This document shows positions 1-47,873 of a stretch of DNA of 47,873 nucleotides, piece by piece. The notes under the pieces were generated by a model. The model worked only from the letters and a program-made list of their open reading frames with translations. It had not been told where the DNA came from and made no database searches. The stretch comes from a virus. Each line of letters opens with the position of its first letter. Positions within the stretch are counted from its first letter, which is position 1. The position numbers and the translations under genes were made by a program. The stretch lies in the IMG/VR virus record IMGVR_UViG_3300037488_000956, positions 1 through 47,873 of that record; one strand, 5' to 3'.

Positions 1-127
1 CGAGGTAGCGTGTCTATACAACCAAGAGTCTTGCCCGGCGGCACCACCCATCGGACTTGGGCACTTGACCATCACTTGCTCTTCGAGTCACCTCTATGAG
101 AAGAACCAACCCGAGGCTTCAGAGTTG
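1..127. repeat. Terminal direct repeat, left copy (assembly closure)
   Basis: These 127 bases are identical to positions 47747-47873. They lie inside the thymidylate-synthase-like coding frame, which reads continuously across the junction, so the contig closes into a circle of 47,746 bp. The length equals a common maximum assembly k-mer. The repeat therefore shows circularity or circular permutation rather than a defined packaging end. Confidence 0.95.
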
Positions 128-274
128 CTGACCGACATCGCGCAGGAGGAGGCATCCAGTATCCCCACCGTAGACTCCACGCACATCGCCCAAGGTCGGT
201 TCAGCGAAATCATAGACCGGGTTAAGCAATGTGCCACGCGCCCCGCGGGTGCCGAGCCGAGGTATCCCCTATGA
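1..274 (+). CDS. Thymidylate synthase-like dCMP (hydroxy)methyltransferase, C-terminal part
   Basis: This is the 3' end of the gene that starts at 47169 and crosses the contig junction; the reading frame begins at base 2. The joined protein is about 283 residues. This segment carries the substrate-binding HLY motif (His223 and Tyr225 in the joined numbering), which in the family contacts the deoxyribose of the nucleotide, followed by the C-terminal tail. The stop codon overlaps the ATG of the dCMP deaminase gene as ATGA, so the two are translationally coupled. Function and the key substitution are described in the entry at 47169. Confidence 0.9.
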   Translation, partial: EVACLYNQESCPAAPPIGLGHLTITCSSSHLYEKNQPEASELLTDIAQEEASSIPTVDSTHIAQGRFSEIIDRVKQCATRPAGAEPRYPL

Positions 275-735
275 GACCTACGCGTGATGAGTGGCTTCTT
301 CGGGTAGCCACCGTGACGGCCGAACGCGCTACTTGTGCCCGCCGAAAGGTGGGTTGCGTGCTAGCCGACGAGAAGGGCCGCATCCTCGCGACGGGTTACA
401 ATGGCCCACCGCGAGGGTTTTCACACTGTACCGTGGAGAATCCTTGCGCGGGCGCGAAGCATCCCAGCGGCACCGGACTAGAGCTTTGCGAGGCGGTCCA
501 TGCAGAACAGAATGCACTACTTCAGTGCCACGATGTAGATGACGTTTATTCTTGCTACGTCACCGTGTCACCTTGCGTGACCTGTGTGAAGTTGCTCCTC
601 AATACCGGGTGCCAGCGGGTGGTGTTCTTGGAACCCTATGCCCACGAAGAACCTGCACGAATCTTGTGGCAGAGTGATTTGAACACGGCTCGAGCCTGGT
701 TGCAGGCGCGCGCCCTACAGGAGGTTTCAATATGA
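271..735 (+). CDS. Deoxycytidylate (dCMP) deaminase
   Basis: This 154-residue protein belongs to the ComEB/dCMP deaminase family, which converts dCMP to dUMP using zinc. The zinc and catalytic motifs are visible: H-A-E at residues 77-79 and P-C-x-x-C at about 101-105, with the family's YNGPPRGF segment near residue 43. A longer frame starts at 229, but the start at 271 overlaps the upstream stop as ATGA and begins where homology begins. It sits between a dCMP-type synthase homologue and two glycosyltransferase-like genes, so it acts at the dCMP branch point and could supply dUMP. T4 likewise carries both a dCMP deaminase and a dCMP hydroxymethylase. Confidence 0.9.
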   Translation: MRPTRDEWLLRVATVTAERATCARRKVGCVLADEKGRILATGYNGPPRGFSHCTVENPCAGAKHPSGTGLELCEAVHAEQNALLQCHDVDDVYSCYVTVSPCVTCVKLLLNTGCQRVVFLEPYAHEEPARILWQSDLNTARAWLQARALQEVSI

Positions 736-1457
736 TCATCATGCTTCAGTATTGGACCGGCGACGAGGCGAAGGCTCTGACCCTGGCCCGTCTATTAGCC
801 GACTTGGAACGAGGACCCCGTAAGGCGGTATACCTGGTCTTGGCCCGTGCCTTCGACTGCAACTGGAGTGAGGAGGCGGAGCAGGCACGTGTGTATTGCA
901 GCCGGGTGTTCACGGTGATACCCGTGCAGTCGTCATACCAGAAAACAGGACACCCCGACGGCGCCTTTGGCATCTGGGCCGGTGCCTTGGACCGCCTCTA
1001 CGTGTTGTGGAATAAACCCGCCATCCCATGGCACGCGGGACGGACGGTGTTTTGCTGCGAGGCCGACGGGGTGCCACTTCGTCAAGACTGGCTGGACCGC
1101 ATGATTCAGGCGCATAAGATGACACTTACTCAGGGTAGGCGGGTGACGGGCGCGGTAATGGATGAGCCGATGCCTCACGTCAACGGGAATTTCATGATGG
1201 ATTTACAGGTATGGGCCGACTATCCATCCCTCCGTGATTGCCCGCCCGGGGTGGCATGGGATTTGCACCATGCTCCCATCCTACTGCGGGAGGCTCGGTC
1301 GAGTTACGTGATTCGCAATGAATACAACACCCGCAATTGGACCGCCGGCAGCCTGGGCCCCATTGGCCGAGAGGCGGCGTGGCTTCATGGGTGCAAGGAC
1401 AACTCAGTGTTAGAATTCGTTCGGTTGATGATGCGCACGGTGTGGCGCGCTGGCTAA
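732..1457 (+). CDS. Putative glycosyltransferase-like protein (GT-A-like)
   Basis: This 241-residue soluble protein has a segment around residues 114-121 (CCEADGVPL) that resembles the acidic metal and nucleotide-sugar binding motif of GT-A glycosyltransferases. It ends with an LHGCKD segment like those near the C-terminus of some phage glycosyltransferases. The start is set by an AGGAGG seven bases upstream, and the ATG overlaps the deaminase stop. The assignment rests on motif and context: it lies between dCMP-metabolism genes and a second glycosyltransferase-like gene. A base-modifying sugar transfer is inferred. Modification of virion protein or host glycan is the main alternative. Confidence 0.55.
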   Translation: MIIMLQYWTGDEAKALTLARLLADLERGPRKAVYLVLARAFDCNWSEEAEQARVYCSRVFTVIPVQSSYQKTGHPDGAFGIWAGALDRLYVLWNKPAIPWHAGRTVFCCEADGVPLRQDWLDRMIQAHKMTLTQGRRVTGAVMDEPMPHVNGNFMMDLQVWADYPSLRDCPPGVAWDLHHAPILLREARSSYVIRNEYNTRNWTAGSLGPIGREAAWLHGCKDNSVLEFVRLMMRTVWRAG

Positions 1458-1470
1458 GAAGGAGACCAAC

Positions 1471-2280
1471 ATGATTGCCGACCTGTTTCTGAGAACGTAC
1501 CCCGCCGACTACAAGTGGCTGCCATTTCTGTTTCGGTCACTATTGAAGCACGCCCGGTGTTGGCGTGACCTGATTATCACACTGCCCCGCCCAAGTGACG
1601 CCATTATCGGTGCGTCGGGTGGTTCCGAGGTTTCGTGGCTTGGTCAACTAGCGGCACTTGACACAGCCTTGGGAGTTCCCTTCAAGACCTGGGCCGAACG
1701 GTTCCGCGAGAAAGGCGTAATCACCGGCAAGATTCACGTCTTTCAGTGTGATACGCACTACCCAGACGACTACCTCGGTCAGTGTATTACGAAACTTCGC
1801 GCGTGGGAGTACACTGACGCAGATGAGGTAGCATTTCTTGATTCGGACAACGTCCTCCTTCGTGAGTGGAATCCGTGCACCCTGCGAGGATTTGAGACTA
1901 AGCCTCTCATTGAGGTGCGTGATTGGAACGACTCGGGCCAGGCAAAAGTGGCTTGGTTCGACATCACCGAGCACCTCCTAGGTGATGTTCCGCCGTACGA
2001 GACGATGTGCCGCCACCCGTTCCAATACCCAGTCCAATTCTTACGACGGGCATATGCACTCGCGGCCACGAAGTTGGTAGGGGTGATGAAAGCCGGCCGT
2101 AAGATCAGTGAGTTCAATTACCTGGGCAACTACGCCGTACTTCATGAACCGGATAGTTTCGTCTTCCGAGCACCCCAGAGCCAAGGCCCTGACGTAGTAA
2201 AGCAATTCTGGTCCTACGGTGGTCTCAACTTTGAAGTCGAAGACGAACTTCGCCGCCTAGGTCTTTGGGAGGAGTCATGA
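1471..2280 (+). CDS. Glycosyltransferase-like protein (DUF6492-like)
   Basis: This 269-residue protein opens with a hydrophobic beta strand (IADLFLRTYPADY). It carries a clear DxD motif in AFLDSDNVLL at about residues 119-128, as in nucleotide-sugar-dependent GT-A enzymes, where the aspartates bind Mn/Mg and the sugar nucleotide. The start follows a strong AAGGAG. It follows the first glycosyltransferase-like gene by 13 bases and overlaps the FkbM gene as ATGA, so all three are probably co-translated. The acceptor is unknown. The gene neighbourhood points to a modified deoxycytidine in DNA, but this is inference. Confidence 0.65.
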   Translation: MIADLFLRTYPADYKWLPFLFRSLLKHARCWRDLIITLPRPSDAIIGASGGSEVSWLGQLAALDTALGVPFKTWAERFREKGVITGKIHVFQCDTHYPDDYLGQCITKLRAWEYTDADEVAFLDSDNVLLREWNPCTLRGFETKPLIEVRDWNDSGQAKVAWFDITEHLLGDVPPYETMCRHPFQYPVQFLRRAYALAATKLVGVMKAGRKISEFNYLGNYAVLHEPDSFVFRAPQSQGPDVVKQFWSYGGLNFEVEDELRRLGLWEES

Positions 2281-3008
2281 TACCCGTGCGGGTGGTGCGT
2301 GGGTTCATACCGGGGCACCCTGGAATATATGACATCTACACACTATCAGGTGATACGCACATCGGTAAGTGGGTGGCTGAGTCACAACGCCTCGACCATG
2401 ACCAGGCGGCCCTACCACGGATAGCAGCCTTGATCAAGCCTGACGACGTCATCTACGACGTAGGGGCTTACATCGGTGACCACACAGCCTACTATGCTTC
2501 TTGCGTACCCTTTGGGGCAGGGCAGGTGTTTGCCTTCGAACCCCAACCAGACGCATTCGTGTGCCTTGAACACAACACCCGCGTCTATTCCAACGTGCGT
2601 TGTTATAACGTAGCTCTGGGTGACGGTGGGTGTGCTCGCGTAAGCCAGGAGACGGTGGGAAACCTCGGGGCTCGTGCATTGCGAGATGGCCTATGTGAAG
2701 GTGCTGAGCACACCATCAGGCTAGACAATGTCGTAAGTACTCTCGGTTGGCCGAACCTCATCAAGGTGGACGTCGAAGGGTGGGAGTGCCGAGTGCTTGA
2801 GGGCGGCGTCAAAACCCTCTCCAGTACCAACCGGCCAACGCTGGTGCTGGAGGTGAATGCCGGAGCTCTGGGCAAGGCGGGTACCAGTGCGGAGACCATG
2901 TACGAATTCCTACGCGGTTACGGGTACCAGGACCTCCGTGACCTGTTCACGGGAGAGGTGTGGAACCCCTTAGACGCGCGGCCCCAGTTTGACGTGGTGT
3001 GTAAATAA
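2277..3008 (+). CDS. FkbM-family SAM-dependent methyltransferase
   Basis: This 243-residue protein has the FkbM hallmarks in order: D-V-G-A-Y-I-G-D-H-T at 61-70 (SAM-binding motif I), F-E-P at 87-89 and I-K-V-D-V-E-G-W-E (motif IV region). FkbM enzymes typically O-methylate sugar or polyketide hydroxyls. The ATG at 2277 is preferred over an upstream in-frame start because GGAGG lies just upstream and the ATG overlaps the previous stop. As the last gene of the modification cassette and of the whole plus-strand arm, it could methylate the sugar added by the upstream glycosyltransferases. The substrate is inferred. Confidence 0.85.
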   Translation: MIPVRVVRGFIPGHPGIYDIYTLSGDTHIGKWVAESQRLDHDQAALPRIAALIKPDDVIYDVGAYIGDHTAYYASCVPFGAGQVFAFEPQPDAFVCLEHNTRVYSNVRCYNVALGDGGCARVSQETVGNLGARALRDGLCEGAEHTIRLDNVVSTLGWPNLIKVDVEGWECRVLEGGVKTLSSTNRPTLVLEVNAGALGKAGTSAETMYEFLRGYGYQDLRDLFTGEVWNPLDARPQFDVVCK

Positions 3009-3027
3009 CGTAACCCGCCACCGAATA

Positions 3028-3139
3028 AGCTCATCTCAGAGGCCCGCAGTTGTCCGGCATGGAAACCCCCATAGACCCCAAGGAACTCCGTTCTGGCTTT
3101 ACGGCGTCTCCACGGCGGGGGTTTCTAGCCCAAAGCCTA
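3028..3139 (+). repeat. 112-bp structured repeat element, copy 1 (possible pseudoknot RNA)
   Basis: This element is repeated at the same length and orientation at 11221-11332. Conserved blocks include AGAGGCCCGCA near the left end and a long right block ending in CTAGCCCAAAGCCTA. GAAACCCCC at 3062-3070 can pair with GGGGGTTTC at 3117-3125. GGCTTT at 3095-3100 can pair with AAAGCC at 3132-3137, and the two helices cross in pseudoknot order. CCGT/ACGG at 3088-3091 and 3101-3104 closes a loop holding GGCTTT. It lies between the end of the plus arm and the convergent lysis genes. Its function is unknown. Confidence 0.7.
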
Positions 3140-3146
3140 CGATTGG

Positions 3147-3416
3147 ATGTGCAACATGGTAGAGATTTTTGACCTCATCTACGCCTGGGCGGTGGCCGAG
3201 TTGGGCCTATCCCGGGCGTGGACTATCACCTGGCCCTACTTGGAACGCCTATCGCAGACCTCACCAGAGACTGCCGCCTGGGGTGCTCTGAAGCAGGTGG
3301 GGTTACCTAAGCACGCGGCTCACCTGAAAGCCTTGGTGCGAACAGTGGAGACCATCCCGGGTGACTTGACCTTTCATTTAGACTTACGCGCCACGCGAAA
3401 GGTGCTACGACCATGA
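3147..3416 (+). CDS. Hypothetical protein, 89 residues
   Basis: This small plus-strand frame lies in the convergent region between the FkbM gene and the endolysin. The protein is mostly helical in appearance, with Trp and Leu residues (AWTITWPYLERL) and a basic C-terminus, and resembles nothing I recognise. There is no strong ribosome binding site before the ATG at 3147 or the second ATG at 3156. The frame could be a minor terminal gene of the plus arm or chance. Bases 3417-3482 after it show nothing notable. Confidence 0.4.
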   Translation: MCNMVEIFDLIYAWAVAELGLSRAWTITWPYLERLSQTSPETAAWGALKQVGLPKHAAHLKALVRTVETIPGDLTFHLDLRATRKVLRP

Positions 3417-3482
3417 AGCCCACCATCTGCCTGTGCATTCGTCCTTAACTACCACTACAGTGCTACCAAGGCGCGTGAAGTA

Positions 3483-4085
3483 TCAGGTACAAAGCCCCTG
3501 AATAAGCTCTAGGTACTGGTCCCACGGCCACCGCGGGCCAGGGTCGACGTGAGTTCCTGAACCGGGGTAGGCCCGAGTGGCGTCAAGGTGACCGCAGATG
3601 CCCCGTTCTGACTTCAGCAGGTCGGCGGGCCCTAGGCGTACCACGGGAATCTGCCAGGCCCGACAGAGTTCAGCTACCAACCGCGCCGACCGTTGGAGGA
3701 CCGACTGGGCGGGTTCGCTAGCCCAGTCCGTGGCAACCGCAATGTGGTGACCGTCCTTGTCATGCTGGTCCAATGCATACCCGGCGTGTTCGATACCGAT
3801 GCCGCGGGCGTTGGCCTTAGGGCAGTGCCAGGCTACATCAGCCTCTCGAACGTATTGGAAGACTTCCGCGGGGTCTACCCCAAAGTGGGCCGACTTGGGT
3901 GCGCGTCGGGGTTTCTTGGTAGTGGGGTCGACGGTAACGTCAAGGTTGCGAAAAACCTCCCCCAGGCGCCGGGCCATGCCGGGTCGGCAGGGGAGTTCCA
4001 TTGTGTGGATGACGATGAGGTCAACTCGTTCACGGTTGGCATGATGGAAACACCGTGCCTGGATGAAGTTTGGTGTGGCACTCAT
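3483..4085 (-). CDS. N-acetylmuramoyl-L-alanine amidase endolysin (Amidase_2)
   Basis: This 200-residue single-domain protein cuts the amide bond between N-acetylmuramate and the stem peptide at lysis. The first zinc ligand is the His in V-I-H-T-M (about residue 27). The second is in G-H-L-D (about 166) and the third is the Asp in H-V-D-P-G-P (about 181). The spacing between the last two is about five residues longer than in AmpD. The start at 4085 overlaps the stop of the upstream membrane-protein gene as ATGA. The longer frame to 4232 overlaps that gene and has no homology. There is no signal peptide, so export would depend on a holin. Confidence 0.85.
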   Translation of the reverse strand: MSATPNFIQARCFHHANRERVDLIVIHTMELPCRPGMARRLGEVFRNLDVTVDPTTKKPRRAPKSAHFGVDPAEVFQYVREADVAWHCPKANARGIGIEHAGYALDQHDKDGHHIAVATDWASEPAQSVLQRSARLVAELCRAWQIPVVRLGPADLLKSERGICGHLDATRAYPGSGTHVDPGPRWPWDQYLELIQGLCT

Positions 4086-4585
4086 GGGGTGCTTTTGACC
4101 TGAACCCGACGAGTCGCTAACCACCGGCCTGCCGCGGGTTGTGCGGTTGGCTTTTGCTGGTTGAGGTAGGCGACGACACAAGCTACTTCTCCAAAGGCGA
4201 ATTTTCCGTCGATCTCTGCATCGACAATGCACTTCTCGTAGTTACCGGCAATAACATTCCGTGTGCAATCCTCAATAGACGCCAAGAGAGCGGCCCTTGC
4301 AACGGGGTCTTGGTTGACACAGTCTATTGCCACCTGCCCAAACTGGGTGGGTGTAATGCCGTGGCAGGAGACGGTTGAGAAGCACAACCCCGCCAAAAGA
4401 AGAACCTTGGCACTGGTGTCGATGACCTTACCTGAAAGCCACTTCGACGTTTGGGGGAGTCCGAACGCGATTAGGCCTACCCCTGTCGGGATGAGAAACT
4501 TCTCCACCGATGCGAAGGTCGGCAAGGTACCGAGAACGAGAGCAATAATACCTATCACCACAGTAATCAGGTCGGTTGGTTTCAT
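4082..4585 (-). CDS. Putative lysis membrane protein (holin-like)
   Basis: This 167-residue protein has hydrophobic segments at about residues 7-24, 31-45 and 60-74, followed by a soluble, Cys-containing tail of about 90 residues. Its place directly before the amidase, coupled by ATGA overlaps at both ends, suggests a holin or spanin role. The third hydrophobic segment ends in a Cys (about residue 74), but the preceding residues (TVS) are a poor lipobox, so a lipoprotein outer spanin is possible and not supported. I recognise no specific family. Confidence 0.55.
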   Translation of the reverse strand: MKPTDLITVVIGIIALVLGTLPTFASVEKFLIPTGVGLIAFGLPQTSKWLSGKVIDTSAKVLLLAGLCFSTVSCHGITPTQFGQVAIDCVNQDPVARAALLASIEDCTRNVIAGNYEKCIVDAEIDGKFAFGEVACVVAYLNQQKPTAQPAAGRWLATRRVQVKSTP

Positions 4586-4941
4586 GGAGCGCCTCCTTGT
4601 GTCAACGTAATTGCGAGATGTGGATTCATGGTCGGTTCGGAAGAGATTAGTTTCTTCTCTAGAAGAATTTCAATCACCCCCGCCCGCACCGACTCACGAA
4701 TGGCGATACGAAGGAAGAAGAAACTTCCAAGCTGAAGGGCTACGAGAAACCCCATGAGCATGGCCAAAGACAACCGGAATTGTCTAACCCAACGTTTCAC
4801 CCAACAACTGTCGTGCATGCGTTGCACGAACAGTTCCGAAGCCGGGGTCTCCGCCATCTTGGCAAGAGTGTCGGAGGAGATGTCGTTGATGGCAGGGTGC
4901 TCATTCGTGTCGGTGAGTAGGTTGAAGGGCCAGAGTGCCAT
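4582..4941 (-). CDS. Single-pass membrane protein, putative lysis or holin accessory
   Basis: This 119-residue protein has one strong transmembrane segment at about 57-79 (SLAMLMGFLVALQLGSFFFL). It is preceded by a basic stretch (KRWVRQFR), which predicts an N-in orientation. I chose the ATG at 4941 because a GAGGT lies upstream; an in-frame TTG at 4977 lacks one. The gene is coupled by ATGA to the next membrane-protein gene and then to the amidase, so it is probably part of the lysis cassette. The exact role (holin, antiholin or inner spanin) cannot be decided from sequence. Confidence 0.55.
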   Translation of the reverse strand: MALWPFNLLTDTNEHPAINDISSDTLAKMAETPASELFVQRMHDSCWVKRWVRQFRLSLAMLMGFLVALQLGSFFFLRIAIRESVRAGVIEILLEKKLISSEPTMNPHLAITLTQGGAP

Positions 4942-4977
4942 GTGGAAAGTACCTCGAGGTGGGCGGCGTGTGTTCAA

Positions 4978-5895
4978 CTACGGTTTGATGAGAATCGGTG
5001 GGCTAATCGGGGGTATGACCTCCTTGAGACAGGTACCGATGATTACAGGACCTTCACCACCTACCACCTTGACCGCAATACCGCGGTCAGCGGTTACGGT
5101 CACGGCGCCGGACACCTGTAGTTGAGAGTTGTTGTGTGCATCAACCATCAAAGTAGACCCAACCGCCGCGTCAAGAACTAGGTTGGATTGGTGGTAGGAG
5201 GACACTACCGGTTGCGCCGACTCTCTCGATGTGAACGAAGCGGCGGTGTCATTCCACGTAAGAACGTGCGGCGTTGACACCCCCGCCAGGTCAAAGGTCG
5301 GGGTGGCGTCGTTACGTACATCTACGATAGGGTTCGACGCGCCCAGGGTGCGGACGGTACCATCGGCTGTAGATGCGAGAACTTCAGCGTACCCCGCCGC
5401 CATATCCGTGTATTCGATGACAAAAGCACCCGTAGTGTCGATGCTGATTGAGGGGGTGGCAGAACCGCCCACGCTCACTACTGGTGCTGAGTCATTCAAG
5501 ATTTGTAGTATGACCTTCGAATCACCCAACAACGTTAAGTTGGGTGCCCCGTGAACCACCTTGATGGTTGGCGCGGCACCCTCATCTACTGTGATATTGG
5601 GAACGGGACTTTCAAGTGGAGTTTGAAGGTCTATTGTAATGTTGGCGGTAGACGTACCTGAGATGGTCAACGTCGGTGCGCCCGCGCCGAGAATTTGAAG
5701 CATGGTTGAGGCGTCGCCCACGATCTGAAGTATGGGTGAGCCGCGTACCACGAACGTCTGCACACCGTCCATACAGTGGAGTTCACAGTTATCAATGGGC
5801 AAGGTCATATTGACCGGCCCGTGGATTTCAGCAACGTCACCCATTTCAATTGCCTGAAGAACCGCCGAAGTACTGGAACAACTTACATTTGCCAT
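4978..5895 (-). CDS. Repetitive beta-solenoid-like protein, putative fibre or adhesin
   Basis: This 305-residue protein is built from short, loosely repeated strands of roughly ten residues. Each shows alternating hydrophobics followed by Gly, Asp or Ser, for example SPILQIVGD, APTLTISGT and APTIKVVHG between residues 50 and 170. This pattern fits a beta-helix or solenoid. A TWNDT segment is shared with the fibre protein at 7578-8231, suggesting related folds. The start follows AGGAGG. Its position after two fibre genes and before the lysis genes suggests a distal fibre or accessory adhesin. The function is inferred from pattern and position. Confidence 0.5.
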   Translation of the reverse strand: MANVSCSSTSAVLQAIEMGDVAEIHGPVNMTLPIDNCELHCMDGVQTFVVRGSPILQIVGDASTMLQILGAGAPTLTISGTSTANITIDLQTPLESPVPNITVDEGAAPTIKVVHGAPNLTLLGDSKVILQILNDSAPVVSVGGSATPSISIDTTGAFVIEYTDMAAGYAEVLASTADGTVRTLGASNPIVDVRNDATPTFDLAGVSTPHVLTWNDTAASFTSRESAQPVVSSYHQSNLVLDAAVGSTLMVDAHNNSQLQVSGAVTVTADRGIAVKVVGGEGPVIIGTCLKEVIPPISPPILIKP

Positions 5896-5904
5896 GGTGT
5901 CCTC

Positions 5905-7569
5905 CTACGTCGGCGTGAAGTGCATCGCCATGAACAGATTGAGTATCGCGTTGATCTTCGCGTTATTCCCGCTCTGGGGTACGAAGACGATGCCCACAGC
6001 GTCTCCTTGTGTAACGCTGTAGGTGAGTCCTGTGACAGTCACTGTCTGCCAGATGTTGCCGCTCGACGTTGTGTTGTTTACGCCGACCTTAGCATCGTTG
6101 AGGCTAACGTTGGTCGAGCCCTGAGACGTTTCGGAGTTGTACCCCGCCTTGTAGACGTCGACTCGCATGTACGATCCGGACACTGGCCCACCTTGGGATA
6201 TGGCAGCGCCTTCCATCGTCAGGGTGAAACCCGTAATTGTGCCCGCAACGGGTGCAATCCACGGGAAGATCGTCTTGGCGTTCTGCATCCCGTTGGTCGC
6301 GTAGCTGGGCAACCCGCTCCTGCTGGTATTGTCGTTGCCAAAGACAAATCCCACGGGATTGCCGCCAGAAATCGAATCCGGTATGCCGCATTGGTAGTAA
6401 AGCGTCGCCGGCCCCTGCGCTCCCGTCGCCCCCTTGTCGCCGGCCCGGGTGAACGAAAGCGTGATCGAGTCCCCATTTGAAAACGGCGACGCGGCCGAGT
6501 ATCCCACGCACGCTACAGTGATATTCTTGTAGCCCGACGGCGACGCAATGGCGCTCACCGAGAAAAGCAGCCACTTGGTGGTGTCGCTCGTCTTAAAAAG
6601 GCGAATGTGCGCTTTGATCGTGTTGGTCGAGTCAGCGAAGGTGGCCAGCACCGCCGTCCAGTCCGTTGCGCCGCTGTCCTTCAGATCGGCGCGAATCGTC
6701 GTTGCAAGGTTCTGCGTCGCATTGTCCAGGCGCAGGTTTCCGTCCCCCGGGTCGCTGTCCGTGGTCGTGGTCGAAAACGTGTAGCCGATGGAGATAGCAC
6801 CGCCGACGGCGCCGGCTGCGCCAGTCGCACCCTTGATATTGCAAACAACAGCCCACGTGCCTGTCGTGTTCTTGTACACATCGTACGTGTCTGTCTTGAG
6901 GTAGAAGTCCCCACTGTTTCCACCTGTGGGCACCCCCGTGCCAGACGACCATGTAGCGCCGTCCGATCCCGGTACCCCCTTGATGTTGCAGACCACTGAC
7001 CAAGTCCCGCCAACGCGTTTGTAGACGTCCTGGGTGTCTGTCTTCAGGTGGAAATCGCCATCAGTGCCGCCCGATGGGACCGACGTGCTTGAAGACCATG
7101 TGGCACCGTTCGTACCTGGCGGCCCCGTAGGCCCTGGCCACAGCTTCGACCACGCCGTGGCGGTGAGGTCATTCTTCACCCAAATGGCGAGCGGTAGCGC
7201 AGGCGTTTCGATGTCGTCTTGCCAGACGATGGTGTGGACGGGTCGATCAAGGCCGGGCGACTCACTCGGATCGACCGTGACGTGTTCCCAGAGGCCAGAT
7301 AGCGAGCGAATATCGAGTTGCGGAACCCCGTCATCATCGTCCACCGTCCCAAAGGTCACGGACCCGTCGGACGACACGGGCCCAATGTGCTTCAAAAGCG
7401 CTTTCCACTGCGCAGTGGTGATCGCATCGGCCAGCGGGATGACTTGGCTAAGCGGGAGGACGGGAGGATTGGGCGGTACGAGGCCGGCGAGGAATGCGGC
7501 CTTTGCCGCCTCCTTTGCTTCGTCCGCTTCGGTGAAGAGCGCGGTGTATGTGTTCTTCCACACGGCCAT
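5905..7569 (-). CDS. Tail fibre protein with tandem domain and collagen-like turns
   Basis: This 554-residue protein carries two tandem copies of a 49-residue unit, at about 155-203 and 204-252. Each begins GATWSS, contains D-V-Y-K and G-T-W-x-V-V-C-N-I-K-G, and is joined by short Gly-Pro-rich collagen-like linkers (GPTGPPG). A further G-x-y stretch (GDKGATGAQGPA) precedes a beta-rich C-terminal domain likely to bind the host. The repeat unit is common in phage fibres. Base composition looks more GC- and CpG-rich than in the flanking fibre genes, which hints at separate acquisition. It probably attaches to the baseplate through the N-terminal region. Confidence 0.7.
   Translation of the reverse strand: MAVWKNTYTALFTEADEAKEAAKAAFLAGLVPPNPPVLPLSQVIPLADAITTAQWKALLKHIGPVSSDGSVTFGTVDDDDGVPQLDIRSLSGLWEHVTVDPSESPGLDRPVHTIVWQDDIETPALPLAIWVKNDLTATAWSKLWPGPTGPPGTNGATWSSSTSVPSGGTDGDFHLKTDTQDVYKRVGGTWSVVCNIKGVPGSDGATWSSGTGVPTGGNSGDFYLKTDTYDVYKNTTGTWAVVCNIKGATGAAGAVGGAISIGYTFSTTTTDSDPGDGNLRLDNATQNLATTIRADLKDSGATDWTAVLATFADSTNTIKAHIRLFKTSDTTKWLLFSVSAIASPSGYKNITVACVGYSAASPFSNGDSITLSFTRAGDKGATGAQGPATLYYQCGIPDSISGGNPVGFVFGNDNTSRSGLPSYATNGMQNAKTIFPWIAPVAGTITGFTLTMEGAAISQGGPVSGSYMRVDVYKAGYNSETSQGSTNVSLNDAKVGVNNTTSSGNIWQTVTVTGLTYSVTQGDAVGIVFVPQSGNNAKINAILNLFMAMHFTPT
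6814..7107 (-). repeat. Two tandem 147-bp coding repeats in the tail fibre gene
   Basis: The two units lie at about 6961-7107 and 6814-6960 and encode the 49-residue GATWSS domains. They are clearly related at protein level and also share long stretches of DNA. This kind of repeat could expand or contract by recombination. Confidence 0.7.
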
Positions 7570-7577
7570 TTGAGAAC

Positions 7578-8231
7578 CTAGGAATCAACCCCAATCACGC
7601 GTAACATACACATACCACCAGTGCCGCTCTCCGCGAGTGAGATTTCAAGAGTAGGCCCGGTGTCGTTCCAGGTGACAAGGTTGAAGACGGTAGTACCAGA
7701 ACCCATAGGTGTAACCTGGATATGCATCGGCGCGAATTTTGCACCACCGCTTAAAGTAACTACAGTGGAATTATGTCCAGCATCTAGTGCAACTTTCATC
7801 ATAATTTCGCGAAGCGTACCGATATGACTTATCTGTAGAACGTCACTTACAACTGCGTCATAACTAGCTGTGACGCTGTCAAGAGATGGGTCATTGAAGA
7901 TGTAATATAGTGGCCACACCGTCCACTTCGTGTTGTCATCTGGATCGACACCCGTTGTATCAGCGTATGTAATTCGCTGTCGTACCAAGGGCGGGTCTCC
8001 ATAAGAACAAAAGTCACCCTCAGAATATGTCTCATCCGCACGGTAGCGCGGAATGCCCCGCCGTAAGACCCATTGCACAGCGTTGTCGAGCCAAGCCAAA
8101 AGCCAGTTGGTCTTACGCCGACTAGGTTTACCTGCGATGTAGCCCGCTTGCTGTTCACCCGTGGAGGGTGCGGTTACGTCGCCAGACTCTGCCCAAGCGG
8201 CCGGTCGCGCGGGTGGTGGGGTAAGTGCCAT
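7578..8231 (-). CDS. Tail fibre or baseplate-attached fibre protein
   Basis: This 217-residue protein begins with a segment typical of phage fibre N-termini (PPARPAAWAESGDV, then AGYIAGKPSRRKTNWLLAWL), likely the baseplate-anchoring region. It ends in a beta-rich, Gly- and Thr-rich domain containing TWNDT, a motif shared with the solenoid protein at 4978-5895. The ATG at 8231 has GAGGAG eight bases upstream and follows the previous stop by two bases. It directly follows the gpI-like baseplate gene, the usual fibre position. Receptor specificity cannot be read from sequence. Confidence 0.65.
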   Translation of the reverse strand: MALTPPPARPAAWAESGDVTAPSTGEQQAGYIAGKPSRRKTNWLLAWLDNAVQWVLRRGIPRYRADETYSEGDFCSYGDPPLVRQRITYADTTGVDPDDNTKWTVWPLYYIFNDPSLDSVTASYDAVVSDVLQISHIGTLREIMMKVALDAGHNSTVVTLSGGAKFAPMHIQVTPMGSGTTVFNLVTWNDTGPTLEISLAESGTGGMCMLRVIGVDS

Positions 8232-8233
8232 GA

Positions 8234-8992
8234 TCAAAACTCCTCTGCAAAGACGCCGCCTAGGGTTGGGTCACTCTCTTCACCCCACCCAGCGGCATTG
8301 GGGTCAAGGTCGTCATCAAATGCGAAAGTGTCCGTGCCATACGGCCACCAATAACAAGACAGGTCTACCCCCGCGGGCTTTGGGAATGCCCCCGAGTAAC
8401 GAAGCATCGCCAATTCCAAGTCGGTCGGTTGGCGCCCCAGACCGAATACGATGGTGGCTGTCACCTCTTGCAGAATCAGTGCATAGGTGCCGATGGTAGC
8501 CATGTCGGGGAAGACGAACAGAAGCGCCTGGATGATGGTTTCGAAGTTGACCATCGGTGTGCTGTTCTTCAGTCGTCGTAGTCGTATCACTACCCGATAG
8601 GTGGGGTCATCAAGAAGTGCATCAGCATAGGTTGCCTGGCCGTCTTCGTACCAACTTCCACCGGCCTGCTCGTCGTCCTCTTCACCCCACCCGAGTGCCA
8701 GAGTGTCATCGTCCCAACCGAAGTACATCAACGGCACTACGTGGGTGATACGTCGCGGCTGCCCAATACGCTTACCCAGGACGTCGAGGTTCACCCCAGA
8801 GACAATATGAGCACCCGTCTGGTCAACCGCATCGACGTCATCGAGTTGCATGATAACCTGCAACACCGGCTCCATGTCGTCGAAGGCACCGGCCACCATG
8901 GCCAAGAACGCCTTCCACTTGGCCTTATCTTGCCAAAGACCAGTAAGCCGCGAGACCGCAGTTGCTGCGTGGTCTACTGTTCCAACGCTCAT
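8234..8992 (-). CDS. Baseplate wedge protein (DUF2612, gpI-like)
   Basis: This 252-residue protein resembles the DUF2612 family, which occupies the P2 gpI position between the baseplate J protein and the fibres. The N-terminal helical region (about 1-90) has the family's pattern of a short helix bundle ending in LDVLGKRIGQPR. The rest is rich in Asp, Gly and Trp. It overlaps the upstream baseplate J gene as ATGA. It is expected to connect the wedge to the fibres. Confidence 0.75.
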   Translation of the reverse strand: MSVGTVDHAATAVSRLTGLWQDKAKWKAFLAMVAGAFDDMEPVLQVIMQLDDVDAVDQTGAHIVSGVNLDVLGKRIGQPRRITHVVPLMYFGWDDDTLALGWGEEDDEQAGGSWYEDGQATYADALLDDPTYRVVIRLRRLKNSTPMVNFETIIQALLFVFPDMATIGTYALILQEVTATIVFGLGRQPTDLELAMLRYSGAFPKPAGVDLSCYWWPYGTDTFAFDDDLDPNAAGWGEESDPTLGGVFAEEF

Positions 8993-10197
8993 GTCAATGC
9001 CACCATGATGATATTGCCCGTGAGAAGACTGCCGATTTCAGTCCAAGCGAGGACCAAGTCGCTGTCCGTCAACTCCGGCGCGGTGCGGCCTACCTGAATA
9101 TCCTCAATTGCCATGGCAGGCAACCCGTCTAACCCGATAACCGCTTGCTGAGCTATGGCCGCCAGGTGAAACCGGTAGACATCGCCGCTGGGTGGTTGGT
9201 TCGCCGCGGACCAGGCTACCAAGGCCGCCTTGACGGCCTCCTCACCCCCACCTCCGCCAAACCCCGCCCCCGCGCGCTCCCGGTAGCTGATTTCAAGGTG
9301 GTACTCAACCGGAGCGGCAGTCGTGTAGTGGAAGACGTGAGGGATGGACAACGAATCACTTACGGTGACTGTTGAAGACCCGACGGTAGTGATACCCGGT
9401 GGCTTCCGTGTGTAGAGTGCCGCCCCGATGTCACTTGCGCTTCCACCCGTCAAGACGGCAGCGATGGTATGCGGCGGCAAGGCATTGTCACCGGTCTTGA
9501 TACTCTGAACCACACCCGTGTCATTCTCCCATAGTTTCAACTGGCCGATACCAGGAACTGCGAGGAGACCCGCGCGAATCGAATCTAGGTAACCCACCGT
9601 GGGGGTGGCGGTAGACAGATTGCGACGAATGCGAAGTTGTTCGTCCGTCTCATAGGCATCCACCACCGTAGACGCACTTGGGTTCGTCACCGATAGCAAG
9701 CCGTAGATTGGTTTGACGATTTGAGTCACCTTACCAGCCGCGGAGATCTGACCCTTTACCAAGGCCTTACAAGTTACCAACTGAGCGCCACCCGTACCCG
9801 TCACACCCACGACCGAGGCGTAAACCACACCCGTATCCTCATCAGCAACCTGAGCACCCGCGGGTATTACAGCACCTGAGTTGATAATCATCGAGACATC
9901 AACCGAGGCATAGTCGCCCACCCCGCGGTTGACGCCATTTAGGCGCGCGGTGGAGGTGAGATTCTGCCCCGTCGCCACGTCGGGATTCCGACCATTGTAG
10001 GTATCTTCAATTGCCTGACCGTGGTCGTCAATACACTCGGCCATCGCACCCAAGAATTGCCCGTCGGGGGTAGGCGCATCCAAGTTGATGTCGTTACCGT
10101 AGATCAACTTCGTCTTGGCTTGGAGGTTCTCCAGAATTACGTCAAGCCGGTCACGGTAGAAGCCCGCGGCATTGATACCAATGTTGATGATACTCAT
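8989..10197 (-). CDS. Baseplate wedge protein J (baseplate_J family)
   Basis: This 402-residue protein matches baseplate J/gp47 proteins: an N-terminal helical region with DGQFLGAMAE, a central beta domain with V-I-P-A-G-A-Q-V-A-D-E-D (about 110-121), and a C-terminal Gly-rich loop followed by a helix-strand domain. It forms the wedge of contractile-tail baseplates and contacts gp25. ATGA overlaps link it to the gp25-like gene upstream and the DUF2612 gene downstream. Length is typical of the family. Confidence 0.85.
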   Translation of the reverse strand: MSIINIGINAAGFYRDRLDVILENLQAKTKLIYGNDINLDAPTPDGQFLGAMAECIDDHGQAIEDTYNGRNPDVATGQNLTSTARLNGVNRGVGDYASVDVSMIINSGAVIPAGAQVADEDTGVVYASVVGVTGTGGAQLVTCKALVKGQISAAGKVTQIVKPIYGLLSVTNPSASTVVDAYETDEQLRIRRNLSTATPTVGYLDSIRAGLLAVPGIGQLKLWENDTGVVQSIKTGDNALPPHTIAAVLTGGSASDIGAALYTRKPPGITTVGSSTVTVSDSLSIPHVFHYTTAAPVEYHLEISYRERAGAGFGGGGGEEAVKAALVAWSAANQPPSGDVYRFHLAAIAQQAVIGLDGLPAMAIEDIQVGRTAPELTDSDLVLAWTEIGSLLTGNIIMVALT

Positions 10198-10571
10198 GGC
10201 AGCACCAGGTTGATGGGAAGAGTCTCGCCGTAGATGTCTGAGACAACCATGGCAATGGACGCACGTCGCGTGTCGTGGTCAAAGGTTGACGAGAAGGTGA
10301 TAATGGAAGCTACCCCCGGAGTCTTAAGGGTGGTGGCCTTGATCTCCGATTGGAGGAGTTGTTCATCGGCCGAAGCACCGAAGATACGTGGTTCACCACT
10401 ACCCAAGTCCATCCAACCCACGCCCGCAGTACGGTCCAGGAACCACTCTTCTTTCATCAACTTAAGGTTCATGACGAGGAGTAGTGCCACCGCCTCGCTT
10501 CCCGTCGGTACAATAGAAATGGGGCGCCCAAAAATGGGTTCTCCCGTACTATCAACACGTCGGACGCTCAT
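10194..10571 (-). CDS. Baseplate wedge protein, gp25/W-like
   Basis: This 125-residue protein has the length and position of the gp25/W-type wedge protein immediately before baseplate J. It contains the R-T-x-G-V-G-W segment (about residues 47-53) and a conserved late E-I-K segment seen in this family. It is coupled by ATGA overlaps to the spike gene and the J gene. It is expected to bridge the baseplate and the first sheath ring. Confidence 0.7.
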   Translation of the reverse strand: MSVRRVDSTGEPIFGRPISIVPTGSEAVALLLVMNLKLMKEEWFLDRTAGVGWMDLGSGEPRIFGASADEQLLQSEIKATTLKTPGVASIITFSSTFDHDTRRASIAMVVSDIYGETLPINLVLP

Positions 10572-11215
10572 GGCTTTACCATTATAGTCTGTGAGGCCGC
10601 ACCAAGGGCTCCGTAGGTCATCTTCGAGTAGGTGTCGATACCACGTGCCATGACGGTGCCGTTGATGAGTGGTAGGAAGGTGGAGACTGAAGCCTGGGTG
10701 CCGATATGCGTTGTACCGTCCTTCCGCACACTGATACGATTGCCACCTGCACGGGTCCTCACCTCCGTGGCCGAGTCGTGCATGTCCACTAGTGCATTGG
10801 GTTTAGCGCTGAACCCCACGTAGGCGAAGGAGTCTGACAAGTCGAATTGCCTCAACTCGGTGGGGTCTTGCACCCCGCCCTTAGCCCACCAACCATCGAT
10901 GGCGCGTTCGGCAATGGCCAACACCACGTCCATGCCGGGATAGACCTCGAAGGTCAAGACCCCACCCGGGAAGAAACACGGTACGCTGAGACACAATGGC
11001 AGTTGGACCAGCTTACCGTCGGGCAATAATAGGCGTCGCACGGCCGGTTGTACCTCCGCCGTCTGGTCCGTCTTGTTGAAGCTCTGCAATATACCTGGGG
11101 TGCAGGTATGATGGTCCATGAGGATACCCACCACCAATTGCTCATCGGCGTCCTCTGGGTGTCCTGCCAACTGCTGGGTGTCCAGTAGGAGCTTATTAAC
11201 GCGGGCTCCCGTTTC
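10568..11215 (-). CDS. Baseplate spike or central puncturing protein (Gp138-like)
   Basis: This 215-residue protein has the Gp138 N-terminal pattern: T-P-G-I-L-Q-S-F, then A-E-V-Q-P-A-V-R-R and an OB-fold-like region with P-C-F-F-P-G-G. It has a short C-terminal Gly/Thr region in place of a long beta-helical needle. I place the start at 11215 because GGGAGGAG lies just upstream; the frame to 11242 would include this site. The upstream untranslated region contains copy 2 of the 112-bp structured element, so expression of the spike may be linked to that element. Confidence 0.75.
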   Translation of the reverse strand, partial: ETGARVNKLLLDTQQLAGHPEDADEQLVVGILMDHHTCTPGILQSFNKTDQTAEVQPAVRRLLLPDGKLVQLPLCLSVPCFFPGGVLTFEVYPGMDVVLAIAERAIDGWWAKGGVQDPTELRQFDLSDSFAYVGFSAKPNALVDMHDSATEVRTRAGGNRISVRKDGTTHIGTQASVSTFLPLINGTVMARGIDTYSKMTYGALGAASQTIMVKP

Positions 11216-11220
11216 CATTA

Positions 11221-11332
11221 AGCTCCTCCCAGAGGCCCGCAATTGGCAGGGGTAGAAACTCCCATGGGCCGTCGTGTTCGTTCAACTGGCTTTACGGCGT
11301 CTCCGCGGCGGGGGTTTCTAGCCCAAAGCCTA
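11221..11332 (+). repeat. 112-bp structured repeat element, copy 2 (possible pseudoknot RNA)
   Basis: This second copy has the same length as 3028-3139 and the same pairing scheme. GAAACTCCC at 11255-11263 pairs with GGGGGTTTC at 11310-11314 and 11315-11318, and GGCTTT at 11288-11293 pairs with AAAGCC at 11325-11330. The C-to-T change in the first helix keeps a U.G pair only if the plus strand is transcribed. On the minus strand the element would be the 5' leader of the spike gene, with its edge forming the ribosome binding site. It fills much of the 175-bp gap between the hub and spike genes; bases 11333-11390 show nothing clear. Confidence 0.7.
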
Positions 11333-11390
11333 ACCGTAACCCCTAGAAACCAGACAATCTTCCATATTGCGTTAATAACACATCTTGACA

Positions 11391-12338
11391 TTAGGTGCCT
11401 CTCCGGGGGGTGGCTTGACCGATACCTACCGTCTCAGCCTCGGTGTACCAGTCTGGGCCACGGGTGTCGCCTTGGTGGCGCAACTTGTAGACCTTGTACC
11501 GGCCATCAGGGTCTAGTCGCACCAACTTCTTCTCCTTCACCTTAGGCCCACTGGCATACTGCTGGATGGCTTGGACCTTGATGTTGTTGTTATCCAAGAC
11601 CAGAACACCGTTAGTGAGCAACCACGGTTGGAGCTCCATCCGCACCTTGATACCCTTCCCTGAGACCTCGGGAGCGCCTAACATACCCGTCTGACCGTTG
11701 ACTACCACCGCCACCCCCGGCAATACCGAGTCGGCCTTCACGATGTTGAGAGTACCATTGGTAATAGACCACGCGGCAGCATTATCCCGCGCGATCTGGT
11801 CCAAGACGCGCCTCACCGGGCCCGCCAGAACCTTCCCCCGAAGGTATGTCGTCGGGGATAGTTCCACGTACCCAAGACGAATCTCATTCGTAATCTTGTT
11901 CACCTCTTCAAGGACAGCTTTGACTGCGTCCAACGGCGTTTGGCCGGCCTTCAAGGCCACGTAGATATGTGCTTCAGTGTAAGCCTTGTCACCGTCGGCT
12001 GCCTGAATTTCTGTAATCCAATCGGTGCCGTCACGATAGTGAGTAGGAAACCTGATGCCTCCACGAAAGATGATTCGAGTGTTGCCTCGATACCCGCAAT
12101 CGAGAACCACCTCGTCAAACTCCTTTTTGACCTTCCCCTCATTGGTCGGATTCAAATTGTAGATTTGGATGTTCGCAGTGTTGGGCGGACCCCGCAAGGT
12201 TTGCTCCACGGTAAACACCACCCGAAACCCCTCTAAGAGGATGCCCGAAGCTAGGTTTTGCGTGAGGTTCTTCCCCACGATAACCTTGCAAACCCGCCCA
12301 AAGTTGGCCGGATTTGCCGACTCAAGACTCGTACTCAC
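11391..12338 (-). CDS. Baseplate hub protein (gp27-like)
   Basis: This 315-residue protein has the features of simple-myovirus hub proteins: early beta strands with F-T-V-E-Q-T and N-I-Q-I-Y-N-L (about 40-65), a W-I-T-E-I-Q-A-A-D-G-D core, and a second lobe after residue 160. It starts with GTG overlapping the plug-gene stop as GTGA. It is expected to form the trimeric hub between tube and spike. The match is by pattern and by strict gene order after the plug protein. Confidence 0.7.
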   Translation of the reverse strand: MSTSLESANPANFGRVCKVIVGKNLTQNLASGILLEGFRVVFTVEQTLRGPPNTANIQIYNLNPTNEGKVKKEFDEVVLDCGYRGNTRIIFRGGIRFPTHYRDGTDWITEIQAADGDKAYTEAHIYVALKAGQTPLDAVKAVLEEVNKITNEIRLGYVELSPTTYLRGKVLAGPVRRVLDQIARDNAAAWSITNGTLNIVKADSVLPGVAVVVNGQTGMLGAPEVSGKGIKVRMELQPWLLTNGVLVLDNNNIKVQAIQQYASGPKVKEKKLVRLDPDGRYKVYKLRHQGDTRGPDWYTEAETVGIGQATPRRGT

Positions 12339-12661
12339 GGCACTACCTCACCCAAGGCCAACCAAATCAGTTGAATCCGTGAGCCCAGGTCATCAGGCCC
12401 CGCATCAGTACCCTCATCTACCGCCGCGGCGGTGTCGATAACCATCATCGAACCCAGGTCGGGTCTAAATGACCTCAAGATGTTGGACCCCAATACGATG
12501 GGCATGCTACCCACCAACGGTTCATCTGTATCACCATCCGCGATGTCAAGTGTCCAAACCTGCGCACGCTCGTTCCACCGTGTTGTCAGGCGATAATGAG
12601 TATCACCGAAGACCGTGGTGAAGGTTCGGCTAGGGTCGGAGGTCAACGGTAGTTGAATCAT
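12335..12661 (-). CDS. Baseplate plug-like protein (Pam3-plug/DUF6983-like)
   Basis: This 108-residue protein starts with I-Q-L-P-L-T-S-D-P and contains Y-R-L-T-T-R-W-N-E-R and W-T-L-D-I-A-D-G-D. This layout is typical of the small baseplate plug protein found between the Dit-like and hub genes in simple contractile phages. It is coupled at both ends by four-base overlaps. It probably plugs the lumen between hub and tube. Confidence 0.65.
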   Translation of the reverse strand: MIQLPLTSDPSRTFTTVFGDTHYRLTTRWNERAQVWTLDIADGDTDEPLVGSMPIVLGSNILRSFRPDLGSMMVIDTAAAVDEGTDAGPDDLGSRIQLIWLALGEVVP

Positions 12662-13257
12662 GGCTTCCCCGTTACGTAATCTGCAGCCATCTTCAGATAT
12701 GACTTCTTGACCTTGGCCTTCATAGCGGCTTCGGGTTCCTGGCTACCCTTCTCGCCGTCGTCCTTCTTCTTAGCGGCATTCTTCTTCACCTTAGGTTTCG
12801 CCGGGTAGAAAATCACCTGCGTCGATACCCAGATGATCTCCTTCAACGTCACGGTGAAGTAGAGGATATGTTCATGGTCCTTATCCTTTTTGACCTTGAA
12901 CGAGGTAACCATCATAGAGGGAAATAGGTCTAGCCCCGTCTGCACCGAGAACGGCTCATGCGCTCGTTGGAGTTGCCGGAACCAAGCATAAGCCGCCATC
13001 CCGCGGGTGGGCCCCGTCTGCGCGTAGAGGTCGTTCTCCTTACCGGGTGGCGGGATGTCGCTGATCGCCGCCGTAATCGACAGTTGGATGGGGCGATCAT
13101 AGGCATGGTCTGAGATGGAGTTCCCAGTCTCCACCGGGTTCTCTGTCACCTCGGTCTCGAATGTGTGGTCTTCCACCTCCACCGCGTCGAACGTACGTGA
13201 CCACGCGCTGGCGTCTTGACCCCCAAACCAACTCCGAGAAACTGTCACGAATGGCAT
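12658..13257 (-). CDS. Dit-like baseplate protein
   Basis: This 199-residue protein has the Dit-like N-terminal signature, a stretch with T-E-N-P-V-E-T-G followed by I-S-D-H-A-Y and P-I-Q-L-S-I-T (about residues 37-62). The C-terminus is a Lys-rich, low-complexity tail (KVKKNAAKKKDDGEKG). It follows the tape measure gene, the standard position for a tube-to-baseplate adaptor. The Lys-rich extension is not part of the usual fold. Confidence 0.7.
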   Translation of the reverse strand: MPFVTVSRSWFGGQDASAWSRTFDAVEVEDHTFETEVTENPVETGNSISDHAYDRPIQLSITAAISDIPPPGKENDLYAQTGPTRGMAAYAWFRQLQRAHEPFSVQTGLDLFPSMMVTSFKVKKDKDHEHILYFTVTLKEIIWVSTQVIFYPAKPKVKKNAAKKKDDGEKGSQEPEAAMKAKVKKSYLKMAADYVTGKP

Positions 13258-13259
13258 GG

Positions 13260-14930
13260 TTAGATACCCCTCGGCTGGTAGTCTCGAATCTGTTGCGACG
13301 AAAGCGCGTCCCGTACACTAGCGCCCGACGCCTTAGCGCGTTCGGGGGTGTCAGCCTTGACCTCGACTTTGGTGCCCGTGATGTAGGTGATACCACCCAC
13401 CGACTGGTTCAATGAACGCCTAGCGTCGACGTCCGCCAAGATACCCGCGATGCTGGCGGGGTTCAGCGCGCCAGGCCTCTTTGCTTCGATGTCAGCAAGA
13501 ATACCGGTAATATCCGCCGCCTTGGCCTTATTGGTGGCCTCACCATTTCGAATGACGTCTGCCATCGTCAGGACTGGACCCGCGGCAGAGGCCATGTTGC
13601 CGAACAACTGTTGCGCGGGATGCTGTCCGCTCTCAATCATTGCCTTCATCTTCATGTAGTCGGCGTAATCAGCCGACGGCGGCAATGGCGGGTTCGCCTG
13701 CATCTTCTTGTACCAGGCAATGGAGGTCTTAGGCGCCGCGTCCTCTTTGGCGATGATACCCAGAACACGGGCGGCCGCCACAATGTCCAACCAGACAGCC
13801 AAAAGACCCTCCATCGCTACCGAGATGACCTTGATAGCATTGGGCCACTTCTCATTGAGGTCTTTGAATACCGACTCCTCCCCTGCCTTCCACGCCATGA
13901 AGTCCTCGACCAGTAACCCGATACCCACCAGGATGAGGCCGATGATAGACAAGGCCTTTGGTGCCGCGGTGAAGGCCGTCCACATGTTGTTAACTGCCGT
14001 CGCCACCTTGTCGAAGATTTCACCCGCTTTCACGAAGGCGATGGTCACTAGCACTAACCGCAACGCCTCACCCGCCGTCCGGCTCTTCTCCATGGCCTGA
14101 TACAAGTGCGTAAGACTGCTGAAAAGACGCTCACCCCAACCCCAGACAACACCCAGGATTTGAGAGAGGAAGTGCATCGCCCCCTTAATCTTCTCAATGA
14201 TCTTGACCTTATTCTCCGTGAGGAACTTCTCAACCGAGTCAACTGCCTTACGAATCCACGGTGCCAGTTGATTTGCAAGAAGCGCGGATATTTGACTGGT
14301 TAGAATGTGAAATCGTTTGAAAGTCTTCTCGGTCTTGTCCGCCTGTTCGTAATCAGCATCAGTCAGAAGACCCTTCCCCATAGCCTCCTGAACTGCCTTG
14401 CGCCAACCTTCCCCGCCCATCTCCTTCATCGCCTTGGCGATCATGGGGTCGATACCCAAGCGGCTCGCCGTACCGATAACCTTGGACATGTCCATCTTCT
14501 GGAACTTGTCCGCGAGTTTCGTCATGGCATCGTCAACCCCATGAATCTGCTTGGGGTCGATGCCCAATGTACGGAACAGTTTAACATTGCGCCCGATGCC
14601 CATGGCCGCCTGCCCAGTCGCCCGGTAGACGCTCATAATTGCCGAACTCATAGACTCTAGACTGGCGCTATTCTCCGCCGCCACCCGGCCCAGGGCGTCG
14701 ATACGCGTGGCTGACATCTCAGTCACCTCAGCCAGGTCGTTCACAGCAGCTGCCGCACCAATTGACTTCTCGACGAATTCAACCGCCCGTTCAATGATCG
14801 CAATCGCGAAGATACCTTCTACCGCGTGCTTCAACCCCGTGAGTGAATTTTGGAACTCTTCGACGCCCCTATGATCGACCTTGAAGCCGAGCACGCCGAA
14901 GAACTTACCGATGATGCTTTCTTCACTCAT
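13260..14930 (-). CDS. Tail tape measure protein
   Basis: This 556-residue protein is mostly helical, with hydrophobic patches at about 38-50 and 305-370 and Ala/Gly-rich stretches near the C-terminus. It sets tail length and occupies the tube lumen. It follows the frameshifted tail chaperone and overlaps its stop as TAATG, the canonical arrangement. If tail length scales at about 0.15 nm per residue, this short tape measure implies a tail near 80-85 nm. Confidence 0.85.
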   Translation of the reverse strand: MSEESIIGKFFGVLGFKVDHRGVEEFQNSLTGLKHAVEGIFAIAIIERAVEFVEKSIGAAAAVNDLAEVTEMSATRIDALGRVAAENSASLESMSSAIMSVYRATGQAAMGIGRNVKLFRTLGIDPKQIHGVDDAMTKLADKFQKMDMSKVIGTASRLGIDPMIAKAMKEMGGEGWRKAVQEAMGKGLLTDADYEQADKTEKTFKRFHILTSQISALLANQLAPWIRKAVDSVEKFLTENKVKIIEKIKGAMHFLSQILGVVWGWGERLFSSLTHLYQAMEKSRTAGEALRLVLVTIAFVKAGEIFDKVATAVNNMWTAFTAAPKALSIIGLILVGIGLLVEDFMAWKAGEESVFKDLNEKWPNAIKVISVAMEGLLAVWLDIVAAARVLGIIAKEDAAPKTSIAWYKKMQANPPLPPSADYADYMKMKAMIESGQHPAQQLFGNMASAAGPVLTMADVIRNGEATNKAKAADITGILADIEAKRPGALNPASIAGILADVDARRSLNQSVGGITYITGTKVEVKADTPERAKASGASVRDALSSQQIRDYQPRGI

Positions 14931-15573
14931 TAGGGCCTCTTGTTTCGGTCACGATTCTCCTTTTCATACTCGGCCCGACGGCGGGCATTCTCTGCCAAGA
15001 CGTCGAGCAACTCATGCATGTCCAGAAGGTCGTCTATGGAATACGTGCCATCTTCTAAGAGGTAGAAGTCTCGGCAGAGAACGGGGTCGCTGACGCAGGG
15101 TCGCCAGAGGAAGAGGTCGATGTTGACTGTTTCGGCAAGATCGTAGCCCTCAGCTTTGCGAACAGACTCGAAGGCGAGAGGGCGCCGACGAAAAAATCGG
15201 CAAAGTTGACCTGCAACACTTTGATGAATACCTGCCAGAGCTCTCGGTTTCGGCCCACGAAATGGGTGTCGAGACCTTCCCCGCCGTCGTTCTCTTCGCA
15301 AATACGGATGATGACATCCTTAATGCCTACAAACCGAAAGGCGGTCTGCATCATCTTGAGAAGCTGGGCGTCGTCCAACCGTTCCGTGAAGAGCCCTACC
15401 GCCAAGGCCATCGCCCCCTCCGAACTGAGTTCGGCAGTAGAGAAGGCCTTGAACATTGGTTGCCCTAGCGTCTTCGCCAGGTAAACCTCCATCGGCACCG
15501 CAAGCCGTGGAGGCATCTGGCGAATCAGGTAGACGCGGTTACCACATTCGAATCGGTCCTCCTTGCAAGCCAT
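14930..15573 (-). CDS. Tail assembly chaperone, -1 frameshift product (gpGT-like)
   Basis: Translation that slips back one base at TTTTTTC (15196 to 15190) leaves the zero frame after N-F-A-D-F-F and continues R-R-R-P-L-A-F-E to a stop at 14930, giving 214 residues. The extension (about 86 residues) is acidic and helical (SIDDLLDMHELLDVLAEN) with a basic end, as expected of the T-domain. It ends at the tape measure start (TAATG). The shifted frame has no start of its own with a ribosome binding site. Confidence 0.8.
15055..15573 (-). CDS. Tail assembly chaperone, unshifted product (gpG-like)
   Basis: This 172-residue zero-frame product lies between the tail tube and tape measure genes. It has a conserved core (about 20-130) and then a Ser/Thr-rich tail of about 30 residues encoded after the slippery site, which reads like the dispensable end made when no frameshift occurs. 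It acts with the shifted product to recruit tube protein to the tape measure during assembly and is not expected in the virion. The ATG at 15573 follows GGGG. Confidence 0.8.
   Translation of the reverse strand: MACKEDRFECGNRVYLIRQMPPRLAVPMEVYLAKTLGQPMFKAFSTAELSSEGAMALAVGLFTERLDDAQLLKMMQTAFRFVGIKDVIIRICEENDGGEGLDTHFVGRNRELWQVFIKVLQVNFADFFVGALSPSSLFAKLRATILPKQSTSTSSSGDPASATPFSAETSTS
15146..15196 (-). promoter_or_regulatory. Programmed -1 ribosomal frameshift site
   Basis: The heptamer T-TTT-TTC occupies 15196 to 15190 in the zero frame (codons GAT TTT TTC). Six bases further on, GCCCTC at 15183-15178 can pair with GAGGGC at 15151-15146 across a 26-base loop. A slippery heptamer followed by a stem after 5-9 bases is the standard -1 frameshift arrangement. 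Confidence 0.8.
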
Positions 15574-15576
15574 GGT

Positions 15577-16047
15577 CTACCCCAGATTCTCGACGGTGAT
15601 TGAGGGTGACCCGATGCCCATAGCATCGCCAAGGTCGAACCAAAGTTGCTGGAAGACGATGCTCCATTCCTGTTCAGCGGTCTTCTCACCGCGTTGAATC
15701 ATAGGCAACTTCTTGAGGTACCCCGCGATACCGATGATGACATCGAGTCGGTGCACGTCTTTCACGTTCAAACTAATCGGAGTGAAAGTTCGTGACCCCG
15801 CTTCCTGAAGCGCGTATCGCTGCAGGAGGTAGCGGTTCGTGCTACTGGTTTGGAGTAGTTTGAAGGTGACGGTACCTGACTTATCGGAACTGATGGCCAT
15901 AGCCATCGACCCGTCGGCACCCATGACGTGAGATGCCCCGTCTACCGACCGCTCTGCCTTGATGACATCGTCGCCCGCGGCATAACCTGTCACCTCGTGG
16001 GCAGCGTCAAGCACCGCCGTCACGTTACCAAATTGAAAGACTCGCAT
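15577..16047 (-). CDS. Tail tube protein (DUF3277-like)
   Basis: This 156-residue protein fits the small tube proteins that follow DUF3383 sheath genes. The pattern includes A-E-R-S-V-D-G-A-S-H-V-M-G-A-D-G at about 31-46, a beta-rich middle and a late E-Q-E-W-S-I-V-F segment. The start has AAGGAG upstream. It polymerises inside the sheath to form the DNA channel. Confidence 0.75.
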   Translation of the reverse strand: MRVFQFGNVTAVLDAAHEVTGYAAGDDVIKAERSVDGASHVMGADGSMAMAISSDKSGTVTFKLLQTSSTNRYLLQRYALQEAGSRTFTPISLNVKDVHRLDVIIGIAGYLKKLPMIQRGEKTAEQEWSIVFQQLWFDLGDAMGIGSPSITVENLG

Positions 16048-16059
16048 GTGCTTGCTCCT

Positions 16060-17535
16060 TTACCGTTGGAAGTTGACGACAATATCCACCGAGTGGAATG
16101 CCCCGGCCCCAATAAGGGCCCCTTGAATGGGTGGGGTTTTGCGGGCCGCGCGGTCAGCGTCCGACTGCGACGCCACCGGCGGCGCGTAGAGGTAGTAACC
16201 CTGCTGCAAGAAGTCACCAGTCACAAGGGCTCCAAACCCGTCGTGGGTCCAAGTCCCAGGAGCCGCCATGCGATTTCGTACCGCCTTTTCACAGGTCTTC
16301 GACGCGGCTTGGAGCAACACCTCCATACCCTTATCGGTCTGAGGCACCTTGGTGGGTGACGTAGCGAGGGCCGTGAAGACGTTGTTCTGCATGTCGGCCT
16401 GGAACCAGTCGATATTGACAACTTCATCGACAAAGCGGCCGCTCGGGGTCTTCGTATTGAAGATCATGACGAAGCCGTTCGAAACGGTGCCCAGGTAACA
16501 GTAGTTCTTCGCCTCAAGAGCGTTGTATTGCGTAGCCGAGAGATTCTCGGGGGTGACCGTCGGTTCTTGCTTGAACTCGAGGGTGATGGTCGAATTGATT
16601 TGGTCATAGCTGACCTGTAGCAGTTTCGCCGCACCCAAACCCACCGCGTAGTCCGTGGTGGAGCTGAACTGAATCAGTGTGTGAGTGAGTTGCGCCGCCT
16701 TGAGGCGATACCCCAGATCGGCCGTGCTCCCGCTGTCGTACGCGACCGGCGAAGAGTACGTGATGAAGTGAAACTTGTTGCTGTTGGCCTCCGCCCATAC
16801 CGACGCGGCCAGCAACTCGTCATCCGTTCGCTCTTTGGTGCACTCGAAACCGTACCAAGAACCATCGATGCGGTTGAACGCCGTGAGGCTGTCGACCACA
16901 CTTTCCGCCGCCCCACCGTCGACCTTGCCTGCACCCTGGCCCGCCGTCAGACCCATGAGAGCCGAGAGGTCAGTGTACGGATAGGCCGGTGACGAACAGT
17001 AATTCACCGTGCTCGACACCCCTGTGGTGCCCGAAGTCACCACGAATTGCGTATCGTTATCGATGACCGTCGAATCAGTGGCGCCCGCTGAACGGAGTGC
17101 CACTTGGACTGCCGCAGCCACGTCGGCCAAGTCTGCCGCATCGTGAAGGTCCACCCCTGTTACGTGGTACAGGGTACCATCTACCCGGGTATCGAAGCCA
17201 CCATTGGTCACGGCCTGGTAGAGTGCGATGAGTTCGCTTCTCGCACCAGACCTCAGGGAACCTGCGAAGGGTGCGAGAACGCATCGCCCAATCATGAATT
17301 CATTGGGCCGCGGGCTTTGCGAGAACCACTTCTGCGCCAGCAGATACTCCGGGTCAGTCGATTGGAAGTCGACTGCCACCCCGTCCATGTCATTGTACAG
17401 ACGGAGCCGGTCGTAGGTGGGCAGTCGGGCGGATACCCCCACACCCAAACAACGGGAGAAGGACGGCGCTGCCGGGGCCACCGCCGAAACCAGAACCGAA
17501 ACGTTGACGATCTTTCTGACAGGAATGGTACTCAT
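16060..17535 (-). CDS. Tail sheath protein (DUF3383)
   Basis: This 491-residue protein belongs to the DUF3383 sheath-like family: an N-terminal region with P-T-Y-D-R-L-R-L-Y, a central Y-G-F-E-C-T-K-E segment, and a C-terminal region with N-I-D-W-F-Q-A-D-M-Q-N-N-V-F, all typical of the family. It is the evidence that the tail is contractile. The start overlaps the preceding gene's stop as ATGA, with GAGGTG upstream. Confidence 0.85.
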   Translation of the reverse strand: MSTIPVRKIVNVSVLVSAVAPAAPSFSRCLGVGVSARLPTYDRLRLYNDMDGVAVDFQSTDPEYLLAQKWFSQSPRPNEFMIGRCVLAPFAGSLRSGARSELIALYQAVTNGGFDTRVDGTLYHVTGVDLHDAADLADVAAAVQVALRSAGATDSTVIDNDTQFVVTSGTTGVSSTVNYCSSPAYPYTDLSALMGLTAGQGAGKVDGGAAESVVDSLTAFNRIDGSWYGFECTKERTDDELLAASVWAEANSNKFHFITYSSPVAYDSGSTADLGYRLKAAQLTHTLIQFSSTTDYAVGLGAAKLLQVSYDQINSTITLEFKQEPTVTPENLSATQYNALEAKNYCYLGTVSNGFVMIFNTKTPSGRFVDEVVNIDWFQADMQNNVFTALATSPTKVPQTDKGMEVLLQAASKTCEKAVRNRMAAPGTWTHDGFGALVTGDFLQQGYYLYAPPVASQSDADRAARKTPPIQGALIGAGAFHSVDIVVNFQR

Positions 17536-18149
17536 GTGTTCACCTCGTTGAGATGGCCGTCGGGTTGCTGAATCTTGAGTTGAAGGTTTGCGTAACGGAA
17601 GGAGTTGATAGCGGCGACTTCGGCGTTGGAGACATAGAAGGTCAGGTCCACCTGGGCCCGCCGTTCATTGGCCCCATCTACGTTGCCCGACAGGTCACGT
17701 ACCTGACTGGCCTTGGAGTACCCGAGGCCGTAACTATTGGCCAAGGCCACGTTCTCTGAAAGTTCCAACCGAGCTACTAGGGACCGGGCCCGAGAATGAG
17801 CAGTCTCACCCCAAGTAGGCCGCCCGGCTGAATCTACCGCACCGTCTCGCCAGAACTGCACCGAGGCCGTGAAGAAGTCCAAGGTCTCGAGTACTTCGAT
17901 CAGGTTGGTAGACGTACCCACCGGCACAACGTCCGCAACATTGGGGTCGGTGACTAGAAACCGCCGAAGGTCAAATGAAGCCATGTCGCTGGCGTAAATT
18001 TGAACCGTCGCGTAGGGCTGGCTAGCCGCGCCCGCGGGAGTTCTCATCCCGTGTGGGCGAAAGAAGTTCTCGTCAGTAAGCCCTAGAGCCGCCTGCAGCA
18101 ACTGCCGCACGAGTTGGTGAAGCGCCGTCATGTAATCAAGTGACGACAT
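17532..18149 (-). CDS. Tail completion or neck protein (LIC_12616-like)
   Basis: This 205-residue protein contains the A-T-V-Q-I-Y-A-S-D segment (about 46-54) and a late V-D-L-T-F-Y-V-S-N-A strand, as in neck or tail-terminator proteins found just before DUF3383 sheath genes. The ATG at 18149 has GAGGGG upstream and overlaps the previous gene by 14 bases. The assignment to terminator rather than another neck component is by position. Confidence 0.55.
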   Translation of the reverse strand: MSSLDYMTALHQLVRQLLQAALGLTDENFFRPHGMRTPAGAASQPYATVQIYASDMASFDLRRFLVTDPNVADVVPVGTSTNLIEVLETLDFFTASVQFWRDGAVDSAGRPTWGETAHSRARSLVARLELSENVALANSYGLGYSKASQVRDLSGNVDGANERRAQVDLTFYVSNAEVAAINSFRYANLQLKIQQPDGHLNEVNT

Positions 18150-18510
18150 ACACAAACCCCTCGGCCAAGACTTTGTAGAACCCGTTTGCCGACCGATTGA
18201 ACATCTTCATGACGGTGTACCGGATACCGTCGAACTCCAACACGTCGGAGTCTCGGTCCTTACCATTGGCTACATACATTGGCGCCGTAGACCAAACTGC
18301 CATGATGTTCTTCAGACGCTCACCCTCAGGTAGAAGGTCCAGGTCATCGCCACCGGCCGGTTGACAGATGGCATTGGGTAGCGGTACTGGGTCCTCGAAT
18401 GTGATGGGCATAACACCCAACTTCTCCGTGCCAAACACCGGTCGAAAAAGAGTGACCGTCTGTTGCGGAAAGCGTCGGTTGGTGACAACCCGCTCCATCC
18501 TGATACTCAT
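18136..18510 (-). CDS. Head-tail connector or minor neck protein
   Basis: This 124-residue protein lies between the gp10-like and tail-completion genes. It is beta-rich and contains F-D-G-I-R-Y-T-V-M-K-M (about 95-105), a strand pattern seen in head-closure proteins. The start at 18510 is chosen because GGAGG lies upstream and the ATG overlaps the previous stop as ATGA; a longer GTG-initiated frame to 18525 would bury the ribosome binding site. The function is inferred from position. Confidence 0.5.
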   Translation of the reverse strand: MSIRMERVVTNRRFPQQTVTLFRPVFGTEKLGVMPITFEDPVPLPNAICQPAGGDDLDLLPEGERLKNIMAVWSTAPMYVANGKDRDSDVLEFDGIRYTVMKMFNRSANGFYKVLAEGFVYVVT

Positions 18511-18977
18511 CCCATCACCTCCCACGTCACAGAGTTCTTCTCTTGGGTGGTTTCGATGAGTGGGTGACTTGATTTCTTCTTGGCAATGGTACTCGGGGCA
18601 TTGGGTTCAAAGTCACCCACGTCAATCTCAGTCTTGACCCGCCCGGCACCCATAGCACCCAACTCACCCAAGGCCTGGGCCAACGTCTTCTTGCCGTCGG
18701 CCACGAGTTTGAGATTTGCCCGGTTCAGGCGATTGAAGTCTTCCTGTCCGTGCGCCAGGCCCAGACGCCAGGCCGGCCGTTCGGGCACGTGCCCGTCTTG
18801 CGACCCAAATTCATTGATAAGTGCGACCTCTTCTAATGACTTAGTGGAGGCTGTACCGTCAGATTCCATCTTGGGGCCACTGGGAAGACCTACCTTGACA
18901 AGATGCTCCCCGGCCGCTAGACGCTTCTTCAGCGCCTCGAGGCCGGGGGTCAAAGTGTTTTCCCAACTCACGCTCAC
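18507..18977 (-). CDS. Tail completion protein, HK97 gp10-like
   Basis: This 156-residue protein has the family pattern: V-A-L-I-N-E-F-G-S (about 51-59), P-E-R-P-A-W-R-L-G-L shortly after, and H-P-L-I-E-T near the end. These proteins cap the head-tail joint. It starts with GTG, preceded by GGAGG and overlapping the upstream stop as GTGA. Confidence 0.75.
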   Translation of the reverse strand: MSVSWENTLTPGLEALKKRLAAGEHLVKVGLPSGPKMESDGTASTKSLEEVALINEFGSQDGHVPERPAWRLGLAHGQEDFNRLNRANLKLVADGKKTLAQALGELGAMGAGRVKTEIDVGDFEPNAPSTIAKKKSSHPLIETTQEKNSVTWEVMG

Positions 18978-19321
18978 GCGACCACGCCTCCTATACCCAC
19001 TTGGTCCGCCAGTTGTCGGTACCGCTGACCATACCGCGTACGCATCATCTGGTCGTGGGCCTGTTCAAGAACGATTTGAGAGTGAAGCGAGAACGAAGTG
19101 TCACCCACATTCTCACTTACCTCAGCGCCGTCGTCCAAAGACCCCGGCAACCCGTCCAGGAACAACCAGTGGCAACACCAGTTGGCCAACCCCTCTGCAT
19201 ATAGGGTATCCCACCGAGCCACGTCGAAGAACGGGTCGGCGAGAAGAATCTTCGCATCCACCGCGGCATTCGAAAATGCACTGAGTGGTGGAAGAATGGC
19301 TTTGAGTTGTGTTGCCGTCAC
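18974..19321 (-). CDS. Head-tail adaptor (DUF4054)
   Basis: This 115-residue helical protein fits DUF4054: F-S-N-A-A-V-D near the start, then D-P-F-F-D-V-A-R-W, G-L-A-N-W-C-C-H-W and a late Y-G-Q-R-Y-R segment. It is expected to attach to the portal as a connector ring. The GTG start at 19321 follows GGAGGT at good spacing. Confidence 0.75.
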   Translation of the reverse strand: MTATQLKAILPPLSAFSNAAVDAKILLADPFFDVARWDTLYAEGLANWCCHWLFLDGLPGSLDDGAEVSENVGDTSFSLHSQIVLEQAHDQMMRTRYGQRYRQLADQVGIGGVVA

Positions 19322-19324
19322 GAC

Positions 19325-19657
19325 CTACCTCCCGCCCTTGCCTCCCACGGACGCGGCAGGCGCGGGTGGAGGACCGGCGGACCCGGCCACCCGCAGTCGG
19401 CCCGAGGAGAGGTAGGTCGCAACGACCTTATTCAACTTCAGACGAGTCCAGACGTCGTCTTCGACTTCTGCCGTGCCCAACACGGTACTGACCCGCTTGT
19501 CACCCGTCTTCTCGTCCGTGCTTTCCAACCGCTTGGCACGTGGAACGATGACAATATCATTGTCGAACGGCGTCACCTTCTTCCCATCAACCACCGCTTC
19601 GGGTTGAAGCTTGGGAAGGTAGATTGGCGCGTCCGAGGTGTTTTCCAGTTTGATCAT
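19325..19657 (-). CDS. Hypothetical small head-region protein
   Basis: This 110-residue protein lies between the capsid gene and the DUF4054 adaptor. It is beta-rich, with I-K-L-E-N-T-S-D-A-P-I-Y-L-P at the start, and ends in a Gly/Pro/Ala-rich tail (GPPPAPAASVGGKGG). The start at 19657 has AGGAGG upstream; the longer frame to 20011 runs antisense-phase through the capsid gene and lacks homology. Head decoration or a connector accessory is possible. I do not recognise the family. Confidence 0.6.
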   Translation of the reverse strand: MIKLENTSDAPIYLPKLQPEAVVDGKKVTPFDNDIVIVPRAKRLESTDEKTGDKRVSTVLGTAEVEDDVWTRLKLNKVVATYLSSGRLRVAGSAGPPPAPAASVGGKGGR

Positions 19658-19688
19658 GATTGAAGGTCCTCCTTTAACCGAGTGGTGA

Positions 19689-20741
19689 CTAGCTGCTGGT
19701 GATGCCGTCGGCGTAGACGGCGGCGTTGACGTAGCGAATGTGCGTGCCGCAGTAGCGATATTCACCGTACACGCGGATGTACGTGCCTTCGGGTTGCGGC
19801 GCGAGGAAGCGCAAGGGCAGCGGGATGTGCTGCACCACGTGGTCCTCATCGAGGTAGTAGGCCATGGTACGCGGGGTACCACCCACGCCGGCCGTCTCCA
19901 GGCCGAAGCCGGGGTCGACCTGGCACGAACCACCACGGTCCTTGGCCAGGTTGTGCTCGAGGAAGAAGTCGAGCACGGTCGTGTTGGTGTAGGGCAAGTG
20001 CCGCTGCCCAATCAACGTGTACGCCCGGGAGGGCATCACGATCTGATTCGGTACGACGTTGTTGGCCGAACCCACCCACCCCAAATAGAGCAGGTAGTTC
20101 ATGTCAGCAAGCATCTGGTCCGTGTCCGTCGTAGCCGTCCAGTTGCCATAGGGCAGCGTGGCGGTGGGCACGAGACTGTTGTTGAACAGACCCTGCAAGC
20201 CGTACTCGGCGCGACCGAAAAGACCGACCTTGTTCATGCGGCGCTTGTAGGTCTGAACCGCGGCCTGGAGCTTGGCCTCGGGCAACGGCTTGCGCAGGAA
20301 TGCCGTGACACGCAGGTCATGCTGCGTGTATTCGTACGCCACCTGACCATCACGCACGCCGTAGTCGACCTGGGCGAATGCCACATCGACCGTACGCGGG
20401 GTGTTGGACTTCGGCGACGCGTCGTCAGTGTCACCCACGTAGTCGAACACCTCGTAGCGGATGGTGTCGACATGCTCGCCCGCGTCGAACCTCTGCGGAA
20501 TGAATTGCTCATTCTGCATCGGGGTGCGGTACTTCTCGAACACCTTCGCCTCGGTGAAAGCGAGTTGTGACACGAGGAAGCTCATCGCCTCGCCCGCGTC
20601 CATGACCCCTACGAGGCCGGCGGGTGGGACGATGAGTTGTTCCTTGCGTGATTGCACGAAGGAATCCATCGCGCGATAGCGGCCATCGTCCACCGTGGCT
20701 TCGATGAGTTGGCCGGTGCTGTCCATTGCCTGAATCTGCAT
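19689..20741 (-). CDS. Major capsid protein (DUF2184 family)
   Basis: This protein of about 350 residues has the HK97-fold DUF2184 pattern: F-L-V-S-Q-L-A-F-T-E-A-K-V-F-E early, Y-E-V-F-D-Y-V-G-D in the middle, and a C-terminal V-Y-G-E-Y-R-Y-C-G-T-H. Two ATGs lie close together. GGAG is only two bases before the first (20747) and eight before the second (20741), so the second is the better start. No long N-terminal delta domain is seen; scaffolding is probably supplied by the DUF2213 protein. Confidence 0.85.
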   Translation of the reverse strand: MQIQAMDSTGQLIEATVDDGRYRAMDSFVQSRKEQLIVPPAGLVGVMDAGEAMSFLVSQLAFTEAKVFEKYRTPMQNEQFIPQRFDAGEHVDTIRYEVFDYVGDTDDASPKSNTPRTVDVAFAQVDYGVRDGQVAYEYTQHDLRVTAFLRKPLPEAKLQAAVQTYKRRMNKVGLFGRAEYGLQGLFNNSLVPTATLPYGNWTATTDTDQMLADMNYLLYLGWVGSANNVVPNQIVMPSRAYTLIGQRHLPYTNTTVLDFFLEHNLAKDRGGSCQVDPGFGLETAGVGGTPRTMAYYLDEDHVVQHIPLPLRFLAPQPEGTYIRVYGEYRYCGTHIRYVNAAVYADGITSS

Positions 20742-20776
20742 GTTCATTTCTCCTTTTGAAGTTTCCGGCCCGCGGC

Positions 20777-21295
20777 CTAGTAGGTCACGTAGTTGACGGA
20801 GTTGGTGCCCAGAACGCTGAGCTCACCGGGCTCGCTTGCGTTGGCATCGGTGTTGGTTTCCCACTTGTGGCCCTTGATCAAACGGCGGGTCGCCGAGAGT
20901 CCGAGGGTGGTGCCGCCGAGGCTGTCGAACACCCCCGCGTTGAAGATCGCCACCACACCATCGCCGGCCCTGACAGCCTCGGACGGGGTGGCGTTCATGA
21001 AGCCCAACCGCATGAACGGCGTGGACCGGTATTGCGCGAACCCAACGTTGCCGCTGGAGTCCGCGTGATACGTGATGGGGTCACGATGCACGAGGCCCAG
21101 GAGTTCGTCATCCACCCGCGCGAGGCGTAGGCAGAGGGGTTGGTTCGGGTCACGACCGACGCATTGCGCGGCAGCGATGACTTCCGTCCCACTGTTCACG
21201 AGACTGTCAATGATGGTTTCGGTCGCCCGTGAGGTCTGACCGTCATAGCCGCGCACGGGTAGCAGTCCGCCGGGGCTGAGATCTGGCTTTGCCAT
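20777..21295 (-). CDS. Head decoration or cement protein
   Basis: This 172-residue beta-rich protein sits between protease/scaffold and capsid genes, the usual position of the structural cement protein in DUF1073-portal phages. It contains G-D-G-V-V-A-I-F-N-A-G-V-F-D and a late W-E-T-N-T-D-A-N-A-S segment resembling this family. AAGGAG lies eight bases before the ATG. It is expected to bind the outer capsid surface and stabilise it. Confidence 0.65.
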   Translation of the reverse strand: MAKPDLSPGGLLPVRGYDGQTSRATETIIDSLVNSGTEVIAAAQCVGRDPNQPLCLRLARVDDELLGLVHRDPITYHADSSGNVGFAQYRSTPFMRLGFMNATPSEAVRAGDGVVAIFNAGVFDSLGGTTLGLSATRRLIKGHKWETNTDANASEPGELSVLGTNSVNYVTY

Positions 21296-21343
21296 TTGTC
21301 AATTCTCCTTGTGTTTGGTTTCTTTGTGCTTCGGCGGATGTGC

Positions 21344-22561
21344 CTACGCGTTCTTCATCTGTTTCGGGTCGCAACCCGTAGTGTCTTTGCCCCGCATCCA
21401 GGCCTTGGAGCTGGATCGCATGGCGGCCTCTCGGCCCATGGGCTTTTCAGCGTCCTTCGCCGAGGCGCGCCCCGTGCCCGAGAGGGCCTTGCCCAAGGCA
21501 TCGTGCGCCTGGGCATTCTTGGTTGTCGAGGTCACAGTGGGCAACGCGAAGAGCGCCGCGGTGGCGAGCTTGGCCGTGGCCACGTCGACCTTGGCCACGT
21601 CGGGCACCATGGCATCCATGACCGCCTTGCGACCTGCATCCTTGGCAGCCTCGACGAGTACCTCACGGCGCAGGGTCAGGGTGTCCTTCCCCTCGGCCAC
21701 GAGCTTGAGACCCAACTTCTCGGCACCCGCCAAGACGCTAGCCCGGTCCTGGGCCTCGGCCTCGATGCGCGCCGGCAGACCATCTTCGAGGGCCTTCATC
21801 TTGTCGGCGTGGTCTTGGGCTTGGGTCTCGAGCTTCTGTCGGCACTCTTCGATGATGCCGTCGCGCTCGTTGACGGCAGCGTCTCGAGCCCCTACCAAGA
21901 ACTTGAAAGTGTCTTCCACCTGAGAGGCCACAGGCTCCTCCAGGTCGGCTCGGAACCCTGTCACGGCGCCGAGCACCAGTGCGTCAAATACGACTGATCT
22001 CATGGGTCGGTCTCCTTTGTCTGTATCGGCGACGTGGCAGATGTGCCCACCCCGGGCGGCTGCCGTAATCGCAATGTGATTTGGAATGAAATCTGAAGCA
22101 ATACCGTCGTAGGCCTCACCCCGCGGGGAGATGCCCGGCTTCAACTCGAGGTGGAAGTCATAGGCTGCCGAGAGTTCAGTCTTCTCACCCCGCTCGATGG
22201 CATCGATAGCTTGGGCGTCGCGCACCAGCAAGTCGGACTCGAGACCTTCGGTCACAGGCCGCGTATTGTAGGCCTCCCCGCGCGCCACCGTGCGCCAAGT
22301 CTTGGCGGAGACCATATTGCGCGGGTGTTCGAGGGTCACGGGTTTGCCGTCGAAGCCCTGGGCCGCCTTGTCTACCTCCGCCTTGGGGCGGAATACCCTT
22401 ACTATCTGGGTGGGCGGCAAGCCTTTGATCTTGAGTTCTCCCGCGAGGTACGACTGCACGTTGTCCGACGCAGCGATGAGACCTGGCACAAGGAGGTATT
22501 CTTCCTTGGTTCGTTGGCGGCGGGTGATGGGCTGGTGGTCGTAGACGATGGGGGTGCGCAT
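21344..22561 (-). CDS. Prohead protease/scaffold (DUF2213)
   Basis: The first 180 residues or so match the DUF2213 region, with F-R-P-K-A-E-V, K-P-V-T-L-E-H-P and a late I-P-N-H-I-A-I-T-A-A-A-R-G-G segment, as in capsid maturation proteases. The remainder (about 225-350) is a charged coiled coil like a scaffold domain. One polypeptide may thus act as internal scaffold and cleave capsid components. Whether it is catalytically active cannot be judged by eye. Confidence 0.75.
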   Translation of the reverse strand: MRTPIVYDHQPITRRQRTKEEYLLVPGLIAASDNVQSYLAGELKIKGLPPTQIVRVFRPKAEVDKAAQGFDGKPVTLEHPRNMVSAKTWRTVARGEAYNTRPVTEGLESDLLVRDAQAIDAIERGEKTELSAAYDFHLELKPGISPRGEAYDGIASDFIPNHIAITAAARGGHICHVADTDKGDRPMRSVVFDALVLGAVTGFRADLEEPVASQVEDTFKFLVGARDAAVNERDGIIEECRQKLETQAQDHADKMKALEDGLPARIEAEAQDRASVLAGAEKLGLKLVAEGKDTLTLRREVLVEAAKDAGRKAVMDAMVPDVAKVDVATAKLATAALFALPTVTSTTKNAQAHDALGKALSGTGRASAKDAEKPMGREAAMRSSSKAWMRGKDTTGCDPKQMKNA

Positions 22562-22562
22562 C

Positions 22563-23264
22563 TTACTTCCAGGTAGCTCGAGTTTTCAACTGACGGGCTT
22601 GGTTCTGATGAAATGCAACCATAGATTGATGGTATCCTCGAACAGCGGAAGTCGAACTTGCTTTTGCAGCCTTTTCATGCGCGACAGCCGCCTGCTCATG
22701 TTGACCGCGTGACGGTGGTATACGTGTGCTATTCGTGAACTTCGTCAATGTATTCGCTGCACGCGATTCAGGCGTTGAAGCATTCCCATATATGCGTTTG
22801 CCACCTGCACCACCACCAAATACGCGACCGCCCGTACCCGGAGCGGCGGAACCCGTTTGCTTGATGGGGGTGGCACCAACCTTGAGCGACTCCTGGTGGG
22901 CGGCAGTGGAAGCTTTTTGAGCCGCTTTCGTCGCACTACCAGCCGCACGAATAAGGCTGGTGTTACGACCAGCTTCTAGATTGGTGTGGAGGTCTCGGCG
23001 TACACTAACAGCCGCCTCGTGGAGTTTCACAGCTTCTTCATGCGCTTTCGCCACCTTGTGTTCACCACGTGCAGCGTGTTCTACCGCCGCAGACCTATGT
23101 GACGCCGCAGAAGCAGAGTGCTCAGACGATGTTTGGGCACCACTTCCCGGGCCGCCTTCTGACGACCACATTCCGCGCTCGTCACGCGGTTGGTCAGCGT
23201 TGAAAGCATCCAACGCCCGTGCGCCTGCGTGTCCTTTGGCAGCTAACTGGCTAGTCGTACTCAT
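22563..23264 (-). CDS. Hypothetical Ala/His-rich protein with N-terminal DQPRD motif
   Basis: This 233-residue protein has an N-terminal motif, F-N-A-D-Q-P-R-D-E-R-G-M-W, shared with the ParB-like protein at 25753-26211. It is followed by repetitive Ala-, His-, Ser- and Lys-rich helices (EHAARGEHKVAKAHEEAVK). Its base composition is less GC-rich than the neighbouring genes. It overlaps the MuF gene as ATGA and lies among head genes, so it may be an internal or scaffolding-associated protein. No function is assigned. Confidence 0.55.
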   Translation of the reverse strand: MSTTSQLAAKGHAGARALDAFNADQPRDERGMWSSEGGPGSGAQTSSEHSASAASHRSAAVEHAARGEHKVAKAHEEAVKLHEAAVSVRRDLHTNLEAGRNTSLIRAAGSATKAAQKASTAAHQESLKVGATPIKQTGSAAPGTGGRVFGGGAGGKRIYGNASTPESRAANTLTKFTNSTRIPPSRGQHEQAAVAHEKAAKASSTSAVRGYHQSMVAFHQNQARQLKTRATWK

Positions 23265-24160
23265 CCGAAGGCCTCCTGTTCAAGAGCATCAAGGTCAAAC
23301 ACGGGGATAGCAGCACAGTGGCACTCGACATCCTCGCCTGGGTAACAAGGTTCACCGTCGATGGTCCCTGCCAAGGGCCCCGGCTCGTCCCACGAATAGA
23401 TACCACCGCCGTTCTCCCCACCTGTCTCCATGGCCGCGTGTTCGGGCCTTACCTTCTCATTGTGGGCCGTTTGCCACCGGTACTTGCGAATGCTAAGCTC
23501 CGTTTGGCGTACCTGGTTGAAGGCCGCATTCATCTTGCCCATCTGGTCACGAGCAATGCGCCCCGCATTGGCTTCGGCATTGTCACCTGCCGCCTGCACC
23601 ACGTCGTCGACAATAGATTCAACCCCCTTGACCCGTAGACCCGAGGCCCAGGCATCAGAGAGTTTGTCTGCTAGGTCTGCCTTGAAGCGGTCGGGTATCG
23701 ATTGAATGAGGTCGACGTTCCACTTAGTGAACTCCCGCATCTTATCCGCAACCTTACCCTGCTCGTGGAGCACCGCCCGGATGTCCACCCCCAACGACCG
23801 AGAGACCTCCTTGGCTAGCTTGTCGTCAGTCCAGAAGAGGGATTTCTTCGCCGCCAGGCGGGCGAGGAGTTGCGCCTGCCCGCTCAACGAATTGAAGTCC
23901 TTGTCACGTGAAAGGTCCGCTAGGGCCTTCGCCCAGGGGTCGGCATCCATCACGCCTGATGGGACCGCTAGGGGCCTTAGAACATTCAATAGATGACGTT
24001 TGGCGGCGGTCTTAAGGTCCGCGATGCCATCTGTCAACCGGTTGAGATACCACAGCTCGGCTTGGCGGCTAGGTCTGATGGGTCGAAGCTGACGCCCAAC
24101 GCGCTTGGTCATGCGCGCAACGTGAGGCCGGTAGAACGCGTGGGCAACGACGTCGAGCAT
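23261..24160 (-). CDS. Head morphogenesis protein (phage Mu F/SPP1 gp7-like)
   Basis: This 299-residue protein has the MuF C-terminal pattern: Y-R-W-Q-T-A-H-N-E-K-V-R-P-E-H-A, then G-I-Y-S-W-D-E-P-G and G-E-P-C-Y-P-G-E-D-V-E-C-H-C-A-A, likely with Cys and His residues placed for folding or metal binding. The N-terminal part is helical. MuF proteins associate with the portal and are packaged in the head. Its place immediately after the portal is standard. Confidence 0.85.
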   Translation of the reverse strand: MLDVVAHAFYRPHVARMTKRVGRQLRPIRPSRQAELWYLNRLTDGIADLKTAAKRHLLNVLRPLAVPSGVMDADPWAKALADLSRDKDFNSLSGQAQLLARLAAKKSLFWTDDKLAKEVSRSLGVDIRAVLHEQGKVADKMREFTKWNVDLIQSIPDRFKADLADKLSDAWASGLRVKGVESIVDDVVQAAGDNAEANAGRIARDQMGKMNAAFNQVRQTELSIRKYRWQTAHNEKVRPEHAAMETGGENGGGIYSWDEPGPLAGTIDGEPCYPGEDVECHCAAIPVFDLDALEQEAFG

Positions 24161-24195
24161 CCAAGGATACCTTACAGAATGGCCAACGATTTAAC

Positions 24196-25740
24196 CTACT
24201 TACCAGCGCTGCCCTCATCCTCCTCATTCTCCTTGTCATCCGTAACTGGTGATTTTTCTTGGGCTTTCTGCCCCGGGAGTACCTTACCGGACCGGCCAGA
24301 ATTAGTGATACCGTCAGTCTGCGTGGCCTGGGCGTTGGCCCGCGCCATGCGTTCGGTGTTCTTCACATGTTGCTTGGTCAAGCCGTCGTAAACGTTGCGC
24401 GAGTAGAGGTCTTGGGCTATCGTCGCCTCGTCGATGGCACCCATGTTCCAGTGAATCTGTGCCGTCTGAGCTTTGGTGTACTCTGTGTCTGCCGCTTCTT
24501 TGGCAGTCTCTTGCCACAATGGGCGCCACTCAGACTCGAACCCCTCAGGCATGTGCCCAAAGGCCGAACGCGCTAGGAACTCATCCAACTTCGACACCGC
24601 GGGGTCTATGTGCTCTTCCCGACGCGCTGACACATGGTCGTAGTAGTTGCGCGTGTCACTTTCTCCCGTGGCATTCATGCCCGCGGGTGACTGTCCGAAC
24701 AACCTAGTGAAGGGTACGTCAGCTGCCCCGCACACGTCGAACATCACCTTGTCGAAGGCTTTGTCCACGCCGGAGAACGTGTATGGGTGGCGCTCGAAGG
24801 TCTCGGTGTCCTTGTCCAGCAGCGCGATGCCATTAAAGGCCTTCGTGATGGCGAACTGACGGAAGCGCTCGATGGCTTTGGCCTCGCCACCCTTCATGCT
24901 GAGAAGACCCTTCAACCCTTGCTGCAAAATAACGTCGACGTTGAGCTGGAACATCATTGTGGTAAGGGCTGCGACGGCAGTGTCGTATTGCTTGAGATTG
25001 TTGATCAGAATCTGAAGCACACTGTCGTTCCACATCGAGTTGGCACGCCAAATGAAGTAAGGCATCTCCCGCCCATCTAGCCTGATGACACGTGAGTGGT
25101 GAAGACGTACTGAGGACTCAGCCAGACGGTAGTGCTCAGGCATACCATTCTGAGGGTCCAGGGCATCGTTGATGATAGTCCCATCGTGGGACGCGCGCCA
25201 ACGGTCAAAGACGTGGATGGCAACCAGGTCGTCCTTCTCAATCTGGTCGTAGTCCAATGGTTCTGGTAGTACCTCATCGGGTTGACTCTTCAGCACGGGG
25301 ATGAGGAGCGCACCCCCATAGAGGCGGGCCCATTTGGACGCAGTAAGGAGTCGCTTCTTGACCAGCAACTTCTTCTCCAAACGTTGAAACAGTTTCACGT
25401 CCTGGTCGTCGTCGCCTAGGTCGTCCCACTTCACCCGCCGCCAGTTGCGCATCATGTCTTCGGGCAACGTAGAGATGATTCGATTGCCCAACCACGATGT
25501 GCGATATATATTCTCTACGGTCACGCGGTCAATAGGCGCAACCGGGTTGTATTGGGTATAGGCACGCTGATCACGAGCTGTCCCAATGCCCACCTTCTCA
25601 TTGCGCAGTCCCATGGTCTGCAACCCTGAAACGAAGTCCGACAGCCCATCGGCCGCTGCTGCGTCTTGGGCCTCAACTGAGAGTGGCCGTGTTGTCTGGC
25701 TAAGAGCTGCCCCGAACCGTTTCACATTTCGCTTTGACAT
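24196..25740 (-). CDS. Portal protein (DUF1073 family)
   Basis: This 514-residue protein matches the DUF1073 portal family (the Pfam family also named for an Acb1-like N-terminal region). It contains W-L-G-N-R-I-I-S, A-R-L-Y-G-G-A-L-L-I-P, the segment V-P-F-T-R-L-F-G-Q-S-P-A-G-M-N-A-T-G (about 345-362), and a charged C-terminal tail. It forms the dodecameric DNA gate at one capsid vertex and docks the terminase. The start has GGAGG upstream. Confidence 0.85.
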   Translation of the reverse strand: MSKRNVKRFGAALSQTTRPLSVEAQDAAAADGLSDFVSGLQTMGLRNEKVGIGTARDQRAYTQYNPVAPIDRVTVENIYRTSWLGNRIISTLPEDMMRNWRRVKWDDLGDDDQDVKLFQRLEKKLLVKKRLLTASKWARLYGGALLIPVLKSQPDEVLPEPLDYDQIEKDDLVAIHVFDRWRASHDGTIINDALDPQNGMPEHYRLAESSVRLHHSRVIRLDGREMPYFIWRANSMWNDSVLQILINNLKQYDTAVAALTTMMFQLNVDVILQQGLKGLLSMKGGEAKAIERFRQFAITKAFNGIALLDKDTETFERHPYTFSGVDKAFDKVMFDVCGAADVPFTRLFGQSPAGMNATGESDTRNYYDHVSARREEHIDPAVSKLDEFLARSAFGHMPEGFESEWRPLWQETAKEAADTEYTKAQTAQIHWNMGAIDEATIAQDLYSRNVYDGLTKQHVKNTERMARANAQATQTDGITNSGRSGKVLPGQKAQEKSPVTDDKENEEDEGSAGK

Positions 25741-25752
25741 GTCGGAATCCTC

Positions 25753-26211
25753 CTATGGATGCCCTTTGACGAACTTCTTCCCGTCAAAATCAACTAAATT
25801 GACGGTTACAAATCGAGCGCCCCCAAGGATTTGTGCGCCGATGCGTGTATGGCCAGCTGTGATGTACAACTTACCATTTTCAGATACCACCTCAGGTCGA
25901 CCCTTTGGTGGGGCTTTCATGTACGCCCGCAAGCCTTCGCGCGGGATGTAGTTTTGTGTTGGAATGAGGTCACGTACGTCTACGAGTGTACGAGTCCACA
26001 GTTTACTAGTCTCCTTCGGCGTACCGAATAGAACGTTGGCGTGGGGTTGGTCGAAGACATCTCCTGCATTGACATCACCGCCGCGCCCGCCTAGACCTGC
26101 TGACTTCTGCTCATCACTGTATTGCTTTTCAGGTAGTGAATTCAAGTTCTCCTCACCCTTACCTTCACCCCACCGGCCATGGTCATCTCGTGGTTGGTCT
26201 GGATTGAACAT
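25753..26211 (-). CDS. ParB/Srx-like domain protein
   Basis: This 152-residue protein begins with the N-P-D-Q-P-R-D-D-H-G-R-W motif. From about residue 75 it shows a ParB/sulfiredoxin-like domain, with V-R-D-L-I-P-T, R-P-E-V-V, and Y-I-T-A-G-H-T-R-I in place of the usual D-G-H-H-R. Related domains bind nucleotides or cut DNA. It lies between the large terminase and the portal, so a role near packaging or in the capsid is likely. AAGGAG precedes the ATG. Confidence 0.65.
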   Translation of the reverse strand: MFNPDQPRDDHGRWGEGKGEENLNSLPEKQYSDEQKSAGLGGRGGDVNAGDVFDQPHANVLFGTPKETSKLWTRTLVDVRDLIPTQNYIPREGLRAYMKAPPKGRPEVVSENGKLYITAGHTRIGAQILGGARFVTVNLVDFDGKKFVKGHP

Positions 26212-26221
26212 GGGTCACTCC

Positions 26222-27475
26222 TTACACGAGGTCATTCATTGAACCAAACTTGCCCTTGATGAGGGGCTCGAGTGCATACCGGCATTGGTCCCAGTAGTCA
26301 TCATACTTCTTGACGATCTCCTTGAGGACCTCCCCAGTGTGCTTGTCTACCTTGTACTTGTATAGACGCGCGTCGTGCTCCGCCATCTTGGCATCGGGGT
26401 GGATGATGATGCGGTCGAACGAACGCAGGAACGAGAGGCCGTCTTCCACACTGCCCTGGCCTTTCTCCGCGCCGTTGACGCAATACCCAGCGTTGTTGAG
26501 GAAGGAGATCGTCTCGGGGCGAGCTGAGTCTGCCCGAAACAAGACCCCACCCCGAGACTCTTTGACCTCAGGAAGGCGGTCTAGTTGGGCGGGGATGTCC
26601 ACCGTGTCAATCTTCAGGCCACCGTAAGCCTCCTGCACGTAGAGGCAGTTCTGGTAGACCCATTGCTTACCAACGCAAGTGGGTGTAGTGCTGAACCCGA
26701 AGTCGATGCCGTAGAACGGGCCCACCCAATCGATGCCCGGGGTGAAGGGCGCCACACCCCACTTCTTGTTGAAGATTTGTGCATCGGCTCGCGACCAGAA
26801 CTGACCTTCCCAGACGTGGTAGTACTCCTCGGGGTCAGTACGGCGCAGGTGCTCCGCCTCATCACGTAGTTCTTGGGGCAACCATGGGTTGTCGCGCCAA
26901 TTGACCTTGATTTGGATAGTATTGGGTGGTGGGTTTACCAAGAACCTTTGCGCAGTGGGGTCAGTCTCTTCAATGGGGTTGAATGATACCCAGATTTCTG
27001 ACTGGGGCCACTCAGCCGGCCACCCTGCAATGGGTCGCGTGCGAATGGTTGGGGTGAGAACCTTCCAACTGTTCTCCGAGACCCTCTGGCCTTCCTCAAT
27101 CCATACGATGTTGATGCCTTCAAAGGATTGAATCTTCTCGACGTTCTGCCAAAGGCCCGCGAACAAGAACTTCGACCCATTGGGGCCGAATGTGATCTCG
27201 GTTTGGTCCACAACCCAACCCGGCAACTTGAGTGAAGCAATCTGCTCTTTGAGTAGCGTGTGAACTGAGTCCTTGATTGACAGCTGGAACTCACGGGCGC
27301 AGAGTACCTTGACCCGAAAGTTCATCATGAGGAGCAGAAGTACTCTAGCGATCTGCCAAGACTTCCCTGACCCGCGGCCGCCGTAGATGATCTTGTAACG
27401 GCTACGCTCGCGAATGAGTACCTCGGCCCAGGGCGCCAACTGGAAGTCGATGCATGCGCGAACCATCGGCCCCAT
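26222..27475 (-). CDS. Terminase large subunit (PBSX/Terminase_3 family)
   Basis: This 417-residue packaging motor has Walker A Y-G-G-R-G-S-G-K-S at 31-39, Walker B I-V-W-I-E-E-G at about 123-129 and an RNase H-like nuclease domain with Y-G-I-D-F-G-F-S (first acidic residue) and later acidic residues (ADSARPE). It translocates and cuts phage DNA. The length and domain order are typical. It is separated from the small subunit by eight bases. Confidence 0.9.
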   Translation of the reverse strand: MGPMVRACIDFQLAPWAEVLIRERSRYKIIYGGRGSGKSWQIARVLLLLMMNFRVKVLCAREFQLSIKDSVHTLLKEQIASLKLPGWVVDQTEITFGPNGSKFLFAGLWQNVEKIQSFEGINIVWIEEGQRVSENSWKVLTPTIRTRPIAGWPAEWPQSEIWVSFNPIEETDPTAQRFLVNPPPNTIQIKVNWRDNPWLPQELRDEAEHLRRTDPEEYYHVWEGQFWSRADAQIFNKKWGVAPFTPGIDWVGPFYGIDFGFSTTPTCVGKQWVYQNCLYVQEAYGGLKIDTVDIPAQLDRLPEVKESRGGVLFRADSARPETISFLNNAGYCVNGAEKGQGSVEDGLSFLRSFDRIIIHPDAKMAEHDARLYKYKVDKHTGEVLKEIVKKYDDYWDQCRYALEPLIKGKFGSMNDLV

Positions 27476-27483
27476 GGATAACC

Positions 27484-27918
27484 CTATACGTCCTTCCGCA
27501 ACTGGGGCGGGGTGGCGTCTACCTGGTCATCTCGCAGAGGCGGCTCTACTTCAATGGGGTTGCCGTCGGGCCCAATATGAGTAACCGCAGCCTTACCTAG
27601 CGAGAGTGGGGTGTTGCAGAATGACACTGAGATCTGCAATGGGCCCGATTGTAAGGGTTCTCCATTGGGACCAGACAAGTGCACTGAACTCGAAGGTGTG
27701 CCGCCCACCCTATTAGTGATGTACTCTGCCGCCTGCTCTCGACGGGGGTGCTTACGCTGCTTGACAATCTGTTGTAGTGCTTCAACCGCATCGGGGAGCA
27801 TACCCTCAAAGGCTGCCTTGACATCAGCTGGGAGTGGTTTGCGACCACCGAGCTTGTTGCCCTTGGCGAACGGAATCCCGCGAGGTTTCTTCTTTGGGCC
27901 TGGGTTGCGGTAGCGCAT
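27484..27918 (-). CDS. Terminase small subunit (putative)
   Basis: This 144-residue protein has a basic N-terminus with G-I-P-F-A-K-G-N-K-L-G-G-R-K (a DUF5681-like motif often seen in small terminases), a short helical core (about 40-75) and a proline-rich tail. It precedes the large terminase on the same strand. The start at 27918 is the first ATG with homology, but no ribosome binding site is visible before it, so initiation may be weak or leaderless. The longer frame to 28017 runs into the regulatory region. Confidence 0.65.
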   Translation of the reverse strand: MRYRNPGPKKKPRGIPFAKGNKLGGRKPLPADVKAAFEGMLPDAVEALQQIVKQRKHPRREQAAEYITNRVGGTPSSSVHLSGPNGEPLQSGPLQISVSFCNTPLSLGKAAVTHIGPDGNPIEVEPPLRDDQVDATPPQLRKDV

Positions 27919-28347
27919 TGATTCACTGTTGTTTGGGTTTTTTAGTGTTTGTCCCAAGCAACAATACAATGGAGCCTGAAAGGTAGAGGTGGCAGGCGGG
28001 GGTGGGAGGGCAACCAAACGACCCTCGCCGGCCGACGACCAAACCCATGTCGAACCCCGCCGCTACACGAATTTCGAAACGGCCTCCGATATGGATATGG
28101 CAAATTCCCTACTCTACGTATTCTAGGCAATCTGCTATCAATACTGGGGGTATACCCACCTACCACTATTTACTTATATTTTAGAGTAGAATACAGTACT
28201 TAGAAGATAACCATATCAACCATATCAAAGCCCTCGTTTGAGGCCATTTTGATTAGAGTGCCTCCGATATGGTTCCCACTCAAAACTGCCATATCCGATA
28301 CAGCAAAAACCATATCCACTGACCCAATCAACCCAAAGGAGACTTCA
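27919..28347. promoter_or_regulatory. Divergent control region with GATATGG/CCATATC array and inverted repeats
   Basis: This 429-bp AT-rich gap separates the two arms. GATATGG or CCATATC occurs at 28088, 28094, 28211, 28220, 28266, 28289 and 28310, with one more at 28427 inside the next gene. A perfect palindrome GGGTATACCC lies at 28148-28157. CTACTCTA (28109-28116) and GTATTCTA (28118-28125) can pair with TAGAGTAG (28182-28189) and TAGAATAC (28187-28194). I see no confident -35/-10 pair. The region probably holds operators for the adjacent RHH-like gene, and could be a replication origin. Confidence 0.7.
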
Positions 28348-28743
28348 ATGCCCACCGAAAAGAGAATTTGCTTTTACCCCGTTTTCACTATGTCTGAGGC
28401 CGCCGAGCTCGCCGATACGGCAAAAGGATATGGCATGACTGTCGAGGATTATCTCCGCAGTTTGGTAGCATTGGACAAACTACCTGACAAGCCCTCTGCC
28501 AAAGTCGGGCGGCCACCCCGCCCGCCGGAAGAACTTCAGAAACGTGAAGCCATGCGCAAGGAGTTGGTATCGGTTAAGCGGTTCATACGGAGTTACGAGC
28601 AATCTTTGGCCGAGGTTTCCAATCCCTCTCAAGCGCTGAAAGCTCGTTACGGGTTGGCGCAGGTCATCTTGGCAGAGTACCAAGCGCATGGTTCATTCAC
28701 CCCTGGGCGGTGGGCTGAATCATTCAAGCGCCACATTGCCTAG
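28348..28743 (+). CDS. Putative ribbon-helix-helix-like DNA-binding regulator
   Basis: This 131-residue protein has an N-terminal strand followed by two helices (about residues 1-40: P-T-E-K-R-I-C-F-Y-P, then T-M-S-E-A-A-E-L-A-D and T-V-E-D-Y-L-R-S-L-V), a layout like ribbon-helix-helix proteins. A basic Pro-rich linker (KVGRPPRPPEE) and a helical C-terminus follow. AAGGAG precedes the ATG at 28348; the frame extends upstream into the operator array without a site. It is the first gene of the plus arm and is flanked by the GATATGG array, so it probably autoregulates or divides the two arms. The fold assignment is tentative. Confidence 0.55.
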   Translation: MPTEKRICFYPVFTMSEAAELADTAKGYGMTVEDYLRSLVALDKLPDKPSAKVGRPPRPPEELQKREAMRKELVSVKRFIRSYEQSLAEVSNPSQALKARYGLAQVILAEYQAHGSFTPGRWAESFKRHIA

Positions 28744-28878
28744 AACTTCATCGTTTACTTTTGGCGCCGTAACCCTTAATAGTCCTTTGAACCCTTTCCC
28801 CGTCGGGTCGGCGCTCCCTCCTCGGCCACGTTGCCCCGGCGGGGTTAGGGTTCGTTACCAGGCCGAGGAGAATCCATT
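28744..28878 (+). other. Intergenic leader before primase gene
   Basis: This 135-base gap contains a short perfect hairpin CCCC-GGC-GGGG near 28832-28842 and the GAGGAG ribosome binding site for the primase gene. There is no T-run after the hairpin, so it is not a typical intrinsic terminator. No promoter is evident. Confidence 0.35.
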
Positions 28879-30909
28879 GTGAAAGCCAAGCCCCGTTCAA
28901 AACCTGTGCCCGTGGATGAAGACGCCGCCCGAGCCCGGATGCTAGGCCTTGCCGACCTAGCCCGCTCGGGTTTGACCGAAGCCGACGCAGAAGCCCTGGG
29001 CATCGAGTTCCTACCACCCGCTGAGACGGCCCGCCGCCTCCCCGGCCATTGTCAAGCTGCCTTGACACTTCCCTACTTCGAGCCAAGTGGCAAGCGCCGC
29101 CGCGACTTGTTTCGGGCGCGCCTTCTCGAGGCCCCACCCGCAAAGGCCTTTGGCGCCCGCGCCGTCGAGTGGATACGTTATGCGCAGCCCGCCGGCACAC
29201 CGCCTGCCGTGTACCTTGCGCCTGGGGTACCCTGGGCAGGCATCTTCGCCGACCGGGAGCAACCGTTGTGGCTAACGGAAGGTGAGAAGAAGGCGGCTTG
29301 CGCCTGCAAGGCGGGTCTCCGGTGCCTAGGGCTCGGCGGCGTCTGGTCATTCGGTTCCAAGGCGGCGGCGACGGAGCTCTTGCCTGAGCTCGAGCAAGTC
29401 ACGTGGGACCGTCGGCCGGTGTACATCTGTTTTGACTCCGACGTGATGGTGAAGCCAGAGGTGGCTAAGGCCATCGCACGCCTGACTGACATCTTGGTAA
29501 GGCGGGGCGCGTTGGTTTCTTGTGTGTACCTCCCAGAGCTTGTACCGGGGCAGAAATGTGGGCTCGACGACTTCCTGGTGGCTCGCGGGCGTAAGGGTCT
29601 CGACGCGTTGCTTGACAAGGGAGACTTGGTAGAGGGTGACTTGGCGGTGGCGTTGTGGCGCATGAGTGAGCGGTTCGCCGTACTCGAGCACCCCGCGTCG
29701 ATTTACGACGAGGCGGCGACGGACCATCACGGGCGGCCCCAGCCTAAACCCATGTCGGCCTCGGCCTTCACTAACGTAGTGGCGGCGGCGGTACGGGCTA
29801 CCAAACTCGTCAACGACCGTATGCAGGTGGTGTCGGTGGCGGAGGCTTGGCTGCAATGGCCTTGCCGCCGTGCCTTTGAGGCGCTGACCTACGCCCCCGG
29901 CCAACCGAAGGTGTTGCCCCACCGCCGGCTGAATTCATGGATCAGCCTGTCGGTAGAACCCAAGAAGGGTGACGTTGGGCCGTGGGTGCGGTTGCTTGAT
30001 CACTTGTTTACGGGAGCGGAGCCGGAGGCGCGAAGGTGGTTTGAGAGATGGTGCGGTTATCCCTTGTACAAGCTCGGGACCAAACTCTTGACCGCGGTCG
30101 GCATCTGGTCGGCCCGTCAAGGCCAGGGCAAGACGCTCGTGGGCGAGACACTGGGCCGCATCTACGGGGCCAACTTCATCAGCATCCCCCAGTTGGCCCT
30201 CGAGTCGGACTTCACTAGTTGGGCCCTAGGCCGGCAGTTCGTCTTGGTCGACGACATCTCCTCCCATGACACCCGGCAACGGGCAGACCTTCTCAAGAAG
30301 CTCATCACCCAGCGTGATTTCAACGTGAACCTGAAGCATGTGCCGCAGTTCACGATGCCGGACTACCTCAACTATTACTTCACCAGCAACCACGGCGACG
30401 CGTTCTATCTGGACGAGCATGACCGTCGGCTCTTCATCCATGAGGTATCGGTAGGGAAGCTGCCGGCCAAGTTCTATGATGACTACTACGCCTGGATGGA
30501 TGGCGACGGGCCCGCGGCACTGCTCCACTACTTGCAGCGGGAGCTCGACTACGGTGACTTCTCCCCCACCCAACCACCGCCCTTGACGGGTGCCAAGAAG
30601 GAGATGATTGAGGGGGTTAGGAGTGAACTTGACGCTTGGCTTGTAGGGCTCGAGGGGTTAGACCTGGCGGGGCGGGAGTTGTGGACCGCGGGAGAGCTCT
30701 GTGAGAAGTTCAACTCGGCGGCGGTGGGTCGGCGGGTGGCGCCTAACGCCTTCGGCCGGCGGTTGAGGCGGTTCTATCCGTGTGTGGGGTTGGTGGAAGA
30801 GGGTGAGGGTCGGCGTAATCGTTACCATGCCGTGAAGAACGCTGAGAAGTGGTTGAAGGCTACGGGAAAGGAGAAGACTACCCATGTCCGCACCACGCGT
30901 CGATTCTAG
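28879..30909 (+). CDS. Primase-helicase (DUF3854 Toprim-like + SF3-type helicase)
   Basis: This 676-residue replication protein has a Toprim-like half with W-L-T-E-G-E-K-K-A (about 131-139) and I-C-F-D-S-D (183-188), as in DUF3854. Its helicase half has Walker A R-Q-G-Q-G-K-T (about 413-419) and Walker B L-V-D-D-I-S. This is the common phage arrangement in which one protein primes and unwinds. It starts with GTG, with GAGGAG eight bases upstream. It overlaps the next gene by 26 bases. Confidence 0.85.
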   Translation: MKAKPRSKPVPVDEDAARARMLGLADLARSGLTEADAEALGIEFLPPAETARRLPGHCQAALTLPYFEPSGKRRRDLFRARLLEAPPAKAFGARAVEWIRYAQPAGTPPAVYLAPGVPWAGIFADREQPLWLTEGEKKAACACKAGLRCLGLGGVWSFGSKAAATELLPELEQVTWDRRPVYICFDSDVMVKPEVAKAIARLTDILVRRGALVSCVYLPELVPGQKCGLDDFLVARGRKGLDALLDKGDLVEGDLAVALWRMSERFAVLEHPASIYDEAATDHHGRPQPKPMSASAFTNVVAAAVRATKLVNDRMQVVSVAEAWLQWPCRRAFEALTYAPGQPKVLPHRRLNSWISLSVEPKKGDVGPWVRLLDHLFTGAEPEARRWFERWCGYPLYKLGTKLLTAVGIWSARQGQGKTLVGETLGRIYGANFISIPQLALESDFTSWALGRQFVLVDDISSHDTRQRADLLKKLITQRDFNVNLKHVPQFTMPDYLNYYFTSNHGDAFYLDEHDRRLFIHEVSVGKLPAKFYDDYYAWMDGDGPAALLHYLQRELDYGDFSPTQPPPLTGAKKEMIEGVRSELDAWLVGLEGLDLAGRELWTAGELCEKFNSAAVGRRVAPNAFGRRLRRFYPCVGLVEEGEGRRNRYHAVKNAEKWLKATGKEKTTHVRTTRRF

Positions 30910-31495
30910 GGTGCCGCGTCGGCAGTGGGTTCGGGGTAACCCCGATTGCCCCGACTGTAAGGGTGAAGGTAGGGTGAGGCGGCGCGGGTTCAAGAAGAAC
31001 GGCCAGCCACGGAAGAACGACCGGTGGGAGTTGTGTGACTGTGCCTCTATTCGTCGACCCCAGCATGGCCGGCCGTCGGTGGGCAGGCCGATGATTCTCT
31101 TGGGTGTGCCGCTGGAATCTAAGGCGGTGTACCCCGAGGGGTTTGTACGGCCACGAACTCGGCAGGAATGTGAGGACGGGCCGCGGCCCTGTCCGCTGGT
31201 CGGGTGCCCCCACAATAACTACCTCGAGGTCATCAAGAAGGGTAAGGCGCTTCGTGTCGCCTACGGCGAGAGGGCTCCCGAGGATGTGCCGCCCGAGGAT
31301 TCTTGCGACTTGGACGTGGCGATGGAGGGCGGTGCTACCTTGGAACGGGTGGCGATGATTCTCGGGGTGACACGGGAGCGCGTTCGGCAGCTTGAGGTGT
31401 TGGCTTTGATGGAGGTACGGCGGCACGCCGAACAGCTGGAGACAGATCATCATGTACAACCATCCAAGGGGTTGTACAATGTTCGTCGGAGGTAA
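30884..31495 (+). CDS. Sigma-70 region 4-like transcription regulator with Cys clusters
   Basis: This 203-residue protein has an N-terminal half DnaJ-type zinc motif (C-P-D-C-K-G-E-G-R at about 22-30, with C-D-C at 51-53), a second Cys pair (C-P-L-V-G-C, 103-108), and a helix-turn-helix at about 151-180, A-T-L-E-R-V-A-M-I-L-G-V-T-R-E-R-V-R-Q-L, very close to the -35-recognition helix of sigma-70 region 4. It has no region 2, so it cannot be a whole sigma factor. It may redirect host RNA polymerase or bind -35 sites. Similar proteins occur in phages and Myxococcota-type bacteria. Confidence 0.65.
   Translation: MSAPRVDSRVPRRQWVRGNPDCPDCKGEGRVRRRGFKKNGQPRKNDRWELCDCASIRRPQHGRPSVGRPMILLGVPLESKAVYPEGFVRPRTRQECEDGPRPCPLVGCPHNNYLEVIKKGKALRVAYGERAPEDVPPEDSCDLDVAMEGGATLERVAMILGVTRERVRQLEVLALMEVRRHAEQLETDHHVQPSKGLYNVRRR
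31453..31478. repeat. Perfect 9-bp inverted repeat upstream of 31497 gene
   Basis: TGTACAACC at 31453-31461 and GGTTGTACA at 31470-31478 form a perfect nine-base inverted repeat with an eight-base spacer. It lies at the end of the sigma-like gene, 18 bases before the next start codon. No T-run follows, so an operator or a translation-control hairpin is more likely than a terminator. The half-site TGTACAACC recurs near 44040. Confidence 0.5.
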
Positions 31496-31496
31496 C

Positions 31497-31868
31497 ATGA
31501 ACAACTTCGAGTATCTGCAACGGCACCATCTGTCGATGACAGACGGCATCATGAAGTTCAATCCTGTACCGACGTTATCGACCAAGGAATTCGACACCAT
31601 CGTCGTATCATTGTCCTGGCGGCTGCTCTGCCCGCGGCTTCCCCGGCCGGGTGAGAAGGTTTTAGTCCGACCGTTGGCGGATGCCTACAACGACGTGCCA
31701 CGCGACGTGTCGGATTGGACCCTTTGCCGGGTGGTGGACGTCGAGGAGAAGTGGGGTGTCCCGCTCGAGGCCATCACGGAACGGCATGAGGCATTGAGGC
31801 GGTCGACGTACCTCCATGGCTGGATGTATGCGCCGAACTATGGGCCGGGTGAGGGCCCGGTGGCCTGA
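31497..31868 (+). CDS. Hypothetical protein, 123 residues
   Basis: This soluble protein has an early segment H-H-L-S-M-T-D-G-I-M-K and a middle R-P-G-E-K-V-L-V-R-P that may form a small beta barrel. I do not recognise a family. The start at 31497 has GGAGG at ideal spacing; the in-frame ATG at 31452 lies within the inverted repeat and lacks a site. Its stop overlaps the next small gene as TGATG. Confidence 0.6.
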   Translation: MNNFEYLQRHHLSMTDGIMKFNPVPTLSTKEFDTIVVSLSWRLLCPRLPRPGEKVLVRPLADAYNDVPRDVSDWTLCRVVDVEEKWGVPLEAITERHEALRRSTYLHGWMYAPNYGPGEGPVA

Positions 31869-31939
31869 TGGTTTGGGTGATGATTTGGATTTGCGTTGCC
31901 GCGTGTGTTTGGGCACTAATTGATAAGGACGGTCTATGA
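31868..31939 (+). CDS. 23-residue predicted transmembrane microprotein
   Basis: This frame encodes 23 residues, nearly all hydrophobic (VWVMIWICVAACVWALI from residue 2) followed by a polar D-K-D-G-L end, which would span a membrane once. Its ATG overlaps the upstream stop (TGATG) and its stop overlaps the downstream ATG (ATGA), so it fits the operon with no spare base. It has no independent ribosome binding site and would depend on re-initiation. Its role is unknown; holin-like or exclusion-type microproteins are possible. Confidence 0.5.
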   Translation: MVWVMIWICVAACVWALIDKDGL

Positions 31940-32163
31940 TGGAAAAGCGATCAAGGATTCTGACACGGGGTGGGCACGAGCCGGGTAAAATCCTGGGCCC
32001 TGATGCCGCGCCCCTGGTGAAGTTGACACCCGCGCCGCCCGAGGCCCGACCGCTGCGAATCGGTGACTTCGTGCGTGCCCTGGGGTATGTATACCGGGTG
32101 AGGAAGGTTACACCCAAGGACATCGTGCTGAGGCCCACACGGCCTGACGAGGTGGCGTCGTGA
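31936..32163 (+). CDS. Hypothetical protein, 75 residues, SH3-like C-terminus
   Basis: This small basic protein has a flexible, Pro-rich first half and a late segment R-I-G-D-F-V-R-A-L-G-Y-V-Y-R-V that resembles a short SH3/KOW-like beta barrel. Its start and stop overlap both neighbours (ATGA and GTGA). I do not recognise a family, and any nucleic-acid role is speculative. Confidence 0.55.
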   Translation: MMEKRSRILTRGGHEPGKILGPDAAPLVKLTPAPPEARPLRIGDFVRALGYVYRVRKVTPKDIVLRPTRPDEVAS

Positions 32164-32429
32164 GTGACCCCGCACCGAAGTACTTAGCACCCGCGCCGTT
32201 GACCGAGGCTGCGATGCGGGAGCGGGTGGCTGGCATGGCGCCTCCGCAAGGGCCCTTCCGTGCGGATGAGCAGGCTTCCATTACGTTCCTAGCCGGACGG
32301 CTCGAGCGCGTTCGTCAGCTTCGTCTGGAGCTTCAGGAAGCGGAGGCTGGGTTCTTGAAGGAGCTCGCGAGCCTCGAGGCTGCCGCGGCCAAGCTCAAGG
32401 AGGAGTTCCGTGTACCCACCAAGCCGTAA
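32160..32429 (+). CDS. Hypothetical coiled-coil protein, 89 residues
   Basis: This protein starts with GTG overlapping the previous stop. After a Pro-rich N-terminus it forms a long Leu/Glu/Arg/Ala-rich helix (about 45-80: L-A-G-R-L-E-R-V-R-Q-L-R-L-E-L-Q-E-A-E) likely to be a coiled coil. No family was recognised. Its end overlaps the next basic protein by 20 bases. Confidence 0.55.
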   Translation: MSDPAPKYLAPAPLTEAAMRERVAGMAPPQGPFRADEQASITFLAGRLERVRQLRLELQEAEAGFLKELASLEAAAAKLKEEFRVPTKP

Positions 32430-32610
32430 ACACCGCCAACGCGCGCGTCGAGCTTGGTTCGGTAACTGTAAGCCGAAACGGGTTTGGAAGCGTCGACACG
32501 GCGGGCGGTTGGATGCGGCCATAGATATGATGCTTCACTTTTACATAAGCCAGTTGAATTACACGGAACAACAACAGTATACGAGGATACACCATGGAGC
32601 CACGCCGTAA
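32410..32610 (+). CDS. Hypothetical basic protein, 66 residues
   Basis: This frame starts with GTG preceded by a strong AAGGAGGAG. The N-terminal half is very basic (R-K-H-R-Q-R-A-R-R and K-R-V-W-K-R-R-H), which could bind nucleic acid; the C-terminal half is less biased. It overlaps its neighbours at both ends by about 20 bases. The good ribosome binding site is the main support. Confidence 0.45.
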   Translation: MYPPSRKHRQRARRAWFGNCKPKRVWKRRHGGRLDAAIDMMLHFYISQLNYTEQQQYTRIHHGATP

Positions 32611-33079
32611 CGGAATGCCCTGCCAGGTGGAATGCCAGATGAACCACTTCCGGCTGCCGACACCCTTGGCACCTGGAGACAAGATTTACGTGGCCGCCAG
32701 GTTTGAGCGTCAGGCGGAGGCGCGCGGGGTGGCTCAAGAACTCGAAGAGCATGGTTACACAGTCACGTCGAGGTGGTTGGCGGCCGAAGGGCTTATGGTT
32801 GGCGATCCGATAAAGGCAGCCGCATGGGCCGAGAAGGACCTCTACGACTTACTTTGCGCCGACGTCTACCTGCTGCTTTCAGACAACGTGCCGAGCCGCG
32901 GGGGTAAGGACTTCGAGGGCGGGGTAGCCTGGGCCCGCGGTTTGAAGCTCATCATCGTCGGGCCACCCAACCACGTATTTCACTATTTGGCGAATGAGCT
33001 TGGTCGAGTTACCCGGGTGCGTGACTTGGCCGAGTTCCGCTTCTTGTTCCTAGACGGGGAGAAGATCGATGACATGTAG
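32594..33079 (+). CDS. Nucleoside 2-deoxyribosyltransferase-like enzyme
   Basis: This 161-residue protein has the family pattern: K-I-Y-V-A-A-R-F at about 30-37, a central W-A-E-K-D-L-Y-D-L-L-C-A-D-V-Y-L-L-L, and the active-site segment G-G-K-D-F-E-G-G-V-A-W-A-R-G (about 113-126) whose Glu would be the nucleophile. Relatives cleave or exchange the N-glycosidic bond of deoxynucleosides or of their 5'-monophosphates. In this phage it could remodel nucleotide pools alongside the dCMP-centred genes. GAGGAT precedes the ATG. Confidence 0.7.
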   Translation: MEPRRNGMPCQVECQMNHFRLPTPLAPGDKIYVAARFERQAEARGVAQELEEHGYTVTSRWLAAEGLMVGDPIKAAAWAEKDLYDLLCADVYLLLSDNVPSRGGKDFEGGVAWARGLKLIIVGPPNHVFHYLANELGRVTRVRDLAEFRFLFLDGEKIDDM

Positions 33080-33374
33080 GCGCGCATGTGTAGTGCTAGG
33101 ACTTGGTGGTGGGCGGTTAGCCGACCTGACCCGTGAGGGTGTCCATCGCCGTTACCGGGAGCTGGCTCGCCGGCACCACCCGGATTTGGGTGGTGACCGT
33201 GCCGCGTGGGATGAACTTCTATTGGCTTACCAGACGTTGTTGGCCGAGATGGCTCGACCACGGTGTTGCCCCTCCTGTCGAGGCTCCAAGACCCAGGCGT
33301 CATTCGTCAAAGGGCGCCTAGTTAGTGTACCCTGCCACTTCTGTGGTGGTGAGGGACTTGTTACCAACCAGTGA
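33069..33374 (+). CDS. J-domain protein with single zinc centre
   Basis: This 101-residue protein has a short J-domain with Y-R-E-L-A-R-R-H-H-P-D-L (the HPD loop that stimulates DnaK) and a C-terminal C-P-S-C-R-G ... C-H-F-C-G-G-E-G, one zinc centre of the DnaJ type. It would recruit host DnaK to a phage target, perhaps replication or assembly. The start has GGAG upstream and overlaps the previous gene by 11 bases. The half-zinc motif resembles that of the sigma-like gene at 30884. Confidence 0.75.
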   Translation: MTCRRACVVLGLGGGRLADLTREGVHRRYRELARRHHPDLGGDRAAWDELLLAYQTLLAEMARPRCCPSCRGSKTQASFVKGRLVSVPCHFCGGEGLVTNQ

Positions 33375-33389
33375 CCGAGGAGAAGACCC

Positions 33390-34517
33390 ATGTCGAAGAA
33401 GATGCCCGTGCTTATCATCAACAGTTACGCTGGCTCACTAGTCGTGGCCGCGCGCCAAGAGGGTCACCCCATCGTGGGGTCATATGAAGACTCGGGCTAC
33501 GGCCTAGAAATCCAACGCCACAATGAGCCCAAGCTCGACTACCGAGACACGGTGGCCGGGTGGCCGGTGAAGCAAGACCTCCGCGACACACTCGTCATTG
33601 CCCATCCACCGTGTGCGGCCTTCAGCCAGCAGGTGAGTTCGGCGGGGTGCCATTGCCGTGGGCTTGACGCGACGAAGTTCCAGCAGACGCGGACCGTGCT
33701 CGATTATGCCCTGCGTAACCGGGCGGCGGCATTGGCCATTGAATCCGTGCCGGGGGCGCTCGAGGGCGCCCGCCAGGTCCACGATGAGGTGGCGAATAAG
33801 TACGGGTACACGGTCCACCGAGTGCTTCAAGATGCCGCCAGCTTCGTACCCCAGAAACGCGCCCGCGCGTGGTTTGTCTTCCTCCCCAAGGGTCACACCC
33901 TGCAACTACCACCGCTTCCGTCGCGTGACGTCACGCCTCATGCCATCAAGCACATTCTTGCCCCGGAGAATCAGGGTGGGCCGGTCTATCCGTGGGTGCT
34001 CCGCGGGATGGAGAAGCAGTGGGAGAAGTTGCGTGAGTTCTCTCCGACCGTAAGGCGTGCTCTCATTTCAGGGTCTTTCGGCACGGGCCTGTTGGCCGCC
34101 GTCATCCGGCGGTATCTGATGACCCGGGGGAAGACGGCGGCGGAGCTCGGCAGCGTGAGAGACGTGGCGGAGAAGTACGTGGACAAGTGGCAGTTCATGT
34201 CCAACACCCCGCGGCTCTTGGACCCGGATGGTCAGGCGTCGACCTTGACGTGCACCACGTGGTGGCTCTGTGAGGGGCGGCCCTTGACGGCGCTTGAGTA
34301 CCAGCGGGTGATGGGGTTCCCGGATACCTATGACCTGGTAGGCCCAGGCGGGCTCTCGAAGCATCCTGGCTACCTCTCCCGCGGGGTGTGCCCGCCGGTA
34401 GCGAGGTGGATACTACAGGGGTTGCAGGCGACGGTAGAGGGTACGGCTAAGAGGAGTTGGCACCGCGGCTTGGCCGGGGAGACCCTCGACCTTCGACCTG
34501 GAAGGCTTATCACGTGA
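33390..34517 (+). CDS. C5-cytosine DNA methyltransferase
   Basis: This 375-residue enzyme has motif I (N-S-Y-A-G-S-L, a variant of D-L-F-A-G), catalytic motif IV H-P-P-C-A-A-F-S with the nucleophile at about Cys75, motif VI I-E-S-V-P, motif VIII V-P-Q-K-R-A-R-A-W, a C-terminal R-P-L-T-A-L-E-Y-Q-R-V-M-G-F-P-D segment and a motif X-like end. All catalytic parts appear intact. It would form 5-methylcytosine at a specific site. It is preceded by a 20-base leader, GACCGAGGAGAAGACCCATG, also found before the methyltransferase gene at 44917. Confidence 0.85.
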   Translation: MSKKMPVLIINSYAGSLVVAARQEGHPIVGSYEDSGYGLEIQRHNEPKLDYRDTVAGWPVKQDLRDTLVIAHPPCAAFSQQVSSAGCHCRGLDATKFQQTRTVLDYALRNRAAALAIESVPGALEGARQVHDEVANKYGYTVHRVLQDAASFVPQKRARAWFVFLPKGHTLQLPPLPSRDVTPHAIKHILAPENQGGPVYPWVLRGMEKQWEKLREFSPTVRRALISGSFGTGLLAAVIRRYLMTRGKTAAELGSVRDVAEKYVDKWQFMSNTPRLLDPDGQASTLTCTTWWLCEGRPLTALEYQRVMGFPDTYDLVGPGGLSKHPGYLSRGVCPPVARWILQGLQATVEGTAKRSWHRGLAGETLDLRPGRLIT

Positions 34518-34744
34518 ATGCTGGTCCATGCCCCTATGGCTGCCAAGGGTTCCTAACCGTGGAAGTACCAGCGGAGACGCCAGTCTTCGCCAAGATACGA
34601 TGCCCAACTTGTCATCAGTGGGTGTGGTACCGCCTTTCACGGCTAGACCCGGTAGCCTACACTACCGACGGCTTCACGGAGAGGTACATTGTGGACGAGG
34701 CGGCCCGGACGATAACACCTAGGGCACCCGCTAGTGATGATTAG
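34514..34744 (+). CDS. Small zinc-ribbon protein
   Basis: This 76-residue protein starts with GTG overlapping the methyltransferase stop (GTGA). It has C-P-Y-G-C near the start and C-P-T-C about 21 residues later, a plausible four-Cys zinc ribbon, then a W/Y-rich segment and an acidic tail. The longer frame to 34457 lies within the methyltransferase and has no site. It may be an accessory of the methyltransferase; no family is recognised. Confidence 0.6.
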   Translation: MNAGPCPYGCQGFLTVEVPAETPVFAKIRCPTCHQWVWYRLSRLDPVAYTTDGFTERYIVDEAARTITPRAPASDD

Positions 34745-35125
34745 CTCACGCCTATTGAATGATCTCAGTGACCCGTGGTGGTTCCTATGTCGGGCGGGTT
34801 CGGCCTTCTAATGATGAGCCGGCGGGGGTGCCACCAAGATTGTCCAGGGTGCCACCAACTCTACACAGGAGTCATTGATGTGGTTTCCATCACTTACGCG
34901 AGGGGGTGCCACCAAAAGGTGCCAGTGCATGCCACCAACCGGTGGCACCCCATCAATCGTGTTGATGTGATTTCAATCACTTACATTGGTTGGTTGATTG
35001 GTATGCTTATGGCTATACACCTCGGCATGACCAACACGAAAACAAAGCGCCACGGCCTCAAGGTTAAGACCGGCCTCCCTGGCACCCCGAAACCCTAACC
35101 CCAACCAACTACCGGAGCCCACAGC
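34745..35125. repeat. Iteron-like noncoding region with GGTGCCACCAA and a 23-bp repeat
   Basis: This 381-bp gap has GGTGCCACCAA at 34827-34837, 34848-34858 and 34905-34915, a near copy at 34928-34938, a partial GGTGCCAG at 34918, and the reverse form GGTGGCACC at 34941-34949, which makes a TGCCACC-aacc-GGTGGCA hairpin. The first two are 21 bp apart, about two helical turns. A 23-bp unit recurs at 34875-34897 and 34962-34984 with two mismatches and holds the dyad GTGATT-TC-AATCAC at 34967-34980. A frame at 34775-35098 only translates the repeats. Candidate origin or regulator-binding locus. Confidence 0.65.
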
Positions 35126-35485
35126 ATGCCCATGTCTACCAAGCGCACCGTCACCCGCGAAGAACTTCTTGAGAACCTCGACCGTCTAGTCAAGCAGGCC
35201 GACCGCGCCCGTAAGGAGTTGAAGGACCGTGCCGATACGTGCTCACTGGACTTCGCTGAGAATGACGTCGAGACCATCACCAAGACCAAGGTCTTCGCCC
35301 GCCTGGCTAAGATGTTGCGAGCCCACCCGGAGATGTCGCAAGCAGAGGTGCACCATGAGGCACTGGGTGAAGTACTCCGGTTCGCGAAGTTCGGTCATAG
35401 GAGCACCAGCCTGTTGTCTAATATCTGCGCCAGCGCCGAGGCTTCGGCCTGGGCTGAAGTAGTCGAGATGCTCGGCGGTATCTAA
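35126..35485 (+). CDS. Hypothetical helical protein, 119 residues
   Basis: This protein is almost wholly helical and charged (T-R-E-E-L-L-E-N-L-D-R-L-V-K-Q-A-D early, then T-K-T-K-V-F-A-R-L-A-K-M-L-R-A). It follows the iteron-like region, with GGAG eight bases before the ATG, and precedes the KST-repeat gene. No family was recognised. Its position suggests it could bind the repeats, but nothing in the protein proves this. Confidence 0.6.
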   Translation: MPMSTKRTVTREELLENLDRLVKQADRARKELKDRADTCSLDFAENDVETITKTKVFARLAKMLRAHPEMSQAEVHHEALGEVLRFAKFGHRSTSLLSNICASAEASAWAEVVEMLGGI

Positions 35486-35523
35486 ACCCAACCACCACGT
35501 TCAAGTCACCAAGGAGAATTCAC

Positions 35524-36057
35524 ATGTCCAAGTCCACCAAGTCCACCAAGTCCACCAAGTCCACCAAGTCCACCAAGTCCACCAAGGTTCGCACAATGAA
35601 AGATGTTGTCAAAGACCGTAAGGCCCAGGCCGAGAAGGTTGCGGTCACCCCAGTAGACGTCAAGAACTTTCCGCGCGTCGCCGGGCTCGGCGCCACCCCG
35701 AAGTTCTGCTCCCGCGCCGAAGCCATCGCCGACCGGGCTGCGCGCTTGGCCGAGAAGGAGGTTGTCGAGTCGGCTACCACCGGCGCCAAGACGATGGAGC
35801 TTCCGGCGGTTATCGAAGCCAAGGCTAAGGCACCGCGGGCCCGACGTGAGAACACCGTTTCCTGCCTGGCCGAGACCATGATTCAGGAGGGTGCCACCAA
35901 TGAGGAGGTGCTCGAGGCTCTGACCAAGACCTTCAGTGACTTCGACGCGGACAAGAAACGCCACTACCCTAGCTGGTACCGGGCAAGGCTCGTAAGGCAG
36001 GGTAAGATAACGGAAGCCTTTGCGGATGAGCACCGGCACGCACCGGAGGAGGTTTGA
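35524..36057 (+). CDS. Hypothetical protein with STK repeats and WYR C-terminal domain
   Basis: This 177-residue protein begins M-S-K followed by six S-T-K units, then a basic, disordered middle. A compact C-terminal domain of about 60 residues (E-T-M-I-Q-E-G-A-T-N-E-E-V, ending S-W-Y-R-A-R-L-V-R-Q-G) closely resembles the end of the protein at 44098-44811. The paralogy suggests a shared small DNA- or protein-binding domain. AAGGAG precedes the ATG. A GGTGCCACCAA motif lies within the gene at 35889-35899. Confidence 0.65.
   Translation: MSKSTKSTKSTKSTKSTKSTKVRTMKDVVKDRKAQAEKVAVTPVDVKNFPRVAGLGATPKFCSRAEAIADRAARLAEKEVVESATTGAKTMELPAVIEAKAKAPRARRENTVSCLAETMIQEGATNEEVLEALTKTFSDFDADKKRHYPSWYRARLVRQGKITEAFADEHRHAPEEV
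35533..35586 (+). repeat. Six tandem 9-bp repeats (TCCACCAAG)
   Basis: Six exact copies of TCCACCAAG encode the S-T-K units at the start of the protein. Exact identity at DNA level, rather than only at protein level, points to recent slippage and likely copy-number variation between related phages. Confidence 0.9.
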
Positions 36058-36059
36058 CC

Positions 36060-36872
36060 TTGACGAATGACACAAACAGCAACGTGGCCTTCACCACCCA
36101 GGAAGGCGGTCTGATTACGGTGACTGATGATGCGGACGTATTGCCGAAGTCACCTCTCGGGGTTTCTGTGTCGAACCTTCGCCTCAACCATAGCATCAAG
36201 TTGAGCCTGACCCTCGAAGAGGCGGAGCAGTTTGGTTGGCAGCTGATGCGGCATGCCAGTGCGGTTCGGGTACGGCTAGCCCGGTTGGCAGGAGTAGGAA
36301 TCTTAGCCCTGGTCCTCTTCATCGGGTGCGCCCCGGAGGGTTTGCACCAGAATAATGCCCAGGCCGCGGCAGGTCCTCATCGTGGCCCGTCTTGGTCCAC
36401 CCCGGTAGGAGAACCCACCCCCGCGGTCGGCGTGCCAGAGCCGCCCGCTCCAGAAACGACGGTAAAACCAGTTAGCGTGCCGGTGGAACCCCCGAGGGTG
36501 GTGACCCCACCAGACGCGGGGTCTACCTCACCCGACACCCGCGCCGAGACTTGGACTCGGTCTGCGGAAGTCACCACCACGCTAGTAGACCCGACACCCG
36601 ACGCCCGCCCGGATGTTTGGACTCCGTCCGCGGACGTGACCCCACCCCGTGACGCGTATATCAACGACGCGGGGTGGGGTCCGTACCTCCCCGACGGTGG
36701 GGAGCAACATTGCTGCCTGCCGTGCGGGAACTACCCCGGCTGCGTGATGCTGGTACACACCACGCCATTCTGTCGGGTGACTGCCGGTTCGTATTGCCTC
36801 ACGGGTGGTACTGGGCCCGACTCGGTGTGGCCCAGGTGCCTGCCGCCCGTGTCACCCGGTGCCTGCCTTTAG
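36060..36872 (+). CDS. Lipoprotein-like fusion with Pro/Thr-rich stalk and Cys-rich end
   Basis: A cytoplasm-like N-terminal part of about 60 residues is followed by a signal-like segment (about 63-90: M-R-H-A-S then A-G-V-G-I-L-A-L-V-L-F-I-G-C) ending in a lipobox-like F-I-G-C. A Pro/Thr/Asp stalk with two related units (P-D-x-R-x-E/D-x-W-T-x-S-A) and a C-terminal domain with about nine Cys follow. The TTG at 36060 is chosen because GGAGG lies seven bases upstream. Internal initiation at 36246 would give a conventional lipoprotein. It could be a surface-exposed exclusion factor; the function is unknown. Confidence 0.55.
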   Translation: MTNDTNSNVAFTTQEGGLITVTDDADVLPKSPLGVSVSNLRLNHSIKLSLTLEEAEQFGWQLMRHASAVRVRLARLAGVGILALVLFIGCAPEGLHQNNAQAAAGPHRGPSWSTPVGEPTPAVGVPEPPAPETTVKPVSVPVEPPRVVTPPDAGSTSPDTRAETWTRSAEVTTTLVDPTPDARPDVWTPSADVTPPRDAYINDAGWGPYLPDGGEQHCCLPCGNYPGCVMLVHTTPFCRVTAGSYCLTGGTGPDSVWPRCLPPVSPGACL

Positions 36873-36887
36873 ACTCGCGTTTCACCG

Positions 36888-36916
36888 TTTACAACACCCC
36901 CGTCCCTGCGTATAAG
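36888..36916 (+). promoter_or_regulatory. Sigma-70-like promoter
   Basis: TTTACA at 36888-36893 and TATAAG at 36911-36916 are separated by exactly 17 bases, in the 73-bp gap before the gene at 36946. Transcription would begin near 36923 and drive the thymidylate kinase, ssDNA-binding and perhaps polymerase genes. The sequence GCGTATAAGA around the -10 recurs at 39139-39148. Confidence 0.6.
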
Positions 36917-36945
36917 AGACCCGTCAACTGAGGAGGACCTGTCAC

Positions 36946-37227
36946 ATGACCCATGTTCAAATGAACCTGTTGCTACGTGCCACCGACGCGCGCCGAAGCG
37001 TGGAGCGCACCCTACAAGGTGCCTTGCCCCGTAGCCTGACCAAGCGTTTTCGCCAGTTGATGCGGCTAAGTCGCCAACCGGTGATGATTAAAGAGGTAGT
37101 TCACGTTCACGCCACGGAGGACTCACCCGCACGTGAGACCGTACGGCTCGTGCCCAACCGCCTGTCGCGGTTGGCGGCAGCCGGACATCTGATCCAGGAG
37201 CTTCGTCAAGTGTCGGGTGAATCGTGA
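36946..37227 (+). CDS. Hypothetical basic protein, 93 residues
   Basis: This helical, Arg-rich protein (R-R-S-V-E-R-T-L, L-T-K-R-F-R-Q-L-M-R-L-S-R) is the first gene after the promoter at 36888. GGAGG lies eight bases before the ATG, and its stop overlaps the GTG start of the kinase gene. No family was recognised. A nucleic-acid-binding role is possible from charge alone. Confidence 0.6.
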   Translation: MTHVQMNLLLRATDARRSVERTLQGALPRSLTKRFRQLMRLSRQPVMIKEVVHVHATEDSPARETVRLVPNRLSRLAAAGHLIQELRQVSGES

Positions 37228-37889
37228 TCATCGCCATCGAAGGGGTGGACGGGGTGGGGAAGACCACGCTGGCGAAGACATTGGCTAACCGGCTCGGGGC
37301 AGTCTATCAGAAGTTCCCTGACCGTACCACTATTTCGGGTTCTGCTATTGATTATGCTTTACGGGGTCGTCCAGCGTCTTCTTGTATGTCAGCGGAGTGC
37401 TTTCAAGCCCTCAACACGGTAAACCGCCTGGAGTGCCTAGAGCATCTGACGAAGGCGGCGGGTAGTGCTACCAACCACCTGGTTTGTGACCGATATACGA
37501 TGAGCAGCCTGGTTTACGGTGGGTTAGACGGTCTGCCGCATGATTGGTTGGTGACGGTGGCAGAGAAACCACTTCCAGAAGCAGATTTACAAGTGCTGCT
37601 TACCGCGAACCCTAACAAAATCGAATGTGGTCGGTTGGCTGGCCGTGACCGCGAACACTATGAGCAGGGTGGGGTGGCGATAGTAACGGCACTACAAGCA
37701 CGGTTCGAAGCGCTGTGGTGCGCACGAGGGTGTTGTTGTGAGCCGGTTCTAGTTTGGGGCCACCGTTGGAAGGTGGTGGATACTAGCCACGCCAACGCGG
37801 CGGAAGTGTTATGCCGCGTAGAAGGTTGGGTGCAGTTTTTGATCAGACGTTGCCATGAAAATAAACCCGGGAGGTTGGGCCATGCGTAG
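37224..37889 (+). CDS. Thymidylate kinase-like P-loop kinase
   Basis: This 221-residue protein has the P-loop E-G-V-D-G-V-G-K-T-T (about 6-15) and the D-R-Y motif (C-D-R-Y-T-M-S-S-L-V-Y) typical of thymidylate kinases, which phosphorylate dTMP to dTDP. It starts with GTG, coupled to the previous stop. The genome has a second P-loop kinase at 46204, so the two may serve different nucleotides, one canonical and one modified. Confidence 0.8.
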   Translation: MIIAIEGVDGVGKTTLAKTLANRLGAVYQKFPDRTTISGSAIDYALRGRPASSCMSAECFQALNTVNRLECLEHLTKAAGSATNHLVCDRYTMSSLVYGGLDGLPHDWLVTVAEKPLPEADLQVLLTANPNKIECGRLAGRDREHYEQGGVAIVTALQARFEALWCARGCCCEPVLVWGHRWKVVDTSHANAAEVLCRVEGWVQFLIRRCHENKPGRLGHA

Positions 37890-38292
37890 GATCAAACTAG
37901 CCAACAAATCTGTGGTGACCCTCCCGAAGACCCTCGGGGCCTGCGCCGACGAACTGGGGAAGATTCGCGATGCTATCAGCGAACTCCACCGGCAGGAGAA
38001 GCCACTCGACGAGAGGCGCACCGCCCTCGAGGCTCGGCTCATCGAGGAGCTTCCCGCCTCCGAGGCGGAGGGCATCGCCGGCAAGAAGTTCCGGGTCACC
38101 ATCAACACCAAACGGGTGCCCACCTTGAAGGATTGGAAGAAGTTCTGTGCGTACCTTAAGCGCACCGGGAACTTCGAACTCATCCAACACCGCCTGTCGA
38201 ACGAGGCGGTGGAAGAACGTTGGGCCGCCAAGAAGGAGATACCCGGCGTAGAAGGTTTCACCGTCAAAAAAGTGTCCCTCACCAAGAAATGA
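37882..38292 (+). CDS. Hypothetical helical protein, 136 residues
   Basis: This protein has a long, charged helical first half (E-L-G-K-I-R-D-A-I-S-E-L-H) and a compact second half containing A-G-K-K-F-R-V-T-I and D-W-K-K-F-C-A-Y-L. The start at 37882 follows GGGAGG at seven bases and overlaps the kinase end by eight; the ATG at 37855 has no site. It precedes the putative ssDNA-binding gene, so a replication accessory role is plausible. No family is recognised. Confidence 0.6.
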   Translation: MRRIKLANKSVVTLPKTLGACADELGKIRDAISELHRQEKPLDERRTALEARLIEELPASEAEGIAGKKFRVTINTKRVPTLKDWKKFCAYLKRTGNFELIQHRLSNEAVEERWAAKKEIPGVEGFTVKKVSLTKK

Positions 38293-38307
38293 AAGGAATC
38301 CAGTCAC

Positions 38308-39111
38308 ATGGCACGAACATCCAAGACACTCGTATCTAGTCCAACCACCAAGGCCCTAGTCCCGTGGGATGAGGAGCTTGCCAAGGCCGCGCAGGAGGCC
38401 TCCAAGTTGGCTTCCCAGCAGGCCAGCGGCGGCTCCAAGCAAATCTCAATCCGCGCCGGCACTATGACCATCGATGACAACCCCGTGCCGGGCAATACCC
38501 TGGTGGGCGTCATCAGCGCCTTCACGATGTGCAACAAGTTCTATGACTCAGACTTCGACCCAGACCAACCGACGAGCCCGGTGTGCTATGCCTACGGCAT
38601 CGACAAGACGGAGATGGGGCCGCACGACGAGGCAGAGGACAAACAGGCCGATAAGTGTGAGGGTTGCCCGAAGAACGAATTCGGCACCTCCGACCGGGGC
38701 CGGGGGAAGGCCTGCCGAAACACGTACCAACTGCTGGTGCTTCCATGTGGGTCCTACGACGTGAAGCAGGACCAGTTCGACGCCCCCGAGGGGGAGGAAG
38801 ACTTGGCGGGTGAACTCTACGGGTTGTCGGTACCACCCACGAGCCTCAAGGCCTTCGCGGGTTACGTTTCCCAACGGGCGGCGGAACTCCGGCCCCCGTG
38901 GGCGGTATTCACCAAGATCATGGCCCGGCCGGATCAGAAGACCCAGGTGGCTTTGAGCTTCCAGTTCGTGTCGAACGCCGACGTGAGCCTCTTGGCCACG
39001 CTCAAGAAGCGTCACGAGGAGGCTGCGCGCATCATCGAGGTGCCCTTCCCCAAGAACAGTGAACGTGAGGCGGCGAAGCCGGTCAAGCGCCCAGGCAAGC
39101 GAAGGTTCTAG
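38308..39111 (+). CDS. Putative ssDNA-binding replication protein
   Basis: This 267-residue protein resembles a widespread phage family encoded just before DNA polymerase. It has P-V-C-Y-A-Y-G, then a Cys cluster (K-C-E-G-C-P-K-N-E-F-G and G-K-A-C-R), a central beta region and an acidic/basic C-terminal tail (about residues 240-267). The four Cys could bind zinc. The family is thought to coat single strands, but this is established only for some members. AAGGA precedes the ATG. Confidence 0.55.
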   Translation: MARTSKTLVSSPTTKALVPWDEELAKAAQEASKLASQQASGGSKQISIRAGTMTIDDNPVPGNTLVGVISAFTMCNKFYDSDFDPDQPTSPVCYAYGIDKTEMGPHDEAEDKQADKCEGCPKNEFGTSDRGRGKACRNTYQLLVLPCGSYDVKQDQFDAPEGEEDLAGELYGLSVPPTSLKAFAGYVSQRAAELRPPWAVFTKIMARPDQKTQVALSFQFVSNADVSLLATLKKRHEEAARIIEVPFPKNSEREAAKPVKRPGKRRF

Positions 39112-39372
39112 GTTAGGACACTACAGAGATAAGCCCACGCGTATAAGAAGACCCGGTTATCCGGCTTGACGAGAAACGCGATTTGGGAGCTGCTGGGTGG
39201 AAGCCGAAACCTAGATGAAGCGGTTGGCATGACACCCGCGCCGCGATGCACGAGACTTGGTGTCAAGGTGTAGGCAGTAAACGGGAACTCCATGGAAGTT
39301 GCGGTGACGACCGCCGGCCCAGGCTGCCAGAATGTGGTTCAAGACCGCCCTACACCCCGAAGGAGTTTTTAG
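39112..39372 (+). promoter_or_regulatory. Structured 261-bp leader before DNA polymerase
   Basis: This gap has a -10-like TATAAG at 39142-39147 in the same GCGTATAAGA context as the promoter at 36911, but no good -35. Downstream, GGTT/AACC and GGCTT/AAGCC (39155-39167 with 39201-39211) can form a stem, and GACACC (39231-39236) pairs with GGTGTC (39259-39264). A 26-residue frame at 39292-39372 ends one base before the polymerase ATG and could be a leader peptide. The whole may be a regulatory leader or small RNA. Confidence 0.45.
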
Positions 39373-41304
39373 ATGACCGACATCCGAGGCACTGCCGTCG
39401 TCGACTTTGAGACTTTCCCTATCACAGCCCGGCCGGGGTATCCGCCCGAGCCGGTGGGGGTGGCCTTGCACGTGCCAGGTACCCAACCGCGGTATCTGGC
39501 CTGGGCCCACCCGTTGGGTGGTAACAACTGTACCTGGGGTGAGGCCCGACGAGCCCTGGCGGAGGTGTGGGATTCCGACCGTGACGTCTGCTTCCACAAT
39601 GCGAAGTTCGACCATGCGGTGGCAACGCACAAAATGGCGCTAGCACCGCTCCCGTGGAAGCGCATCCACGACACGATGATTCAGCTCTACCTTGAGGACC
39701 CACGGATGGAGACCTTCGCCCTCAAGCCATCGGCCGAACGACTCTTAGGTGAGGCACCGACGGAGCGGGACGAGCTCATCGACTGGCTCGTGGCCAATGT
39801 AAGGCCGGGAGGCCACAAGCTGTCGGCCTCTCCGAAGTCAGAGTGGTACGCGGGCGCCTTCGTGGCCTATGCCCCGGTCGAGTTGGCCGGCCGGTATGCC
39901 GTGGGTGACGTGACCCGGACCCGCGGCCTCCTACAGATGCTTCACAAGAAGGTGACTCGTGACCGGGGGATGGGCCCGGCCTACGACCGGGAACGCCAGC
40001 TTCTACCTATTATGGCGGAACTCGAAGAGCAGGGGGTGCGTGTCGACGTGGTGCGCCTTGCCCGCGACGTGGAACTATATCAGATGGTCTTCCGACGGGT
40101 TGACACCTGGCTCTGTCAACGGTTGAAGGTAGCGGGTGATACGAACTTCAACTCGAGCCGGGAACTAGCCGCCGCCCTTATCAAGGGCAAGGCGGTAGAC
40201 CCCAAGCGCCTAGGTAGGGGCAAGACGGGTGTCCACCTGACCAACAAGGAGGCGATTGAGGCCGCCCTCATCGACGCGCAGGTAGGTGCGGTCCTAATCT
40301 ACCGGGCCAAGCTGAAGACCGACCTCTCCACCTTCATGGAGCCTTGGCTCGAGACGGCTCGATTGACGGGCGGGTACATCTTCACAACCTGGTTCGCCAC
40401 CCGGTCAGACGACCACGGCACCCGCACCGGCCGGTTCAGCAGCACACCAAACTTCCAGAACATGCCTAAGGAGACGGAACCACTATTTCACCACGAGGAT
40501 GGTACCCTGGGCCTACCGCGGGCGCCCATCGACCTGCCGCCGTTGCCATTCATTAGGTCCTACGTGGTGCCCTACGTACCGGGTGACGTCTTGGTGGACC
40601 GTGATTATTCTCAGCAGGAACTGCGTATTCTAGGCCACTTCGAGAACGGTCCGCTCCTCAAAGCTTACCAGGCAAATCCGTGGATGGATATTCACGCGCA
40701 CACCCAAGTGCTGGTGAATGACCTACTCCATGAGAACTTCGGCCGTAAGATCATCAAGAATACCAACTTCGGAATCGTGTACGGCCTGGGGTTGGAGAAG
40801 TTGGCCCGCAAGTCTCGTAGTACGGTTGAGATGGCCGACCGGGTGAGGAAGGCTGTCCGCAAGCTCTACCCCGGGGTGCAAGAGGTCAACAGTGAAATGA
40901 AGCGCAAGGAGCAGGCTCATGAACCCCTACGCACTTGGGGCGGGCGGGAGTACTACTGCGAAGAACCGAAGATGATCGAGCTTCCCAATGGCCAGAAGAA
41001 GTGGCAGACGTACGGTTATCGGATGCTCAATATCCTAATCCAGGGGTCAGCGGCCGACTGCACGAAGGAGGCTCAGATCCGCTATTGGAAGATCCGGCCG
41101 GCTGGGCACCGCGTGTTGACCATCCCGCACGACGAGTTTCTGGTGAGTTGCCCGGCCCGGGAAAGGGGTGTGGGTATGGAAGCTCTTCGCGAGGCCATGG
41201 AGTCGGTGGAGTTCGACGTGCCGATGTTGAGCGAAGGGAAGTGGAGCGCCGAAAACTGGGCGCAGTTGAAGCCCTACGACAAAGCTGGAAAGAAGGTAGT
41301 CTGA
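39373..41304 (+). CDS. DNA polymerase, family A (with 3'-5' exonuclease domain)
   Basis: This 643-residue replicative polymerase starts with the exonuclease motif V-V-D-F-E-T-F. Polymerase motif A is R-D-Y-S-Q-Q-E-L-R (about 410-418), motif B is R-K-I-I-K-N-T-N-F-G-I-V-Y-G (458-471) and motif C is P-H-D-E (585-588). In motif A the residue after S-Q is Gln rather than the Ile of E. coli Pol I (position 709). The 5' nuclease domain is absent, as is usual in phages. AAGGAG precedes the ATG. Confidence 0.9.
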   Translation: MTDIRGTAVVDFETFPITARPGYPPEPVGVALHVPGTQPRYLAWAHPLGGNNCTWGEARRALAEVWDSDRDVCFHNAKFDHAVATHKMALAPLPWKRIHDTMIQLYLEDPRMETFALKPSAERLLGEAPTERDELIDWLVANVRPGGHKLSASPKSEWYAGAFVAYAPVELAGRYAVGDVTRTRGLLQMLHKKVTRDRGMGPAYDRERQLLPIMAELEEQGVRVDVVRLARDVELYQMVFRRVDTWLCQRLKVAGDTNFNSSRELAAALIKGKAVDPKRLGRGKTGVHLTNKEAIEAALIDAQVGAVLIYRAKLKTDLSTFMEPWLETARLTGGYIFTTWFATRSDDHGTRTGRFSSTPNFQNMPKETEPLFHHEDGTLGLPRAPIDLPPLPFIRSYVVPYVPGDVLVDRDYSQQELRILGHFENGPLLKAYQANPWMDIHAHTQVLVNDLLHENFGRKIIKNTNFGIVYGLGLEKLARKSRSTVEMADRVRKAVRKLYPGVQEVNSEMKRKEQAHEPLRTWGGREYYCEEPKMIELPNGQKKWQTYGYRMLNILIQGSAADCTKEAQIRYWKIRPAGHRVLTIPHDEFLVSCPARERGVGMEALREAMESVEFDVPMLSEGKWSAENWAQLKPYDKAGKKVV

Positions 41305-42050
41305 TGCCGACCAAACAAGTGCAACGATTCAAGGCCTGGAGTTACTCCCGCCTCGCCGAGTGGGAGCAGTGCCCGTTTCGGGCCATGAAGAAGCACATCG
41401 AGAAGGTGAAGGAACCGGAGGGCCCGGCCCTAGCCCGCGGGCGGGCGATGGAGGATTCGGTCTACGCGTTCCTCTTTGGTAAGACGAAGAAGATTCCAAA
41501 GGTGCCCGAGGCGGGGAAGTCTTTCGCGGAAGAGCTGACGGCCCTGCGCAAGATTGCCAAGGGGGTGCTCAACAACCGGGAATTGGCCTTTGATCGGGAT
41601 TGGCAACCCTGCCGGTGGGACGATTGGGACCGGGCCTGGGTACGGGTCAAGATGGACCTGCTCTGGGCTTCTGATGGAGCCCACGCCTTCCAGGAACCCA
41701 CCGCGAAGGGCGCCACCGTGGCTCGGGTAGCAGACCTGAAGAGCGGGAAGATTTACGAGGACAAGCTGGACCAGTTGGACCTCTACAAGGTGGTGGCGCT
41801 CCTCATCCCGGTGGGGGTGTTGCCCGCGGTAGACTTGGCCTGCTCACAGATGTGGTACCTCGACCAGGGGGAGACCCGGCCCGACGGTTCGTGGTCGAGT
41901 CTAATGAGGGCGGACCTCCCCAAGGAGCTCAAGAGGTGGGAGAAGCGGGTGAAGCCGATGCTCCTTGACGAGGCCTTCATCCCGAAGCCGGGGTGGCACT
42001 GTAAGTATTGCCACCTGTCGAAGTCCAAGGGTGGCCCATGCCCGTACTAA
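41304..42050 (+). CDS. Cas4/RecB-like PD-(D/E)XK nuclease with Fe-S-type Cys
   Basis: This 248-residue protein has one N-terminal Cys (E-Q-C-P-F-R, Cys23) and three C-terminal ones (C-x2-C-x9-C at 233, 236 and 246), the 4Fe-4S layout of Cas4 and AddB. Nuclease residues are likely in V-A-D-L-K-S-G and the Q-L-D-L-Y motif (QxxxY) that follows. It would act in processing DNA ends during replication or recombination. It overlaps the polymerase stop as TGATG, which links it to replication. Confidence 0.8.
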   Translation: MPTKQVQRFKAWSYSRLAEWEQCPFRAMKKHIEKVKEPEGPALARGRAMEDSVYAFLFGKTKKIPKVPEAGKSFAEELTALRKIAKGVLNNRELAFDRDWQPCRWDDWDRAWVRVKMDLLWASDGAHAFQEPTAKGATVARVADLKSGKIYEDKLDQLDLYKVVALLIPVGVLPAVDLACSQMWYLDQGETRPDGSWSSLMRADLPKELKRWEKRVKPMLLDEAFIPKPGWHCKYCHLSKSKGGPCPY

Positions 42051-42068
42051 CCGGGGGAGGATAACCTT

Positions 42069-42281
42069 ATGCACTTCTTGATGACGTTGGAACAGCGAAT
42101 ACAGGACTACAACCAGGGTGACTTCGACGCCACCATGACCGCGGCTGAGGGGTTGGTGGAGATGGCACGACTGTGTTGGAAGAACAATGGCATTGAGCAG
42201 TCGCACCGGGTGGTGGTATGCGTCGCACTGGCTCGGGCCGCGGCGATGCTACGCATGCACGCGAGGCGTATCAAGCTATGA
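42069..42281 (+). CDS. Hypothetical protein, 70 residues
   Basis: This small helical protein (M-T-L-E-Q-R-I-Q-D-Y and L-A-R-A-A-A-M-L-R-M-H-A) lies between two nuclease genes. GGGAGG precedes the ATG and its stop overlaps the VRR-NUC start as ATGA. No family was recognised. Confidence 0.6.
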   Translation: MHFLMTLEQRIQDYNQGDFDATMTAAEGLVEMARLCWKNNGIEQSHRVVVCVALARAAAMLRMHARRIKL

Positions 42282-42769
42282 AGCCTGAACTCGAACGCAA
42301 CATCGAACGGCGCTTCGTAAAGAGGTGCCCGGTCCTGAACCTCAAACTCAATGTCATGTACAGTCGCGGCTGGCCCGACCGGGAGGTGTTCATGCCGGGT
42401 GGCCGACCGTTTCTCATCGAATTCAAGCGCCCGGGTGAGGACCTCACCCCACTGCAAGAGGAAATTCATGCCCAGCTCAAAGCCCTTGGCTATGACGTCG
42501 AGACTCACTGGTCGAGCGAGACAGCTCTCGCTGCCGTTGACAAACGGCTTCGTGACTTCAAACTCACCGAAGAGTTCGCCAACGCGGTCGACGACGTCGG
42601 CGGCTACCCCAGGGGCACCTGTTTGGGTGCCCCACGAATACCAAAAGAAAGGCGTCAAGTGGTTACTCGAGCACCCGTACGCCGGCCTCCTACTCGACCT
42701 GGGGCTCGGCAAGACGGCCATCTCGCTAACGGCCTTCCTCGCCCTCAAAAAGGCCGGCGGTGCTACTAA
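42278..42769 (+). CDS. VRR-NUC domain nuclease
   Basis: This 163-residue frame holds a VRR-NUC domain in its first 100 residues: G-W-P-D-R (catalytic Asp about 34), F-L-I-E-F-K (Glu48 and Lys50) and L-Q-E-E (Gln60). VRR-NUC proteins cut branched DNA. The start at 42278 overlaps the previous stop. The last 45 residues or so, encoded over the start of the helicase in another frame, are low-complexity and Arg/Pro-rich and not part of the domain. The 143-bp overlap is unusually long; a frameshift into the helicase frame is discussed in the findings. Confidence 0.75.
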   Translation: MKPELERNIERRFVKRCPVLNLKLNVMYSRGWPDREVFMPGGRPFLIEFKRPGEDLTPLQEEIHAQLKALGYDVETHWSSETALAAVDKRLRDFKLTEEFANAVDDVGGYPRGTCLGAPRIPKERRQVVTRAPVRRPPTRPGARQDGHLANGLPRPQKGRRCY

Positions 42770-44111
42770 GGCCCTAGTCCTCGCGCCCCGTCGCCCGGCC
42801 CAACTTGTTTGGAGCCACTCGGGCGAGGTGGGGGCTTGGTCCCAGTTCCAGGGTCTACGAGTATCACTACTCCATGGCGACCGGAAGGATGAGGCCCTTG
42901 AGGTTGACGCGGACCTGTATGTGTTGAATTACGACGGCCTGGCTTGGTTTACCAAGCGGGATGGTTTCAAGAAGCTGTTGACTCGTGGGGTCGATATCCT
43001 CATCATAGATGAACTCTCGAAGCTTCGTAACACCCGGTCCCAACGGTTCAAACTCCTCAAACCGTGGCTCGCGAGGTTTCGTCGCCGGTGGGGTCTCACG
43101 GGGTCACCCGCCCCGCGGTCACTCATCGACTTGTTCGGGCAGGTGTACGTGTTAGACCGAGGAAAGCGGTTGGGTGCCTTCATTACCCACTACCGAGACC
43201 GGTGGTTCTACCCCACGGGATTTGGGGGTTATACCTACGCACCGCTACCCAACGCCGAGAAGGAAATCACGGCCGCCCTACGAGACCTGACTCTAGCTAT
43301 GCGGTCCAAAGACCATCTCGACCTGCCGGACCTGGTGGAGCGTAATGTCTGGGTAACACTGCCGACCGAGGCTCGGCGGGTGTACGATGAGCTTGAAGAG
43401 GAACTTCTTACCCGGCTTGAGGGCGGCGTGGTGACGGCAAAGAACGCCGCGGTGGCTTCGGGGAAGTGTTGCCAAATTGCCAGTGGTGGGGTGTATCAGC
43501 ATGAACTACAGACACCCCTGTTCGACGGAGGCAGTGGGTTCCAGATTGCCTCCGGGGTGCGCAAGACCATCCAGGTCCACGACGAGAAGACCGAAGCCCT
43601 CTTGGACCTGGTGGAAGACCGCCAGGGTTCACCCCTCTTGGTGCTCTATGAGTATCAGCATGACCTGGACCGGCTTCGGCGGGCTTTGGGCGATGCAGTA
43701 CCGGTGCTGGGTGGTGGTACTAGTGATGAGAAGGCGGCTTACCACATCTCACAGTGGAACGCGGGCGCCATCCCGGTGTTGTTAGGTCACCCCCAATCCA
43801 TGGGCCACGGGCTCAATATGCAGGGGGCGGGGTGCGGTCACGTCGTCTTCTACACGGCACCGTGGGACCGCGAACTCTATGACCAGGTGATAGGCCGCGT
43901 CAGGCGGCAGGGGGCTAAGGTGGACCGGTTGGTGGTACACCGGCTCTTGGCGCGGGATACGGTGGATGAAGCGAAGGTGAAGACCTTGGCATCCAAGGAC
44001 CGGGTGCAGCAATCCATCTTCGAGGCACTCAAATCATTATGTACAACCCGAAAGAGCCGGCGTACATTGGCAATCAATCAAACCGAGGAGGACCGCAATG
44101 TCAAAAAGTGA
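42627..44111 (+). CDS. SNF2/DEAD-type helicase
   Basis: This protein of about 494 residues has motif I G-L-G-K-T (26-30), motif II D-E-L-S (I-I-D-E-L-S-K), motif III-like L-T-G-S-P and motif VI R-V-R-R-Q-G. No ATG lies in frame near the start of homology; GTG at 42627 is the only close candidate, with a weak AGGGG upstream. The frame does extend back to 42351, but that part lies under the VRR-NUC coding frame and does not look like protein. The helicase would work with the VRR-NUC nuclease on branched DNA. Confidence 0.75.
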   Translation: MPHEYQKKGVKWLLEHPYAGLLLDLGLGKTAISLTAFLALKKAGGATKALVLAPRRPAQLVWSHSGEVGAWSQFQGLRVSLLHGDRKDEALEVDADLYVLNYDGLAWFTKRDGFKKLLTRGVDILIIDELSKLRNTRSQRFKLLKPWLARFRRRWGLTGSPAPRSLIDLFGQVYVLDRGKRLGAFITHYRDRWFYPTGFGGYTYAPLPNAEKEITAALRDLTLAMRSKDHLDLPDLVERNVWVTLPTEARRVYDELEEELLTRLEGGVVTAKNAAVASGKCCQIASGGVYQHELQTPLFDGGSGFQIASGVRKTIQVHDEKTEALLDLVEDRQGSPLLVLYEYQHDLDRLRRALGDAVPVLGGGTSDEKAAYHISQWNAGAIPVLLGHPQSMGHGLNMQGAGCGHVVFYTAPWDRELYDQVIGRVRRQGAKVDRLVVHRLLARDTVDEAKVKTLASKDRVQQSIFEALKSLCTTRKSRRTLAINQTEEDRNVKK

Positions 44112-44811
44112 GACACCCCGGCCGGGTATTCTGCCGCCCCAGACCCCGGCTCAGGTGAAGGCTTGTAAGGCAGTAGAGTTGGCCATGGACCAAGGCGGGC
44201 GTACAGCTATTCGGTTGCGCGACGTCGATGGCGAGGTGGCCTTCATACCCATGTCGGACGACGGGGTGTTTGTGATGTATACCTCCACCGCGTTGTTCAA
44301 GAAACGCTACCCCCTATGGCAGCGCGACCCCTCATCGCCGAAGTCCCTTCAGGGGTGTACTGTCGAACGAGCGGCCCGGTGTTACGTCACGCATGCTACT
44401 TACAGCGGTGCCGATGCCACGGCCATCGCCGAACTCGAGAAGTTGGTCCCAATCACAAAACAGGAAAAGGAGAAGATCACCATGGCCAAGAAGAAGGAAT
44501 CGAAACCGGAAACAGACACCAATGACAAGCCGAGGGCTGCCAAGAAGACATCGAGCAAGCTGAAGGCTATGCCCGAGAAGAAGGCGGACAAGCCGAAGGC
44601 TGAGAAGACCCCGCGGGTATCGGCCGCGGCCACGTTCAAGGAGCTCATCATGCAGGGCGGCTTGACCGACGACCAGATCTTCGAGGGTGCCAAGAAGAAG
44701 CACCCCGAACTGACGCCAGACAAGCGATCTTATGTGGCGTGGTATCGTAACGCCCTGCGCAAGGCGGGTGAGAACCCACCGGCGCCGAAGAAGACGCTCA
44801 AGGAGGACTAG
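44098..44811 (+). CDS. Hypothetical two-part protein with WYR C-terminal domain
   Basis: This 237-residue protein has an N-terminal domain of unknown type (about 1-125) joined by a long Lys-rich linker to a C-terminal domain (S-A-A-A-T-F-K-E-L-I-M, ending A-W-Y-R-N-A-L-R-K-A-G) that is paralogous to the end of the protein at 35524. Inside, an ATG at 44482 has AAGGAG nine bases upstream and starts M-A-K-K-K. It would make a 109-residue protein resembling the STK-repeat paralogue. The gene may be a fusion of two once-separate genes. Confidence 0.6.
   Translation: MSKSETPRPGILPPQTPAQVKACKAVELAMDQGGRTAIRLRDVDGEVAFIPMSDDGVFVMYTSTALFKKRYPLWQRDPSSPKSLQGCTVERAARCYVTHATYSGADATAIAELEKLVPITKQEKEKITMAKKKESKPETDTNDKPRAAKKTSSKLKAMPEKKADKPKAEKTPRVSAAATFKELIMQGGLTDDQIFEGAKKKHPELTPDKRSYVAWYRNALRKAGENPPAPKKTLKED
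44482..44811 (+). CDS. Possible internally initiated short product (109 residues)
   Basis: An in-frame ATG with a strong AAGGAG at good spacing lies inside the gene at 44098. The product would contain the Lys-rich stretch and the paralogous WYR domain only. Its start (M-A-K-K-K) looks like the basic, low-complexity start of the 35524 protein. It is reported as an alternative product, not as a separate locus. Confidence 0.4.
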   Translation: MAKKKESKPETDTNDKPRAAKKTSSKLKAMPEKKADKPKAEKTPRVSAAATFKELIMQGGLTDDQIFEGAKKKHPELTPDKRSYVAWYRNALRKAGENPPAPKKTLKED

Positions 44812-44847
44812 CCCACCGCCCGCCGTGGTCCGCCCGCGGCGAGGATT

Positions 44848-44886
44848 CTGGTCATTGTAGACCAGGCGCCTCGTCGCCGGCGACGA
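44848..44886. repeat. Two adjacent hairpins in intergenic gap
   Basis: CTGGTC-attgta-GACCAG at 44848-44865 is a perfect six-base stem. TCGTCGCC-GGCGACGA at 44871-44886 is a 16-base perfect palindrome. They lie in the 105-bp gap before the methyltransferase gene. No T-run follows, so they are not clear intrinsic terminators; processing sites or protein-binding sites are possible. Confidence 0.5.
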
Positions 44887-44916
44887 CTTAGAAACCCAAG
44901 ACCGAGGAGAAGACCC

Positions 44917-45735
44917 ATGAAGACCTTTCCGGAACCTGTGAAGCACCCGCGGACAGACCGCGGCGCCCGTGAGTTTGACCAGAGCAGTCTGCGCAACAGT
45001 AGTTACGGCAAGATGGTACACCGAGACTACGCCGCCCACTGGTTCAGGTGGCAGTATGCCGTGAGGTTCGTCAAGGCCGGTATGCGGGTGCTTGACATTG
45101 GTTGCGGACCCGACCAGATGATGGTACGGGTGCTGACGCATTCCCAGTCCAACGTGCCGGCACTGTATGTCGGGGTGGACATGAACAAGCTCGAGAAGAC
45201 TACACAGATCGCCTGGGCTCGAGTCTTGGACGAGTTCGACTTTACCCGACGGTGGAAGGAACTCCTCAAGGGGTCTTACTCCGTGGGTTCGACGGCCAAG
45301 CGGGCAGACGCCGCAAAGCGGGAGTTCGACACTGGTTCGTTCGACGTCATTACCTGCTTCGAAGTCATCGAGCACATGCCCAAGGCCCAGGGGTTGCAAC
45401 TCCTCAAGGGTATTCGAGAGTGCTTGGGCCCGACGGGGGTGGCTCTCTTGTCGACACCCGTCTACAATGAGAAGCACATGGCAGCGAACCATCTTCATGA
45501 GTACCGCTTCGAGGAGCTCCAGGAAACCATCACGAAGGCCGGCCTTCGTGTGGACCGGGTGGTGGGTACCTTCATGACATCCCAAGCCGCCAAACGTGCC
45601 GCCTCCACGGAGCAACGAGTGCTATTGAACTCACTTCACGAACGGTGGTTCTCGTGGGAGGTGCTAGCATGCCTCCTGGCACCCCTCTACCCCGAACAGT
45701 CTAGCAACTGCTGCTGGATTCTGAGGCGGGTCTAG
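44917..45735 (+). CDS. Class I SAM-dependent methyltransferase
   Basis: This 272-residue enzyme has motif I V-L-D-I-G-C-G-P (about 56-63), the F-D-V-I-T-C-F-E-V-I-E-H motif and a typical L-S-T-P-V-Y strand, as in UbiG-like methyltransferases. The substrate is unknown. It is preceded by the same 20-base leader as the C5-cytosine methyltransferase gene and starts the run of genes leading to the dCMP cassette, so it may add a methyl group to a nucleotide, sugar or small molecule in the same pathway. Confidence 0.75.
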   Translation: MKTFPEPVKHPRTDRGAREFDQSSLRNSSYGKMVHRDYAAHWFRWQYAVRFVKAGMRVLDIGCGPDQMMVRVLTHSQSNVPALYVGVDMNKLEKTTQIAWARVLDEFDFTRRWKELLKGSYSVGSTAKRADAAKREFDTGSFDVITCFEVIEHMPKAQGLQLLKGIRECLGPTGVALLSTPVYNEKHMAANHLHEYRFEELQETITKAGLRVDRVVGTFMTSQAAKRAASTEQRVLLNSLHERWFSWEVLACLLAPLYPEQSSNCCWILRRV

Positions 45736-45737
45736 TC

Positions 45738-46217
45738 ATGCCACGCACCGTACATGACGTAATACCCCAACCCGGTCGATGTGTGAGTCGGGCTTACGAC
45801 CATGAAACCAACCAGGTGGCGGAGATGCACCTGAAATTCAAGTTGGGTCGTTCTAGACGCCCGACCTTATTGGGTACCGCCCGCCTCAAGCAGAGGTTGG
45901 AATGTCTCATAGAGGAACTCATGGAGTTCCGCGCGGCGGTAACTGACGGGAACCTCCCCGAGATGGCCGACGCCTTGGTGGACCTGGTGGTGTTTGCCAA
46001 GGGTACCGCGGTGCTGCTGGGTCTCCCCTGGGCCGCACTTTTCGATGACGTCATGCGAGCCAACCTATCAAAGGTCCGTGGGGTGGGGAAGCGTGGCCAC
46101 AAGGTGGACCTGGTGAAGCCGGAGGGGTGGCGAGGACCCCAGACCCGCGACATCCTATTCGAGCACGGGTGGAACCCTGAAGAGCCTCCGAAGGAGGATG
46201 CCGATGACACTGTGTAA
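45738..46217 (+). CDS. MazG-like all-alpha NTP pyrophosphatase
   Basis: This 159-residue protein shows the family's metal-binding pattern E-E-L-M-E, then about 11 residues, then E-M-A-D, in a helical core (about residues 54-95). The superfamily includes MazG, dUTPase of the all-alpha type and T4 gp56 dCTPase. In this context a likely role is to convert dCTP to dCMP, which both starves unmodified DNA and feeds the dCMP enzymes downstream. This substrate is inferred from gene order. The start lacks a strong ribosome binding site. Confidence 0.65.
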   Translation: MPRTVHDVIPQPGRCVSRAYDHETNQVAEMHLKFKLGRSRRPTLLGTARLKQRLECLIEELMEFRAAVTDGNLPEMADALVDLVVFAKGTAVLLGLPWAALFDDVMRANLSKVRGVGKRGHKVDLVKPEGWRGPQTRDILFEHGWNPEEPPKEDADDTV

Positions 46218-47172
46218 GAAGGTCACTATCTTCGAGGGCCCTGATGGGGGTGGTAAGTCGACCGCCGCCCGTGAGTACGCCGAGGCTTTTGGCGCGCGGC
46301 TTGTACACTGTGGGCCATTCCCGGGAGTCACCCGCCGTAGCCTCGGTCGGTTATACTTGGAGGCTATGGCACCAGCCCTCGAGGGCTATCAAGACGTGGT
46401 ATTGGACCGGTGTTGGCTTAGTGAGCCCATTTACGGGGCGGCCTTCAGGGGTGGGGAAGATCGTCTCGGGGTGGTGGGCCGGCGTATCTTGGAACGGGTG
46501 GCTCTGAGGTGTGACGCACAGGTGATTCTATGCCTACCCAAGTTCAAAACGTGTTTGGCCAACTGGCAGCGTCGTCACGCCACGGGCGGGGAGTACCTGA
46601 CGAAAGAGGCTCAGTTTCGCCAGGTCTACGATGAGTATTCTACCCGCTGCGCGGTAGGTCGGTTGACGGAACTCCAGGTGACATTCTACGACTACGAACG
46701 TGGCCGAGAGTGGAGTACCGAAGAGATTTCATCTCGTGTTGCGCGTTGTCACGATACCGCAGAACCCTCCGCGGGCAACCGGCAGGCTCGGGTGTTGATT
46801 GTAGGTGAAGCACTCGCAAATCACTCTGACTACGATTCATTCTACCAACACCCGTTCTGCGGCCTAAACCCCGCCGGTTGCTCTTGGTGGTTGACGGAAC
46901 GATTGGCCGACGCGGGTATTCGTGAGCGGGACCTTCTTTGGGCCAACATCGGCGCGGGTTCAGTCAGTGTGGTTTTGTCACATAACCGTCACGGTGATGC
47001 GGCGCGTGTCGTAGCGCTAGGTGTTGCGGCGTTGAAATGGATTGAGATGTTCCGAACACCTACCTTCCGACCGCCTCGACTTTGGCCTCAGCGACACCCG
47101 CAATTCTGGCGGCGTTTTTGTCGTGCAAAACCGTACCCTCTGATCGAAACTTTGAAAGTGGTGACGACATGA
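46204..47172 (+). CDS. P-loop nucleotide kinase fused to UDG-like domain
   Basis: This 322-residue protein has a thymidylate-kinase-like half (P-loop G-P-D-G-G-G-K-S-T at 12-20; L-D-R-C-W-L-S-E-P-I-Y at 67-77) and a C-terminal half (about 197-322) that resembles uracil-DNA glycosylase families 4/5: V-L-I-V-G-E-A at 197-203, P-F-C-G-L at 217-221, V-V-A-L-G-V-A-A near 270 and a late R-H-P segment. Some glycosylase active-site residues are not obvious. The start at 46204 is preferred because GGAGG is six bases before it but adjacent to the ATG at 46198. It may phosphorylate a modified dNMP. Confidence 0.65.
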   Translation: MTLCKKVTIFEGPDGGGKSTAAREYAEAFGARLVHCGPFPGVTRRSLGRLYLEAMAPALEGYQDVVLDRCWLSEPIYGAAFRGGEDRLGVVGRRILERVALRCDAQVILCLPKFKTCLANWQRRHATGGEYLTKEAQFRQVYDEYSTRCAVGRLTELQVTFYDYERGREWSTEEISSRVARCHDTAEPSAGNRQARVLIVGEALANHSDYDSFYQHPFCGLNPAGCSWWLTERLADAGIRERDLLWANIGAGSVSVVLSHNRHGDAARVVALGVAALKWIEMFRTPTFRPPRLWPQRHPQFWRRFCRAKPYPLIETLKVVTT

Positions 47173-47873
47173 GACACGTCCTTGATTGCTACCAGCCCAA
47201 CAGCTTCGAACCCGTACCCACCGCCAACGAAGCGTGGTTAAGTCTACTGCGTAACCTAGTATTTCGTAGCGCGAAGGTCTCGCCCCGAGGCCTGGCGTCT
47301 TATGAAATACTTCACCACGTCTCTCTTTCCGTGGACTTGAATCATCCGGTGGTGACGTGTCCGAAACGTAAGTTGAACTACCGCTTCATGGCGGCGGAAG
47401 CCTTGTGGATTGCGGAGGGGCGGTGCGACTTAGCACCGCTGACGGCAGTCAACCCCAACATGGTCAACTTCAGTGACGACGGCTTGACTCTAGCCGGCGC
47501 CTATGGGCCGCGTCTTCGACCCCAGTTGCCCTATGTGGTGGAGACCCTCCTCCGTGACCGGGATACCCGTCAAGCGGCCATGACGATCTGGACACCAAAC
47601 CCGCGGCCCAGTAAGGACATCCCATGCACCATCGCCATGGTGTTCGCCATCCGGGAGAATCGCCTCTACCAGCAGGCCTTCATGCGCTCGAGTGACGTGT
47701 GGCTCGGGATACCCTATGACATCTTCTCATTCTCCCTCCTGGCCTACGAGGTAGCGTGTCTATACAACCAAGAGTCTTGCCCGGCGGCACCACCCATCGG
47801 ACTTGGGCACTTGACCATCACTTGCTCTTCGAGTCACCTCTATGAGAAGAACCAACCCGAGGCTTCAGAGTTG
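47169..47873 (+). CDS. Thymidylate synthase-like dCMP (hydroxy)methyltransferase, N-terminal part
   Basis: The joined gene (47169 to 47746, then 1 to 274) encodes about 283 residues of the thymidylate synthase fold. The family residues are present: Glu77, catalytic Cys153 (I-P-C-T), Arg173 and Asp176 (R-S-S-D-V-W-L-G). At the position of E. coli Asn177, which selects dUMP, this protein has Asp184 (G-I-P-Y-D-I-F). The same Asn-to-Asp change marks T4 dCMP hydroxymethylase. The usual folate-side Trp80 also appears to be lost. The likely product is 5-hydroxymethyl-dCMP or 5-methyl-dCMP; dTMP is the alternative. The ATG overlaps the kinase stop. Confidence 0.75.
   Translation, partial: MRHVLDCYQPNSFEPVPTANEAWLSLLRNLVFRSAKVSPRGLASYEILHHVSLSVDLNHPVVTCPKRKLNYRFMAAEALWIAEGRCDLAPLTAVNPNMVNFSDDGLTLAGAYGPRLRPQLPYVVETLLRDRDTRQAAMTIWTPNPRPSKDIPCTIAMVFAIRENRLYQQAFMRSSDVWLGIPYDIFSFSLLAYEVACLYNQESCPAAPPIGLGHLTITCSSSHLYEKNQPEASEL
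47747..47873. repeat. Terminal direct repeat, right copy (assembly closure)
   Basis: This is the exact second copy of bases 1-127. No mismatch was found in a base-by-base comparison. Any annotation in one copy should be counted once. Confidence 0.95.

Follow-up and report, generated by a model that had tools for sequence, protein, structure and literature searches.

One copy of a duplicated 112-bp element of a phage genome lies in an insertion between baseplate hub and spike genes and may control spike translation

The 112-bp repeat described here is, with a probability that we put at about one half, a lineage-specific duplicated DNA cassette of which the second copy now controls translation of a baseplate spike gene. 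The window, meaning the whole stretch of DNA that was analysed, is a 47.9-kb phage record (IMGVR_UViG_3300037488_000956). Its terminal repeats (1-127 and 47747-47873) are 127 bp long and identical, which suggests a complete genome that is circular or terminally redundant; no tRNA genes were detected in the window. A blastn comparison of the window with itself returned the 112-bp pair as the sole strong dispersed repeat besides the 127-bp terminal repeat and an internal repeat in a tail gene. The latter is a diverged tandem duplication at 6809-7126, with an offset of 147 bp, in the gene at 5905-7569. A tandem 9-bp repeat at 35519-35590 codes for a Lys-Ser-Thr repeat in the opening part of a plus-strand open reading frame. 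The related phage G004 has a tandem array (L051, 14750-15187) whose period is about 21 bp.

Copy 1 (3028-3139) and copy 2 (11221-11332) are both on the plus strand and align without gaps at 87 of 112 identical positions (blastn within the window, E 8.4e-23). This bears out the two equal-length copies described in an earlier note on this DNA, and also its observation that the middle 20 bases differ in sequence while keeping their length (6 of 20 identical). The differences are unevenly spread: the first 46 bases hold 10 of them, the following 20 hold 14, and the final 46 hold 1. The right block of copy 1 (3094-3139) is identical to 11287-11332 at 45 of 46 positions; a hypergeometric test for finding 1 of the 25 differences there gives P 5e-6, and a stretch this long with at most one difference occurred in 4 of 20000 permutations. 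Selection on DNA or RNA, or recent exchange between the copies, could possibly account for this. The cassette reading itself leaves the 98% identity of this block unexplained. The pattern could point to a DNA-level signal, such as a recombination, replication or packaging site that acts irrespective of gene orientation and has the 46-bp right block as its core. The copies have the same orientation in the genome but adjoin genes of opposite direction, as such a site would allow. However, the element is not conserved in relatives, and recent exchange could also have produced the block identity; we give a site of this kind a small chance. A recombination or mobility role at the DNA level is possible and would fit the insertion found at copy 2.

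Relatives of the phage were collected in several ways. A terminase search gave 10 viral loci with 71-84% identity in the best segment, a search with an alignment of the hub protein gave 26 loci (best 67%), and an alignment of a gene near copy 1 gave 4. Protein matches show that the related records G004 and G021 largely keep the gene order of the window. Neither blastn nor a covariance search found copies of the repeat in related records, and copy 1 had no blastn match among phages and plasmids. Exact-pattern scans with a 17-mer hit one locus among viral contigs, within a repressor-like frame, and 34 genome contigs, which is by estimate about the chance expectation. An 18-letter pattern hit 10 viral loci, nine of which represent one unrelated homologous stretch.

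Copy 1 lies between an FkbM-type methyltransferase gene (2277-3008, plus strand) and a small gene at 3147-3416. The proposal that copy 1 follows the plus arm is not quite correct: homologues of the next gene, 3147-3416, occur in two related records. In G004 the relative of this gene comes directly after a glycosyltransferase-like gene (our own label for a gene without a Pfam match), and in G021 it is preceded by another gene. The methyltransferase gene is not at this place in these two records and has no match in the sets of pieces available for G004 and G021; copy 1 therefore adjoins an accessory gene. The methyltransferase was considered as a companion of the repeat and rejected, as relatives of it at 20 viral loci occur without the repeat. 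In L116 a longer frame contains the methyltransferase relative, also without the repeat.

As proposed in the earlier note, copy 2 lies between baseplate genes on the minus arm, namely a hub-like gene (11391-12338, minus strand) upstream and a spike-like gene (PF18352; 10568-11218, minus strand, start ATG 11216-11218) downstream. It forms the major part of an inserted sequence of 168 bp (11221-11388), or 173 bp when one CATTA is included. The last 56 bp of the insertion (11333-11388) are AT-rich (GC 0.39) and missing from copy 1. Homology between the copies starts at 3026 and 11219, two bases from the left edge of the insertion. In the window about 170 bases separate the hub stop from the spike start. 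In relatives the spike start codon is found a few bases from the hub stop: hub and spike adjoin directly or overlap in 15 of 15 rows, representing 14 distinct records because L053 and L085 are one record, and a comparable gap occurs in none. This count excludes L087, which has no spike match, and the distant loci L098-L109; for rows in which the first spike residues were unaligned the start codon was taken from the junction sequence.

A literal TAATG joins hub and spike in L090 and L097, and the window has TAATG twice on the minus strand, at 11393-11389 and 11220-11216, 168 bp apart. Read from the sequence, the hub stop overlaps the ATG of a 57-codon open frame at the right CATTA (11389-11393), the end of that frame overlaps the spike start at the left CATTA (11216-11220), and the ends AGCTCCTCCC and CACATCTTGA lack the terminal inverted repeats expected of a MITE or insertion-sequence derivative. 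The duplicated CATTA may be a 5-bp target duplication or may represent the stop and start ends of an acquired gene. No duplicated flank was seen at copy 1, nor a transposase match or a second duplicated target. Among the papers listed for miniature elements with target duplications and phage, none deals with such a case to judge by its title. An integron attC-like site was considered and dropped, as the motif GCCTAAC is present at copy 2 and missing at copy 1. Derivation of the insertion from its own flanks was also discarded. The left part matched the inverted spike region at a level reached by 8 of 1000 shuffles and is better described as a hairpin, the match of the right part to the hub end was weak (46 of 1000), and the other two comparisons were reached by 671 and 908 of 1000 shuffles.

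A strong hairpin is predicted at the spike start. The late operon is encoded by the minus strand, on which the segment 11155-11255 has a predicted folding energy of -50.7 kcal/mol, whereas shuffled sequences average -31.5 (z -5.8, 0 of 200 shuffles). In a scan of the genome with 1912 windows and 30 shuffles each, this site had the lowest z (-6.9), and the plus strand was less extreme there (z -4.9). The 5' arm (11219-11250, 29 paired positions) lies within copy 2 and the 3' arm (11163-11195) consists of spike codons, whose pairing partner is the left block of that copy. The spike Shine-Dalgarno sequence GGAGG (11225-11229), six bases before the ATG, is in the 5' arm and thus lies inside a stable predicted helix, as expected of a hairpin that sequesters a start site. 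The pairing score of the left block of copy 2 with the spike gene's first 100 nt was reached by 0 of 5000 shuffles. At 9 loci of relatives the spike starts fold ordinarily (z -1.8 to 1.1), and no comparable fold is predicted around copy 1 (2850-3325, z -2.5 to 1.4).

The arm of copy 1, when paired with the spike arm, gives -37.6 kcal/mol against -52.3 for copy 2. Its score was reached by 7 of 5000 shuffles, which is not independent evidence since the copies are related. Four of the five differences between the copies at paired sites break the pair, a count that is partly circular because the sites were taken from the fold of copy 2. Reading the sequences side by side, copy 2 has the better Shine-Dalgarno sequence (GGGAGGAG, as compared to GAGATGAG in copy 1), and the residues encoded by the spike arm codons are similar in L095, so that the spike arm is probably the older of the two arms.

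The second most extreme predicted structure of the genome is at 15451-15551 (z -6.1, both strands), inside the minus-strand open reading frame 15055-15573. This frame overlaps another one, 14930-15301, and both lie on the minus strand (14930-15573) upstream of a tape-measure-like gene. They resemble a tail-assembly chaperone pair that may use a frameshift.

The 57-codon frame (11218-11391, minus strand) spans the insertion from TAATG to TAATG, and its status as a gene is uncertain. It could be a real minus-strand gene of 57 amino acids that was acquired and coupled to hub and spike, with copy 1 as the remnant of a related gene that has lost its start. The predicted product has a hydrophobic N-terminus and an arginine-rich middle. 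The exact fit of the frame between the two TAATG motifs and the Shine-Dalgarno-like GGAGAGG ahead of it would be consistent with such a gene, as would a hand count that places 7 of the 11 differences beyond the variable block on third codon positions, which the plus-strand frame shares. The third codon positions are common to the frames of both strands, so substitutions cannot distinguish between them. An open frame between two given TAATG motifs arose by chance in 260 of 5000 shuffles, and its presence is therefore not strong evidence for a gene. Moreover, the codon usage is atypical, scoring -0.224 per codon as compared to -0.017 and ranking under the 5th percentile for genes of this phage, and three protein family libraries gave no match. 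Searches of phage proteins returned no convincing homologue, with one weak match for the minus frame (E 0.1) and one for the plus frame (E 8), and the product was not found in viral contigs. Copy 1 has no start codon before the shared part in the minus frame. An acquired gene is unlikely, with a chance that is still appreciable.

Under the cassette reading the anatomy of copy 2 can be connected to regulated coupling of hub and spike by an inferred mechanism. The cassette would have entered a TAATG stop/start junction, duplicating the TAATG and keeping a 57-codon frame open between the two genes. On completing the hub gene, a ribosome could then restart at the first TAATG and translate the hairpin arm, thereby opening the hairpin, after which it would restart at the spike ATG in the second TAATG. 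Such coupling by RNA unfolding would let the spike be made only in step with the hub. Insertion would have required that the operon kept working, and the restart codon at the hub stop, the open frame, the new Shine-Dalgarno sequence and the overlapping start would all fit this. Copy 1, next to an accessory gene, would be a second and partial copy with no such translational role.

The earlier note had proposed that both copies share a conserved pseudoknot of two crossing helices. The first helix of copy 1 is indeed a perfect 9-bp inverted repeat, but copy 2 has no perfect 9-bp helix. Of 2000 dinucleotide shuffles of copy 1, a perfect 9-bp helix appeared in 47, and together with a crossing 6-bp helix in 13, in post hoc tests of a feature picked after inspection. 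The case for conservation is weak: with helix 1 counted as 11 pairs and the crossing helix as 6, 15 of 17 pairs are invariant and two vary on one side. The six crossing pairs are uninformative because they never vary. As noted earlier, the C-to-T change leaves a U.G pair on the plus strand only, and the second change in helix 1 (A-U/G.U) likewise pairs only on that strand. These changes, and two double changes between the copies in a small hairpin of the variable block, would be expected of a structured plus-strand RNA with the proposed pseudoknot, either a small RNA or a protein-binding site. However, the pair counts of the alignment were equalled by 128 of 500 column shuffles, a comparison that has little power with two sequences, and the elements alone have ordinary fold energies on both strands (z -0.1 to -1.0). 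No sigma-70-like promoter was found by either copy in 2800-3500 or 11000-11700, and one terminator-like site was found across these regions, outside copy 2.

Database and covariance searches did not change this. Rfam release 15 gave 0 matches above the gathering score in the window, and a permissive search gave one irrelevant match for copy 1 (E 0.74) and none for copy 2. A covariance model built from both copies, run against 50 sources with 525,647 bases, recovered only these copies with confidence; beyond them a single stretch present in two loci had E 0.099, and other matches had 0.9 to 3.5. This search omitted other loci, among them L042, L085, L095, L114 and L115, which are further pieces of the same records, as well as L098-L112 and the loci found by exact-pattern scans. 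In 10 whole records good scores were obtained only for the window's own copies, with one weak match at E 0.58. The covariance search that the earlier note had set as a check thus gave no support for conserved pairing in the relatives searched, and a conserved pseudoknot RNA family is not supported. A plus-strand structured RNA is very unlikely. Of the small RNA, regulatory leader or DNA signal suggested before, a regulatory role of copy 2 is plausible, but by a different structure and on the minus strand. A small RNA or leader common to both copies is difficult to defend: the copies have the same orientation next to genes of opposite direction, no sigma-70-like promoter was found near either, the one terminator-like site is outside copy 2, Rfam gave nothing credible, and the covariance search gave only weak further matches. 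Such an RNA would be sense to the neighbours of copy 1 and antisense at copy 2, a problem that a duplicated DNA cassette does not have.

What was claimed as an RNA family thus becomes a testable example of the way in which phages cope with insertions into structural operons whose genes are tightly coupled, where inserted DNA must pass the ribosome from gene to gene. If the hairpin works, spike output would be tied to hub translation, which would directly set the ratio of two baseplate proteins. A more far-reaching idea, which we consider distinctly improbable, is that the repeat represents a very short mobile phage element. It would enter stop/start junctions in operons, duplicate TAATG, keep a coupled frame open and bring a new Shine-Dalgarno sequence with an RNA arm complementary to part of the downstream gene; insertion in an essential operon would thereby be tolerated and yield a translation switch.

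Among known systems, the PeSL elements, reportedly described by Arbiol et al. in 2010, are said to be mobile regulatory cassettes of T4-type phages with an early promoter and a stem-loop. They are short repeated intergenic cassettes at sites where gene content varies, like the present repeat, whereas the regions 2800-3500 and 11000-11700 have no promoter-like site. A literature search gave no paper on intergenic repeats with pseudoknots in bacteriophage genomes, and we make no wider claim about what has been published. The leader of gene 32 in T4-type phages (PMC3014915) has an mRNA pseudoknot of the sort first proposed here, but in the present phage no conserved pseudoknot can be demonstrated and the gene context differs. 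Both hairpins that sequester phage start sites (PMC3014915) and translational coupling by RNA unfolding (PMC12548453) are established and already known in phages. In the T4 genes e, soc, 49 and I-TevI the Shine-Dalgarno sequence and start region are held in an RNA helix (PMC3014915), as predicted for the spike gene. The difference is that here, by prediction, the upstream arm lies in a lineage-specific insertion and the downstream arm consists of spike codons. For genes VII and IX of phage f1 (PMC12548453) the comparison is that in the present phage coupling is inferred and the upstream frame may be a mere leader frame, while in both cases the upstream frame runs through a start-blocking hairpin, here a predicted one, and ends in a stop that overlaps the next start.

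Follow-up and report, generated by a model that had tools for sequence, protein, structure and literature searches.

The operon that runs across the two ends of the window, i.e., the complete stretch of 47,873 nucleotides of viral DNA analyzed here (IMG/VR record IMGVR_UViG_3300037488_000956), very probably replaces cytosine with 5-hydroxymethylcytosine by a T4-like route that employs different enzymes. The full explanation that we favor, and that we consider likely, combines a five-gene core for cytosine replacement, headed by a methyltransferase (MT1) that probably acts on the altered base or on DNA containing it, with a mobile sugar cassette at the end of the operon. An initial annotation had read eight genes of this region as a single pathway to a glycosylated and methylated base. 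This reading is partly supported as a whole, its core half well and its sugar half not established. The operon would be a variation on the hydroxymethylcytosine pathway of T4.

Genome Form and Operon Layout

Positions 1–127 of the window match positions 47747–47873 exactly, and this 127-bp terminal overlap between the contig ends implies that the genome is circular in the assembly (47,746 bp) and that the synthase ORF is continuous through the join. The join is no artefact, since the joined synthase protein aligns end to end with its homolog from the relative L003 (65% identity, 279 residues). All eight consecutive ORFs proposed initially to cross the contig ends are present on the plus strand (Table 1), and the claim that most of them are joined by four-base overlaps holds, as four of the seven junctions are 4-bp ATGA overlaps, namely kinase/synthase, synthase/dCMP deaminase (start at 271), dCMP deaminase/GT1, and GT2/FkbM (ATG at 2277). 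The other three consist of a 2-nt gap, a 20-nt overlap, and a 13-nt gap. A search against Rfam gave no match. Homologs of the C5-cytosine DNA methyltransferase encoded elsewhere in the window lie within the core operon of L009, L010, and L012.

Table 1. Features of the operon and related genes in the window.
Feature	Position	Strand	Evidence
MT1, class I SAM methyltransferase, module-specific	44917..45735	+	Methyltransf_23 2e-14
MazG/PRA-PH-type nucleotide pyrophosphohydrolase, proposed dCTPase	45738..46217	+	PF01503 6e-11; phrog_671 5e-21
Thymidylate-kinase-like kinase (residues 1–~180) with UDG-like C-terminal domain (~182–322)	46198..47172	+	phrog_761 2e-14; fold; UDG motif order
Putative thymidylate-synthase-family dCMP hydroxymethylase, first part (47747–47873 is a copy of 1–127)	47169..47873	+	PF00303 4e-17; MilA 6e-19; Asp
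Putative dCMP hydroxymethylase, rest of the same ORF past the circular join	1..274	+	127-bp terminal repeat; full-length homologs
dCMP deaminase (DCD)	271..735	+	PF00383 5e-20; phrog_174 2e-41; start 271 gives the 4-bp overlap, longer start 229 also open
GT1, GT-A-fold glycosyltransferase-like	732..1457	+	AlphaFold model pLDDT 91; PDB fold matches
GT2, DUF6492-type glycosyltransferase-like, D-S-D motif	1471..2280	+	DUF6492 matches of homologs; alignments
FkbM-family SAM methyltransferase	2277..3008	+	PF05050 8e-16; TIGR01444; ATG 2277, TTG 2265 also open
c22, small protein after the cassette in the three phages joining cassette to core	3147..3416	+	Profile match to L003 and L004 homologs
Second, ordinary thymidylate-kinase-like protein	37224..37889	+	PF02223 5e-17
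C5-cytosine DNA methyltransferase homolog	33390..34517	+	PF00145 4e-10
Family A DNA polymerase, upstream of the module	39373..41304	+	PF00476 4e-45; same place in relatives

A Five-Gene Core Recurs in Small Phages

Dozens of viral contigs, as well as the cultured Stenotrophomonas phage AXL3, contain the succession methyltransferase–MazG–kinase–synthase–dCMP deaminase, and about 15 separate contigs or phages keep its order. A synthase lies within 5 kb at 69 of the 81 loci homologous to MT1. From the recurring order and the linkage of MT1 to the synthase, the operon association exceeds chance. Of the eight-gene order that the initial annotation had proposed to look for in other phages, the first five genes recur, but the cassette is attached to them in just three cases, the window, L003, and L004. 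AXL3 (Axeltriavirus) and the Pseudoxanthomonas phage PW916 carry MT1, MazG, kinase-UDG, synthase, and deaminase in the order of the window but differ from it in that none of GT1, GT2, and FkbM is found in either phage, and in that their genes have been annotated as thymidylate synthesis. The AXL3 core shares only about 40% identity with that of the window.

The window contains one thymidylate-synthase-family gene. In alignments, its product has Asp at the position of ThyA Asn177, as do T4 gp42 and every aligned relative, and Asn is found there in E. coli ThyA and in the M6, SPO1-type, and Ackermannvirus enzymes. Among 70 synthases encoded near MT1, Asp was recognized by pattern in 58 and by eye in another 11, with one unread. 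The closest sequence in the PDB is MilA, a CMP 5-hydroxymethylase that acts on CMP in the biosynthesis of the antibiotic mildiomycin (E 6e-19, compared with 2e-11 for the best thymidylate synthase). The Asp residue and this relationship to MilA bear out the initial assignment of a dCMP-type synthase homolog, and the exchange of Asn for Asp, predictive of dCMP specificity, is a feature of T4-type pathways. The synthase phylogeny has long branches and an open root and is relied on only for the grouping of the window with L003 and L004.

The route from dCTP via dCMP and a 5-substituted dCMP to the triphosphate, as outlined initially, is supported by the Asp residue, the relationship to MilA, the conservation of the module, and the restriction pattern of AXL3. 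By PF01503 and phrog_671 (nucleotide pyrophosphohydrolase), the MazG protein falls in the MazG/all-alpha NTP-PPase type and is a putative dCTPase, which would remove dCTP by converting it to dCMP. The one-carbon unit that the synthase would then place on C5 of dCMP is most likely hydroxymethyl rather than methyl, and the dedicated thymidylate-kinase-like enzyme would phosphorylate 5-hydroxymethyl-dCMP toward the triphosphate, which the family A polymerase of the phage presumably incorporates. The dCMP deaminase may shunt leftover dCMP to dUMP for thymidine. These predicted steps are those of T4, where they involve gp56 dCTPase, gp42, gp1 dNMP kinase, dCMP deaminase, and alpha- and beta-glucosyltransferase. 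In contrast to T4, the kinase of the window is thymidylate-kinase-like, of a kind that often carries a UDG-like tail, and a dedicated SAM methyltransferase heads the operon.

Of the kinase-UDG fusion proposed initially, the kinase is clear in PHROGs and by fold, but the UDG half is only suggestive. The match to Pfam Thymidylate_kin is weak (0.0012), phrog_761 is a thymidylate kinase family, and fold matches are to TMP kinases. One UDG structure (1vk2, E 1e-4; aligned half not specified) is among the folds that the complete protein matches. Pfam UDG gives an E-value of 0.056 for the whole protein and of 0.0073 for the domain alone (one of nine homologs). The order of the UDG motifs is visible in the alignment, with the HP motif kept and motif A degenerate, and the net charge of the domain differs among homologs. 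Homology of the tail to UDG is plausible but weak. As the window encodes a second, ordinary TMP kinase, the operon kinase is free for another substrate.

Among 50,697 annotated phage records, MT1 occurs in five, and the synthase is present in all five. Because of this near-exclusive association with the module, the probable substrate of MT1 is the modified base or DNA that contains it. The initial annotation had given the methylation step to FkbM and had left MT1 without a place in the route, but it is MT1, the first gene, that is the core-linked methyltransferase. Two identities considered for MT1 were rejected, CmoA since the profile matches UbiG- and Hen1-type chains and no CmoA, and Hen1 since the matches are weak, UbiG scores higher, and the EVIEH motif is a common one. 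As in the CmoA/CmoX/CmoY system for 5-carboxymethylcytosine, the window combines a class I SAM enzyme with a C5-methyltransferase homolog in one genome, but unlike that system it has a synthase acting at the nucleotide level.

Which Base Does the Core Make?

Restriction data for AXL3, whose DNA is blocked even though the phage carries the core and lacks the cassette, bear indirectly on the nature of the base. Of 37 restriction enzymes, 35 fail to cut AXL3 DNA, TasI (AATT) and Tru1I (TTAA) being the sole cutters, so that every tested enzyme with G or C in its site is resisted (PMC7504290). For comparison, resistance amounts to 81.9% for 5-hydroxymethylcytosine, 94.3% for glucosyl-5-hydroxymethylcytosine, 89.9% for 5-methylcytosine, and 8.3% for 5-hydroxymethyldeoxyuridine DNA (PMC7653180). 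With the reservation that the two studies used differing enzyme panels, the AXL3 pattern differs from that of 5-hydroxymethyldeoxyuridine (Fisher p = 7e-27) and gives p = 0.056 against 5-hydroxymethylcytosine, 1.0 against its glucosylated form, and 0.55 against 5-methylcytosine. The AXL3 digests thus match a modified cytosine and not hydroxymethyluracil.

The family names of the enzymes and the published annotation of AXL3 (PMC7504290) and PW916 favor a supply of thymidylate, from dCMP via dUMP and dTMP to dTDP, but this reading, for which we see very little chance, is already contradicted by the Asp that replaces Asn and by the restriction data. Moreover, the window has its separate TMP kinase, and since AXL3 also encodes a ThyX-type protein (PMC7504290), it can dispense with the synthase for making dTMP. 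Least probable of all is a thymidine hypermodification built on 5-hydroxymethyl-dUMP as in M6, ViI, and SP10, which likewise place a thymidylate synthase homolog beside a P-loop kinase. It is rejected because of the Asp residue and because the HMUDK helical (HMUDK_hel) and ADDT families, which in M6, ViI, and SP10 accompany an Asn-type synthase and which are present with the Asn-type synthases of L017–L027, are absent from the core loci; besides, most enzymes cut 5-hydroxymethyldeoxyuridine DNA (PMC7653180). A profile of Tet_JBP dioxygenases found no match in the records of 12 relatives, the window not among them, where the control was also unmatched. A synthase acting as dCMP methylase, yielding 5-methylcytosine as in phage Xp12 and leaving no hydroxyl handle, seems improbable. 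The Asp is to be expected in such an enzyme too, and the resistance of AXL3 fits that of Xp12 DNA, but the best solved relative is a hydroxymethylase, the FSDDG motif of the synthase is common to the M6- and SPO1-type dUMP hydroxymethylases, and a glycosyltransferase or O-methyltransferase would be left without a handle. We regard it as rather unlikely that the core by itself is an undescribed cytosine hypermodification system, shared by AXL3 with dozens of small phages. In such a system, MT1 would transfer its methyl group to the 5-hydroxymethyl or elsewhere on the base, the UDG-like domain of the kinase would serve base recognition, and the phage of the window would add a methylated sugar as well. 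No account of the module or of a methoxymethyl base was found in the open literature.

A Mobile Sugar Cassette

GT1, GT2, and FkbM form a mobile cassette. No sequence family was found for GT1, but the best 50 PDB fold matches of its model are glycosyltransferases and their relatives. GT2 homologs in L039, L046, and L047 match DUF6492 above the cut-off, and FkbM scores 86 bits with TIGR01444 (cut-off 37.7) and 59 bits with PF05050 (cut-off 22.7). Neither GT1 nor GT2 was found among the annotated phage records. T4 uses GT-B glucosyltransferases, whereas GT1 is GT-A by fold and GT2 is DUF6492-like. In RB69 and Thanatos, a sugar (arabinosyl- or pentosyl-cytosine) is carried on modified cytosine and a dCMP hydroxymethylase homolog is present; the excerpts available of these reports consider the candidate transferase of RB69 a GT-B fold and report no FkbM. 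Where the cassette joins the core, FkbM occurs only in the window, and the order of the glycosyltransferases in L003 differs from that in the window and L004. Cassette proteins are fused to one another in several records. A possible second glycosyltransferase, c64, lies in the core of L012; its family also occurs in Aeromonas T4-like phages, and it matched neither T4 beta-glucosyltransferase nor the PDB. No generic GT2-family domain was found among the core genomes.

That these genes transfer a sugar to the base and then methylate it, as proposed initially, is not supported, since GT1, GT2, and this FkbM subfamily are a separate cassette that also occurs without the synthase. The initial annotation itself had named homologs unlinked to the synthase as evidence against its reading, and this is nearly the situation found: 20 virus records, many of them fragments, carry cassette parts without a detectable thymidylate synthase gene, some next to terminase, portal, or structural-type genes, but the cassette does join the core in the window, L003, and L004. 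It is conceivable, at odds somewhat short of even, that the core makes hydroxymethylcytosine and that the cassette decorates virion proteins or another virion or surface glycan, having merely landed at the end of an early operon. The cassette lies upstream of terminase in L039, L042, L044, and L077; in L047, GT2-GT1-FkbM is placed directly 5' of a 410-aa protein which by start and length resembles that following the cassette in L046; candidate capsid proteins adjoin the cassette in L046, L047, and L048; and neighbors in L086 and L083 read, by sequence, as a GDP-mannose-dehydratase-type enzyme and a hexapeptide acyltransferase, respectively. With net charges of −6 (GT2) and −9 (FkbM), against +6 for T4 beta-glucosyltransferase, these two proteins are acidic; this, together with the many homologs without a synthase, weakens a role on DNA. 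On the other side stand the fragmentary nature of many synthase-less records and the site of the cassette in the three phages that join it to the core, directly after the deaminase gene in a replication/nucleotide operon; in the window, 4-bp overlaps are found there. For these phages we lean slightly, and tentatively, toward the DNA base as what the cassette acts on.

Significance

The presence of glycosyltransferases next to a synthase does not on its own count as evidence that DNA is glycosylated. We know of no described cytosine pathway with such a methyltransferase as MT1 or with a kinase-UDG fusion. With the core module, the so far unexplained resistance of the cultured phage AXL3 to restriction has a specific explanation that can be tested. 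The results suggest that replacement of cytosine throughout the genome is frequent among small phages other than the T4 group, and an Asp-type synthase beside MT1 is a marker for finding such phages.

Genome and operon layout

The IMG/VR virus record is a circular contig with an exact terminal repeat and a unique length of 47,746 bp, and since tail sheath, baseplate, tape measure, portal, and major head proteins are encoded, the phage looks contractile-tailed. As the initial annotation had it, eight consecutive genes, all in the same orientation, run head to tail across the contig ends, and the four-base overlaps described for most junctions are found at 4 of 7. Genes for a family A polymerase, a PD-(D/E)XK nuclease, and a SNF2-type helicase lie 5' of the operon. 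The leaders of MT1, the methyltransferase gene that opens the operon, and of a C5-cytosine methyltransferase homologue are near-identical and may reflect shared translation control. A non-coding repeat occurs 3' of FkbM and between two late genes, and in each place the likeness reaches further upstream. Searches near the first copy found no Rfam match and no promoter or terminator.

Coordinates of features in the window and in other virus records (L-numbers)
Feature	Record	Position	Detail
Terminal repeat	Window	1-127 = 47747-47873	Exact
Eight-gene operon	Window	44917 through the join to 3008	+ strand
C5-cytosine methyltransferase homologue	Window	33390-34517	PF00145
Leaders of this homologue (33390) and MT1 (44917)	Window	33361-33392; 44888-44919	32 nt, 84% identical
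Second, more typical TMP kinase	Window	37224-37889	
Non-coding repeat	Window	3093-3139; 11286-11332	47 bp, 98% identical
Tandem 9-bp units	Window	35519-35590	CCAAGTCCA
Region with the core's 341-aa protein and the genes after the polymerase	L012	6350-13080	phrog_14998
GT2-FkbM fusion	L039	7645-9804	719 aa
MT1 beside c64 family	L112	3910-7662	10.7-kb locus

The core module

The 25 viral contigs retrieved with the synthase as query fall into two classes. In one (L017-L027), a 5-hmdU DNA kinase helical domain accompanies an Asn-type synthase and, in several contigs, the amino acid:DNA transferase family; this is the thymidine pathway of the M6 type. The other, which includes the window, shows the order MT1, MazG, kinase, synthase, and deaminase, adjoining polymerase and helicase genes, and is also present in the cultured phages AXL3 and PW916 and two more annotated records. 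An MT1 scan gave 80 loci, some on contigs already met, or 81 with one annotated record; within 5 kb of MT1, the synthase is encoded in 69 of the 81, MazG and the deaminase in 61 each, the kinase in 51, and a UDG-like domain in 39. Five of the 12 loci lacking the synthase are apparently cut off by the contig end soon after MT1. Among 50,697 annotated phage records five carry MT1, all with the synthase, and from this linkage MT1 belongs to the module.

In L112, where the locus lacks a synthase, MT1 adjoins the c64 family (that of the 341-aa L012 protein) and a C5-methyltransferase homologue; this is possibly a version that alters the base within DNA and not as a nucleotide. C5-cytosine methyltransferase homologues (PF00145), present in the window and the L004 record and within the core operon of L009, L010, and L012, are odd if cytosine is already substituted. 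The L012 protein is also found in Aeromonas T4-like phages, and in L012 genes for UDP-glucose dehydrogenase and NAD synthetase follow the polymerase; an independently recruited sugar step is possible.

Asn177 of E. coli ThyA recognizes uracil, and Asp at this position confers cytosine specificity in thymidylate synthase and T4 dCMP hydroxymethylase. In our alignment, Asp occupies it in the window synthase, all aligned relatives, and T4 gp42, and Asn in ThyA and the M6, SPO1-type, and Ackermannvirus enzymes. Among 70 synthases near MT1, Asp was read by pattern in 58 and by eye in 11 more, one being unread. Because of this residue, and with the CMP 5-hydroxymethylase MilA as best solved relative, action on a cytosine nucleotide is well supported; the product is likely hydroxymethyl, not methyl.

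The N-terminal part of the operon kinase belongs to the thymidylate-kinase group. A second TMP kinase in the window leaves it available for another substrate, 5-hydroxymethyl-dCMP being the natural guess. The motifs in the tail of the operon kinase are arranged as in the UDG family, with weak statistical support; the tail is missing from the kinases of L003 and L004, the nearest relatives, and is therefore dispensable.

In the route considered most likely, MazG would convert dCTP to dCMP, the synthase, with the base indicated by its residue, would yield 5-hydroxymethyl-dCMP, the kinase would form the diphosphate, and the polymerase would build the modified nucleotide into DNA. The deaminase, by its family, would turn surplus dCMP into dUMP, and MT1, by association, may modify the base or DNA.

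The sugar cassette

GT1 is predicted to have a GT-A fold, GT2 groups with DUF6492, and the FkbM assignment is clear. Searches with each gene show that the three co-occur elsewhere, as GT1-GT2 fusions (L071-L073), GT2-FkbM fusions (L039, L083), or separate genes (L042, L044, L046, L047, L075-L078), and the cassette is a real unit. At its C-terminus the L039 fusion extends further, into a part that faintly resembles sulfotransferases. The eight-gene order had been proposed for survey in other phages: the core order recurs, but FkbM joins the core in the window only. The cassette adjoins the core, directly after the deaminase, in the window, L003, and L004, with the GT order reversed in L003.

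That the cassette acts on DNA is hypothesized from this operon position, the one observation pointing to it, and the sugar transfer and methylation of the base are not supported in the form first envisaged: no thymidylate-synthase-family gene was detectable in any of 20 other records with cassette genes, many of them fragments. Terminase and portal genes are among the neighbours in L039, L042, L044, and L077, and structural-type genes and sugar-modifying enzymes, read from the sequences, in L046, L047, L083, and L086. GT2 and FkbM are acidic, in contrast to T4 beta-glucosyltransferase. We consider a methylated glycan on the base nearly an even prospect, and one on the virion or surface only slightly less likely.

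Restriction data and comparison with T4

MluCI and MseI share their recognition sites with TasI and Tru1I, respectively. Of 37 enzymes, only TasI and Tru1I, both with A/T-only sites, cut AXL3 DNA (PMC7504290). In a benchmark that used at least 200 enzymes on each phage, the resistance rate was 81.9% with 5hmC DNA, 94.3% with glucosylated 5hmC, 89.9% with 5mC, and 8.3% with 5hmdU; MluCI (AATT) and MseI (TTAA) digested glucosylated T4 DNA to completion (PMC7653180). The AXL3 resistance (35/37) cannot be reconciled with 5hmdU (Fisher p 7e-27) but agrees with substitution of cytosine in any form; it lies marginally above that of plain 5hmC (p 0.056), the enzyme panels of the two studies being different. 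Taken alone, the digest would suit a guanine modification as well, and cytosine is preferred because of the synthase residue. GT1, GT2, and FkbM were searched for in AXL3 and are absent, so the cassette is not required for the resistance of AXL3 DNA.

The authors describing AXL3 (PMC7504290), and likewise those describing PW916, assigned the module genes to thymidylate synthesis. Searches of the open-access literature found no account of the module. The window pathway runs on the same logic as that of T4; what sets it apart is the type of kinase, the transferases, MT1, and the UDG-like kinase tail.

Follow-up and report, generated by a model that had tools for sequence, protein, structure and literature searches.

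Which pyrimidine nucleotide is acted upon, and with what result, by a phage enzyme that databases name thymidylate synthase is the question raised by the gene that spans the two ends of this contig. Hydroxymethylating cytosine before DNA synthesis is a known means by which phages hide their DNA from bacterial defences, and we suggest that the gene probably (we would put it at about 0.83) encodes a folate-dependent dCMP 5-hydroxymethylase of the thymidylate synthase superfamily, as judged from its residues and predicted structure. Enzymes of this kind are already known, and the gene most likely adds another member.

The window (the whole stretch of 47,873 nucleotides analysed here) is a single phage genome with 47,746 unique bases, carrying identical copies of a 127-base terminal direct repeat at its two ends (1–127 and 47747–47873). 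Given this identity the contig is circularly closed, and the gene is consequently not truncated: residues 1–235 of 283 are encoded at 47169–47873 (+), and the C-terminal part and stop follow across the contig junction at 128–274 (+). The ORF begins with the ATG at 47169, overlaps the preceding gene by 4 bases and specifies 283 amino acids including Met. Its product matches PF00303 (3.3e-16, 59.7 bits against a cut-off of 24.3), and its predicted structure (pLDDT 93.2, pTM 0.89) is matched by structures of the thymidylate synthase superfamily at Z 21–25, so that profile and modelled fold together place the protein in that superfamily. The best solved match listed was the CMP 5-hydroxymethylase MilA (Z 24.7, 1.5 Å over 213 residues, 33% identity), tied on Z with the second, the phage dCMP hydroxylase 9iqc (Z 24.6, 20% identity; the related 9iqu, Z 23.9), and next came the E. 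coli and M. tuberculosis ThyA proteins (Z about 22); T4 gp42 was absent among the best 50 structure matches listed, which says nothing on the gp42 fold. A profile of 34 homologues searched against the PDB also returned MilA first (5.5e-37), the DVFSF of MilA facing DIFSF of the window protein. In the tree the window enzyme groups with homologues L003 and L033 (100/99), apart from the SPO1-type dUMP enzymes; the deeper forks, including those of T4 gp42 and MilA, carry long branches and are of uncertain placement.

The first-pass annotation had drawn attention to a G-I-P-Y-D-I-F motif, and this indeed forms residues 180–186, within the stretch 47706–47746 (+) that encodes GIPYDIFSFSLLAY (G-I-P-Y-D-I-F-S-F-S-L-L-A-Y), with Asp184 (codon GAC, 47718–47720, +) at the discriminating position occupied by N177 in E. 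coli ThyA and D179 in T4 gp42. The catalytic nucleophile, Cys153 (TGC, 47625–47627, +), corresponds to E. coli C146 and T4 C148 and lies 31 residues before Asp184, the same spacing as C146–N177 in ThyA and C148–D179 in gp42; since this stretch aligns without a gap to both, the equivalence of Asp184 is independent of any gapped alignment. We base it on that ungapped alignment and on the shared predicted fold, the structure search having supplied no residue map. Asp184 is invariant in 17 clade members, in the 34-member alignment and in 80/80 IMG/VR homologues. The 80-locus set was gathered with the patterns KD(V/I)PCT and MRSSD, and the conservation of D150, C153, T154, S174 and D176 is therefore biased in this set; D184 lies outside these patterns and its conservation is unbiased. 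The full residue set of the window enzyme is E77, Y112, R134, D150, C153, T154, S174, D176, D184, H223 and Y225. Among these, Glu77 (codon 47397–47399, +) corresponds to E. coli E58 and T4 E60, Asp150 (47616–47618, +), three before the Cys, to T4 D145 and to Leu143 of E. coli ThyA (PMC6400193), Thr154 (47628–47630, +) to E. coli H147, and Asp176 (47694–47696, +) to the pterin-contacting E. coli D169, which is Asn in hydroxylases of the AfhB type.

The claim that Asp in place of Asn177 signals a preference for dCMP is borne out by the literature, in which position 177 is the dUMP/dCMP switch (PMC8670742; PMC6400193; PMC5175136), and by our panel, which has Asn there in E. coli ThyA, SPO1 gp29 and phiMAM1 and Asp in T4 gp42, Xp15 and MilA. 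Positions 147 and 177 together track the base preference of the panel enzymes of known substrate (His/Asn in ThyA, Asn/Asn in SPO1 gp29, Thr/Asp in T4 gp42 and MilA), position 147 being Thr in dCMP enzymes and Asn in the panel dUMP-hydroxymethylases (PMC8670742), and the window enzyme has Thr/Asp. With the residue three before the Cys added, positions 177/147/Cys−3 read Asp/Thr/Asp in the window enzyme as in T4 gp42, Xp15, phage G and MilA, elsewhere Asn/Asn/Asp in dUMP-hydroxymethylases and Asn/His/Leu in E. coli ThyA. That dUMP is the substrate, whether for methylation to dTMP or for hydroxymethylation, thus appears very improbable, even though its database name is thymidylate synthase (as the first-pass annotation expected of automatic naming, and as holds for AXL3_28) and its homologue in phage PW916 is labelled deoxyuridylate hydroxymethyltransferase. 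Where a dTMP synthase has Asn177, Leu143 and His147 the window enzyme has Asp, Asp and Thr; the NCBIfam thymidylate synthase models score far under their cut-off; and SPO1 gp29, which shares the Asp at Cys−3, the FSDDG loop and the lack of W80, differs by its Asn147 and Asn177, the Asn/Asn pair also found in phiMAM1, in place of Thr154 and Asp184. It is slightly less likely still that the substrate is CMP. MilA (PDB 5jnh, 5b6d) is the closest solved relative in sequence and fold and shares the Asp (its Asp186), the Asp at Cys−3 and the Thr, but it is part of antibiotic biosynthesis and uses its own Lys133 and Ala176 for CMP, whereas Arg134 and Ser174 at these positions of the window enzyme form the pair of deoxy-specific enzymes acting on dCMP or dUMP (PMC5175136).

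As regards the product, Asp184 alone is insufficient for hydroxymethylation, since Asn-to-Asp mutants of thymidylate synthase are cited as yielding 5-methyl-dCMP (Liu & Santi 1992, as cited in PMC8670742). These mutants also speak for a methyltransferase that converts dCMP to 5-methyl-dCMP, an activity reported for phage Xp12, though we regard this reading as improbable: in T4 the D145 three before the Cys activates the water for the hydroxymethyl group, the D145N enzyme gives no hm-dCMP and thymidylate synthases have Leu at this position (PMC6400193), where the window enzyme has Asp150. This Asp is found at Cys−3 in all panel hydroxymethylases with the exception of L013, whose homologue (9989–10798) has Asn; given the inactive T4 D145N, the L013 enzyme may be dead or different. 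We consider Asp150 better evidence for a hydroxymethyl over a methyl product than Trp80, whose loss the first-pass annotation had taken to favour hydroxymethylation. There is indeed no Trp at that point, but the proposed Met opposite W80 did not hold, MAFFT setting Met98 against I79, a gap against W80 and Phe101 against W83; the position is likewise a gap in SPO1 gp29 and the clade of the window enzyme. The argument from Trp80 fails in any case, T4 dCMP hydroxymethylase retaining Trp82 (PMC6400193), and we rejected W80 loss as a mark of hydroxymethylation, the T4 enzyme having the Trp and both the dUMP-hydroxymethylases and the flavin dCMP hydroxylase lacking it. The Asp, sound as a mark of dCMP, also fits an enzyme that had not been considered, the recently described flavin-dependent 5-hydroxy-dCMP synthase (RB69 ORF048/9iqc), an AfhB-type enzyme that would place OH directly on C5 of dCMP as precursor of glycosylated 5-hydroxycytosine; RB69 and similar phages make 5-hydroxy-dCMP with an enzyme of this superfamily (PMC13390438). 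RB69 ORF048/AfhB (PDB 9iqc, 9iqu) shares the thymidylate synthase fold, Asp177, Thr147 and the dCMP substrate, its structures were the second-best solved match listed (described as riboflavin-dependent monooxygenase and phage dCMP hydroxylase, the flavin cofactor being given in the PDB title), and glycosyltransferase-like genes lie downstream of the window gene. Against this, identity is 20% as compared with 33% for MilA, and AfhB-type sequences have Glu at Cys−3 and Asn at D169 in 8/8 and Phe at Y209 in 7/8 (OLIVR5 has Tyr209), whereas the window enzyme has Asp150, Asp176 and Tyr225. These marks are correlations derived here from eight sequences, and may bear on the choice of cofactor; as sequence features they favour a folate enzyme over a flavin hydroxylase, which we think has only a slender chance of being the correct reading.

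The preferred reading, a dCMP 5-hydroxymethylase, does not make the window enzyme a close copy of T4 gp42 (PDB 1b49, 6a9b). The two share the catalytic Cys, Asp at E. coli position 177 (Asp184), Asp at Cys−3 (Asp150; PMC6400193), the Thr after the Cys and the deoxy-specific Arg/Ser; T4 gp42 differs in having Trp82 and Ser94 and in its separate long branch of uncertain position. The T4 signature also has Ser/Thr two before the active-site Tyr (S94-x-Y96), where the window enzyme has Gly110-Ala-Tyr112 in the S-x-Y register; the Ser is absent from SPO1 gp29 and most of the clade as well. With Gly110 in place of Ser, we do not file the enzyme as T4-type by the full published signature, and assign it only as a probable hydroxymethylase of another clade. 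A further point against the hydroxymethylase reading is Gln135 at the position of E. coli R127 and T4 R124.

The gene belongs to a conserved cassette, which runs from a class I SAM methyltransferase (44917–45735, +; PF13489) through a MazG/PRA-PH-like NTP pyrophosphohydrolase, a candidate dCTPase (45738–46217, +; PF01503), and a P-loop nucleotide kinase (46198–47172, +; phrog_761), which may act on hm-dCMP and carries an additional C-terminal domain, to the hydroxymethylase and a dCMP deaminase (229–735, +; PF00383, phrog_174); relatives keep this cassette entire or for the most part. The deaminase, kinase and pyrophosphohydrolase parallel the T4 pathway. Within 7 kb on each side of 80 homologue loci there is a dCMP deaminase at 75, an NTP pyrophosphohydrolase at 65, a kinase at 59 and a SAM methyltransferase at 53, a pattern like that reported for modified metagenome contigs, where PF00303 is found together with PF01503 and PF00383 (PMC8670742). 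The thymidylate synthase homologues of those MetaGPA phage contigs also share Asp177 (PMC8670742); the window genome differs in having no match to the carbamoyltransferase N-domain (PF02543), and on that ground carbamoylated hmC was rejected. The C-terminal domain of the kinase (residues about 190–324) is kept in most relatives and absent from L003 and L033, and its motifs GEALA and HPQFW recall, by eye only, uracil-DNA glycosylases; a second thymidylate-kinase-like gene lies at 37224–37889 (+; PF02223, phrog_761), and the cassette methyltransferase could modify the hydroxymethylated nucleotide.

From the fold, residues and operon, as read in sequence and model, we infer the chemistry, product, incorporation and protection as follows. 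Cys153 would attack C6 of dCMP, Asp184 would orient the cytosine and protonate N3, and methylene-tetrahydrofolate, partly held by Asp176 and activated through Glu77, would donate its carbon to C5; water activated by Asp150 would then attack the exocyclic methylene to give 5-hydroxymethyl-dCMP, not dTMP. This product would be phosphorylated by the cassette kinase and, with the pyrophosphohydrolase clearing dCTP, would be incorporated by the polymerase as hm-dC, which would shield the phage DNA from restriction. A C5-cytosine DNA methyltransferase in the window genome (33390–34517, +; PF00145, 4.4e-10), with a homologue near 8/80 hydroxymethylase loci, would find no substrate if every cytosine already carried a C5 modification, and is counted against this reading.

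The observation closest to experimental support comes from Stenotrophomonas phage AXL3. Of 37 restriction enzymes, just two, TasI and Tru1I, cut its DNA, and these lack G/C in their recognition sites; the 35 that failed to cut all have G/C in theirs. The authors of that study gave no explanation for the resistance and named gp28 a thymidylate synthase (PMC7504290). AXL3 has the cassette as in the window and gp28 (L026) has identical active-site residues; the analogy is with an enzyme 45% identical, and hydroxymethylation is a possible explanation of the resistance. AXL3 gp28 and the homologue of Pseudoxanthomonas phage PW916 share 41–45% identity, the five-gene cassette and the active-site residues with the window; they differ in that homologues of the genes downstream in the window (GT1, GT2 and FkbM) were not found beside the cassette and in the presence of a separate ThyX. 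Such a ThyX occurs in 5/15 records searched, including these two, and a search of the window genome found none.

The downstream genes comprise GT1, a GT-A-like putative glycosyltransferase (732–1457, +), which has no Pfam, PHROG or NCBIfam match and whose low-confidence model (pLDDT 50) gave GT-A glycosyltransferases as top matches (Z about 10); GT2, a putative glycosyltransferase with an LDSD motif (1471–2280, +) whose homologues match DUF6492 (PF20102); and an FkbM-family methyltransferase (2265–3008, +; PF05050). GT1 and GT2 lie beside the hydroxymethylase gene in the window, L003 and L032, which are the three phages most alike, and in 0/78 other loci over the stretch examined, and the phage records searched contained no homologue of either. 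The two genes are, however, found together on contigs that lack a PF00303 gene altogether (L125 and others), which are classed as linear and may be fragments; we therefore do not treat glycosylation of hmC as established, and regard it only as a possibility. Rather speculatively, GT1, GT2 and FkbM might together decorate phage 5-hydroxymethylcytosine with a sugar or disaccharide carrying an O-methyl group, a hypermodification of which we found no description. On L125, a phage contig without the hydroxymethylase, one ORF (8645–10804) adjoining GT1 joins GT2, FkbM and a domain resembling, by eye, a sulfotransferase.

The thymidylate synthase label, frequent in this clade, hides a probable replacement or modification of cytosine by the phage. 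We propose that E. coli positions 143/147/169/177/209, read together, give a testable sorting rule for the superfamily: L/H/D/N/Y for dTMP synthase, D/N/D/N/Y for dUMP hydroxymethylase, D/T/D/D/Y for dCMP hydroxymethylase and E/T/N/D/F for flavin dCMP hydroxylase. The homologue of Mycobacterium phage Candle (L040, 3022–4020) has Thr147 but Asn177 and Asn169, and fits none of these four patterns.
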